The notes beneath the pieces were generated by a model. That model was not told the origin of the DNA and did not search any database. It worked only from the letters and a program-made list of their open reading frames with translations. Made by a program: the position numbers and the translations under genes. DNA of 44,121 bases. Origin: Caldifarciminota bacterium. Lineage in GTDB: Bacteria > Hydrothermota > UBA3072. This document shows, in pieces, positions 1 through 44,121 of this stretch. Within the stretch, counting starts at the first letter, position 1; every line of letters starts with the position of its first letter. The stretch is from contig JAGLZA010000197.1 in NCBI GenBank assembly GCA_023131835.1, forward strand, positions 1-44,121. The letters run 5' to 3'.

Positions 1-2469
1 TATCCTTTCAGGGAGATTATCCGCACCTTTATCGATCAAGAAGGGTTAGAGAGTATCAAGGAGATACCTGATGCTTATCAGATTGAACTGACTAAGATAG
101 TGCCAGAGTTATCCGATAAATCACCCCTAAAAAAGGGTATCCTTGTGGTAGATAAGTTCAGGCTCTTTGAGGGCGTCAGGAGACTATTGAAATTAGAGTG
201 TTCAACAGCACCTTTATTTGTATCAATAGATAATGCCAACTGGGCAGATGATGTCTCTCTGGAACTTCTTCACTATTTAGTAAGGACTCTAAAGGAAAGT
301 CCTGTTTTCTTCTTTCTGGTTTACCGTATTGAGGAGGCGACTGATAGTTTCTTCAAGAAGATATTGCACCTGATGGCACGTGAGAGTCTATACGGAAATA
401 TAGAACTTGAACCATTAAAGATTGCTGATGTTGCCAGAATGCTTTCATTTATTATAGACAGTGGTCCATCGAGTGAACTCACCGATTATATATTCAAGGA
501 GACCGGTGGTAATCCATTCTTCATTGAGGAGTTGATGAAATCCCTTGAGGCGGATGATGCTCTTTTTTGGAATGAAGAGAAGTGGCTATTTGATGCAGAT
601 AAGAAGGTTGTCATTCCTGATTCTATTGAGGGTGTTGTTGAGAGAAAGGTGGGTATGTTGAAGAGAGAGGCTTATGATGTAATAGAGTATGCTTCAGTCA
701 TCGGGAGAGAGTTTACCTTTGCTTTTCTTAAGGAAATAACCCGAATGAATGAGGGTGAACTCTTTGATTTAATGGATAAGATACTGGAGATGAGGTTATT
801 GCAAGAGAGTAGTGGAGAGTGTTACTGTTTCACTGAGGCAATAATAAGGGAGATAATCTATCAGCGGATACAGGGGGTAAAACTAAAGCATTATCATCAG
901 AGAGTTGGTGAAGAACTATTGAATCTTTATAAAGGCCGCACCCGGGAAGCAGTAGAGGAATTATCCCATCATTTCTATTTAGCAGGAGATAGCGAGAGGG
1001 CAATAGAGTATTCAATAATTGCTGGAGATAGAGCAAAAGATGTTTACGCAAATCGTGATGCTATAAGATTTTATACCAGGGCGATTGAGTATTTACCTGA
1101 GAGTGAAATTGATGAGAAGGAAATAAAAGAAGTCGAATGTCTGAAGAAGAGAGCTGAGGTATTAAATTTGATTGGAGAAAATGAGAAAGCAGTATCAGAT
1201 GTAAATACTGCAATTAATAAGGCAAAGGCAACAGGTAATAGAAAATTGGAAGCCGATTGTCTTATTATGTTATGCAGGATTTATCAGGATACAGCACAGT
1301 ATAACGAAGCTGCACAGAAGGCAGAAATAGCACTCGAGATTTATCGAGATCTAAACAATAGAGAGGGTGAGGCATTAACTCTCAGAGATATCGCTACTGT
1401 TTATTTCTACATTGGTAAATATTCAACCTCATTAGAATATTATCAACATTCATTAAAAATAAGAGAACAAATTGAAGATCGAAAGGGTGAGGCACAAAGC
1501 CTTAATAACATCGGTGTTGTTCATGATCATCTTGGTAATTATCCTAAGGCATTGGAATTGTACGAGCGTTCATTAAAAATAGTCAAAGAAATTGGTGATC
1601 TCAAACTTGAGTCAGCAATTCTCAACAATATTGGCCTTGTCAATCAAAATTTTGGCAATTATTCTGAGGCGTTGGAATTTTACCAGCGTTCATTAAAAAT
1701 AATGGAGGAAATTGGTCACCGCAGAGGTGAGGCACAAATTCTTAACAATATTGGCAGTATCTATCACAATCTTAGCGAATATTCCGAGGCACTGGAGTTT
1801 TACCGAAGTGCATTAAAAATAATGAGAGAAACCAGCAATCGCCAAGCCGAAGCAACAATTCTCTATAATATCGGTATTATTATTCATAATCTTGGTGACT
1901 ATTCTAAAGCTCTGGAGTTTTACCAGCGTTCATTAAAAATAACCGAAGAGATTGGTGATCGCAAAATCGAGGCGGCAAATCTTCTAAGTATTGGTGGTAT
2001 ATATACTGAAACAGACGATTTTTTAGCAGCTGAAAAACATCTCCACAAAGCATACTCCATCGCTAAAGAAATAAAATCAAAACTACTTCAAACCTATGTC
2101 CTGCTGGGTCGCACCTCACTCTATTTAGAGAAAGATAATCCCGCTGAAGCAGAGAAAACGTTAGAGCAGCTTTTATCTCTTGCAGATGAACTCGGCTCAA
2201 AAGAAGTAACAGCTGAAACATTGTACTTTTATGGTCGCTTTCACACAAAAAAGAAGAAATGGGATAAGGCAAAATCTTCTTTTGAAGAATCAATAAAAAT
2301 TTTTGAAAAAATCAAGAATAAATATAACATTGGACAGGTTTATTATTATCAGGGTTTAATGTATGAGGAATCTGGTGATAAAACCAATGCAAAGGAACGT
2401 TACACGAAAGCAAGGGAAATCTTCAAGGAAATGGGTGCAAAGGGATGGATTGAAAAGTTGAAGAAATAA
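1..2469 (+). CDS. AAA-type ATPase/TPR regulatory protein, 5'-truncated by the window edge
   Basis: The frame is open from base 1, so this is the last 822 or so codons of a longer gene; the GTG at 100 is only an internal codon. Visible residues 1-300 resemble the C-terminal half of the AAA_16-type ATPase module found in large kinase/adenylate-cyclase or LuxR-like regulators. A Walker-B-like stretch (LFVSIDNANWAD, about residues 72-83) precedes a GNPFFIEEL-type motif typical of that group. Walker A would lie upstream, outside the window. From about residue 340 to the end there are tandem TPRs, several of the 40-residue kind with LNNIG and EFYQRSLKI signatures. The repeats are similar even at DNA level (about 1480-1980). 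It is probably a cytoplasmic signalling protein; the N-terminal output domain cannot be seen. A UUCG hairpin follows the stop. Confidence 0.85.
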   Translation, partial: YPFREIIRTFIDQEGLESIKEIPDAYQIELTKIVPELSDKSPLKKGILVVDKFRLFEGVRRLLKLECSTAPLFVSIDNANWADDVSLELLHYLVRTLKESPVFFFLVYRIEEATDSFFKKILHLMARESLYGNIELEPLKIADVARMLSFIIDSGPSSELTDYIFKETGGNPFFIEELMKSLEADDALFWNEEKWLFDADKKVVIPDSIEGVVERKVGMLKREAYDVIEYASVIGREFTFAFLKEITRMNEGELFDLMDKILEMRLLQESSGECYCFTEAIIREIIYQRIQGVKLKHYHQRVGEELLNLYKGRTREAVEELSHHFYLAGDSERAIEYSIIAGDRAKDVYANRDAIRFYTRAIEYLPESEIDEKEIKEVECLKKRAEVLNLIGENEKAVSDVNTAINKAKATGNRKLEADCLIMLCRIYQDTAQYNEAAQKAEIALEIYRDLNNREGEALTLRDIATVYFYIGKYSTSLEYYQHSLKIREQIEDRKGEAQSLNNIGVVHDHLGNYPKALELYERSLKIVKEIGDLKLESAILNNIGLVNQNFGNYSEALEFYQRSLKIMEEIGHRRGEAQILNNIGSIYHNLSEYSEALEFYRSALKIMRETSNRQAEATILYNIGIIIHNLGDYSKALEFYQRSLKITEEIGDRKIEAANLLSIGGIYTETDDFLAAEKHLHKAYSIAKEIKSKLLQTYVLLGRTSLYLEKDNPAEAEKTLEQLLSLADELGSKEVTAETLYFYGRFHTKKKKWDKAKSSFEESIKIFEKIKNKYNIGQVYYYQGLMYEESGDKTNAKERYTKAREIFKEMGAKGWIEKLKK

Positions 2470-2471
2470 AT

Positions 2472-2491
2472 AATCAATCTTCGGATTGATT
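2472..2491 (+). terminator. UUCG-capped hairpin just after the TPR gene
   Basis: A perfect 8-bp stem (AATCAATC / GATTGATT) closed by a TTCG tetraloop starts 3 bases after the stop codon of the TPR gene. There is no downstream T-run, so it may be an RNA 3'-end stabiliser or a weak terminator rather than a classical intrinsic terminator. Confidence 0.35.
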
Positions 2492-2715
2492 GTGGACGCC
2501 GTAAATTCACAAACCAAAGATGAAAATGTGATATTTTTCCTAATAATTAAATGTGACATATTGCTTTGGAATAACAGCGTAGGAAAACTGCTGTCTGCCT
2601 CCCAAATTTTTATGCCTAAGCACTGTAAATACAGTAATTGTAAAGTTTAACAATAAATTCTCCTTTTCTCCCTTTCTTCCTCTAAAAAAACCATAAATAA
2701 AGGGAATTGGTGGGG

Positions 2716-2752
2716 CTTTGCGAACTTCGCTTAGTTTTGCGTGCTTTGCGAG
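2716..2752. repeat. Degenerate short tandem array (CTTTGCG-like unit)
   Basis: The words CTTTGCG, ACTTCGC, TTTTGCG and CTTTGCG recur every 9-11 bases inside the intergenic gap. It belongs to the set of short, gap-specific periodic arrays seen elsewhere in the window (31793, 36564, 36737, 39251, 42112, 42315, 42395). Confidence 0.6.
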
Positions 2753-2825
2753 AAAAAAATGGGGGGTAGTGTGCTGTGGTTAGAAATTGACAAATAGCTT
2801 TTGGGGCTGGTGCCCAAAGATGTAG

Positions 2826-2966
2826 AGTCGTAGGGCAAGGCTTTATTTGAGCAACAGTCCTTTTGATGATGAATCTATTAAAGTTGATATAATAATAAGG
2901 GAGAGGGTTGCGAATCAGAAGGAGTTATATACATTTATTTATCATAATGGCAGCATAAAATGTTAG
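2826..2966 (+). pseudogene. Possible short coding relic
   Basis: An open frame of 46 codons ending in TAG. Its composition looks protein-like (for example the stretch IIRERVANQKELYTFIYHNG), but it begins directly after a stop, has no ATG/GTG start near a ribosome-binding site, and matches no family I recognise. It could be the tail of a decayed gene or chance. Confidence 0.2.
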
Positions 2967-2997
2967 TTATAAAAACTATTAATATAAGGAGGTGAGG

Positions 2998-4518
2998 ATG
3001 CAAATCATTAGAGGTTTTGACTTATTTATTGTAATTGCTTATCTTGCTCTTATTCCACTTTTTGGTGTGTTTTTTAAACGGTATGTAAAAACAAGTAAGG
3101 ATTATTTCCTGGCGGGTAGAATGCTTCCTTTCTGGGTAATCGGCATGTCTTTGATTGGCACTAACATTGGAGCATATGATTATATAGGCGCAGCTGGAGG
3201 TGCGTATCGTTTTGGTTTAGTTCAGGCCAATTATGAATGGATTGGAGCAATTCCTGCAATGGTGCTTGCTTCTTTACTCTTTATTCCTTTTTACTGGAAG
3301 AGCGGAGTATATACTGTGCCAGAATTTTTGGGTAAGCGCTACAGTACAGCGGTAAGAACAATTGAAGCTATATTATGGACTGCCTTTTTGGCCTCTGTTC
3401 TGGGAATATTCTTCTGGGCAAGTGGATTGATGTTACACACCTATTTAGGATGGAACCTTCGGTTTAGTATTTATCTAATTGCCGTTATTGTAGCAATTTA
3501 CACTGTAACAGGTGGGTTAGCGGCAGTAGCAATGACTGATGTTGTGCAAATGTTAGTAATGTTTATTGGCGGATTGGCGGTATTGATAATAGGTTTCAAT
3601 TTAACTGGTGGATGGACTGGATTGGTAAATATGATTCAACCTACCCATCCACAACATTTCCAGTTATTTCTTCCACTGGATCATCCTCAATATCCATGGT
3701 TGGGAGTACTGTTTGGTTTGGGATTAGTTCTTTCCCCTGCATGGTGGTGTTGTCATCAGGCAATTATCCAAAGAACCCTTGGAGCAAAAAGTGCATGGGA
3801 TGCAAAAGCCTCGATGATGGGTGCTGCTTTCCTTAAAATGTTAGTACCCTTATTAGTAATTATACCAGGGTTTTTTGCTCTGGCTTTGTGTAAAGACCCT
3901 TCGGCGATCACGAATCCTGACCAGGCTTTTCCCTGGGTTATGCGTAACCTATTACCTGTAGGATTAAGTGGATTGGTTTTTGCCAGTTTTATAGCAGCTC
4001 TTCTTTCTTCAATGGATTCTACTATAAATTCAACTGCTACTATCTTGACCAGGGATATTTACCAGAAGTTTTTCAGGAAAGAAGCATCAGATAAACACTA
4101 TTTGTTATTCGGTAGAGTAATAACTATAATCCTTGTAGCATGGGGTGTAATTTTTGCTCCGGTAACCAATAAATTCCCTGGAATATACGTTGCAATGCAG
4201 ACCCTTCTTTCCTATTTCCAGGGACCGACATTTGCGACTGTTTTATTAGGCATTATCTGGAGTAGAGCTAATAGATGGGGCGGGTTGATTGGACTTGTGG
4301 GTGGAGTAGGAATTTCCGTTGGTCTTAGTATAAGTGGGATGAATTTTCTCTATGTTGCATGGTGGTCATTTGTAGGTTCTTTGATTTTAAACATTGTGGT
4401 AAGTTTATTAACGAAGCCAGAACCTTTAGAGAAAATACGGGGGCTTGTATATGGGTTTGTTATAAAAGACCATTCAACACAGAAGTTGTTAAAGAAAAGA
4501 GCAGAAGGAGGAAAATAA
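2998..4518 (+). CDS. Sodium:solute symporter (SSS family), probable Na+/galactose transporter
   Basis: A 506-residue inner-membrane protein with about 13-14 hydrophobic helices, the usual size for the SSS/SGLT family. It shows the family's N-terminal GTNIGAYDYIGAAG region, the GGLAAVAMTDVVQ segment in the middle, and the serine-rich SSMDSTINSTATIL helix (about residues 330-350), where the conserved sodium site sits in vSGLT. Substrate is inferred from the neighbours: galT, galK and a mutarotase follow on the same strand. The start is ATG 2998 rather than GTG 2992, because AAGGAGG (2986-2992) overlaps the GTG and lies 5 bases before the ATG. The stop overlaps the next gene's start (TAATG), so translation is coupled to the small downstream genes. 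Confidence 0.9.
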   Translation: MQIIRGFDLFIVIAYLALIPLFGVFFKRYVKTSKDYFLAGRMLPFWVIGMSLIGTNIGAYDYIGAAGGAYRFGLVQANYEWIGAIPAMVLASLLFIPFYWKSGVYTVPEFLGKRYSTAVRTIEAILWTAFLASVLGIFFWASGLMLHTYLGWNLRFSIYLIAVIVAIYTVTGGLAAVAMTDVVQMLVMFIGGLAVLIIGFNLTGGWTGLVNMIQPTHPQHFQLFLPLDHPQYPWLGVLFGLGLVLSPAWWCCHQAIIQRTLGAKSAWDAKASMMGAAFLKMLVPLLVIIPGFFALALCKDPSAITNPDQAFPWVMRNLLPVGLSGLVFASFIAALLSSMDSTINSTATILTRDIYQKFFRKEASDKHYLLFGRVITIILVAWGVIFAPVTNKFPGIYVAMQTLLSYFQGPTFATVLLGIIWSRANRWGGLIGLVGGVGISVGLSISGMNFLYVAWWSFVGSLILNIVVSLLTKPEPLEKIRGLVYGFVIKDHSTQKLLKKRAEGGK

Positions 4519-4724
4519 TGGATTTGGCGAAAATTCCAATGTACTGGGGATTAATTGTTTCAGTAATTATTTTTGTAGGGATAGCCATTTGGGCAGTTCT
4601 TAATCCAAGGGAGTATATCTATGAGGGAGCAGAGAATAGAGCACGTTGGCGAGACTTGAGGATATGGGCAGCTGTTCTTATGGGAATACAAATAGCGATA
4701 CATGTTATCTGGGGAGGTAGATAA
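4518..4724 (+). CDS. Small membrane protein coupled to the symporter
   Basis: A 68-residue protein starting at ATG 4518, which overlaps the symporter stop in TAATG, with AAGGAGG 6 bases upstream. It has a hydrophobic helix near the N-terminus (YWGLIVSVIIFVGIAIWAVL), a charged loop (NRARWRDLR) and a second hydrophobic helix at the C-terminus, so it is likely an integral inner-membrane protein. I recognise no named family. Its position and TAATG junctions on both sides suggest an accessory subunit of the SSS transporter, comparable in layout to the small partners of some other SSS carriers; that role is inference. An earlier in-frame ATG at 4359 lies inside the symporter gene and lacks a ribosome-binding site. 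Confidence 0.8.
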   Translation: MDLAKIPMYWGLIVSVIIFVGIAIWAVLNPREYIYEGAENRARWRDLRIWAAVLMGIQIAIHVIWGGR

Positions 4725-4960
4725 TGGCAGAGAAAGAGATCAGTAAAAAAGAAGATTTTGAACCTCTGCAAACTATAGGAATTTTCTGGAGTGTATTCGG
4801 TATATTAATTCTGATCGGAATTTTATTTTCCACGTCCCTCTTAGGGAAAATGGCCAACGGAATATGTGGGGGAATTCTTCTTATCACTGGATTAAGCTGT
4901 TATTTTAGGGGGACTATAAACAAGAGAAGAAGGTTAGAAAAACTCAAAAGAACAAAGTGA
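4724..4960 (+). CDS. Small two-helix membrane protein
   Basis: A 78-residue protein whose ATG overlaps the previous stop (TAATG), with GGGAGG 6 bases before it. The N-terminus is charged (about residues 1-18), followed by two hydrophobic helices (about 20-40 and 44-60) and a strongly basic tail rich in Lys and Arg. It is probably an inner-membrane protein with a cytoplasmic basic C-terminus. It belongs to the symporter operon and matches no family I recognise; a transporter-associated role is inferred from coupling alone. Confidence 0.75.
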   Translation: MAEKEISKKEDFEPLQTIGIFWSVFGILILIGILFSTSLLGKMANGICGGILLITGLSCYFRGTINKRRRLEKLKRTK

Positions 4961-5475
4961 ATTTTGTCGAACCGGTTATAAGTGAACAAAAAGCAGAAGA
5001 GATTTTCTCTAAAAAGAGAAATTTCTTTCACCGATCACCAGGTGAAATAACAAAATTAGAATTAATCTATCTCCCTAATTACACCTTCAAATTAACTGTC
5101 AGAACAAAAAAGAGTGAACAAGAGGTTTATGTTTCTGTAGATGGAATAAAAGGAACCTTTGCCTTTTTGGATTTAGAAAATGTTAACCTTACAAAAGAAG
5201 GGAGTACTCCTTTTGATTTCGAACTTTCTCAAGATATTGCAGAAAAAATAGCTAAGGATGAGTATAGAGGAATAATTTTACAATCCGGCCTACAAGCAAA
5301 AATACCGGCAGAAATAAAAAATATAAAAAGGTTTATGGCAATGTATTATCCTTACTGGATTTGTTACTACAAAAAAGGAGATTTATATAATTTTTCGGTT
5401 CTGGATGCAGTAAATGGAAAACTACAGGGCATTAAAATGAAACCTGTTTTCCTACAAGCATTCAGCCAAAAATAA
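4957..5475 (+). CDS. Hypothetical cytoplasmic protein of the symporter operon
   Basis: A 172-residue protein with no signal peptide or membrane helix. It starts at a GTG that overlaps the preceding stop (GTGA), so it is the fourth translationally coupled gene of the symporter unit. Two related halves seem possible: a strand-rich block with IYLPNYTFKLTV (about residues 34-48) and a later block with YYPYWICYY and a VLDAVNGKLQG ending (about 130-155). The second is reminiscent of PepSY-like or 'membrane-associated YPYW' strands, but I cannot assign a family. A soluble regulator or subunit of the transporter is a guess from context. Confidence 0.75.
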   Translation: MNFVEPVISEQKAEEIFSKKRNFFHRSPGEITKLELIYLPNYTFKLTVRTKKSEQEVYVSVDGIKGTFAFLDLENVNLTKEGSTPFDFELSQDIAEKIAKDEYRGIILQSGLQAKIPAEIKNIKRFMAMYYPYWICYYKKGDLYNFSVLDAVNGKLQGIKMKPVFLQAFSQK

Positions 5476-5516
5476 AGATTAAAAAGATGATGGAAACTAC
5501 ATAAACTAATATAGTC

Positions 5517-5544
5517 TTGCATAGTTTTATAAATACTTTAAAAT
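5517..5544 (+). promoter_or_regulatory. Candidate promoter of galT-galK
   Basis: TTGCAT (5517-5522) and TAAAAT (5539-5544) are separated by 16 bases in the AT-rich gap between the symporter operon and galT. The match to a sigma-70 consensus is only moderate; the galT start is about 60 bases downstream. Confidence 0.3.
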
Positions 5545-5606
5545 GGTAAAAATACGGAGTAAGCAATACAAATTATTATATAAAGATTTAGTCATAGGAG
5601 AATATA

Positions 5607-6593
5607 ATGTATGAATTAAGATGGAATCCAGTATTAAAATGGTGGGTAATGGTATCTTCAGAAAGGCAAAATAGACCACTTACTCCCGAGGACTACTGCC
5701 CTTTCTGCCCAGAATCTGATAAGGTCCCTGATGATTACGTTGTGCTTTCTTACCCAAATGACTGGCCTATTTTGAGAGAAGACCCCCCTGAAGTTTCACC
5801 TGAAGGATCTCCAATATACAAAAGGGCAAAATCGTATGGGAAATGCGAGGTTATTCTCTATTCGCCGAACCACAATACTTCTCTTGGTGAACTATCTTTA
5901 GAACAGATCGAAAAGCTATTTGAACTCTGGGTAGAACGTTATAATGAACTTGGTAACAAGGAGTTTATAAAATACGTTTTTATATTCGAAAATAGAGGGA
6001 AGGAAGTGGGAGTTACCATTGCTCACCCTCATGGACAGATTTACGGATTTCCTTTTATTCCCAAAAAGATAGAAGTTGAATTAGAATCTTGTAAGGAATA
6101 CTTTGTAAAAGAGAAAAAATGTCTTTATTGCCAAATATTAGAAGAAGAATTAAGATTAAAAGATAGAATTGTTGATGAAAATGAATCTTTTGTTACCTTC
6201 GTTCCTTTTTTTGCGGATTACCCTTACCAGGTATTTATTATACCCCGAGAGCACCGATTATCAATAAATGACTTCGATGAAAAAGAGAAAAAACATTTCT
6301 GCAGATCAATAAAAAGGATTGTACAAACGTATGATAAATTATTTGATAGGGTATTTCCATATATGATGTGTTTCCACCAGAAACCAACCGATGGTAAGGA
6401 TTATCCTTATTACCATTTCCATGTTGAATTCTATCCCCCTTTGCGAAATCACTACACCCAGAAGTTTAATGCAAGTTCTGAAACAGGCTCATGGACACAT
6501 GGAAATCCCACTTCTCCAGAAGAGAAGGCCAAAGAGTTAGGAAACATAATGGAGAATTTAAAGGAGGAAAAAAATAATAAAAAAAAGAGTTGA
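5607..6593 (+). CDS. galT: Galactose-1-phosphate uridylyltransferase
   Basis: Transfers UMP between UDP-glucose and galactose-1-phosphate in the Leloir pathway, in the cytoplasm. The 328 residues match the family size. The HIT-type active site HPHGQ (about residues 140-144) is present, with the second His as the nucleophile of the family. A CPFC pair (Cys31, Cys34) matches the metal-binding pair of GalT enzymes; a further CLYC pair lies near residues 172-175. The C-terminal half has the second HIT-like domain, with an HFHVEFYPP strand. The weak AGGAG site 6 bases upstream supports ATG 5607. The 3' end is A-rich and overlaps the start of galK by about 20 bases, so the two are co-translated. 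Confidence 0.95.
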   Translation: MYELRWNPVLKWWVMVSSERQNRPLTPEDYCPFCPESDKVPDDYVVLSYPNDWPILREDPPEVSPEGSPIYKRAKSYGKCEVILYSPNHNTSLGELSLEQIEKLFELWVERYNELGNKEFIKYVFIFENRGKEVGVTIAHPHGQIYGFPFIPKKIEVELESCKEYFVKEKKCLYCQILEEELRLKDRIVDENESFVTFVPFFADYPYQVFIIPREHRLSINDFDEKEKKHFCRSIKRIVQTYDKLFDRVFPYMMCFHQKPTDGKDYPYYHFHVEFYPPLRNHYTQKFNASSETGSWTHGNPTSPEEKAKELGNIMENLKEEKNNKKKS

Positions 6594-7746
6594 AAATCTA
6601 AAAGAAGAATTTAGGAAAAGGTTTGGAGATAAAAACCAAATTCGAATCTTCAACGCTCCCGGAAGGATAAATCTCATTGGAGAACATACCGATTATAACG
6701 GTGGTCTTGTTCTACCAGCAGCGATTGATAAAAGTATCCTGGCGATTGGGAGAGCCAGGGAAGATAGAATATTAAATTTAAAATCGATGAATTTTGAGAA
6801 AGAAATTTCCATCTCTCTGGACGAGATCAAGTATAGAAAAGAAGATGGTTGGACGAATTATCCCAAGGGAGTTGCCTGGGTGTTAGAAAGAGAGGGACTC
6901 CAATTAAAAGGTGCTGATGTAATTTTTGAAGGAAATATTCCTGTCGAAAGTGGTTTATCTTCATCTGCTGCTATTGAAGTGGTATCTATGCTAACTTTTT
7001 TAAATTTGTCAAATAAAAATCTACCACCAGAGAAAATTGCTCTTTTATCCAGAAAAGCAGAAAATGAATTTGTAGGAGTGAGCTGTGGAATTATGGATCA
7101 ATTTATCATCACTTTCGGGAAGAAGAATCATGCTTTACTCATTGATTGCAAGATACTGGATTATAAATTAGTTCCCTTTCGTAATGAAGGAAGCGTTTTA
7201 ATTGTAGGGAACACAAGGGTAAAAAGAGGCTTAACTAATTCGGAATACAATAAAAGAGTAGAGGAATGCACGGAAGGTCTTGAAATCCTTAAGAATAATA
7301 TATGCCGTCGAGATATAGAATGCCTGGGTGATATCACAATAGAAGAATTTAATCAATATAAAAAGAAGCTCCATTCTCCCATAGAGAAACGATGTGAGCA
7401 CGTAATAAATGAGAATGAAAGAGTTAAACAGGCAGTGGATTGTCTGGGAAAAGGTGACTTAGAGAATTTAGGTAATTTACTCAATGATTCTCATTATTCC
7501 TTAAGAGATCTTTATGAGGTTAGTTGTAAGGAATTAGATGTAATGGTAGAGGCAGCTTTAAAAATAAAAGGAGTTTTGGGGGCAAGAATGACGGGTGCAG
7601 GTTTTGGCGGATGTATGATTGCACTCGTAGATGAAAAATCCAAAGAGGAATTTGTAGAAAAAGTGGGTAAAGAATACGAGAGGAAGATTGGTATAAAGTG
7701 CGAGTTCTATATCTGTAAGGTCGAAAATGGTGCCCAAGAAATTTAA
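6574..7746 (+). CDS. galK: Galactokinase, apparently with an ATA start codon
   Basis: Phosphorylates galactose to galactose-1-phosphate with ATP. The galactokinase signature GRINLIGEHTDYNGG lies at about residues 30-44, the GHMP ATP-binding GLSSSAA motif at about 127-133, the catalytic-Asp region CGIMDQF at about 172, and the GARMTGAGFGG glycine-rich motif near the C-terminus. All are needed, so the first ATG of the frame (6787) is too late: it would delete the signature. Upstream of 6787 there is no in-frame ATG, GTG or TTG back to the stop at 6559. AAGGAGG (6561-6567) sits 6 bases before ATA 6574, the spacing used by other genes here. From that ATA the length is 390 residues, normal for GalK. 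A base error, or slippage on the A-runs joining it to galT, are alternatives. Confidence 0.85.
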   Translation: MIKKRVENLKEEFRKRFGDKNQIRIFNAPGRINLIGEHTDYNGGLVLPAAIDKSILAIGRAREDRILNLKSMNFEKEISISLDEIKYRKEDGWTNYPKGVAWVLEREGLQLKGADVIFEGNIPVESGLSSSAAIEVVSMLTFLNLSNKNLPPEKIALLSRKAENEFVGVSCGIMDQFIITFGKKNHALLIDCKILDYKLVPFRNEGSVLIVGNTRVKRGLTNSEYNKRVEECTEGLEILKNNICRRDIECLGDITIEEFNQYKKKLHSPIEKRCEHVINENERVKQAVDCLGKGDLENLGNLLNDSHYSLRDLYEVSCKELDVMVEAALKIKGVLGARMTGAGFGGCMIALVDEKSKEEFVEKVGKEYERKIGIKCEFYICKVENGAQEI

Positions 7747-8245
7747 TCCACTCTAAGTGGTGAGACCTTTCAAATTGTCAATATCTTCAGTGCCATTTAA
7801 CATTCAATCTTTGAGGTTGTCCCAAAGTTGTATGATAGACTGTTTAAAAAGCAGGTGTATTTTTATGATTAGTTGCTCGGTAATATCGTTCAGAAAGCGA
7901 GGTCAATTTCCCCAGCGAGGAAATTGTGGCTCCCGCTCTCGGCCTCCGAGAGGGTTTCTAAACGATATCACCTCGCACTAATCGACATATACTCTCAAGC
8001 TCGGAGTTTGACAGTATGATATTTTATCCATTAATTTTTGCTAAATATATAATGTCTTATCTGTCTAACTCCGAGCGTAGCAACTCCAGAATTTACACTA
8101 AATCATACAACTTTGGGACAATGCCCAATTTTTATTGATAAAATCCCAAGGCATATTGCATTATTCAAAAGATCGTATATCATTCTATTAAATATAAGCT
8201 TGAATTTAATTTATACTTGTTGAATTAAGAAAAAAGGAGGCAAAA
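7747..8245. other. Gap between galK and galM
   Basis: About 500 bases without a supported gene. Most of it is the 305-bp inverted-repeat element at 7817-8121. The remaining about 120 bases before galM are AT-rich, with no clear promoter. Confidence 0.7.
7817..8121. mobile_element. MITE-like element with perfect 20-bp terminal inverted repeats (copy A)
   Basis: The ends are perfect inverted repeats: TTGTCCCAAAGTTGTATGAT at 7817-7836 and its complement at 8102-8121. The interior has no credible gene but folds strongly. AATTTCC...GGAAATT brackets about 7907-7926, CTCTCGG/CCGAGAG is a tight hairpin at about 7935-7952, and a 15-bp stem with one mismatch joins 7999-8013 to 8062-8076. Size, non-coding content and inverted ends fit a non-autonomous transposable element mobilised in trans. 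No clear target duplication was seen at the flanks. A related, left-truncated copy lies at about 31515-31898. Confidence 0.7.
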
Positions 8246-9364
8246 ATGGAGGGCAAATTTTGGATTTGTTTAGGTTTGACAGCACTAATAATCAGTATGT
8301 GTAACTGTAGAAAAGGACCAACCACAGTGAGTATCCAGAAAGAATCTTTTGGGCAAACCACAAGCGGTAAGCAAATTGATTTGTACACTCTAACCAATGC
8401 CAATGGTCTCAAAGTTAGGATTATAAACTATGGAGCCACTCTTGTTTCTCTGGAGGTTCCAGACCGAAATGGAAAACTTGCCGATGTTACACTCGGTTAC
8501 GATTCCCTGGAGGGATATATCAAAGATGCTTCTTATTTAGGTACGACTGTTGGTAGATACGCCAATCGTATTGCCAGGGGTAAGTTTACGATAAAGGGTG
8601 TCGATTATCAGCTTGCAACTAACAATGGAGAAAATCACTTGCACGGCGGAAAAAAAGGATTTAATAAAAGGATCTGGAACGCAGAGAAAGTGAAAACGGT
8701 AGAGGGACCAGGGGTGAAGTTATCTTATCTAAGCAAAGACGGCGAAGAGGCATATCCGGGAAATCTCACATGCACTGTCACATATACCCTGACAAATGAT
8801 AATGAATTAAAGATCAGTTATGAGGCCGAAACCGACAAAGCCACCCCGATAAATCTGAGCCATCATAGCTATTTTAATCTTGCAGGTCAGGGCAATGGTG
8901 ATATTTTAGGTCATAAACTTATGCTAAATGCCAATAAGTATACCCCGGTCGATGAAGATTTAATACCCACAGGTGAAATTAAGAATGTAAAAGGAACCCC
9001 ATTAGACTTTACCCAAGCCGAACTCATAGGTTCTCGGATTGACCAGGTTCCTGGTGGTTATGATAATAATTTTGTGCTCAACAGTGGTGGGGATTCACTG
9101 GCTCTGGCTGCAAGAGTGTATGAACCTAACAGTGGGCGGGTGATGGAAATCTACACCACTGAACCTGGTATGCAATTCTATACCGGAAACTTTCTGGAAG
9201 GAATAAAAGGTAAATCCGGTAAGGTATATGATAAACAGTATGGATTCTGCCTGGAGACGCAACACTTCCCGGATTCACCAAATAAACCCAACTTCCCGTC
9301 GACAATTCTCAATCCTGGGGAGAAATACACACAGACTACTATACATAAATTTTATACCAGGTGA
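8246..9364 (+). CDS. galM: Secreted aldose 1-epimerase (galactose mutarotase)
   Basis: Interconverts alpha and beta anomers of galactose or glucose. The 372 residues comprise a hydrophobic N-terminal segment (about residues 5-20) followed by Cys residues and then a full GalM domain; the mature enzyme is likely exported, possibly as a lipoprotein, although the lipobox is poor. Family catalytic residues are visible: His in ENHLHGG, His in INLSHHSYFNLAG, and the C-terminal Glu in GFCLETQHFPD. AAGGAGG lies 5 bases before the ATG. It is on the same strand as galT-galK but separated by the mobile element, so it is probably transcribed separately. An exported mutarotase fits beside secreted alpha-galactosidases that release alpha-galactose. 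Confidence 0.92.
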   Translation: MEGKFWICLGLTALIISMCNCRKGPTTVSIQKESFGQTTSGKQIDLYTLTNANGLKVRIINYGATLVSLEVPDRNGKLADVTLGYDSLEGYIKDASYLGTTVGRYANRIARGKFTIKGVDYQLATNNGENHLHGGKKGFNKRIWNAEKVKTVEGPGVKLSYLSKDGEEAYPGNLTCTVTYTLTNDNELKISYEAETDKATPINLSHHSYFNLAGQGNGDILGHKLMLNANKYTPVDEDLIPTGEIKNVKGTPLDFTQAELIGSRIDQVPGGYDNNFVLNSGGDSLALAARVYEPNSGRVMEIYTTEPGMQFYTGNFLEGIKGKSGKVYDKQYGFCLETQHFPDSPNKPNFPSTILNPGEKYTQTTIHKFYTR

Positions 9365-9505
9365 CGTGCAAGCCTTAGCCCAAGTTCAATTGAGCTTTAA
9401 ATTCATGGGCGGCATTTATAGTTCTGTTACTTAAATATCTGGAGATGCTAATTAAGATTTGTTCGAACTTATAATATAACAGGGGATTATAACAATAAGT
9501 GTCAC

Positions 9506-12004
9506 CTATTTTTCAATCTTTGCATTCCCCCAATTAGCATGGTCATAATTGATCCCATCGCCTGCATCATCGACATGAAGTCTTAATTTATCGACATCAG
9601 AGATATCGATTTTAATTGGCAAAGCAGGATCAGAGAAAGTCATCACCTCACTCTCCCAGAGCAACTTGCCATCACCATAGACTTTAAATATTACTGAGCC
9701 CCTTTTGCATTTTGTGGAATATTCATCCATTCCCACCTCGGCAGTATAGGTTTTATAGTGTCCTTTCAAAGAATATTCGATATCAGACACAGCATGAGTG
9801 CCAATTCCTTTGGAATAAATTTTATCACCAATTATTAAAGGACGATTGTCAATCGCTTTATCGCTTTTAGGTGCCCCACCCCAACTAGCAATAGCATATT
9901 CTGGCTCGATATCTGATAAAAATACCTCTCCGGGATAGAGTTGACTGAGTACAATTTTTGTGGATGCTTTCTTTTTGCTTTCAGTTCCATCATACCAAAC
10001 AGCTGCAATCTCTATCAGATCTTTTTCAGATAGATCAAGATTTCTTAAAATAACATGGCTGACTGGCGTCATTCCCACCAATTTTTTATCATAATAAACA
10101 TGATAGCCAGCAGTCAATGAATAATTAGGCTGCCATGATAATTTCAAACCACTAAAGCCAACAGGTTCGACATTAATTTCATTGGGATTACTGATCGGAT
10201 AATTATATAAATCGGCTGACTCAAAAACAACTTTCCAGCTTATCCTTTTAGACACAGGGCTGGTAAATTGAACACTTGCCCAGCCTTGATGGTTTTTCAC
10301 CACGGTCTCCAGATTTTCAGCTTCGGCCGCTTTTACCCGATAACCTTTCCCCCCTCTGGGAAATGCAAATCGTAATTCGTAGGTATCATTTCCAATCACT
10401 TGACTTTCGCCATGATATGTATTCGTCTTTGAATCGTAACTTAATTCAATCAAATCCACCCAGCCTTGCGTTATATGTCTGTTCGTGGAGATTAATTGAG
10501 GAGATTCTCCAGCAGCAACCAATGTTAAAACCCGACAACTTGCTGGTGCAAGATTGACAAAATATCCTTTTTCCCAACAGCCTAGATATTCTCCCTCCCA
10601 GAAATCAAAAAGATGTATTTTGGCACCAGCCCCCAACCCCAAGTCTTCCCAATTGAGATAGACCATATCTGTTTTATCGGTCTTATAATTAAAACATCCA
10701 ACCACGTCATAGTTTCTGCCGAGATGGTTTATTTTTAAGTCCCATATTTTTTTATTTTTCCTGGATGGGAATAGATCCAGAGGACGGATATCCACGGCTG
10801 GATAAATCCGTTTCATGATCTCTACCCGATTTTGCGAAAGATCCGTCAACCGATCGCTCGCCATTAATACCTGTCCAGTAAGTCCCTGTAATGTCGCCCA
10901 GGCTCGAGCCATATCCAGGGTTAAGGGGTGGCGCAGACACATCACATCAGGATCGCAATACCAGGCAATATTGTGCAGATAATAATAGTGCATGGTAGCC
11001 TCAAGCGCAGTCATGAAACCACCATCCCAGGATAACACAATATCCCCGCCAGTACGAGAACCATCCATAATTCCTATACCGTCAAGTGGAATGCCCCAGC
11101 AGCCCAATAAATAGCGATCTGGCCCGATTGTCTCTCGAATAATATTCAAAGTGTGACGATATGACTCTATAGGATCGAGATTGGGGATCTTCATGAAGGA
11201 TTGCTTATCTTTGTACTCATTGATAACAATGGGCTGACCATCAATTTTAAAATAAACGTAACCCCATTCATCAGCCAATGTGCTAAACAGATTCTGAAAA
11301 TATTCATCGGCATGCGGCGCCGTAGGATCTAATAGATATGTACCTTCCCAGGTACTGGAAGCAGAACTACCATCTTTTTTCAATAAAAATGTATTCCACT
11401 TATTCACTACTTTTTTATTGCTTTGACCGTGAGGCGCTAACCATATCCCCGGCAATAGACCCAACTGGCTGATGTATGCTGCCAATTCCTCCATTCCCCC
11501 AGAGAAACGTTTATCAATGGTTGTCCAGTCTCGATTTTCTCCAAGACCGTGTCCGCTCCCCTGCCAGCCGTCATCGATCTGACAGTAGAGGGCGCCGTAT
11601 TCTTTCAAATTTTCAGCCATCCATTCAGCATTTTTCTTGATCTCATCCGCAGGAATTTCTTGATAATAGTAATACCAGGAACACCATCCTGATGGCGGCA
11701 ACGGGAAATGGGTCTTATCAATCGGTCTAAAATATTTTATGTTCAGAGTGTCTTTATAGTAGTTTTTTATTTGTGTGTCATCTCTCAGTATAACTAAATC
11801 TTGTTGCGGATCAAAAGTACCCTGAGATAATTGGGTTTGTACATTTCCGAGAGTCATAATAAATAGTTCAGGATTTGTGCCATTTTTGATGCGACAGGGG
11901 ATTCGGTAGGAATAGGTAGTTCTATCCTTGGAAAAAGCCAACAAATAAAAGGGCAATGATGTCAACAGACAACTGATAGCCAGTTTGAAAAATATCTTAA
12001 CCAT
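9506..12004 (-). CDS. Secreted GH36-type alpha-galactosidase-like enzyme with NPCBM domain
   Basis: An 832-residue secreted glycosidase. The signal peptide begins MVKIFFKLAISCLL. The catalytic barrel carries motifs of the GH36 alpha-galactosidase/raffinose-synthase (Sip1-like) group: GWCSW (about residue 105), a DDGWQGSG strand, YFKIDGQP (about 250, likely nucleophile Asp) and MDGSRTGGD (about 318, likely acid/base Asp). A fibronectin-III-like stretch follows (about 610-690). The last about 140 residues are an NPCBM carbohydrate-binding module (KGIGTHAVSDIEYSL; VDDAGDGINYDHANWGNA). Start: the ATG at 12016 is rejected because GGAGG (12010-12014) overlaps its codons and lies 5 bases before ATG 12004. 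It probably removes alpha-linked galactose outside the cytoplasm for the adjacent gal genes; exact substrate unknown. Confidence 0.85.
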   Translation of the reverse strand: MVKIFFKLAISCLLTSLPFYLLAFSKDRTTYSYRIPCRIKNGTNPELFIMTLGNVQTQLSQGTFDPQQDLVILRDDTQIKNYYKDTLNIKYFRPIDKTHFPLPPSGWCSWYYYYQEIPADEIKKNAEWMAENLKEYGALYCQIDDGWQGSGHGLGENRDWTTIDKRFSGGMEELAAYISQLGLLPGIWLAPHGQSNKKVVNKWNTFLLKKDGSSASSTWEGTYLLDPTAPHADEYFQNLFSTLADEWGYVYFKIDGQPIVINEYKDKQSFMKIPNLDPIESYRHTLNIIRETIGPDRYLLGCWGIPLDGIGIMDGSRTGGDIVLSWDGGFMTALEATMHYYYLHNIAWYCDPDVMCLRHPLTLDMARAWATLQGLTGQVLMASDRLTDLSQNRVEIMKRIYPAVDIRPLDLFPSRKNKKIWDLKINHLGRNYDVVGCFNYKTDKTDMVYLNWEDLGLGAGAKIHLFDFWEGEYLGCWEKGYFVNLAPASCRVLTLVAAGESPQLISTNRHITQGWVDLIELSYDSKTNTYHGESQVIGNDTYELRFAFPRGGKGYRVKAAEAENLETVVKNHQGWASVQFTSPVSKRISWKVVFESADLYNYPISNPNEINVEPVGFSGLKLSWQPNYSLTAGYHVYYDKKLVGMTPVSHVILRNLDLSEKDLIEIAAVWYDGTESKKKASTKIVLSQLYPGEVFLSDIEPEYAIASWGGAPKSDKAIDNRPLIIGDKIYSKGIGTHAVSDIEYSLKGHYKTYTAEVGMDEYSTKCKRGSVIFKVYGDGKLLWESEVMTFSDPALPIKIDISDVDKLRLHVDDAGDGINYDHANWGNAKIEK

Positions 12005-12141
12005 GAAAACCTCCATAATAATATTACCACCTAAATTGAGCGATTTTTCCTTATTTTGATAATCATACTAATTTTTTCGCTTACGTCAATCCCTCGAACG
12101 CCAATTCTGGAAATATCAGTGGGAAAAGTAGTAGAATTCTC

Positions 12142-14205
12142 CTAATCATGGTTTGCCCCGCTATGACATTGGCCATGATATAATAAAAGCAGATGTGCCG
12201 CGGACCAGCTGAAGTGCCTGGCATTTAGCCCTTTCCCATTCAAGGGATTATAATTTTCATAAATTGGCTCACCACTTTGTTTTAATCCTTCAAGACGATC
12301 GAAAAGTTGCCGGATAAACCTGTTAGCATCTTCCATATATCCATAATGTTCAAGACCTTTAATGGCAAAGTAGGCCTGATCCAGCCAGACGGGTCCCCGC
12401 CAGTAACCATCATAAGTGGGGATAAATTCCGGATGAACTTTGGCCATGGTTGGGAAGGGAATATATGTGGCAAATTTCGTTGGATCCAACATAACCTGCT
12501 TTACTTGTCCAGCCTGTTCCGGAGTTGCCACACCAGCCCAGAGTGGTATCCAGCCTTCTGGACCCTGAATCCTACAAAAGCCCTTTCCATCCAACAAAAT
12601 ATCATAAAAATAATCTGATTTCTGATCAAACATATATTTCTGAATCATCAATTTCAAAGTCTCAGATTCCTGATTAAAAGTTATTACATCACTTTCGTTA
12701 TCCAAAGCATCAGCCATTAATGTTAGGTATTTTTTCTCAGCATATAAATAGGAGTTTAAATCAACAGATTCACGATTCACAGACCAGCTGTGCGCACCGT
12801 TTTGTAACATAACGGCATTATCAAAACGAACCGCATTATCCATGCCGCTTTCCCAGGCAGCGGCTACCAATGTGCCATCGGTTGAACCATATTCACATAA
12901 CCCATTTCGATCATGATCACGATAAGTATACCAAAATCGATGATAACGAAGGAGTTTTGGATACATTTCCTGAAGAAATGCCTTATCATTGGTTTGTTTA
13001 TAGACTAACCACACGGCCCAGGCAGCTAGGGGCGGTTTGGTATTGCGGAGATTATTATAACGTTTATCCAGTCGTATCACATCTGGGACCATACCTCTTT
13101 TATCTTGATAGTCGAACATAGCACGGATTTGATCTTTGGCTAACTCTGGTTCAAACAAGGAAAGAGCGACAGCGTGCTTCCATGAATCCCAGGCCCAGAA
13201 TCCGTGAAATCGTTGATACGAAGGATACAAACCTGCATGAATTAAATCACCTCCGGGACTCCGCCAATTAATGATTAAGGTCTCCAGGCACTTTACTGCT
13301 ATAGTCTGATATGCATCTTCAGAAGCCCACCCTTTAGCAGTCGAAAGTAATACCTTTAGATATCCGTTCCATCGATTTCCGTTTGCTGAAAAACACTCTT
13401 CCGGGTTTTTGAAAACTTTATTTATAATTTGTTCTTCAGTTGCTATCTCTGTGGAATCAAAACATACTGTTTGGATCAAATATGATTTATATGATCGACC
13501 TGGAGAGAGCTGTAATGTTCTTTTTGCCTCTATGTAATAAGCCTTCCCACCATCGGATAGAGTGGTTTTTACCACCATCTCTGGCGGTAGAGTTAACCTG
13601 ACAGTGGATTCTCCTTTTTCTAAATTTATAACTATCCCTTCTGCATTATGAATTAAAAATGCTTGCTTTAAAAAAATATTGCCTTGCCAGCCTATTCGCA
13701 ACCGAATCGGTTTCGAGGAAATATTTAAAATGTTAGTGCGGATCAGAGCTGAACGGGAAGAAATAAAATACAGGTCTATCTGAATAGAAATGCCATCTAC
13801 CTGAAACTCTTGAGTTAATAATCCGGGAAAAAAAGTAAATTTTGGATTCTGACATTGTGATAGATCAATTATCCGATCATTCTCTATATTATACAGAGTT
13901 AACTTTGTCAAACAGCGACTGAGCCAGCGATTCTGGGCTATTAAGAATGGTCCAATAAAACCGCCGAAAAATGAGGTTTGTGACCTACCAGGAAGTGCAT
14001 AACCATGCCAGGCTCCGAGATCCGAAAAACATGATACTGATAAATCACCGGGCTGACTGGGAACTCCTTGTATGTTCAGTACATCAGGAAATGCATTAAT
14101 AGTTGGTTCTGAACCAGCAGCGACATTTGGTTCAACTCGGAAAAGTGCAAAGACAAGCAGATATAAACATAATATACGTTTTGAAAGTAAGTATTCTATT
14201 TTCAT
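12142..14205 (-). CDS. Secreted GH63/trehalase-like (alpha/alpha)6-barrel glycosidase
   Basis: A 687-residue secreted enzyme with an N-terminal signal segment (about residues 10-30, LCLYLLVFALF). The N-terminal third is a beta-rich domain. From about residue 290 there is an (alpha/alpha)6 barrel of the GH63/MGH1/trehalase superfamily: GFWAWDSWKHA (about 335, the Asp corresponds to the general acid in GH63), RGPVWLDQAYFA, and PIYENYNPLNG near the C-terminus (the Glu corresponds to the base). The family includes E. coli YgjK, which acts on glucosyl-galactose bonds, but the substrate here is not determinable. GGAGG precedes ATG 14205 by 5 bases. It lies upstream of the GH36-like gene on the same strand (137-base gap), so the two may be co-transcribed. 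Confidence 0.8.
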   Translation of the reverse strand: MKIEYLLSKRILCLYLLVFALFRVEPNVAAGSEPTINAFPDVLNIQGVPSQPGDLSVSCFSDLGAWHGYALPGRSQTSFFGGFIGPFLIAQNRWLSRCLTKLTLYNIENDRIIDLSQCQNPKFTFFPGLLTQEFQVDGISIQIDLYFISSRSALIRTNILNISSKPIRLRIGWQGNIFLKQAFLIHNAEGIVINLEKGESTVRLTLPPEMVVKTTLSDGGKAYYIEAKRTLQLSPGRSYKSYLIQTVCFDSTEIATEEQIINKVFKNPEECFSANGNRWNGYLKVLLSTAKGWASEDAYQTIAVKCLETLIINWRSPGGDLIHAGLYPSYQRFHGFWAWDSWKHAVALSLFEPELAKDQIRAMFDYQDKRGMVPDVIRLDKRYNNLRNTKPPLAAWAVWLVYKQTNDKAFLQEMYPKLLRYHRFWYTYRDHDRNGLCEYGSTDGTLVAAAWESGMDNAVRFDNAVMLQNGAHSWSVNRESVDLNSYLYAEKKYLTLMADALDNESDVITFNQESETLKLMIQKYMFDQKSDYFYDILLDGKGFCRIQGPEGWIPLWAGVATPEQAGQVKQVMLDPTKFATYIPFPTMAKVHPEFIPTYDGYWRGPVWLDQAYFAIKGLEHYGYMEDANRFIRQLFDRLEGLKQSGEPIYENYNPLNGKGLNARHFSWSAAHLLLLYHGQCHSGANHD

Positions 14206-14780
14206 AGTTCCTCCGGTTATTAAATACCCAAATATTTAAACCTGATAAAAAATCACCGAATACGCTAATTTCACTAATAAACAGTATTTACATCTATATA
14301 GTATCGGTGCCTTACTTTTTTTCATTTTATCTTAATTATATAAATTGTCGTAAGTTTTTTTATAGTTGATATCACACATCTATTTTTTCTCTTCAAAACA
14401 TAAAGAAAAATGGGAATTAGGCAAGGGGTGAGGAGTGCTTGATACTGGGTTCAGAGAAAGGTTCTAAGATTGACCTCACTCCCAAAAGATAAAAAATATA
14501 GAATAATTTGGTCATATGTTATCCATGAAAGATAACTTATCATCAAATAAATTGTAAAAGGTTTTTTAAATCTAAAAAAGCACTAATCCAGAAAGTGAAG
14601 GGCAATAATTTTAAAAGGTTGCATATTTCTTATAATTTTGTAAATTATCTTATGTGGTGTTTTCATTATTTAGATTTGATAAAAATGGATAAAAAACTAA
14701 AGAACGAAGATTTGAAACAGAATAATATAATTTTAGAAAATGGACTAAGAAAGTATAAGAAAATTGATAGGTAAAAAGAA
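14206..14780. other. Gap between divergent glycosidase and histidine kinase genes
   Basis: About 575 AT-rich bases between divergently oriented genes; promoters for both directions are expected here but no clear consensus pair was found. The right end (14652-14774) is an open frame in phase with the kinase, described separately. Nothing else is recognisable. Confidence 0.6.
14685..14774 (+). pseudogene. Upstream in-frame segment of the histidine kinase, cut off by a stop codon
   Basis: A 29-codon ATG frame (extendable to ATG 14652) ends at TAA 14772-14774, only 6 bases before the kinase ATG and in exactly the same reading frame. The encoded peptide is charged and helical (LKNEDLKQNNIILENGLRKY), the usual kind of linker found just before a PAS domain. 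It could be the original kinase N-terminus severed by a nonsense change, or a translated leader. No good ribosome-binding site is seen for either start. Confidence 0.4.
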
Positions 14781-16598
14781 ATGCATGAAGAATTCTACTC
14801 CTTTTTTCAGTTTCATCCAGAACCTATTTACATATTGAATAAGGAAGGAAAGGTTATAGATATAAATTCTGAAGCTATTAAGAAATCCGGTTTTTCCAGA
14901 GATGAAATAGTTGGCATATCTATAGAAAAAATATTTTCTACTCCTAAACCTCGTAAAATTTCAACTAAAAAGTTTATAGAACTCTTTAAGAAGGAATATA
15001 ATAATGCAGAATTAAAACTGATTTGTAAGGATGGGAGTACTATAAATGTAAACTGTTCTACTACTATTCTCAAGAATAACGAAAAGGAAATAGAACAAAT
15101 TATACTAATTACTCATGATATTACGAAATTCAAGCAAATAGAGGAAGCATTAACTTTTGAAAGCAGATTGCTCCACTCTCTTTTAGAAACTATTCCAGAT
15201 TCTATCTACTTCAAGGATAGAGACAGTCATTTTATTGAGGTTAGTAAAGCAAAGGCAAATGAATTAGGTTGCATGGAGGTGGAAGTCATAGGTAAAACTG
15301 ACTTCGACTTTCATCCTGAAGAAGAGGCTATGGAAGAATTCAAAGATGAGCAAAGAATCATGGAAAAGGAAGAACCAATAATAGATAAAGAAGAAAAGGT
15401 TATAAATCCCGATGGTACAACCTGGTGGGCGTCAACAACCAAGGTACCACGTTATGATGATAATGGAAATGTGATAGGAACCCTTGGTATATCGAGGAAT
15501 ATTACTGACCGGATTCAGGCCGAGAAAAAACTTGAAGAAACAGCTAAAAAATTTCGGGCTATTGTTAACTCTATTAGTGAGGGTTTAGCTATTGTAGATA
15601 GGGATTTCATTGTTAAGGAAATAAATAAATATCTCCTGGATCTATTCGGATTGAAAAGAGACGAAGTTGTGGGAAGTAAATGTTACCAGGTATTTCACTC
15701 CTATGAAAACGTATGTGATGAGTGTCCGGCTCAATCTACATTTGAAAATGGAGAAGTTTCACACATAGAGAGATCTGAAGGGTCAAAAAAAGGAGAATTA
15801 AGGTTTTTTGATTTTTATGCTCATCCCATTCTTAATGATAAAAGAAATGTGATTCAAGCAGTAATCTCCATCAGTGATATAACTAACCGCAAGCGAACTG
15901 AAGTAGAGAAAATTTTTAATTATCAGAAGAAACTGAGGAATTTATCCCATAAGTTGATACTGGCAGAGGAACATGAAAGAAAGAGAATAGCCACTGCTCT
16001 TCATGCAGAAGTAGGTCAAAATCTTGCATTACTAAAACTAAAAATTGGAGAACTAAGAAAAAGGAAATCTCATACAGAAACGATTAAATCCCTTAAAGAA
16101 ATTTATGATCTTGTCCAACAAGCTATAATCTCAACTCGTTCACTAATGTATCAGATCAGTCCCACTATTCTTTATGAACTTGGTTTTGTTCCTGCCATTG
16201 ATTGGTTAACTGAGCGAATTCTTAAAAGAAATGGAATTTACTGTGACTTTGATGACGATGGAATGAAAAAACCACTTAATGACGATATACGAGTTTTACT
16301 CTTCCAGGCGGTACAGGAATTGCTAATTAATATTAGAAAGCATGCCCAGGCAAGAAAGGCGGTGGTTTCCATAAAAAAAGAGGATAAAAACATTTTAATT
16401 AAAGTTTCTGATGATGGCATTGCATTTGATACTTCAAAGCTGGATTCTTATATAGATGAGAATGTAGGATTTGGTCTTCTAAATATAAGAGAGAGATTGG
16501 ATATGATAGGTGGTTCTTTCGAGATTAAGTCAAAACCAGAATACGGAACCATAATAACACTCAAGGCTCCATTGGAAATATATAATAACCAAAAATGA
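14781..16598 (+). CDS. Soluble three-PAS sensor histidine kinase (HisKA_3 type)
   Basis: A 605-residue cytoplasmic kinase with no membrane helix. There are three PAS domains: about 5-118, 125-245 (with a FKDRDSHFIEVSKA strand) and 250-375. PAS 3 contains a Cys cluster (CYQVFHSYENVCDECP) that could bind a cofactor or sense redox; this is inference. The HisKA_3 phosphoacceptor helix is ERKRIATALHAEVGQ (His about residue 410). The HATPase_c domain shows QELLINIRKHA (N box), DDGIAFD (G1) and GFGLLNIRERL (G2). This is the NarX/DegS-like class that pairs with NarL-type regulators; such a gene follows 12 bases downstream. The start is uncertain: ATG 14781 has no ribosome-binding site, and the same frame continues upstream beyond a single stop. 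Confidence 0.88.
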   Translation: MHEEFYSFFQFHPEPIYILNKEGKVIDINSEAIKKSGFSRDEIVGISIEKIFSTPKPRKISTKKFIELFKKEYNNAELKLICKDGSTINVNCSTTILKNNEKEIEQIILITHDITKFKQIEEALTFESRLLHSLLETIPDSIYFKDRDSHFIEVSKAKANELGCMEVEVIGKTDFDFHPEEEAMEEFKDEQRIMEKEEPIIDKEEKVINPDGTTWWASTTKVPRYDDNGNVIGTLGISRNITDRIQAEKKLEETAKKFRAIVNSISEGLAIVDRDFIVKEINKYLLDLFGLKRDEVVGSKCYQVFHSYENVCDECPAQSTFENGEVSHIERSEGSKKGELRFFDFYAHPILNDKRNVIQAVISISDITNRKRTEVEKIFNYQKKLRNLSHKLILAEEHERKRIATALHAEVGQNLALLKLKIGELRKRKSHTETIKSLKEIYDLVQQAIISTRSLMYQISPTILYELGFVPAIDWLTERILKRNGIYCDFDDDGMKKPLNDDIRVLLFQAVQELLINIRKHAQARKAVVSIKKEDKNILIKVSDDGIAFDTSKLDSYIDENVGFGLLNIRERLDMIGGSFEIKSKPEYGTIITLKAPLEIYNNQK

Positions 16599-16610
16599 AA
16601 GGGATAACTA

Positions 16611-17264
16611 ATGAGTATTAAGATTCTCATTGCTGATGAGCATAAGATTTTCAGAGAAGGTTTGAGTACGTTAATCGAGAAAGAGATGGATATGGAAGTA
16701 GTTGGAGAAGCAGGAAATGGTAGGGAAGCGATCAAATTGGCGCAGGAACTTTCACCAGACATTATCTTAATGGATATTACTATGCCCGAGTTGAATGGAA
16801 TTGAAGCAACCAGGAAGATTATTTCAAAATATCCTGGTATAAAGGTGATTGCTCTCTCCTTTCATTCAGACAGACGATTTGTACTGGGTATGATTGATGC
16901 AGGGGCTTGTGGTTATCTACTTAAAGAATGTGCATTTGAAGAGTTAGTTCGTGCGATTCATACAGTTATTAGAAACAAAACCTATTTATCCCCTGGGATT
17001 TCCGATATCCTGGTGGAGGAATATGTAAATAAAAGTAAGAAAGAAAAACATCCTGTTTTTTCGAAATTAACCTCAAGGGAAAGGGAAATACTCCAACTTA
17101 TTGCAGAGGGTAAAGGAACTAAAGAGATTGCAAGAGAGCTATATATAAGTGTAAAGACTGTAGAAACTCATCGTAGGAATATAAAGGGGAAACTGGGAAC
17201 AAAAAGCATTGCTGAGATGACAAAATATGCCATTCGTGAAGGTATTACTTCTCTCGATCTCTAA
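16611..17264 (+). CDS. NarL/FixJ-family response regulator
   Basis: A 217-residue transcription factor. The receiver domain is at residues 1-120, with acidic residues near the N-terminus (IADEH), the phospho-acceptor Asp in ILMDITMPELNG (about residue 54) and the conserved Lys in YLLKE. The LuxR-type HTH at about 150-212 has LTSREREILQLIAEG and the recognition helix VKTVETHRRNI. It lies 12 bases after the histidine kinase and forms its cognate two-component system. Its target genes are unknown; the divergent glycosidase genes on one side and the surface-protein block on the other are plausible. Confidence 0.95.
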   Translation: MSIKILIADEHKIFREGLSTLIEKEMDMEVVGEAGNGREAIKLAQELSPDIILMDITMPELNGIEATRKIISKYPGIKVIALSFHSDRRFVLGMIDAGACGYLLKECAFEELVRAIHTVIRNKTYLSPGISDILVEEYVNKSKKEKHPVFSKLTSREREILQLIAEGKGTKEIARELYISVKTVETHRRNIKGKLGTKSIAEMTKYAIREGITSLDL

Positions 17265-17645
17265 TTCATCTGACAATATGAATTTTCTTTGCCTTATCTC
17301 TAATCTTTTACCTTATATAATTCTAATATATAACCCTATAGGAAAACAGTATTTTTACCTATTGAAATTATTTATTAAATTAACATAATAAATTTAAAAG
17401 AGAATTTCGGTATAGAGGTAAGAGTAATAAAGGAATAAAATAAGAAGGAAATTTTGTAATCAGAGGAGATTTAATATAAAGAGTTAATATTTATTATCCA
17501 GAATTTTTACATTTTAAACGTGATTAGTTTACAAGAAAATGAAAAAGTAGAAATTATTAGAGTTTTATAAGTTACTAATTATAATGGCTTATTTTAATAT
17601 TGGGGTGTTTCAGAAAATTTTAAAACTAAAAAGGAGGAGGCCTTG
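17265..17645. other. Very AT-rich gap before the surface-protein block
   Basis: About 380 bases with no open frame of note. It is strongly AT-rich (for example the TTTATTAAATTAACATAATA region near 17370) and ends in AAGGAGGAGG before the first lipoprotein gene. It probably holds the promoter of the block, but no confident -35/-10 pair was found. Confidence 0.6.
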
Positions 17646-18371
17646 ATGAATAATTTATTAAAAATTATTCCAATTTCTCTTCTATTGTTCATAATGGGAT
17701 GTCAAGCCCTTTTCCCATCACCTAAACCTGGTATCATAACTGTTAAAGTTACCACAGAACCATCTGCGCTTGATTCACTTGGCATTATAGATAGAGATGT
17801 TTTTTTTGTAAAGATAAACGACATAAGGGCATATAGGTCTAATGAGGATTATGCAATAATATATGATTCCCTTGGTGCTTACAGTGATGCAGACCGTATC
17901 ATAAATACTTTCAAACTTCTAAACGATACCTTTGTTGTCTATGAGATAGGCAGAACCTGGTTTCCGCCGGAAGAGTTCGTAGAAATAAGGCTTTCAGCCT
18001 ATATCTCTCCTGTAGTAGATACAACGATAGATACTGTGATAGCAGAGATTGAGACTACCGAAGTCTGGGTAGATACAACTCAAACTCCATGGGATACTAT
18101 TAACGTAATATGTGATACAACCTATACGATCGATACAGTTGAAACTGAATCTAATGTTCTTATTCTCGGTGGCATAAGGTGCCCATTGGAGATGCCTGAC
18201 ACAGCGAGCCCTCTTGTCAGCCTTCCAGATACATTTAACATCCAAGAACACGATACAACCCAAATATTGCTCATATTTGATCCAGTGGCATCTCTAAAAA
18301 GAAAGCTGGATACCTACCAGTTTTTCCCAACATTTAGAGTATCAGAATCTTCATCACGGTCTTCGCCTTGA
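17646..18371 (+). CDS. DUF4382-like lipoprotein
   Basis: A 241-residue lipoprotein: hydrophobic segment then lipobox FIMGC, giving a lipidated Cys at about residue 19. After it, strands such as ITVKVTTEP and VFFVKINDIRAYRS, a middle region resembling the 'cost/GkY' part of DUF4382, and the ending ILLIFDPVASLKRKL...FFPTFRVSE fit the DUF4382 layout (unknown-function domain of surface proteins). A Thr/Asp-rich insert (about 120-165, several DTT repeats) is unusual. ATG 17646 is preferred over TTG 17643 because AGGAGG (17635-17640) is 5 bases before the ATG. It is the first gene of a co-directional set of outer-surface genes. Confidence 0.7.
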   Translation: MNNLLKIIPISLLLFIMGCQALFPSPKPGIITVKVTTEPSALDSLGIIDRDVFFVKINDIRAYRSNEDYAIIYDSLGAYSDADRIINTFKLLNDTFVVYEIGRTWFPPEEFVEIRLSAYISPVVDTTIDTVIAEIETTEVWVDTTQTPWDTINVICDTTYTIDTVETESNVLILGGIRCPLEMPDTASPLVSLPDTFNIQEHDTTQILLIFDPVASLKRKLDTYQFFPTFRVSESSSRSSP

Positions 18372-18810
18372 GGTCAAAAAAAGCAGAGAGTGATAGAATG
18401 TGATGTATCTTACTTACTTAAGGGGTCGGACAAATAATGCTTTCAGGTATGCCAAACTGCGAGATAGAAGGAATATTAGATTTATTAAAAAGACTATAAA
18501 TATTTGGAAAAGGTTTGACAGTATCCTCGTTTATATTTTTGCGCTTTGGATCAGTTCGCGGCAGGTGGGTTGATTTTGTACCACATAAGGAATTGTGCTA
18601 TAGAAGCAAGGCAGAAGATCTGGTACTTATTGCGAGAATTAGAGAAGAAGCAAACGGCAAAACAGCAGATTGCGTATCTTATGAGTGATAGTTATCATCC
18701 TGACGTATTAATATCAAGGTTTTCAGCTTGCACGATCTATAAAGAACGAAACATATCACTTTAAGAGATATGTTGATTAATAATTATTTAGATTTTGACA
18801 GGAGGTGAAG
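18372..18810. other. Gap between two lipoprotein genes
   Basis: About 440 bases. Short open stretches exist in more than one frame (for example 18546-18764, and a protein-like stretch containing HKELCYRSKAEDLVLIARIR ending near 18685), but none has a convincing start, length or family. The region may be a decayed gene. A strong AGGAGG is present only at the right end, for the next lipoprotein. Confidence 0.5.
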
Positions 18811-20211
18811 ATGATAAGAAAAATTCTTGCTATCATAATTTTACTTATTATCGTATTTGTCGGGTGCAAACGTGACCGCGGGGTAGTTGAGCCCAATCAA
18901 CCTCCATGGGTAGAGATTAAACATCCCCCTGCAAATGATTCAACCAATTCATATTATGCTCTCCAGACGGTTTCATGGGATGGTAGTGATAATGACGGAT
19001 ATCCTGTTCTCTATAGATATAAATATACAACTTATCATCTATATTCTGGTGACTCCTTTATTCAAGACTGGATAGAGACAGAGAAAACTCAGGCAGAGGT
19101 GGCGTTTGAATCTTCCGATACCCTTAATTTACAGAAATTTGAGGTAATAGCAATAGATAATAAGGGAGACTCCTCATCCCCTGATGTGAGGTATTACTAT
19201 ACAAAGAGAGTTGAAAGACCCGAGACAGAGATTCTATCACCTGATGATGGAGATACCCTTCTATTTCTCCCTTATACAACAGATACATATTATGGTGTGC
19301 CTCTCGTATTCAGGGGATGGGACTTTGATGAAGAAGGGGAGATCGTTGGATATTCCTATCGCATAGATGGAAAAGAATGGTCGTCATTCGATATGGATAC
19401 TTCTATCTATCTGAGGCCTACCTTATTTGAACCTCCTGGAGGGATTCATACAATCGAGGTAAAATCAAAGGACAATACAAACGTAGAGGATGCTACCCCT
19501 GCTGAGATACAGATTTTTCTTGTAGTTCCATCCTTCAGTTCTTCAATACTCCTTGTGGATGAAACAAGAGATGGAAGTGGAGGACCCGAGAACCCCACTG
19601 ATGAAGATGTGGATAATTTCTACAGAGATATTCTTTCAGGCCATACTTTTGATGAGTGGGATTATGCAACCCTGGGTTCTCCGGGAAAAACTGAGCTTGG
19701 AGATTATAGACTTGTAATATGGCACTCAGATGATCAAGTTCACAATTTGCCCAACCACACTGAGACAATTGGTAAGTATCTCACAGTTGGTGGGAACTTC
19801 TGGCCTACAGGGTGGGGAATAATCTCTTCCTTTGGAAGCGGTTCATATGAGGTGGGAAATTTCGTATATGATTATCTCCACATTAAATCAAGCGATTGCA
19901 ATAGAAATAATGATTTTAAGGGAGGTATATGGGATACAGGAGACTCAGTTCTTATTGATACGACAAAACTATATCCATTTCGTAAGGGATTACATAAGAT
20001 AAGTGTAGTTGAGGGAATATCCGGCTGGACTTATCCCCTTGTCTCTTTTATATCCCTCTCTTCCGATCCAACCTATCAGGGCAAAACCTGTGGTATGAAA
20101 TACGAAGGTACAATCTACAATACGATTCTTCTTGATTTTCCTTTGTATTATCTAAAGGAAGAGGGAGCAAGAGGACTCTGTGAGGACATTCTCGAGTTCT
20201 TTGATGAATAA
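18811..20211 (+). CDS. Lipoprotein with Ig-like domains and an ILLVDETRDG (GATase-like) domain
   Basis: A 466-residue lipoprotein; lipobox VFVGC gives a lipidated Cys at about residue 19. Two beta-sandwich Ig-like segments follow (about 30-130 and 130-240; WDGSDNDGYP, WDFDEEGEIVGYSYRIDG). The C-terminal about 220 residues begin SSILLVDETRDG and contain VIWHSDDQ and YLTVGGNFWPTGW. The same domain is found in the C25 peptidase at 28436, downstream in this block. The alternation of strands and a glycine turn (LLVDE..., VIWH.DD) suggests a Rossmann-like class I glutamine-amidotransferase-type fold without an obvious catalytic Cys; function unknown. ATG 18811 is chosen over GTG 18805 because AGGAGG ends at the GTG. 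Confidence 0.75.
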   Translation: MIRKILAIIILLIIVFVGCKRDRGVVEPNQPPWVEIKHPPANDSTNSYYALQTVSWDGSDNDGYPVLYRYKYTTYHLYSGDSFIQDWIETEKTQAEVAFESSDTLNLQKFEVIAIDNKGDSSSPDVRYYYTKRVERPETEILSPDDGDTLLFLPYTTDTYYGVPLVFRGWDFDEEGEIVGYSYRIDGKEWSSFDMDTSIYLRPTLFEPPGGIHTIEVKSKDNTNVEDATPAEIQIFLVVPSFSSSILLVDETRDGSGGPENPTDEDVDNFYRDILSGHTFDEWDYATLGSPGKTELGDYRLVIWHSDDQVHNLPNHTETIGKYLTVGGNFWPTGWGIISSFGSGSYEVGNFVYDYLHIKSSDCNRNNDFKGGIWDTGDSVLIDTTKLYPFRKGLHKISVVEGISGWTYPLVSFISLSSDPTYQGKTCGMKYEGTIYNTILLDFPLYYLKEEGARGLCEDILEFFDE

Positions 20212-20226
20212 CATAGGATATTATAA

Positions 20227-20358
20227 GTGAATGAGTATATCTTATATTATCCGGTTAATGAAACAATTAGAGTTTTTCAACCTGAAAGAAAAGCAATCTT
20301 CACACCGAGAGAGAAGGACAAACAGGGAATACAAAGCATGCTAAGAAAGGAGGTTTAG
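20227..20358 (+). CDS. Possible 43-codon small ORF before the TonB receptor gene
   Basis: GTG 20227 to TAG 20358, ending directly against the TonB-receptor ATG, with that gene's ribosome-binding site inside its tail. The peptide is hydrophilic with a basic C-terminus and matches nothing I know. Upstream AGGA is weakly placed. It may be a real leader or simply an open intergenic frame. Confidence 0.2.
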   Translation: MNEYILYYPVNETIRVFQPERKAIFTPREKDKQGIQSMLRKEV

Positions 20359-23058
20359 ATGTATACTCGACAAAAAGTTATATGGTTTCTTCTATTTCTT
20401 TTTTCAATGCAGCTCTATGCAGGGATAACAGGTAAAATCGCGGGAAAGATTGTCGATGCTAAAACCGGAGAACCTCTACCCATGGTGAATATCTTTATTC
20501 CCGGTACGAGATTTGGAGCCGCTACTGATAAACAAGGTGCTTACTACATCCTTCAGCTTCCACCAGGTAAATATACCCTTATAGGCAGAATGATGGGGTA
20601 TAAAGATGTAACTGTGAAAGGGGTTCGGGTAATAGCAGACAGAACCACGATAATAAATTTTGATTTAGAGTCCACGCTCATAAAGGGGGTGGGTATAATC
20701 ATTACTGCCAAAAGACCATTAATCGAACCTGATGTTACATCATCTGTAAAATACCTATCGGACGAGGAGATTGCAAGAATGCCTGACGTTGAGGAGGCAT
20801 CAGATCTTATGAGACTTCAGCCAGGGGTGATTGGCACCCATGTGAGAGGTGGAAGGACAGGTGAAACGGTCTATTATATTGATGGCATCGCAATCAGAGA
20901 TCCCATCCGCGGAGCAACCTCTGCATTAGACATAAATGTTGTCTCGATTAAGGAGATGGAGATGCTTACAGGTGGATTTAGTGCAGAGTATGGAAATGCA
21001 CAGTCTGGAATTGTAAATATAATAACGAAAGAAGGTGGTAAGAAGTTATCTGGTCAGTGGCTCTACAAAACAGACAATCGATCTCCAGCGGGGTCCTCTT
21101 TTAACACTGATTATAGTGCTTTTTCCATTGGAGGACCTATTTCTTTTCTTCCTAGTGATTTTAGGTTCTTCCTTTCCGGAGGTGGAAGGTTAACTGATAC
21201 ATACCTCAACAATCATAGAGCGCGTGAGGAAAGGGAATTCTTTGGTATAAAATTCCACGATCATCAGGACAACAACGCACACATCAACTTCAAACTCACT
21301 TATTATAATATATCCCCTGATTTTAAACTCAGCCTGGGATACCGTAGAAGAAATCACTGGTATTCGGGATTTAACTGGGACTGGAAGGACCTACCCGATT
21401 CAACAAACAATACAGAAGAAATGAGTTCTCAGACGGTTTTATCTTTCACCCATACACTCTCAGAGAACACATTCTATACCATACATCTGGGATATCTCTT
21501 CACCCATTCTCACAGCGATCTCTGGGGCAGAACACCTCCTGAATTCTGGCACTGGGAGTATTATTGGGATCCCACGGAATGGAACATTACACAATATAGA
21601 TATAGATGGTCTTCCACTGATAGTGTTATTATCGATAGTATGGCTATTGATAGCATACCGTTAGATTCTGCACTTGTAGACAGTGAACTGGTTTCAAACA
21701 CTAACTGGGGCTCAGATACAGATGGAGACGGGTTCATTGATGAGGGTGTTTACCAGTATTGGTCCGATGATTCATCCTGGGTATGGTCGGTAAAGTTTGA
21801 CATCACATCCCAGATACACCCCTATCATCTTGTTAGATTTGGATTCAGTGTTGATTACGAGGATGTCTCTTATACGAACATTCAATATCATGGTTCATTC
21901 CGTTCTCCAGGTGCAGATAGACCCGGACCCTGGCCCGATTATGGGCTATATAGATGGGTGTTCCAGCATGGGCATCCCTGGATGGGTTCTGCTTATATAC
22001 AGGATAAGATAGAACTATCGAGTCTTGTTGTAAATGCTGGTGTAAGGCTTGATTACTTTACTCCTGGAGAGGCGATTATTGGAGACACCCTGTATCAAAA
22101 ACAGTGGGAGAAGGCCACGGGAATGAAGTGGGAACTTGAAAGAAAACTCTTTTTCTCACCAAGACTTGGAATATCACATCCTATCACCGAAAATACCTGT
22201 ATCTATTTCAACTATGGAAGATTCCAACAGATTCCTGGACTTCAGTATGTGTTCAGAGACCCGTGGACAGGTACCTGGTGTGGTAATCCAAACCTTAAGC
22301 CACAGAAAACCATTCAGTATGAGTTTGGACTCTCGCACAAATTTGCAACAGACATAGCTGCTTATCTAAAACTTTTCAATAAAGATATGTACGATTATGT
22401 AGGATTAATGAAGGTAGGTATGCCTCCAATCTGGGTGTGGGTTAATCGAGGATACGGTCGTGCTCAAGGGATAGAACTTGAGCTGATGAAACGATATTCA
22501 CATCATATAGCAGGAAACATCTCATATACGTACCAACATTCAAGAGGCTATTCATCATGGGAATTTATGGAATATTATGAGGGCTGGGAATGGATACCTG
22601 TTCGTGGAACAAGACTCGACTGGGATCAGGCTCATAAAATTGTTGGCAACATTAGTATTGAAGCACACGAAGGTGAACACATCTTCGGTATACTGCCGGA
22701 TAGATGGAGATTAGACCTTTTATTGAATTTCGGGTCTGGTCTACCATATACTCCAAAGGATGACCCTACGCTTAAAAATGAGGGCTCCCGACCATACACA
22801 TCAAAAGTTGATGTCCATTTTCAGAAAGAATTCAGTATAGGAGAGGGGAATCTCCGGCTCTTTTTCGATATATTAAATCTTTTGAATAACAGGAATGTTA
22901 ACTGGGTTAACCTATGGACTGGCAAACCCTATAAATACGGAAATACAGATGGGGCATCCCATAGGATATATAGATGGAGGGAAATACAACACTCAAGAAA
23001 CCCTCAAATGTTTGGGGCTCCAAGACATATCAAGTTAGGGCTTGAGATTAGTTTTTAA
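20359..23058 (+). CDS. TonB-dependent receptor with CarboxypepD_reg-like domain
   Basis: An 899-residue outer-membrane receptor. The signal peptide (about 1-20) is followed by a CarboxypepD_reg-like beta-sandwich (ITGKIAGKIVDAKTGEPLP, about 23-110), a plug domain (about 115-225, with VYYIDGIAIRDP and GGFSAEYGNAQSGIVNI) and a C-terminal beta-barrel ending in an aromatic residue (LGLEISF), as expected for outer-membrane assembly. The barrel contains an extracellular-loop-like insert with Asp/Ser-rich repeats (DSMAIDSIPLDSALVDS) and a calcium-type DTDGDGFIDEG loop (about 425-460). The substrate is unknown. It is directly followed (5 bases) by a T9SS-tailed protein and then a PorV-like gene, implying an envelope operon. 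AAGGAGG lies 5 bases before the ATG. Confidence 0.88.
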   Translation: MYTRQKVIWFLLFLFSMQLYAGITGKIAGKIVDAKTGEPLPMVNIFIPGTRFGAATDKQGAYYILQLPPGKYTLIGRMMGYKDVTVKGVRVIADRTTIINFDLESTLIKGVGIIITAKRPLIEPDVTSSVKYLSDEEIARMPDVEEASDLMRLQPGVIGTHVRGGRTGETVYYIDGIAIRDPIRGATSALDINVVSIKEMEMLTGGFSAEYGNAQSGIVNIITKEGGKKLSGQWLYKTDNRSPAGSSFNTDYSAFSIGGPISFLPSDFRFFLSGGGRLTDTYLNNHRAREEREFFGIKFHDHQDNNAHINFKLTYYNISPDFKLSLGYRRRNHWYSGFNWDWKDLPDSTNNTEEMSSQTVLSFTHTLSENTFYTIHLGYLFTHSHSDLWGRTPPEFWHWEYYWDPTEWNITQYRYRWSSTDSVIIDSMAIDSIPLDSALVDSELVSNTNWGSDTDGDGFIDEGVYQYWSDDSSWVWSVKFDITSQIHPYHLVRFGFSVDYEDVSYTNIQYHGSFRSPGADRPGPWPDYGLYRWVFQHGHPWMGSAYIQDKIELSSLVVNAGVRLDYFTPGEAIIGDTLYQKQWEKATGMKWELERKLFFSPRLGISHPITENTCIYFNYGRFQQIPGLQYVFRDPWTGTWCGNPNLKPQKTIQYEFGLSHKFATDIAAYLKLFNKDMYDYVGLMKVGMPPIWVWVNRGYGRAQGIELELMKRYSHHIAGNISYTYQHSRGYSSWEFMEYYEGWEWIPVRGTRLDWDQAHKIVGNISIEAHEGEHIFGILPDRWRLDLLLNFGSGLPYTPKDDPTLKNEGSRPYTSKVDVHFQKEFSIGEGNLRLFFDILNLLNNRNVNWVNLWTGKPYKYGNTDGASHRIYRWREIQHSRNPQMFGAPRHIKLGLEISF

Positions 23059-23069
23059 GAGGGGTGATT

Positions 23070-24929
23070 ATGAAGAATCTCATTATATCACTTGTGTTTT
23101 TAGTTGGACTTATAACTTCATCTCCTACTGTGGTTGCTCAGGAAAGAGAAAATATACAAAAGAAACCTCAAAAAGCCGGTAAGATTGAACTGTGGGTTAC
23201 TAATATGGGAATGTTTGGCTCATTTTGGGGTTGGGTGGAAGAGAATCGTTGTGAGTATCCAGCAGGTTCAAATTGCGATTATTTTGATAGTTTTGAGATG
23301 GCATTTGGAGGCGTTAATGTAAATGGAGACACCTGTGTGGCAGATGGAGGAGGAAGTTTTGGAGCATCGCCCTGGCATGAACTGTTCCCAGATAGTGCAA
23401 TGTATGATTCTCTATGGGCATATAGTAGAGAAGAGGAAGTAGATCCGATAATCCATGAACACTATTCGCCTGAGATTTGTGGTGTGGGTGGAGTGATGAG
23501 TGGTGCAATCTATAGCCCATTGTCAGAAATTGATTTTTTGGCTCATTACTCTGATAGAGATACCTTGCCGCATATGACAGTGCACCGAGCGATGGGAATA
23601 GATGTTTACCAACTGAGTTATTCCTGGGGATATTCGACTATTGAAGATATTATATTTGTTGAATACTACATGAAAAACACCAGTGGAGATACAATAAGGG
23701 ATTTTTATATAGGGTTCCATTGCAATCTTCAGACTGGTGATTTAGATAATGTAACAGGCTCAATATGGGAGAAAAGGTCTCAAATTTCACAGGATGACCG
23801 TAGTTGGTATAATAGTGAGAAACGAGTAGCAGTATGTTCAGATGCACCTGGTGGTGAAGATGGAACAATAGATAGTCTTATAGGGTGGACTATCATCCAT
23901 GCACCGGATATAGATAATAAGGACTTTACATTCAAGGCAGCCAAAGAGTGGGATTATGGGGTAGAAGAGGAAAGACCGGATGAATATGCATACAAGATTA
24001 TGACCTTGAATGAGATTGACCCAATACAGGAGACTAAGAACAAGATAGGAGATGTTCAGTGGGCTCTTGCATTTGGTCCATATACATTTAAGCCGGGTTC
24101 AACTATTGTTGTAGCATGTGCAATGGTGGGGGGTGAGAATGAAAACGACCTATATGAAAACGTGGATGCTGCACACTATTGTTACCTTGATAGGGAATTG
24201 AGATTCTCTCCACCACCAACATCTCCGGAAGTTACTGCAATACCTGGTAACCACAGGATAACACTCGAATGGGATGATAGTCCAGAATCATGCGAGGATA
24301 CCTTGAGGTGGGATGATATAGTGAGAGATTTTGAAGGCTATAGGATTTATAAATCGAGAAGCGAAGATGGACCCTATACACTAATTGCAGATTTTGACAA
24401 GGTAGATTGGTATGGTTACAATGTGGGTTTAGAGCATACTTATACAGATAGTGGGCTTCTAAATGGCTTTAATTACTATTATGCAGTAACATCTTATGAC
24501 CTCCCTGATACGGTGGAAGGAACAGGTCCAAAGGAAAGCAGCATAGTATTTTCTTTGATAGAGGCTATACCCGGCTCACCTTCCGGAAGCGGTAAAAAGG
24601 TTTCAGTCGTTCCAAATCCATACAGAGGAGATGTTGACTATACAGAGGATGGATGGGAGGTTCCAACCTATGCTCCAACAGCAGGCTGGACAGAGAGAGA
24701 TAGGAAAATCCAGTTCATAAACCTCCCTGCTGATTGTACTATAAGGATTTACACCCTAACCGGCGACCTTGTCAGGACCATAAAGCACAAAGACCCATTG
24801 AGAGGATGGGAGAATTGGAATCTTATTTCAGAGGTAAATCAAGCAATTTCATCGGGAATATACGTATTCTCTGTCCAAGACCATGGAACAGGAAAAACAC
24901 AGCTTGGTAAGTTTGTGGTGATAAAATAA
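23070..24929 (+). CDS. Secreted protein with fibronectin-III-like domain and T9SS-type C-terminus
   Basis: A 619-residue exported protein with a signal peptide (ISLVFLVGLITSSPTVVAQ). The large N-terminal region (about 30-380) is beta-rich with many Trp and Asp and no known family; similar large proteins occur beside TonB receptors in FCB candidate phyla. A fibronectin-III-like module lies at about 385-490 (ITLEWDDSPE, YRIYKSRSEDGPY). The end (about 510-619) has VVPNPYRG and IRIYTLTGDLVRT, features of the T9SS type A/FlgD-like tail. ATG 23070 is preferred over GTG 23064: AGGGG (23060-23064) is 5 bases before the ATG. It is coupled closely to the TonB receptor upstream and the PorV-like gene downstream. 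Confidence 0.75.
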   Translation: MKNLIISLVFLVGLITSSPTVVAQERENIQKKPQKAGKIELWVTNMGMFGSFWGWVEENRCEYPAGSNCDYFDSFEMAFGGVNVNGDTCVADGGGSFGASPWHELFPDSAMYDSLWAYSREEEVDPIIHEHYSPEICGVGGVMSGAIYSPLSEIDFLAHYSDRDTLPHMTVHRAMGIDVYQLSYSWGYSTIEDIIFVEYYMKNTSGDTIRDFYIGFHCNLQTGDLDNVTGSIWEKRSQISQDDRSWYNSEKRVAVCSDAPGGEDGTIDSLIGWTIIHAPDIDNKDFTFKAAKEWDYGVEEERPDEYAYKIMTLNEIDPIQETKNKIGDVQWALAFGPYTFKPGSTIVVACAMVGGENENDLYENVDAAHYCYLDRELRFSPPPTSPEVTAIPGNHRITLEWDDSPESCEDTLRWDDIVRDFEGYRIYKSRSEDGPYTLIADFDKVDWYGYNVGLEHTYTDSGLLNGFNYYYAVTSYDLPDTVEGTGPKESSIVFSLIEAIPGSPSGSGKKVSVVPNPYRGDVDYTEDGWEVPTYAPTAGWTERDRKIQFINLPADCTIRIYTLTGDLVRTIKHKDPLRGWENWNLISEVNQAISSGIYVFSVQDHGTGKTQLGKFVVIK

Positions 24930-24941
24930 GATGGAGGTAAT

Positions 24942-25847
24942 ATGAAGAGGTATCTATTTCTAACAGCACTCCTCATACCCACCATTCTTCTCTCTCAGTA
25001 TGAAAGGCATGGAACTACACTCGGGCTATCATTGAGAATTGGCCCTCATGCAAAGGCATGTGGTATGGGAGAAGCATATCTTTCTATCGCAGATGATGCA
25101 AGTGCACTCTACTATAACCCTGCAGGACTATCACTACTTGAAGGAAGTGACATATTCGCCACGCATATTCCCTGGTTCATCGGAATAAATTATGAATTCG
25201 TTGGTATTGCCCATAGGTTTCCAAGATGGGGAACGATTGGCTTTTCCTTTGCAACCCTTTATACTGAAAAAATGAAGGTAACTACCCCGTTTCATCCTGA
25301 CGGAACCGGAGAGTATTTTTACTGGATAGACTACTCGCTGGGCCTTAGCTATGCCCGTGCACTCACTGACAAGGCATCACTTGGAATAACAGTAAAATTC
25401 ATAAGGTTGGATTGTTACGGATACTATGCCCAGACTTTATGTGGTGACATTGGAACTCTCTTTCAGACGGGATGGATGAATACGAGATTTGGAATGAAGA
25501 TATCGAATTTTGGTCTAAAGCTCAAGTTTATAGATGAGACAAATCCCCTACCCACATCCTTCGCATTCGGGGTCTCAACTCAACCACTTGAAGAACTTAC
25601 TATTGGACTTGTAATCAGTAAACCAACTGATTTGACAGAAAGAGGATCCATCGGTGGAGAATACAGGCTTTTAGATATGTTTACGATTAGAGCAGGATAT
25701 AAATTTGGCTTTGACGAAGAGACATGGTCTGCTGGAGTCGGGTTTGAAAAGGAGATGGGAAAAATCCATATGAAACTCGACTACGCATATTCAGAATTTG
25801 GATACCTGGGAAAGGGAGAAAGGTTCTCTCTAGGAGTAGCCTTTTAG
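24942..25847 (+). CDS. PorV/PorQ-like outer-membrane beta-barrel protein
   Basis: A 301-residue exported barrel. A signal peptide (about 1-18) is followed by the hallmark start of the PorV/PorQ (UPF0164-like) family: GPHAKACGMGEAYLSIADDASALYYNPAGL, here quoted only in part as GMGEAYLSIADDASALYYNP. The remainder alternates amphipathic strands and ends in LGVAF. PorV shuttles cargo of the type IX secretion system to the surface attachment machinery. Family members are also found as general outer-membrane proteins in these phyla, so a T9SS role is supported by neighbours with T9SS tails, not proven. It lies 12 bases after the preceding gene. Confidence 0.8.
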   Translation: MKRYLFLTALLIPTILLSQYERHGTTLGLSLRIGPHAKACGMGEAYLSIADDASALYYNPAGLSLLEGSDIFATHIPWFIGINYEFVGIAHRFPRWGTIGFSFATLYTEKMKVTTPFHPDGTGEYFYWIDYSLGLSYARALTDKASLGITVKFIRLDCYGYYAQTLCGDIGTLFQTGWMNTRFGMKISNFGLKLKFIDETNPLPTSFAFGVSTQPLEELTIGLVISKPTDLTERGSIGGEYRLLDMFTIRAGYKFGFDEETWSAGVGFEKEMGKIHMKLDYAYSEFGYLGKGERFSLGVAF

Positions 25848-25910
25848 AGAGTAAGCTATTTTACCTGGCATTTTGTTAGTTGTTTTGTATCTCTAACGGG
25901 AAAAATGAGA

Positions 25911-25937
25911 AAGGAGGTGGTTATTATGATTGTATGA
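25911..25937 (+). other. Strong ribosome-binding site followed by a three-codon ORF
   Basis: A full AAGGAGGTGG (25911-25920) is followed 8 bases after its AAGGAGG core by ATG ATT GTA TGA (25926-25937). It could be the surviving start of a decayed gene or a minimal leader ORF ahead of the gene at 26022. Confidence 0.35.
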
Positions 25938-26021
25938 AATAAGGGATGGATTTTTCTATTCCAGAGGGGTTTGTTCTTTTCACACAAAAACATAGTTTAA
26001 TATAAAATAAAGGAGGTGTAA

Positions 26022-28409
26022 ATGAAAAAGTTGGCAATACTTATGATGATTGGGCTCTGTGGATTAGCATATGGTCAGGCAACAGATATCGGTATCCTCC
26101 CCACAGACTCGTGGTATTCAACCACTACCCTGACAGGAAAGACCATAGTCTACGATCCGACATCAAACAGAGCAGAGGTTGCCTACATCCCGGACCCCTA
26201 CTCATCTCATAACTTATATTGGGGGTGGTCAACCGACGGTGGAAATACCTGGAACGAGATGGGTCCTATTGATATGGGATATGGATGTTCCTATCCAGCC
26301 ATTGCTATGGATGGTAGTCAAACACCGTATATCATCTTCATTGACGGACTCTATCACAGCGGAGCAGACTCAACCCATGCCTTGTGCTTTACCAGAGACG
26401 AGTCATTTGGGGCAGGTCTGTGGGGGACGCCTATGATTCTAAGCGATACAATTCAGTATTCGATGAAATTTGGTTCAATAGATGTTAGCGCTTCAGGTGA
26501 CACAATCGTGATTGTATCCGAGGGCGATTATGAAAGGATTGAAGGTACTGACACGGTAAAGGTTCATGACATCCTGTTTACCAAATCTATAAATTCTGGT
26601 AACACTTTTGAACCTATGCAAGTCATTGCCTACGGTGATTCTTTTCCAAATACTGCGGAGTCACATGCTGCCGAATCTCCTGCCATTCATCTGGGAGATA
26701 ATGGTAAGATATTTGTAGAAGGTCTCGCAAAGGACACCATCCAGTATCCTGGTGAGGAATGGCAGAAGATTTATATGGCTTCTACTGACCTTGGTGCTAC
26801 ATGGACCGAGCCAACAGTTTTGCCTGGAGTAGCAGGCGGAACTTATTGCGAAAACTGGTGGGGAAGACTTTCTAATGGCATTGCTATGGGAGATATTGTG
26901 TATACAGGAGTTGGTATTTCCACATCAGGCAACAACAGACTGATTGGATACAGGTACCGCTTTTCTACCGATGTATTTGAAGAATATGGACCAATAGCCC
27001 CTACCCCTGCCGGAGGTATGTGGAGTGAGGCGACATGTGCAACCTTTGCTCATGATGCTGCAGGGAACCTCTTTGTAGCCTTTCAGGATAAGGACACACT
27101 ATCGGTCGCATACGGATACAACATCTTTGTAATGGGTTCTCCGGATAATGGTCACTACTGGACTTTTCCTCTGCGTGTGGGTTCAGGTCTTAAGAGACCC
27201 ATGGCTCCTGAAATAGCTCCTGTGGTTGGAGATTCGGGGCTCATAACCTACGCACCCCAGGGGTGGTGGGAAACTTTTAGTGATTCCTTAAGACTCATAA
27301 AGTTCTGCGTGGACTCGGTATTTGCTGTATCTCGAACTCCTCCCATGGTCTGGAATGTCACTGCATACGGAAATACATACGATGAAGTGGGACCCTATAT
27401 AATCCAGGTAAACGTTAAGGACGATCAGCCTGGTTTCTCGGTTGATCTAAAGTATATTATTGGAATCGATACGACTACCGTAACTATGCCAAATGTTGGC
27501 GGAGATACATACGAGGCAGAAATTCCCGGACAAACCACAGACACAAGAATAGAATACTGGGTCAAGGTCGTAGATACTGATTTGAATGAGGTTCTTGTGC
27601 CCGGTTCACCTGATGCAGGTTATTCCATACTAATTTTACCCGTCGGAATCGTTGCCTATGACGATGGGATAGCCATAGGCGGAATAACCGAGCCGTGGGG
27701 TAACGGCTTCATTTCGGTAATGTTTTCTCCCACCGAGGCTGCTGTCGAAACCCTAACTACGGTGCAACTCTTTATCTGGTCAGATCCCGATACTTTTATA
27801 ATTCATGTAAATCCTGATAATGGAAACGGAAAACCGATTCCGGATAGCAACCTGATTACCCCCATCGAAGCGGTGGCTGTCGATAGTGGAGCATGGATGG
27901 ATGTGAATGTAGGGGAGTTATTCATACCCGAAGAAGACTTTCATATTCGAATAGAGTTTCCACTTCACGACAGACCTTCTATCGGCGCCGATAAACTGTG
28001 CGATTGTGACCGCAGTTGGTTAAACTACGACGGATGGTGGTGGGCTCATCCATCCGAGTGGGAAGTCGGGGACCTTCTTATCCGCGCTATAATGCCGGGA
28101 TACGGCACCGGTATAGAGGAGAAAAGGACATTCATAAACAGATTGTCACAGAACTATCCTAATCCAATGGTAAAAGATACGAGAATCAAGTTTGCGATTT
28201 CAAAGGAAGAGAAGGTGAATATTTCTGTATACAATATTGTAGGACAGAAGGTGAGAACTCTTATAGACAAAAAGATGAAAGCAGGTTCTTATATTGTAAA
28301 CTGGAATGGCGAAACTGAGAATGGAAGAAAACTTGCCTCAGGGGTCTACTTCTATATTATGGAGGCAGGAGATTATACATCTTCAAGAAAACTTCTCCTC
28401 TTGAAGTAG
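26022..28409 (+). CDS. Secreted sialidase/BNR-like repeat protein with T9SS type A sorting domain
   Basis: A 795-residue secreted protein; signal peptide MKKLAILMMIGLCGLAYGQ. About residues 30-430 show repeated WSTDGGNTW, STDLGATWTEP and GSPDNGHYWTFP-like Asp-box (BNR) motifs, suggesting a six-bladed sialidase-like propeller, although the full sialidase active-site Arg triad cannot be confirmed. A beta-sandwich segment (about 440-540) follows. The C-terminal about 85 residues are a classic T9SS type A tail (LSQNYPNPMV, VYNIVGQKVRTL, GVYFYIM). It is likely exported by the PorV-dependent machinery and anchored on the surface. AAGGAGG is 5 bases before the ATG. Confidence 0.82.
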   Translation: MKKLAILMMIGLCGLAYGQATDIGILPTDSWYSTTTLTGKTIVYDPTSNRAEVAYIPDPYSSHNLYWGWSTDGGNTWNEMGPIDMGYGCSYPAIAMDGSQTPYIIFIDGLYHSGADSTHALCFTRDESFGAGLWGTPMILSDTIQYSMKFGSIDVSASGDTIVIVSEGDYERIEGTDTVKVHDILFTKSINSGNTFEPMQVIAYGDSFPNTAESHAAESPAIHLGDNGKIFVEGLAKDTIQYPGEEWQKIYMASTDLGATWTEPTVLPGVAGGTYCENWWGRLSNGIAMGDIVYTGVGISTSGNNRLIGYRYRFSTDVFEEYGPIAPTPAGGMWSEATCATFAHDAAGNLFVAFQDKDTLSVAYGYNIFVMGSPDNGHYWTFPLRVGSGLKRPMAPEIAPVVGDSGLITYAPQGWWETFSDSLRLIKFCVDSVFAVSRTPPMVWNVTAYGNTYDEVGPYIIQVNVKDDQPGFSVDLKYIIGIDTTTVTMPNVGGDTYEAEIPGQTTDTRIEYWVKVVDTDLNEVLVPGSPDAGYSILILPVGIVAYDDGIAIGGITEPWGNGFISVMFSPTEAAVETLTTVQLFIWSDPDTFIIHVNPDNGNGKPIPDSNLITPIEAVAVDSGAWMDVNVGELFIPEEDFHIRIEFPLHDRPSIGADKLCDCDRSWLNYDGWWWAHPSEWEVGDLLIRAIMPGYGTGIEEKRTFINRLSQNYPNPMVKDTRIKFAISKEEKVNISVYNIVGQKVRTLIDKKMKAGSYIVNWNGETENGRKLASGVYFYIMEAGDYTSSRKLLLLK

Positions 28410-28435
28410 AGATTAAAATTCAAAAGGGGGATACA

Positions 28436-31400
28436 GTGATAATTTTAAATCTCAAAATAGGAAGGAAGATTCTACCAGGATTTATATTTATTATACCACT
28501 CTTGTTTGCCTCAGGGATAGTTTTTGCAAAATACCCAGAACCTCAATGGAAGTGGGGTAAAGGTCAACCAGTAATAATATTTTCCAAGAATGTAAAGAGG
28601 ATCGAGAACCTGGGGTTAAAATTGGAATGGATGGGAGAGCAAAGTGGTCTTGTTCTCCTTAAAAGAGATGAATTTTCCCTTCTTGGAGAATTGGGACTTT
28701 CTTATCAAATTATAACAAAAAACGACGCCTGGAGAATTCTCACAAAAGGAGAGAGGCAGGAATACCCTGATATAGTCTGGCTTGATTATCCCTCCTATGG
28801 CTCTCAAGGAGAGAACATCACTGTATCCCCCCATTTTATTGCACAAGTGCCTTTAGGAGTGAATATTGTTTCAGTCATAATCTATCGAAGAACAACCGAG
28901 GGCGATTGGAACTTTGAATATATCTGCTCTCAGGATATAGAAGTCTCTACCCCGGTTGTAGACACGACAATCAGCTTTTCTTATTCACTTCCCGACTCAT
29001 TCTTCTATGTCTATGAATACTGGGTTGGAGTAGGTTATAGTTACTCTGGAAGTGATTACTACAGTTGGTTTAGTTACTATATCAACATGCCGCCCGTGCA
29101 GGTTCATCAGAAAGTGGCAATGATAGTGGATGAGGATGTTTATGATAATATCGAATCAGACCTTTTACAATATAAAACGGATGTTGAATCAAACTTTGAT
29201 GCTGAAATTCATTTAGATACTATATCGCCTGGAGTCACTCCAGAATCTCTTCGAGTATATCTGCAAAATCTGTATAATAATTATAACTTCACAGGTGCAA
29301 TACTTGTTGGACTTCTCCCTTATGCAATGTGGGAACCAGTATGGGGTGAGCCACCATTCCCAATACCTTACTTCTATGAAGACCTGGATGGTGAATTTAT
29401 AGATAGCGGCGGTGATGGATATTACGAGTGTCATAAATGGGGAGACAATCCAGAACCTGAGATATGGGTCTTCTGGATGAGACCCCCTCAAAATGACCCT
29501 CTTGCCCTCTCTCCTTTTCTTCAAAAATGCCATTCCTACTATGAACTCAACCTCCATATCCCGATGCAGGCATTTGAGTGCATTAACTATGACTGGAGAG
29601 GCGCTGCAAAACCACTCTATATAAATCTATCTCATATATATAATGAAGCAGTAGATACCATAGGTGGACACGGTTGGGGTGGAGATGGTAGAGTATCAGG
29701 GCAAGAATACCTCGATTATCTTTCCACATATGGCGCTGAGATGACCCATATCTGGTGCCACTCAGGGAGTGATGTTCACTGCTTTGATGAATCCCCATGG
29801 GTCTACTGGGATGATATAAGGGATATACAACCAGGTTCCTGGTTCTATCTGCTCTGGGCATGCCATGGTGCAAACTTTGATGACTACCCCTCAAATAATC
29901 TTGCTATCAATTACTGTATGGGAGCATCCTCGGGACTTGCTTCTCTTGGTGTGGTTAGAAGCATTGGGACAGGTAATGCACAGGAGAGTTTTTTTAATTC
30001 TCTTGCGTACGGAAAATCCCTTGGAGAGGCATATATGGATTATATGTCTTACAACTATGACTCAACCTGGGTGAAGATATGGCATGGTAGTTCTGTTTCC
30101 CCTGACTCTTTTGTATGGGATTTCTGCTTTATAGGTAATCCATTTGTCAAATTCCCGGGAACCCTTGCGGGACCTCCAGCTCCTCCAAAGGACCTCACTG
30201 CCTCTCCCGGATATTTCGAGGTAGATCTCCAATGGACCGCAAATTACGAAACAGATATAGCAGGTTATAATGTTTATAGGAGTGAGACCTCCGGTGGAGT
30301 ATACGAGAAATTGAACCTCTCCCCTATCTCTGATACTATCTACAACGATACTACTGTGGGGAGCAACTGGTATTACTATGTGGCGACCGCAGTAGATACA
30401 CAGGACCTGGAAAGCAATTATTCATTAGAGATATCTGTCCGTCCAATAACCCTTGACCAGGGAATACTGGTGGTTGATGAAACAAGAGATGGAACCGGGG
30501 TACCCGGGTCACCAAACGATGCCCAGGTAGATAGCTTTTATAACGCTATCCTATCGGGTTATACCTTCACAGAATGGGATGTGGATTCTCTTGGTACGCC
30601 TTCTATAAATGAACTTGGACCATATTCCCCCGTCATCTGGCATGGGGATGATTATGCATCCCAGAAGCTTTCTTCTGCAATTCCCGAGATAAAGAAATAT
30701 CTTGATGTGGGTGGGAACTTATGGCTCTCTGGCTGGAAACCCATCTTAGCTATTATGGGGTCAGGGATATATCCATTCACATTCGTAAGTGGTGATTTTC
30801 CCTACGACTATCTAAAACTCTTGAATGCCAATGAATCAACATCAAATGACTTTTTATCTGCTCAGGGAGATCTGGGATACACACATGTATCAATTGATTC
30901 TACAAAAATCCCATCCTCCTGGAATGGAAAGATGAAGTATATTGATATATTTGAGCCTTACGATGCAGAGGTTATCTATTCCTTCAACTCTGCCTCCTCT
31001 GATACATCCTTTCAGGATAAGCCCTGTGGAATAAGGTATCTTGGAGAAAATTACAGGGTTGTATTCTTTGGTTTTCCTATATACTTTACGAAAGAAGACG
31101 AAGCTACACTGCTTGCACAGAAGGTATTGAGTGATCTACAAGCCGGAGTCAGCGAAGAAACTTCAAGCCCAACCACATTTGGCTTACACCAGAACCACCC
31201 TAATCCATTCAGGACAACAACAACTATCAGCTATCAGGTAGGTGATGAAGGACAAAAAAGAGAGTCTTCGGTCTCTCTAAAGATCTACAATATAACTGGA
31301 AGGTTGGTCAAAACACTAATAGATAGTCATCAATCTCCCGGTTACTACAAGATTAGATGGGATGGGAGGGACAAGAATGATAATATTCTTCCTGCAGGGA

Positions 31401-31465
31401 TATATTTTTGTTCTTTCTCTTCTGTGAATTCTTGCTTTACGATAAAGATAGTGAAAATCAAGTAG
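28436..31465 (+). CDS. Gingipain-like C25 cysteine peptidase with FnIII, ILVVDETRDG and T9SS domains
   Basis: A 1009-residue secreted peptidase. Signal segment at about 10-32. A propeptide/C25 N-terminal region is followed by the catalytic domain (about 220-570), where MTHIWCHSGSDVH carries the candidate catalytic His and FYLLWACHGANF the candidate Cys nucleophile; both fit the caspase-like clan CD layout of gingipains. A fibronectin-III module follows (about 580-670, IAGYNVYRSETSGG), then the same ILVVDETRDG domain as in the lipoprotein at 18811 (about 675-905), then a T9SS type A tail (NHPNPFRTTTTISYQV; IYNITGRLVKTLID; AGIYF). GTG 28436 is 5 bases after AGGGGG and no better start exists. 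It is the last gene of the surface block. Confidence 0.85.
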   Translation: MIILNLKIGRKILPGFIFIIPLLFASGIVFAKYPEPQWKWGKGQPVIIFSKNVKRIENLGLKLEWMGEQSGLVLLKRDEFSLLGELGLSYQIITKNDAWRILTKGERQEYPDIVWLDYPSYGSQGENITVSPHFIAQVPLGVNIVSVIIYRRTTEGDWNFEYICSQDIEVSTPVVDTTISFSYSLPDSFFYVYEYWVGVGYSYSGSDYYSWFSYYINMPPVQVHQKVAMIVDEDVYDNIESDLLQYKTDVESNFDAEIHLDTISPGVTPESLRVYLQNLYNNYNFTGAILVGLLPYAMWEPVWGEPPFPIPYFYEDLDGEFIDSGGDGYYECHKWGDNPEPEIWVFWMRPPQNDPLALSPFLQKCHSYYELNLHIPMQAFECINYDWRGAAKPLYINLSHIYNEAVDTIGGHGWGGDGRVSGQEYLDYLSTYGAEMTHIWCHSGSDVHCFDESPWVYWDDIRDIQPGSWFYLLWACHGANFDDYPSNNLAINYCMGASSGLASLGVVRSIGTGNAQESFFNSLAYGKSLGEAYMDYMSYNYDSTWVKIWHGSSVSPDSFVWDFCFIGNPFVKFPGTLAGPPAPPKDLTASPGYFEVDLQWTANYETDIAGYNVYRSETSGGVYEKLNLSPISDTIYNDTTVGSNWYYYVATAVDTQDLESNYSLEISVRPITLDQGILVVDETRDGTGVPGSPNDAQVDSFYNAILSGYTFTEWDVDSLGTPSINELGPYSPVIWHGDDYASQKLSSAIPEIKKYLDVGGNLWLSGWKPILAIMGSGIYPFTFVSGDFPYDYLKLLNANESTSNDFLSAQGDLGYTHVSIDSTKIPSSWNGKMKYIDIFEPYDAEVIYSFNSASSDTSFQDKPCGIRYLGENYRVVFFGFPIYFTKEDEATLLAQKVLSDLQAGVSEETSSPTTFGLHQNHPNPFRTTTTISYQVGDEGQKRESSVSLKIYNITGRLVKTLIDSHQSPGYYKIRWDGRDKNDNILPAGIYFCSFSSVNSCFTIKIVKIK

Positions 31466-31677
31466 TGGTAGATGTCTACGATTATAAGTAAAGAGTCGCG
31501 AGGACTTGTCGTTCATAAACCGCAGTCGATTTCCGAAGGCCGAGGAAATCGCTGCTTCCGCTCTCGACCATTGATGAGGGTTTCTAAACGATATCACCTC
31601 GCACTGATTGAAATGGATACCCTCAAGCTCGGAGTTTGACGGTATGATATCTTTGCCTTTCCTACAGTACAATTGTC

Positions 31678-31731
31678 ATTGTTCACCCCGTGGAATAGAA
31701 GCACTTCAGGTAATCTCTCCTATTCCACGGG
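31678..31731. repeat. 54-bp dispersed inverted repeat (copy 1), nested in the MITE-like element
   Basis: Near-palindromic: CCCCGTGGAATAG on the left and CTATTCCACGGGG on the right, around GCACTTCAGGTAATCTCTC. The same unit is present in reverse orientation at 44023-44075 with about three differences. Adjacent sequence 31740-31772 (CTTCCTGC...GACCCCAGTGAAGCAA) recurs at 42254-42283, so the inserted block is a larger dispersed family. Confidence 0.7.
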
Positions 31732-31792
31732 GCAGGCTTTTCTTCCTGCCTGACCCCAGTGAAGCAATCCCCGGTGTGGGGCTTGGGCTTTC

Positions 31793-31827
31793 GACTCTCG
31801 ACATTGGACATTGGACTTTGGACTCTT
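31793..31827. repeat. Five 7-bp tandem units (GACATTG-like)
   Basis: GACTCTC, GACATTG, GACATTG, GACTTTG and GACTCTT follow one another with an exact 7-base period. It is the clearest of the short periodic arrays that mark the gaps of this window. Confidence 0.75.
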
Positions 31828-32046
31828 TTTGTCTTATCTGTCTAACTCCGAGCGTACAAACTCCAGAATTTACACTAAATCATACAACTTTGGGACAACC
31901 CCAACCCTTGATAATTGGCGATCTTCTGTTATACTTATTTAGCAATAGAATTGGGTTTAAGTATTTATTGGTAAAGATGGATTTTTAACCAAGAGTAGAG
32001 TATATTTAATCGAAAACTGAATAATATAGAACTAAAGGAGGAACTA

Positions 32047-34356
32047 ATGAAAAATTTCGAGATTAAAGAACTAATCTGTACCCTGATACTAATATCCTTA
32101 CTTGCAGGTTTAACCACTAGTTGTGCAGGGCCTACCCAATATGACCAGGATGAATGGAGTATTTTAGCCAATTCCAAAGCGGAAATCCTTACTTTCAAAC
32201 ATAAAAAACTGGAATTTGTAATGGGTAATGTCCGTCTCAATCTGAAAAAAGATAACAAACTTTGTCAACTATCTGGTTGGGAGGTAATAAAGGATAATGG
32301 GAAATTAACCATTACAACCAATGAACCCGATAGTACTACATGGGAATTTAAGGTAACCGAAAAAGGGTTGGATATAAGTGCCTCCGTTAGCAATGTAGTT
32401 ATCACAGGAGTGGCTCCAGCCACTGAAGACAGGATACCGGCCAGGGTTGAAAATCAGGACAATGGAGTAATGTACACTGCTCTCGGTTTCGTCTCTGCCC
32501 GAAATATATATAACTTGTTCGATCGCAAGACTGACATCCTGATTCAGTTCCCTACCACAAGTGATTTGAGCCGTAACGCTTTCAATGAAAAAGCGTTGGA
32601 CCTGGAGATTCCGATAGTAAAAGGAACTGAAATCTCCTTAATTTTCGATTATTATACAGAAGAAATAGGATTGGCAGATTATCAAAAGACAGCGTTCAAA
32701 CCCACATACGAACCAATACCAGACCGTTTTAAGACAGCTCCTACTGGTTGGTGTAGTTGGTATTGTTACTATATGAGTCCAACCGGGGAAGACATAGCAA
32801 GGGAAACAGATGCGTTTGCCAGGAAATTAAAACCTTATGGTCTGGAATATGTTCAACTCGATGCCTGTCATACAAGAGGAGGAGATGCAAACTATCTACA
32901 ATGGAATAAGGAGGTATTCCCCAGGGGCGGCAAGTGGCTCTTTAAGTATATCAGGGATAAAGGATTAAAACCCGGTCTCTGGGTCAATGCATATGGTGCA
33001 AATTATGCAAATCCAGAGTGTGCCGATAAATATCCAGAAAACTTTTTCCTTCGCGATAAGAATGGTAAATTGTCCAGTGCTTGCTGTACTGCCGATACCA
33101 CAGAGGTTAGACTTGATTGCACCAATCCTGAAGTCATAGAAAAGCATCTAAAGCCAATGTTTAAAACCCTTGTAAAAGACTGGGGTCTTGAATACTTAAA
33201 GGATGCAGGATGGGGAACATGGATGGACTATTACGAAAAGAATAGAAAGAACGCCTTTGATGCTTCAATTGATAGTAGAGAGGCTTATCGTAGAGTTCAG
33301 CAGGTAATAAGAGAGATTATGGGACCTGATAACTACATAACCGGTTGTGCTATGCATGAAGTGGGCGTTGGTTTCGGTTATTTCGACGGCTCCCGCACAG
33401 GTGGAGACGACTATGCCTCATGGACAGGAGAGGGATATTGGGTTGATGGAATGCAAGTATTCTTCCGCAGCCTATTTGGTGCGAATTATCTCAACGGTAT
33501 CTGTTGGTGGTCCGATCCGGATGTGGTTATGGTTCGTGATCCTTTAACAATGGAGGAAGGCATAACCATTGTAAGTTCTATAGCATTGACGGGACAGACT
33601 TACATGATAAGTGACTTTATTGCAGACTTTTCTAAAGAGAGGTTGCAACGCTTTCTTTCCAGCAAATTATCAAATGACTTTGCCAGACAGTATCCTGATC
33701 TTGTAAAAGCGCTATCTGAAGAGAAATTGGAATTATACAAAAAGACTATGCCTACTATGCCTATCACAGCGATGGATCTTTATCCTTTCAGAACTAAACC
33801 CATTTGCTGTCCGCGCCCCGCAAATTACCCTGAAGTGCTAGACCTCAAGGTCAACGCCGAATCAGGGGTATATGATGTGGTGGCAATATACAACTGGAAA
33901 GATAAACCCACCACCAAAACCATTTCCTTCGAAGAGGATCTGGGATTGTATCCAGACAAGGAGTATCTAATTTTTGACTTCTGGAACCTACAACTTGAGG
34001 GGATATTCAAGGATAGGATTCAAACCGAAGTCCCAGCCCATGGTACACGTGTCTTAATAACGAGACCTCTATCCAATAATCCACAACTCCTTGCCACCTC
34101 GCGTCATATAACAGGTGCTTTTAGTATTAAAGCACTCAGATGGAACACAACAAAACTTACTTTAAGTGGAACATCTCAGGCTGTACCTGAAGCATCATAC
34201 TCACTGTTTATTTATGTTCCTAAAGGAATGAAAGTATCCAGGGTAGATGCAAATGCTTCAGGTCTATCCCACAATATCACCCAGGAACGGGTGCTCGAGG
34301 TGAATTTTACAGGACAAAAAGAACCTGTTGACTGGGTGGTAGAGTTTAAAAAGTGA
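32047..34356 (+). CDS. Lipoprotein GH36-type alpha-galactosidase-like enzyme
   Basis: A 769-residue lipoprotein (hydrophobic helix then LTTSC, Cys about residue 26). A beta-sandwich domain (about 30-215) precedes a GH36/Sip1-like barrel: GWCSWYCYYMSP (about 235), YVQLDACH, EYLKDAGWGTW (about 385, likely nucleophile Asp), FDGSRTGGDDY (about 448, likely acid/base Asp) and WWSDPDVVMVRDPL. These motifs parallel the minus-strand enzyme at 9506-12004, so the two are paralogues with different N- and C-terminal modules; this one lacks the NPCBM domain and ends in a short beta domain. Probably anchored to a membrane and acting on galactosides outside the cytoplasm. AAGGAGG lies 5 bases before the ATG. 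Confidence 0.85.
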   Translation: MKNFEIKELICTLILISLLAGLTTSCAGPTQYDQDEWSILANSKAEILTFKHKKLEFVMGNVRLNLKKDNKLCQLSGWEVIKDNGKLTITTNEPDSTTWEFKVTEKGLDISASVSNVVITGVAPATEDRIPARVENQDNGVMYTALGFVSARNIYNLFDRKTDILIQFPTTSDLSRNAFNEKALDLEIPIVKGTEISLIFDYYTEEIGLADYQKTAFKPTYEPIPDRFKTAPTGWCSWYCYYMSPTGEDIARETDAFARKLKPYGLEYVQLDACHTRGGDANYLQWNKEVFPRGGKWLFKYIRDKGLKPGLWVNAYGANYANPECADKYPENFFLRDKNGKLSSACCTADTTEVRLDCTNPEVIEKHLKPMFKTLVKDWGLEYLKDAGWGTWMDYYEKNRKNAFDASIDSREAYRRVQQVIREIMGPDNYITGCAMHEVGVGFGYFDGSRTGGDDYASWTGEGYWVDGMQVFFRSLFGANYLNGICWWSDPDVVMVRDPLTMEEGITIVSSIALTGQTYMISDFIADFSKERLQRFLSSKLSNDFARQYPDLVKALSEEKLELYKKTMPTMPITAMDLYPFRTKPICCPRPANYPEVLDLKVNAESGVYDVVAIYNWKDKPTTKTISFEEDLGLYPDKEYLIFDFWNLQLEGIFKDRIQTEVPAHGTRVLITRPLSNNPQLLATSRHITGAFSIKALRWNTTKLTLSGTSQAVPEASYSLFIYVPKGMKVSRVDANASGLSHNITQERVLEVNFTGQKEPVDWVVEFKK

Positions 34357-34397
34357 GGAGTAGTCTTTTATAGACAATATAACTTATTCACATAAAT

Positions 34398-35195
34398 ATG
34401 CTTTTTTGGAATTTAATTTTGAATACTAAACGGTTAATTACACCGACTATCTGTATTATCATTTTTTTAGGAGTCCTTGTAATAGGTTTATCAATCAAAA
34501 GCAAATTCAACAAGGAAAAACAAAGTACTGTATTAGTTAAATCTAAAAACGTGCATGCAAATTCAAATTTGGTAGCAGTGGATGGGACTAACCGTGACCT
34601 GGGCATTGTGAAAGAAGGAACTAATCCCCATGTTTTCTTTACGTTAGCAAATATCGGCACTGATGAAACAAGTGTGAGAGTCCATGATCTTTCTAAGGGT
34701 GGATGCACATCAGTATCTTCTATACCGAAACTGGCACCTGGAGATACCGCTCAGTTAGAACTTATCTTCCAGACCCTTGGGTACGGAGGGCGAACACCTA
34801 CCAGACGTGTTCAGATACACTACGGCAATCCCGAATTTAGTCCCCTGGAGCTCAGTGTGACTGCTAAGATAATTCCTCCGGAGCCGTACCAGGTCCTTAT
34901 AGGTGAACTGAGGTATAATTTCTTCGTCCTGATAGATATTCGGTCTCCGGAAGCTTTCGCCCGGGAGCACATCGTCGGAGCTATCAACGTGCCACAGAAG
35001 GAACTAACCGGGTTGGTCACTAATCTACCAAAATATTTATTGATTTATCTCTATTCGGAAGACGGTACAAAAAGTGACGAAGCAGCTTTAATGTTGAGGG
35101 CCAAAAGTTTCTCAGAGTGTTTGAGCATAGTAGGCGGTCTAAATGAATGGAAGCAAAGATACGGAAAGAGTCATCTCATTTCCGGCCCCAGATAG
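34398..35195 (+). CDS. Membrane-anchored DUF1573 protein with degenerate rhodanese domain
   Basis: A 265-residue protein with an N-terminal membrane anchor (about 12-30). A DUF1573-like beta-sandwich (about 60-155: RDLGIVKEGTNPHVFFTLAN, LAPGDTAQLELIF) is typical of redox-linked periplasmic proteins of Bacteroidetes and relatives. A rhodanese-like domain follows (about 165-258: LIDIRSPEAFAREHIVGAINVP, GGLNEWK). The loop that normally holds the active-site Cys reads YLYSEDGTKSDEAA, so the Cys is missing and sulfur transfer is unlikely; a binding or structural role is inferred. The next gene encodes a thioredoxin-CcdA protein, so both probably act in extracytoplasmic thiol or sulfur chemistry. 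No clear ribosome-binding site is seen at ATG 34398. Confidence 0.8.
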   Translation: MLFWNLILNTKRLITPTICIIIFLGVLVIGLSIKSKFNKEKQSTVLVKSKNVHANSNLVAVDGTNRDLGIVKEGTNPHVFFTLANIGTDETSVRVHDLSKGGCTSVSSIPKLAPGDTAQLELIFQTLGYGGRTPTRRVQIHYGNPEFSPLELSVTAKIIPPEPYQVLIGELRYNFFVLIDIRSPEAFAREHIVGAINVPQKELTGLVTNLPKYLLIYLYSEDGTKSDEAALMLRAKSFSECLSIVGGLNEWKQRYGKSHLISGPR

Positions 35196-35205
35196 AATTA
35201 CTAAA

Positions 35206-36366
35206 ATGACATCTATATCTTATCTTAAAAAAAAGAAAGAGAAAATATTAAACCAGAGTCTCTTATTAACCCTACTGCTTATAGTATTTATGTTTAACTT
35301 CCAATCCTATGCTGCTCCGAATATAGACACCTATGCTAATTACGATGTTGAAATTCTTTTCTTCTATGAAACTGGCTGTCCTCATTGTGGACGTATCAAT
35401 GATTTCTTAAACGAGCGGATCAAACCTAACTATCCTGTGGTAATCAAAGAATACGAAATCCATAACAGAGATAATGCCAATTTATTGAATAGATTAGCCA
35501 TTATTTACAATTCAAAAGTTAATGTTCCGATGGTTTTCATTGGCGATAATTTCATATTCGGAGACGACCGAACCTCTCTACGAAAAATCGAAGAGGCAGT
35601 TCGGAAAACTCTTAGAACACAGGCTTCATCTGCTCTAATCCGCCTTGCAGAATATAAAGGGGGACTACAGCAGCACTTAACACTTCCTGCGGTTGTTGGA
35701 GCTGCGGCAGTAGATGCTATCAACCCCTGCGCCTGTGCTGTTCTTACTCTCCTTTTAGGCACGATATTATTGGGTTCCAGGAGAAGAAATCGCGTCCTGG
35801 GTGCTGGATTTGCTTTCACTGCTTCAACCTTCATCTCTTATCTCCTGATGGGCTTTGGACTCTTTAAAGCCATTCGGACCACTGGAATACAGCACATTGT
35901 TTACATCATTGTCGCTATCCTTGCCATTCTTTTGGGACTGTGGAACATAAAGGACTATTTCTGGTATGGTCGCTGGTTCAGTACGATAGAAGTGCCGCAG
36001 TCCTGGCGCCCCGGATTAAAACGAATTACTTCCAGCATAACTTCAATACCCGGCGCTTTCTGCGTTGGGTTTTTAGTCAGTTTGTTCTTATTGCCATGCA
36101 CATCAGGTCCCTACATTGTGATCATATCTATGCTCAGCAGATCGGTGACCCGGATGCAAGCAACTTGGCTTTTACTCCTGTATAATCTGATATTTATCCT
36201 CCCTTTTATAATCATTACCCTGGTTGTCGGGTTAGGTCTTTCTTCGACAGAACGAGTGGAGGAATTCCGTCTGGCAAGGTTAGAAAAACTCCATCTTGCT
36301 ACCGGACTTGTTATGTTTGCCCTGGGAACTATTATGATAACCCTGGTGATAACTGGAACTATTTAA
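35206..36366 (+). CDS. Thioredoxin-fold/CcdA-like transmembrane thiol-disulfide carrier fusion
   Basis: A 386-residue membrane protein. Signal or anchor segment at about 12-32, then a thioredoxin-like domain (about 40-145) with CPHCGR as the active-site pair and the cis-Pro loop VNVPMVFIG, then a DsbD/CcdA-type membrane domain with six hydrophobic helices. That domain has conserved Cys in NPCACAVLTLL and LPCTSGPY, the pair expected for electron transfer across the membrane. It should move reducing equivalents from the cytoplasm to exported proteins. ATG 35206 (10 bases after the previous stop) is preferred over ATG 35143, which would overlap the preceding gene by 53 bases and add a polar leader before the signal segment. 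Co-oriented with the DUF1573/rhodanese gene. Confidence 0.85.
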   Translation: MTSISYLKKKKEKILNQSLLLTLLLIVFMFNFQSYAAPNIDTYANYDVEILFFYETGCPHCGRINDFLNERIKPNYPVVIKEYEIHNRDNANLLNRLAIIYNSKVNVPMVFIGDNFIFGDDRTSLRKIEEAVRKTLRTQASSALIRLAEYKGGLQQHLTLPAVVGAAAVDAINPCACAVLTLLLGTILLGSRRRNRVLGAGFAFTASTFISYLLMGFGLFKAIRTTGIQHIVYIIVAILAILLGLWNIKDYFWYGRWFSTIEVPQSWRPGLKRITSSITSIPGAFCVGFLVSLFLLPCTSGPYIVIISMLSRSVTRMQATWLLLLYNLIFILPFIIITLVVGLGLSSTERVEEFRLARLEKLHLATGLVMFALGTIMITLVITGTI

Positions 36367-36563
36367 TAAGACAAAAAGAGAAACAGTGCTTGTCCCCATA
36401 TGGAATAGTAACACATTCTGAGAGGCAGGTCCCGTATGAAGTAGTTTCACACTTCATGGGATAAACATCTTGACATTATCTCCTCTCCCCCATCCATTAT
36501 CAATGATTTAGTCATTAGTCAGTGGCATCAGTCAAAAAAACTGCCCGACCATTTGGGAAGTAT

Positions 36564-36587
36564 ATTAGTAAATTAGTGTATTAGTGC
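36564..36587. repeat. Three 8-bp tandem units (ATTAGTnn)
   Basis: ATTAGTAA, ATTAGTGT and ATTAGTGC follow in exact 8-base phase. A looser TTAGTCATTAGTC run lies just upstream near 36510. Confidence 0.65.
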
Positions 36588-36736
36588 TATGCCAGCCCAA
36601 CCCAGAACCAGAAACTGAGAACTACATCCTAATGCTACTTGACTTCAAAGTTTTCCCAGTTACAGTAAATATATAATAAGGCTAAGGTTCTTTGCTTGAA
36701 TCTTGACAGTATGATAGTAGCAGATTTATTTATGAG

Positions 36737-36764
36737 TTTCGTGTTTCGCGTTCTGTGCTTCTGG
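36737..36764. repeat. Four 7-bp tandem units (TTTCGTG-like)
   Basis: TTTCGTG, TTTCGCG, TTCTGTG and CTTCTGG are in exact 7-base phase, with units drifting from one another. Confidence 0.6.
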
Positions 36765-36792
36765 TTAAAACGCTGTCCAGAAAGTCTATTTA

Positions 36793-36812
36793 TAGGAATG
36801 TTAAATATCCTA
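36793..36812. promoter_or_regulatory. Operator-like inverted repeat upstream of the TA promoter
   Basis: TAGGA...TCCTA brackets 36793-36812 just upstream of the -35 box. The right half, ATATCCTAA (36805-36813), recurs at 36898-36906 inside the second palindrome, as expected for paired binding sites of an autoregulating HTH antitoxin. Confidence 0.45.
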
Positions 36813-36820
36813 ACAACCCC

Positions 36821-36848
36821 TTGACAAATATTATAACATCCATATATT
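36821..36848 (+). promoter_or_regulatory. Promoter of the toxin-antitoxin operon
   Basis: TTGACA (36821-36826) and TATATT (36843-36848) with 16-base spacing, about 70 bases before the antitoxin start. It is the best sigma-70-like promoter seen in the window. Confidence 0.6.
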
Positions 36849-36894
36849 TATACTATGGAAAAAAGAAGAACAATTGTAGGTATAATAAAAAATA

Positions 36895-36904
36895 AGGATA
36901 TCCT
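36895..36904. promoter_or_regulatory. Palindrome AGGATATCCT between promoter and antitoxin gene
   Basis: A perfect 10-bp palindrome 3 bases before the GGGAGG ribosome-binding site, sharing ATATCCTAA with the upstream site. Probably the operator for the Xre-type antitoxin; binding could block transcription and translation initiation. Confidence 0.5.
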
Positions 36905-36919
36905 AAAGGGAGGTATATG

Positions 36920-37720
36920 ATGGATACAATCAATAAGAAATTGGGTTCAAGAATAAAGGAAATACGAAAACTAAGAGGACTCAGTCAGAGGGAGGTTGCC
37001 GAAAAGGTAAATTTAAAAAGATCTACTATTTCTCAAATCGAAAACGGAGACAGGAAAGTCACTGCTGAAGAATTATTAGAATTCTCAAAGATTTTTAATG
37101 TAACTCCTAACAATTTGTTAGATTTAGAAGAACAACCGGAGGTAGTATTAGAAGAAAGTGAAGGAAAGGGGATAATGGAAGTAAAGCCCAAGCAAAGAGT
37201 AAGAATAAATGTACCACAAAAAAATCTTGAAAAATTTAAAGAGGTTCTTCTTTATATACTTAACAAAGTTGGTTCAAAACCAAATGTTGGTGAAAGTGTT
37301 ATATATAAGATTCTTTACTTTATCGATTTTGATTTCTATGAAAAATACGAAGAACAGTTGATGGGTGCAACCTATATTAAAAATAAATTCGGGCCTACTC
37401 CCGTAGAATTTGCAAAAATCATTGAAGATATGAAGCGAAAAGGAGAAATTGTTGAAGTGGATAGCAAGTATTTTGCTTATCCACAACGGAAATACTTACC
37501 GTTGAGAAAAGCAGATTTATCCATTTTAAATAAATCTCAAGAAACAGATGTAATTAACGATGTTCTGAATAGGTTATCTGACAAAAACGCTAAAGAGATA
37601 AGTGAGTATTCGCATGGGGATGTGCCCTGGTTAACTACTGAGAAGGGTGAAATGATTGAGTATGAATCAGTATTTTATAGAACCTCCCCATATTCAGTGA
37701 GGGATTATAGTGAAGATTGA
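36920..37720 (+). CDS. Xre-HTH/DUF4065 (Panacea, SocA-like) antitoxin
   Basis: A 266-residue protein. The N-terminal Xre-type HTH (about 5-62: LSQREVAEKVNLKRSTISQIENG) is joined by a linker to a C-terminal DUF4065/Panacea domain (about 95-255: SVIYKILYFIDFDFYEKY, TYIKNKFGPTPVEF, EISEYSHGDVPW), the domain of SocA and PanA antitoxins that neutralise varied toxins. It overlaps the downstream gene by 11 bases, a standard antitoxin-toxin layout. It is probably self-regulated through the palindromes around its promoter. The start could be ATG 36917 or 36920; 36920 gives 6 bases from GGAGG, closer to the spacing used elsewhere here. Confidence 0.85.
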   Translation: MDTINKKLGSRIKEIRKLRGLSQREVAEKVNLKRSTISQIENGDRKVTAEELLEFSKIFNVTPNNLLDLEEQPEVVLEESEGKGIMEVKPKQRVRINVPQKNLEKFKEVLLYILNKVGSKPNVGESVIYKILYFIDFDFYEKYEEQLMGATYIKNKFGPTPVEFAKIIEDMKRKGEIVEVDSKYFAYPQRKYLPLRKADLSILNKSQETDVINDVLNRLSDKNAKEISEYSHGDVPWLTTEKGEMIEYESVFYRTSPYSVRDYSED

Positions 37721-38114
37721 TGAGTATTTTGAAATTACTCGATTGCCGGAATTTGGTAGAGATATGAAAAAACTTGTGAAAAAGTATAAAACATTAGAAG
37801 ATGACATTAAGATTTTTATAGGTACTCAGATTTTCTTATATCACAAGTTAAATAAAGATAATCAAGGCGTTTTCACAATATCTGGCTTAGGAATTGAAGG
37901 ACATAATATATTTAAAGCAAAAAAAATCGCATGTATGTCTTTAGGTGGAACTGGATGTAATTCAGGCATTCGAGTAATATATTCATATGAGAAAAACCCA
38001 GATGGCAAAGATAAAATAGTTTTAATTGAGATATACTATAAAGGTGAAAAAGAGAATGAAGATAGACCCAGGATTTTCGAGTATTTCGACGAGACAAATA
38101 GAGTCGGGGGATGA
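37710..38114 (+). CDS. RelE/ParE-like toxin partner of the Panacea antitoxin
   Basis: A 134-residue soluble protein starting at GTG 37710 inside the antitoxin end, with GAGGG 6 bases before. Its order of elements fits a RelE/HigB-like toxin: an N-terminal strand, then an EFGRDMKKLVKKYKTLEDDI helical pair, then GIRVIYSYEKNPDGKDKIVLIEIYYKG strands ending in a charged helix. It is longer than typical RelE (about 90 residues), with an insert around residues 50-85 (GIEGHNIFKAKKIACMSLGG). Toxin identity is inferred from fold-like pattern and position; catalytic residues cannot be assigned. Confidence 0.65.
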   Translation: MKIDEYFEITRLPEFGRDMKKLVKKYKTLEDDIKIFIGTQIFLYHKLNKDNQGVFTISGLGIEGHNIFKAKKIACMSLGGTGCNSGIRVIYSYEKNPDGKDKIVLIEIYYKGEKENEDRPRIFEYFDETNRVGG

Positions 38115-38120
38115 CCCTTT

Positions 38121-38141
38121 ATGGAATAGCTATGCATTCCA
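38121..38141. repeat. TGGAAT...ATTCCA inverted repeat after the toxin gene
   Basis: TGGAAT (38122-38127) and ATTCCA (38136-38141) form a short hairpin 7 bases after the toxin stop. The core resembles the GGAATAG arms of the dispersed repeat at 31678 and 44023. It could serve as a transcript end but has no T-run. Confidence 0.35.
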
Positions 38142-38278
38142 CCCCGCTGTAATAGTAGACATTACATATGGCAGATGGGGTAAATATCATGACAGGAGCA
38201 GAATTTTATATACTCTACCTTAAAAAGTATAATCCGATGTTGTGCTATTCAACAACTACCTTACAAGAACAACCTTTT

Positions 38279-39163
38279 TTATTTATCATCACTACACAGT
38301 TCTCTATAATTACAATAATTACATATTTTTTTGTTTCCGGTCTTCTTAAAATCCTCTTTTTCTCCCGGGATGTTTTCCGCTACATTTTGACACAAAGAAT
38401 ACATCTCCTCTGTTTCTTCCCTGACCTTTATGATGAAATCTTGAATATCGAACTCATTAAATCTCATTTTCGTTTCTCTGTAAGAAGGTTTCAAATAAGA
38501 AATTATTGAAATTATCTTTTCCGGTTCCTTCTTAAAATGATAGGAAGCCCAGGAGACATACCCCAATAACTGCTTCTTATGTTTTTCTTCAGCAATTTTG
38601 CCTGTCTTCCAGTCTATTATATAGATTTCATCATCAACAGGAAAAAGAAAATCTACCTTACAATACGCTTTCATACCATTAAGCCTGCATTCACCGTAGC
38701 CAGAAGGTTCAATCAACCAATTACCTTTATTAGTTATAGCCTTTGTTTTTAACCATTTGTATCTTTCGCTATTTAATAAATTCATTAAATCGTTTTTTAT
38801 CTCTTCAAATAAGTCTTTCGGATCTACATCTTTAATTTCGCTATAATACACTTCAGCAAAGGTATTTTTCCTACAATATTCTTCGATTTTCCCCTTAGTA
38901 AAATCCATGAAACGTCCTATGTCTATTTCTGCTTCCGATTTCAACAATCGCTCCAAAAGAACCTTAATAACACTATGAACTGTAATACCTTGCGCTAAAG
39001 GAATTGAAGTTAGTTGTTTTAACTCGTCAATTTTATACCTGGGGTATTCACTATCGTATTTTGCATAATATTCATAATAGTATTGTCTTTTACAGAGTTT
39101 AAATTTATCGTATCTACTAACTGACCAGCCCAATATTGAGGTATAGTCAAACTCCTTTATCAT
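38279..39163 (-). CDS. PD-(D/E)XK nuclease of the Cas4/RecB-like family
   Basis: A 294-residue protein of the PDDEXK_1 group. An N-terminal Cys in KFKLCKRQYYYEYY and a C-terminal CNYCNYRELC cluster form the four-Cys iron-sulfur site seen in Cas4/AddB-like nucleases. The active-site core is visible: a conserved His in ITVHSVI, Asp in AYCKVDFLFPV, and IIDWKTGK (motif III, with a QLLGYVSWA helix after it). It likely binds DNA ends with exonuclease activity. No cas genes or arrays lie nearby, so it is an orphan; it is convergent with the toxin-antitoxin operon, which together may form a small defence or mobile module. GGAGGTGAT precedes the ATG. Confidence 0.85.
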   Translation of the reverse strand: MIKEFDYTSILGWSVSRYDKFKLCKRQYYYEYYAKYDSEYPRYKIDELKQLTSIPLAQGITVHSVIKVLLERLLKSEAEIDIGRFMDFTKGKIEEYCRKNTFAEVYYSEIKDVDPKDLFEEIKNDLMNLLNSERYKWLKTKAITNKGNWLIEPSGYGECRLNGMKAYCKVDFLFPVDDEIYIIDWKTGKIAEEKHKKQLLGYVSWASYHFKKEPEKIISIISYLKPSYRETKMRFNEFDIQDFIIKVREETEEMYSLCQNVAENIPGEKEDFKKTGNKKICNYCNYRELCSDDK

Positions 39164-39250
39164 ATCACCTCCTCTTGCTTTAAAGCCTTTGGCAATTATA
39201 AGGGGAAATACATTAAAGTCAAGGAAAAACTCCCTCCCCCCCTTTTTTAA

Positions 39251-39278
39251 ACGCAGATGAACGCAGAAAACGTAGAAC
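39251..39278. repeat. Degenerate tandem array (ACGCAGAnnn)
   Basis: ACGCAGATGA, ACGCAGAAA and ACGTAGAAC repeat with a 9-10-base period in the 205-base gap upstream of the nuclease gene. C-rich runs (CCCTCCCCCCC, CCCACCCCTCCCC) flank the array. Confidence 0.55.
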
Positions 39279-39368
39279 CCACCCCTCCCCTTTAATTTTA
39301 TGTGTTTGTTCCCAGAGAACGTTGAGATAAGATGAAATTAACTGGTTTCTTTGCTTATATATACCCTT

Positions 39369-40148
39369 TCAGGGTACTGTCACTTCTGCTTCCCATAATT
39401 CCAGGAAATAATACCCACCTACAAATGAGCCATCTTCCTTCTTCAAAGCAATATCAGAAGCAAAGGTTATTGGAGTTGTCCCGGTTCCAACGGCATGAAA
39501 GTATATATAAACGATAGTCCCAAATCCACTCACCCCACCCGCACCTGATTTTCTCGTTACTGCAATACTCGCTGTATCCGGACTAAAATGCCCAAAGGAT
39601 ATAACATCTGTACCAAGAAAATCTCCAACTACTAATGAATCCGCACTTACCACGGTGCTATCATAGACAAGTTCAAAAGATACTCCAAAGAGGTCTGTCA
39701 CTGATTCTATCCAGACGGAAAGCGGAAAAATATTGCCTTGAGAGACTTCAATATGCCTGGAATGGATACCTAATGTGAGGATTGACAAACCTGAGGTCGT
39801 ATCCCCTACTTCATTACTCTCTGTTGATTTATTATCGGAATTATAAACATATACATTATAGTAGTATGTATGATGTGGAGAGAGTAGACTATCAATATAG
39901 ACAGTATCATATCGGTTGGTACGTGTTGCCAATATTTTTGAACCAGATGTCACCCCGGGAGTCTCGCCCCTGTATATCGTATAAGAAGCAAACTTATCTT
40001 CTGTATTCGGAGTCCACTCAAGAGAAATACTTAAAGAATCAATATTTGTAATGCTTAGCGTTACTGCCTCTGGTGGAGATTCTCTCTTACAGCCAGCAGA
40101 TACAAGTAAGAGGAATATAAATCCTACTTTGAATATCATTCTCATCAT
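39369..40148 (-). CDS. Lipoprotein with fibronectin-III and cohesin-like domains
   Basis: A roughly 259-residue lipoprotein: hydrophobic segment then VSAGC (lipidated Cys about residue 20). A fibronectin-III domain follows (about 28-115: ISLEWTPNTEDKFASYTIYR), then a cohesin-like domain (about 125-255: LFGVSFELVYDSTVVSADSL, GFGTIVYIYFHAVG, plus a typical final strand), as in cellulosome-type receptors. It starts right after the dockerin-bearing protease gene on the same strand; the ribosome-binding AGGTAAGG overlaps that gene's stop. The start is ambiguous (GTG 40154, ATG 40148 or ATG 40145); ATG 40148 has the better spacing. It may be a surface receptor for the adjacent protease. Confidence 0.75.
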   Translation of the reverse strand: MMRMIFKVGFIFLLLVSAGCKRESPPEAVTLSITNIDSLSISLEWTPNTEDKFASYTIYRGETPGVTSGSKILATRTNRYDTVYIDSLLSPHHTYYYNVYVYNSDNKSTESNEVGDTTSGLSILTLGIHSRHIEVSQGNIFPLSVWIESVTDLFGVSFELVYDSTVVSADSLVVGDFLGTDVISFGHFSPDTASIAVTRKSGAGGVSGFGTIVYIYFHAVGTGTTPITFASDIALKKEDGSFVGGYYFLELWEAEVTVP

Positions 40149-40155
40149 TAACACC

Positions 40156-42039
40156 TTACCTCAGCCTGATAATCATTTTTGTATCAACAAAATTCCCGGC
40201 AGCAAGCCGTGCAAAGTAAACGCCTGCACTAACCTTACTCCCCATATTATCCTTACCATCCCATCTCTTGCTGTAATAACCTTTCTCCAACCGTTCATCA
40301 AGCAATCTCCTGATAAGTCTGCCGGTTTTATCATATATATCAAGCGTAGTAATTGAGGGTACTGGTAATGCAAATTCGATTATGCAATGGGAATGAAAAA
40401 CACTTGGGGAATCTAAAGATAGATGGAAACCCTCGGGAATTCCATATTTATGCAGAATCTTAAGGAGAAGAGACTTCATTTCTCTCACTGCATCAGATCC
40501 ACCAGAAAGCGAATTGTAGATTTCTCTATAGTTGTCTATATACTTCACCAGTGAAGAATCCTCTAATTGAGCTGTCCATTGAAAAACCTCTCCCTTAACT
40601 GTATGAGTCTTATGCCAATTCTGCCCTATAGCAAGTACATCATCTATATCCACTATCCCATCTCCATTGCAATCTGCAAATGTAGCATGTAGATCGGGGT
40701 CCCAGACAGATACTACCTGTGGACCCCAAAAGGTTGATACAGAATCCCTTGCATCGCCTGTATAACCCCAAAATCTGCCGATGGGAAGAATATCAAAAGC
40801 CTTTGCAATCCCATCATTATCCGTATCACCAGGATATACAGCAACCTCGGAAACTGCATTCACTATAACACTATCAACCTTTGAGGTTCCATTCAAATCC
40901 TGAACAGTTACCCAGTATATCATCTTTCTTGTCGGAAAGGCTTCGGGATTTTTTGTATTCGGGTCGGACAAAAAACTATCTGGAGACCAGGAATACTGAT
41001 ACGCAGGTGGTGAGGAAGAATAGTCCGGAGAACCCCCTGTAGCAGATGGAGATAACACAACTGTATCGCCGATTGCAATAATGGTATCTATGCCAGCATT
41101 CGCAGCAAGAGGATTAAAGGTTGCGTATGAGCAGTATATACCAAATTCAGAATTAGCATATTTTATTCTGAAATATCCACTCTCCCCCCAGCCCGCTCCC
41201 CATGAATTTTTGGCAATCCAACAACTATCAGTGTCATTCCATCCAACAATTACGATAGCATGATAACCTTCCAAAACTCCGGAAACATGCTCATAAATCC
41301 CCCCACCATAACCAAAGAAATCCGTATAGACCGCCATTCCGGTGGTTATTGGATAGTCCAGAACATATTGTTTAATAACGTCTATGTCTGACGGATCAGT
41401 ATCAAGCTGATAGGCGTTTACTGCTTTCCTCGTCTGAGATAGCCAATCCTGACATCGATCACAGGAAGAATTGGAGGCCTGATATGGAAAACAACTCTCC
41501 CCAGGAAGTCCTGTACCTGCTATATAAACAAGAGCTTCATAAGTATTCCCTCCCCCACAATCCCCGGCATCACAGCACTGTGAGACCAATGTCTGTTCTG
41601 AGAGATTGAGGTCTATTGAAGGATCTCCCTCCATCACATTAACAACTGCTTCAAAGGCCCCTACTGCAGCGAATGCCCAACAACTGCCACAGTTCCCCTG
41701 ACTCTTTACAAGTGTCATCCAATTCGACCCATCTTTGTTTCTCCAATCCAGTTCCGACCGAAGGCCTTTAATTACCTTTTCTCGGTCCACTGGAATTCCT
41801 CCCTTACAGGGAATCAATCCCAGGTAGGCTCGTCTTTCTTCCAAACTCATCTCTGTAAACTTATTCTCTTCTGCCACCCAATCAGCACCTTTGAGTTTGA
41901 TAAGACGATTTAGTTCCTCAATGCTTATTTTCTGTTCTATATCCTTAGTCCTGTGATTTTCCTTATCCAGGGCCTTAAGGTTCTGAGAAACAGGCAAAAC
42001 CAATAAAACAAACAGCCATATTATATATTTAGTTTTCAT
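40156..42039 (-). CDS. Secreted papain-like C1 peptidase with PKD, dockerin and T9SS domains
   Basis: A 627-residue secreted cysteine protease. Signal peptide (about 1-24), short propeptide (about 30-90), then a C1A domain (about 95-315): QGNCGSCWAF holds the oxyanion Gln and nucleophile Cys, GYHAIVIVGW the His, and IAKNSWGAGWG the Asn. A PKD domain follows (about 315-400). Two dockerin-like calcium motifs come next: GDTDNDGIAKAFDILPIGRF and DCNGDGIVDIDDVLAIGQNW. A T9SS type A tail ends the protein (LDIYDKTGRLIRRL, AGVYFARL). It forms an operon with the downstream cohesin lipoprotein. No ribosome-binding site is seen before ATG 42039, an exception in this window. Confidence 0.88.
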   Translation of the reverse strand: MKTKYIIWLFVLLVLPVSQNLKALDKENHRTKDIEQKISIEELNRLIKLKGADWVAEENKFTEMSLEERRAYLGLIPCKGGIPVDREKVIKGLRSELDWRNKDGSNWMTLVKSQGNCGSCWAFAAVGAFEAVVNVMEGDPSIDLNLSEQTLVSQCCDAGDCGGGNTYEALVYIAGTGLPGESCFPYQASNSSCDRCQDWLSQTRKAVNAYQLDTDPSDIDVIKQYVLDYPITTGMAVYTDFFGYGGGIYEHVSGVLEGYHAIVIVGWNDTDSCWIAKNSWGAGWGESGYFRIKYANSEFGIYCSYATFNPLAANAGIDTIIAIGDTVVLSPSATGGSPDYSSSPPAYQYSWSPDSFLSDPNTKNPEAFPTRKMIYWVTVQDLNGTSKVDSVIVNAVSEVAVYPGDTDNDGIAKAFDILPIGRFWGYTGDARDSVSTFWGPQVVSVWDPDLHATFADCNGDGIVDIDDVLAIGQNWHKTHTVKGEVFQWTAQLEDSSLVKYIDNYREIYNSLSGGSDAVREMKSLLLKILHKYGIPEGFHLSLDSPSVFHSHCIIEFALPVPSITTLDIYDKTGRLIRRLLDERLEKGYYSKRWDGKDNMGSKVSAGVYFARLAAGNFVDTKMIIRLR

Positions 42040-42111
42040 AATGTTTTATTAATATAAAAAAATTCTTAAAAGTCAAGAGAAGGGAAAGACCACTCTCCCC
42101 CCAATTTTTCT

Positions 42112-42129
42112 CGCAAAGAGCGCAAAGGA
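42112..42129. repeat. Two 9-bp tandem units (CGCAAAGnn)
   Basis: CGCAAAGAG and CGCAAAGGA in exact 9-base phase. The CGCAAAG word returns at 42395-42421, and its complement CTTTGCG at 2716-2752. Confidence 0.5.
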
Positions 42130-42253
42130 AAAGGTGATATGTGATAGAAGTCAAGCGAGAAGACAAACAGGTGATATGTGTTATGAAACAGAAGATGAAC
42201 ATACACATATCACATACCACCCTACAAACCCAGCAAATAGTCATTGCGAACTC

Positions 42254-42283
42254 TTCTTCCTGCTCGACCCCGGTGAAGCAACC
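42254..42283. repeat. Block shared with the insert in the second MITE-like copy
   Basis: TCTTCCTGC followed by GACCCCGGTGAAGCAA matches 31741-31772 with few changes. It is a member of the second dispersed repeat family. Confidence 0.6.
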
Positions 42284-42314
42284 TCGGAAGGGTTCTGTGC
42301 TGGGTTTCCAACCC

Positions 42315-42350
42315 TACGAACCCCACGAACTCTATGAACTCAATAAACTC
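42315..42350. repeat. Four 9-bp tandem units (TACGAACCC to AATAAACTC)
   Basis: TACGAACCC, CACGAACTC, TATGAACTC and AATAAACTC follow in exact 9-base phase, each step changing a few bases, so that the unit drifts along the array. Confidence 0.7.
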
Positions 42351-42394
42351 AGTTTTTTAGCTACGGTTCCTGCACAATTCTACATTTAAGTTCA

Positions 42395-42421
42395 CGCAAA
42401 GGATGCAAAGCCCGCAAAGAG
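42395..42421. repeat. Three 9-bp tandem units (CGCAAAGnn)
   Basis: CGCAAAGGA, TGCAAAGCC and CGCAAAGAG are in exact 9-base phase. Confidence 0.65.
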
Positions 42422-42516
42422 AATTCTGTTTTGTAGGGGTGAGTCGCCCAGTGAAATATGGAGATGGGGGATGATAATCACAACTAAAGGTTAAGTATCT
42501 AATAATGAATAATGAA

Positions 42517-43869
42517 TTATCTTATTAATGATAACTTCTTCACAATCCTTTTTCTTCCCGCTTTAATTTCAAAAAAGTAAATACCACTTCCTATCTTTTC
42601 CCTTCTATCATCTCTTCCATCCCACACGATTTCATGAATTCCAGCGGGCTTTATCCCTCTTTCAAGTCTTCTAACCCGATTACCAAGAACATCAAAGATT
42701 ATTATTTCAATTTGTGAATTTGCCTTTAACTCATATTTTACAGTAATCTTATTTAGGAATATTTCTGTTCCGGTATTATATAATATGAACGTATCTGGCA
42801 ATTCCTCCTCTCCAATACCACAATAGTATTCTATCGCTCCAACAATTATAAAATCTCCATTACTTATTTTTTTAATTGAATTGGCAATACAGGCATCGGT
42901 TGGACCTCCAAACGTTTTACTCCATTTTTCATTACCTCCTGAATCCGTTTTTATAAGATAACCTTTTGGAAGACTGTCCCCACCACAAAGCAATTTCTTG
43001 TAACCTGCAATGATATAGCCACTATCTGAAGTCTGAAGAACTGAATTCCCTGCATCATCAAGGGAATCTCCGAATATTTTACTCCATTCTTCATTACCAC
43101 CCGAATCCGTTTTTATAAGATATACATCACTCCCTCCTGAACCAAAAGACTCCGTAGACCCTCCGATTATATAACCACCATCTGTGGTTAGTTGAACTGA
43201 ATTTCCTGCATCATCAAGGGAACCTCCGAATGTTTTACTCCATTCTTCATTACCACCCGAATCCGTTTTTATAAGATATACATCACTCCCTCCTGAACCA
43301 AAAGCGCTCGTAAGTCCAGCTAATATATATCCTCCGTCTAAAGCCTGTTGTACAGATTTACCTGCATCAGCCCCCCACGGATAACCGCCAAATTCCTTAG
43401 TCCATATAGTGGTTGCAGAATCCAATTTACATAAACCAATACAACAAGTATCTACTCCCGTCATCCCCATCTTTCTTCCAGTAACAACATAGTAATCATT
43501 TGAATCCTGTATTACTGAGAAAGCCCCTGCGTTAATACACTCCCCCCACCAAAAATACTTATCCCATTCTTTATTCCCGAGTGAATCAATTTTAATCAAA
43601 TAAGCTTGTTCCTCACAAAAAGGTAAATATTCATACTTTCCTGCAATGATATAGCCATCATCTCTGGTTTTCTCTACTGATTCACCTTCTTCATAATGTA
43701 ACCACTCATTCTTCCCATAATGCCTCCGCCATATTTCATTTCCGGAAGAGTCTGTTTTTATTAACAATACTTGAGAATTTATGTTCCAAACTTTAGAATT
43801 TGGCGCTGATAAGAGAGTGAAACAATACATTATTGTAATTAAAAAGGATAATTTCCGTATACAATTCAT
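42517..43869 (-). CDS. Secreted repeat (propeller-like) protein with T9SS sorting domain
   Basis: A 450-residue secreted protein. Signal peptide (about 5-22), then repeats of about 52 residues with the pattern YLIKTDSGGNEEWSKTFGG...GYIIAG (about 30-350), which likely build a beta-propeller of blades that each present a Trp-containing strand. Two adjacent repeats are nearly identical in DNA (43040-43148 and 43196-43304, 3 differences in 109 bases), a recent duplication of one 52-codon unit. The C-terminal about 85 residues are a T9SS type A tail (IEIIIFDVLGNRVRRLERG, GSGIYFFEI). GGAGG lies 5 bases before the ATG. Surface-exposed or released; binding partner unknown. Confidence 0.82.
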   Translation of the reverse strand: MNCIRKLSFLITIMYCFTLLSAPNSKVWNINSQVLLIKTDSSGNEIWRRHYGKNEWLHYEEGESVEKTRDDGYIIAGKYEYLPFCEEQAYLIKIDSLGNKEWDKYFWWGECINAGAFSVIQDSNDYYVVTGRKMGMTGVDTCCIGLCKLDSATTIWTKEFGGYPWGADAGKSVQQALDGGYILAGLTSAFGSGGSDVYLIKTDSGGNEEWSKTFGGSLDDAGNSVQLTTDGGYIIGGSTESFGSGGSDVYLIKTDSGGNEEWSKIFGDSLDDAGNSVLQTSDSGYIIAGYKKLLCGGDSLPKGYLIKTDSGGNEKWSKTFGGPTDACIANSIKKISNGDFIIVGAIEYYCGIGEEELPDTFILYNTGTEIFLNKITVKYELKANSQIEIIIFDVLGNRVRRLERGIKPAGIHEIVWDGRDDRREKIGSGIYFFEIKAGRKRIVKKLSLIR

Positions 43870-44121
43870 CTCTCCTCCTCTTTATATAAAATAATCAGTT
43901 ATCTTTTTATGTCAAGGGTGATATGCATTCTGCCTACCACCCATTTTTTCGGAATTATACACAATGTCTTTAAAAAAGATGAGTTTGGACTTGTCCTCAC
44001 AAAATCCTCTCGAAGGGTTCATCCCGTGGAATAGGAGAGATTACCTGAAGTGCTCCTATTCCAGCGGTGAACAATTACATTCGATTTCAGAGTAGTAGCA
44101 ATTCATGAATTAGGACATTTG
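43870..44121. other. Right-edge gap
   Basis: No gene is visible. It holds the reverse-oriented 54-bp repeat (44023-44075), preceded by CTCGAAGGGTTC, which resembles the CTCGGAAGGGTTC near 42284. Confidence 0.6.
44023..44075. repeat. 54-bp dispersed inverted repeat (copy 2, reversed)
   Basis: Reverse complement of 31678-31731 with about three differences. Internal arms GGAATAGGAG (44028-44037) and CTCCTATTCC (44053-44062) are perfectly complementary, giving a 10-bp stem with a 15-base loop. Confidence 0.7.

Follow-up and report, generated by a model that had tools for sequence, protein, structure and literature searches.

Which codon opens galK when its reading frame offers none of the usual start codons ahead of the conserved part of the protein? 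This question is raised by the galT-galK junction of a Caldifarciminota bacterium (genome G000, 3.89 Mb in 537 contigs), found on a stretch of 44,121 nucleotides, here called the window, that corresponds to contig C109 of this genome. The first-pass annotation of this DNA had placed the galK start at an ATA inside the tail of galT, with slippage on two adjacent runs of A as an alternative; its coordinates, A-runs and frame arithmetic were all found to be correct on re-checking. From the comparisons described below, a probability of about 0.75 is assigned to the reading that, in this lineage, the AUG of galK has been replaced by AUA (6574-6576) and that this codon would support genuine, weak initiation. 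The features on which the argument is built are collected in Table 1.

The galK frame and its product

As previously noted from the sequence, the galK frame (open over 6562-7746) contains no ATG, GTG or TTG between the stop codon at 6559 and the ATG at 6787. The latter corresponds to residue 76 of the frame, and the PF10509 signature, occupying residues 15-64, lies mostly upstream of it, with the galactokinase motif GRINLIGEHTDY at about 6660-6700. No AUG, GUG or UUG is able to give this conserved N-terminus. The product scores 383 bits against the galactokinase profile TIGR00131 (cut-off 226.65) and carries the GHMP kinase domains PF10509, PF00288 and PF08544. The nearest relative compared, G003, belongs to the same family and to another genus; its GalK shares 75.6% identity with the protein described here over 390 codons, and the expectation of a normal-length enzyme from ATA 6574 is borne out by the identical length of 390 aa in the two genomes. 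Comparison with G003 galK gives a dN/dS of about 0.10 gene-wide, with dS near saturation, and of 0.12 in the first 62 codons, which indicates that the N-terminal stretch is under selection as protein. Catalytic motifs and full length are intact. The gene is thus intact and under constraint, and the best-supported interpretation is that galK is a functional galactokinase gene.

The same values bear on the possibility that galK is decaying, its start having been lost recently, its translation being negligible and too little time having passed for the ORF to be disrupted. In favor of decay, the loss of the start is seen in a single genome, and galK is single copy, with no second copy found in G000 that could take over. 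However, the preserved motifs and length, the dN/dS of about 0.10, a Shine-Dalgarno (SD) sequence longer than that of G003 at 6-nt spacing and the intact galactose genes around galK make this scenario very unlikely.

The tail of galT spans the galK start, the two genes overlapping by 20 nt, and the galT stop codon TGA (6591) lies 14 nt beyond the galK start codon. The order symporter-galT-galK is kept in G003, and the galactose genes that flank galK are intact. Convergent to them, on the minus strand (9506-14205), a melibiase/NPCBM protein and a YgjK/trehalase-like glycosidase are encoded, which are possibly suppliers of galactose.

Table 1. Coordinates of the galT-galK region in the window and of two further G000 genes with candidate near-cognate starts.
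Feature	Position	Strand	Evidence and remarks
Sodium:solute symporter	2992-4518	plus	PF00474; 85% identical to the G003 orthologue, on the same contig as G003 galT-galK
galT, galactose-1-phosphate uridylyltransferase	5607-6593	plus	ATG 5607, TGA 6591-6593; TIGR00209 205.8 bits, cut-off 102.1
TAA, closest upstream stop in the galK frame	6559-6561	plus	
Shine-Dalgarno AAGGAGG of galK	6561-6567	plus	AAAGGAGG from 6560; sequence and 16S complementarity
A7 run	6568-6574	plus	Spacer and first base of ATA; A5 in G003
Proposed AUA start codon of galK	6574-6576	plus	Corresponds to the G003 ATG codon; within galT tail
galK, galactokinase	6574-7746	plus	390 aa counted from ATA; profiles, homology to G003
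Second ATA, alternative galK start	6577-6579	plus	9 nt 3' of the SD
A8 run, possible slippage site	6579-6586	plus	A6 in G003
Aldose 1-epimerase (galM-like), downstream of galK	8246-9364	plus	PF01263, E 8.9e-105
Inositol monophosphatase, candidate start ATC	L123:6340-7125 (G000:C17)		AAAGGAGG-TAGTTT-ATC
Rhodanese lipoprotein, candidate start ATT where G004 has ATG	L139:11996-12451 (G000:C28)	minus	First canonical start not before codon 72

The galT-galK junction in relatives

The junction reads ATTTATAGGAGGAAAAATGATCCAAAAAAGAATTGAG in G003 and AATTTAAAGGAGGAAAAAAATAATAAAAAAAAGAGTTGAA in the genome under study. In G003, galK begins with an ATG at the codon homologous to ATA 6574, so that an AUH codon (AUA, AUU or AUC) stands here where a related genome has a canonical start. 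The galK start is ATG in G002 and GTG/ATG in G005 and the canonical starts of all three relatives suggest that the ATA is derived. Among the relatives compared it is confined to G000, the near-cognate codon not being conserved at galK, and only one of the 82 galK loci scored, that of G000, is devoid of a canonical start before the motif. An ATG at 6574 or 6577 in relatives had been named beforehand as the sign of a base error in this sequence. Such an ATG does occur in G003 at 6574 but, as G003 represents another genus, it shows a replacement in the G000 lineage and does not show that the base is wrong.

A second difference concerns the end of galT, where the TAG stop of G003 corresponds to AAG (6561-6563); this stop being absent, galT continues to the TGA at 6591. 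The same base lengthens the SD, which is AAAGGAGG here vs AGGAGG in G003, and the spacer between SD and start is longer by two A. It has been reported that weak starts tend to be accompanied by stronger SD sequences (PMC5622118), and the changes at galK fit this tendency, even if a single case proves nothing.

An error in base calling or in the consensus, hiding a true ATG at 6574 or 6577, or a minority strain allele in the bin, would account for the ATA as well. In fact, a change of the single base 6576 restores the exact start of G003, the A at this position comes from one assembly as fragmented as described above, and the ATA sits between two A homopolymers. On the other side, frame breaks relative to G003 orthologues are absent from 377 kb, stops in the three sense genes checked occur nowhere but at the very 5' end of the aligned region, and AUH starts recur in other genes of G000 and of its family, in independent assemblies. 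If errors are so rare that the ORFs stay intact, one falling on precisely a start codon is very unlikely. Taken together, the unbroken frames and the AUH starts of other assemblies make a real AUA more likely, and an error is considered improbable.

The slippage alternative holds that RNA polymerase or the ribosome slips on the A7/A8 tracts, with a net change of -1 A or +2 A, and that the resulting GalT-GalK fusion is the main source of GalK. The frames allow it: galK is at +1 relative to galT, and with one A lost the two would be joined in a single protein, as the first-pass annotation had stated. Moreover, the tracts are A7/A8 here vs A5/A6 in G003, and galT, lacking the G003 stop, runs through both of them. 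These points are circumstantial, however, as runs of A7 and A8 are ordinary in G000 (173 and 37, respectively, in 377 kb, both strands), fused GalT-GalK was encountered in none of the 82 loci, and a conserved slippery tract was not found in the relatives, where G003, G002 and G005 have canonical starts of their own and A-runs that are shorter or absent. Furthermore, the usual outcome of slippage on homopolymers is one additional A, which would leave galK out of frame, and in-run transcript deletions are rare in E. coli, although less so in Buchnera (PMC5574713). A -1 ribosomal frameshift at A_AAA_AAG was rejected, since it too gives the wrong frame. Slippage as the main route to GalK is thus highly improbable, and a GalT-GalK fusion is possible as a low-level by-product. 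The combination of 7-8-nt A tracts and a frame offset recalls the poly(A) slippage rescue of the A+T-rich endosymbionts Buchnera and Blochmannia; the difference is that galT and galK are each complete as genes, and with initiation at AUA neither frame would require repair.

A different architecture was observed at another galK locus, L036 (JAMWCA010000059.1), where an open stretch of 261 codons precedes galK in its own frame (624 aa) and this upstream part resembles the tail of a nucleotidyltransferase. From its sequence, this frame may encode a fused nucleotidyltransferase-galactokinase.

Probable initiation at AUA

AUA is a very rare start codon. The hypothesis that it is recoded as Met in G000 was ruled out by its internal use, since internal ATA codons align in orthologues with I in 45.6%, V in 20.4% and M in 3.2% of cases (n=588) and behave as Ile. 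An altered initiator tRNA was ruled out as well, the tRNA having the usual GGGCTCATAACCC anticodon arm and a CAT anticodon. Together, these two observations indicate near-cognate initiation and not recoding.

As described at first pass, AAGGAGG stands exactly 6 nt before ATA 6574. A strong SD at proper spacing is therefore present: AAAGGAGG shows an 8-nt complementarity to the 16S 3' end CCTCCTTT, an anti-SD that is the one of the relative G003; the 16S 3' end of G000 itself was looked for and not found. The mRNA around the galK start is A-rich and predicted to be unstructured. From this arrangement it may be envisaged that ribosomes initiate with fMet on the near-cognate AUA, that the SD, followed by the unstructured A-rich stretch, would hold them at this codon, and that ribosomes terminating galT would re-initiate there. 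GalK would then perhaps reach between one tenth and one third of the level given by AUG, and its synthesis would be IF3-sensitive and tied to galT translation. We infer the codon actually used, the expression level and the coupling to galT from these features. The first-pass annotation had proposed an AUA start, which would make galK poorly translated or dependent on coupling to galT. The AUA start stands as the best-supported reading, and weak expression coupled to galT is what would be expected from it.

Several known systems provide terms of comparison. In Staphylococcus aureus, infC, ccpN and the strain-specific citZ have AUA starts with strong SD sequences; there, non-canonical starts give about 10% of the AUG level, and the AUA of ccpN up to 30% in rich medium (PMC13009471). 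These are metabolic or regulatory genes whose AUA follows a strong SD, as would that of galK, and the restriction of the galK AUA to G000 resembles the case of citZ, whose AUA occurs in a single strain lineage. The S. aureus starts were mapped by ribosome profiling and reporters, whereas that of galK is deduced from sequence, and galK differs from them in that its start lies inside the upstream gene. In E. coli, infC and pcnB start with AUU, have lowered expression and are IF3-sensitive, infC being autoregulated in this way. They share with galK a near-cognate start and differ from it in the codon and in having no overlapping sugar operon. Raised IF3 lowers both initiation at non-canonical codons and SD-less re-initiation (PMC2268962). 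As for coupling, E. coli galK is translationally coupled to galT (Schumperli et al., reviewed in PMC12548453). The gene pair is the same, with the galK start beside or within the end of galT, but the E. coli gene has a canonical start at +3 spacing, in contrast to the 20-nt overlap and the AUA described here.

With this start, galK would be a further member of an already known class, the AUA-start genes. Gene finders limited to ATG, GTG and TTG miss such a codon and would annotate galK from ATG 6787, as a protein of 319 aa without the galactose-binding signature.

AUH starts in G000 and its family

Genome-wide, AAGGAGG followed at 6 nt by ATA shows no excess in G000 (36 sites vs 35 in the control), and no excess of ATA after an SD was found in open frames; AUA is therefore not a general start codon in this genome. 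Among the 30 of these 36 sites that were read, galK is the sole ORF of more than 60 codons without a nearby canonical start. A survey of 968 kb, some 25% of G000, covered 579 non-overlapping ORFs of at least 150 aa. The real genes in which it found no canonical start close to the N-terminus were galK and two others, the inositol monophosphatase and the rhodanese lipoprotein of Table 1. Seven start-less ORFs had been flagged initially, and those discarded were one antisense shadow, two ORFs opening far upstream of a normal ATG and a methylase. The frame of the latter, an N6/N4 DNA methylase (L227:802-1683, minus strand, G000:C179), matches no more of the family profile than its C-terminal part, and the gene is probably truncated or broken. 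Among the start-less pairs that emerged from the orthologue comparison, the majority were likewise antisense shadows. The infC gene fell outside the survey filter, having a TTG at codon 20, and the thiL contig outside the survey.

Near-cognate starts of infC, the gene for IF3, are known elsewhere, and in this family infC was read in five genomes, with ATA in G000, G001 and G003 and ATT in G002 and G005 (loci L198, that is G000:C513, L197, L199, L200 and L201). The AUH codon is always 6 nt after GGAGG, and canonical starts are absent before codon 18. The inositol monophosphatase starts with ATC or ATT in five of six family genomes (G000, G001, G003, G004 and G005) in an ungapped alignment column that holds the ATG of G002 (L123 and L264-L268). 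As regards thiL (L280/L284, corresponding to G000:C521, and L156, L279 and L281-L283), which directly follows its upstream gene, the stretch from the in-frame stop to the GDDA motif is devoid of ATG, GTG and TTG in all six family genomes, whereas each of the 15 other phylum members scored has a canonical start 18-30 codons upstream of this motif. The family genomes have ATA (five) or ATT (G004) 20-27 codons ahead of the motif but, since an Ile codon in this interval is likely by chance, the evidence resides in the missing canonical starts and not in the ATA. A search of one literature library for near-cognate starts of thiL or inositol monophosphatase retrieved no paper.

Other candidates come from single genomes. 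A TatD-family nuclease of G003 (L154:6028-6801, G003:C8) has ATT behind AAGGAG where G001 has ATG, its first canonical start being codon 107. In the same genome, an ORF for a queuosine precursor transporter (L165:6873-7607, minus strand, G003:C18) has its first canonical start at codon 96, inside the family match, and probably starts at ATA or ATT. The candidate AUH set comprises infC, thiL and inositol monophosphatase as conserved members, together with genes from one genome each, namely galK, the rhodanese lipoprotein, tatD and perhaps queT.

Given that several other conserved genes of related bacteria also start at such weak codons, the AUA of galK would seem to be a genuine trait of the lineage and not a sequencing error, and the apparent pattern in the clade, drawn from parts of six genomes, is a more interesting lead than galK. 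It is a tentative and rather doubtful proposal that genes starting with AUA, AUU or AUC are unusually numerous in the family and that, by the choice of start codon, a small regulon could be tuned by the level of IF3. The conserved genes of the set offer natural tests of how IF3, SD strength and coupling compensate for a weak start, and they suggest that the sets of start codons applied to uncultured bacteria can be too narrow. The G000 genome measures 3.9 Mb, vs 1.6-2.3 Mb for the family members compared.
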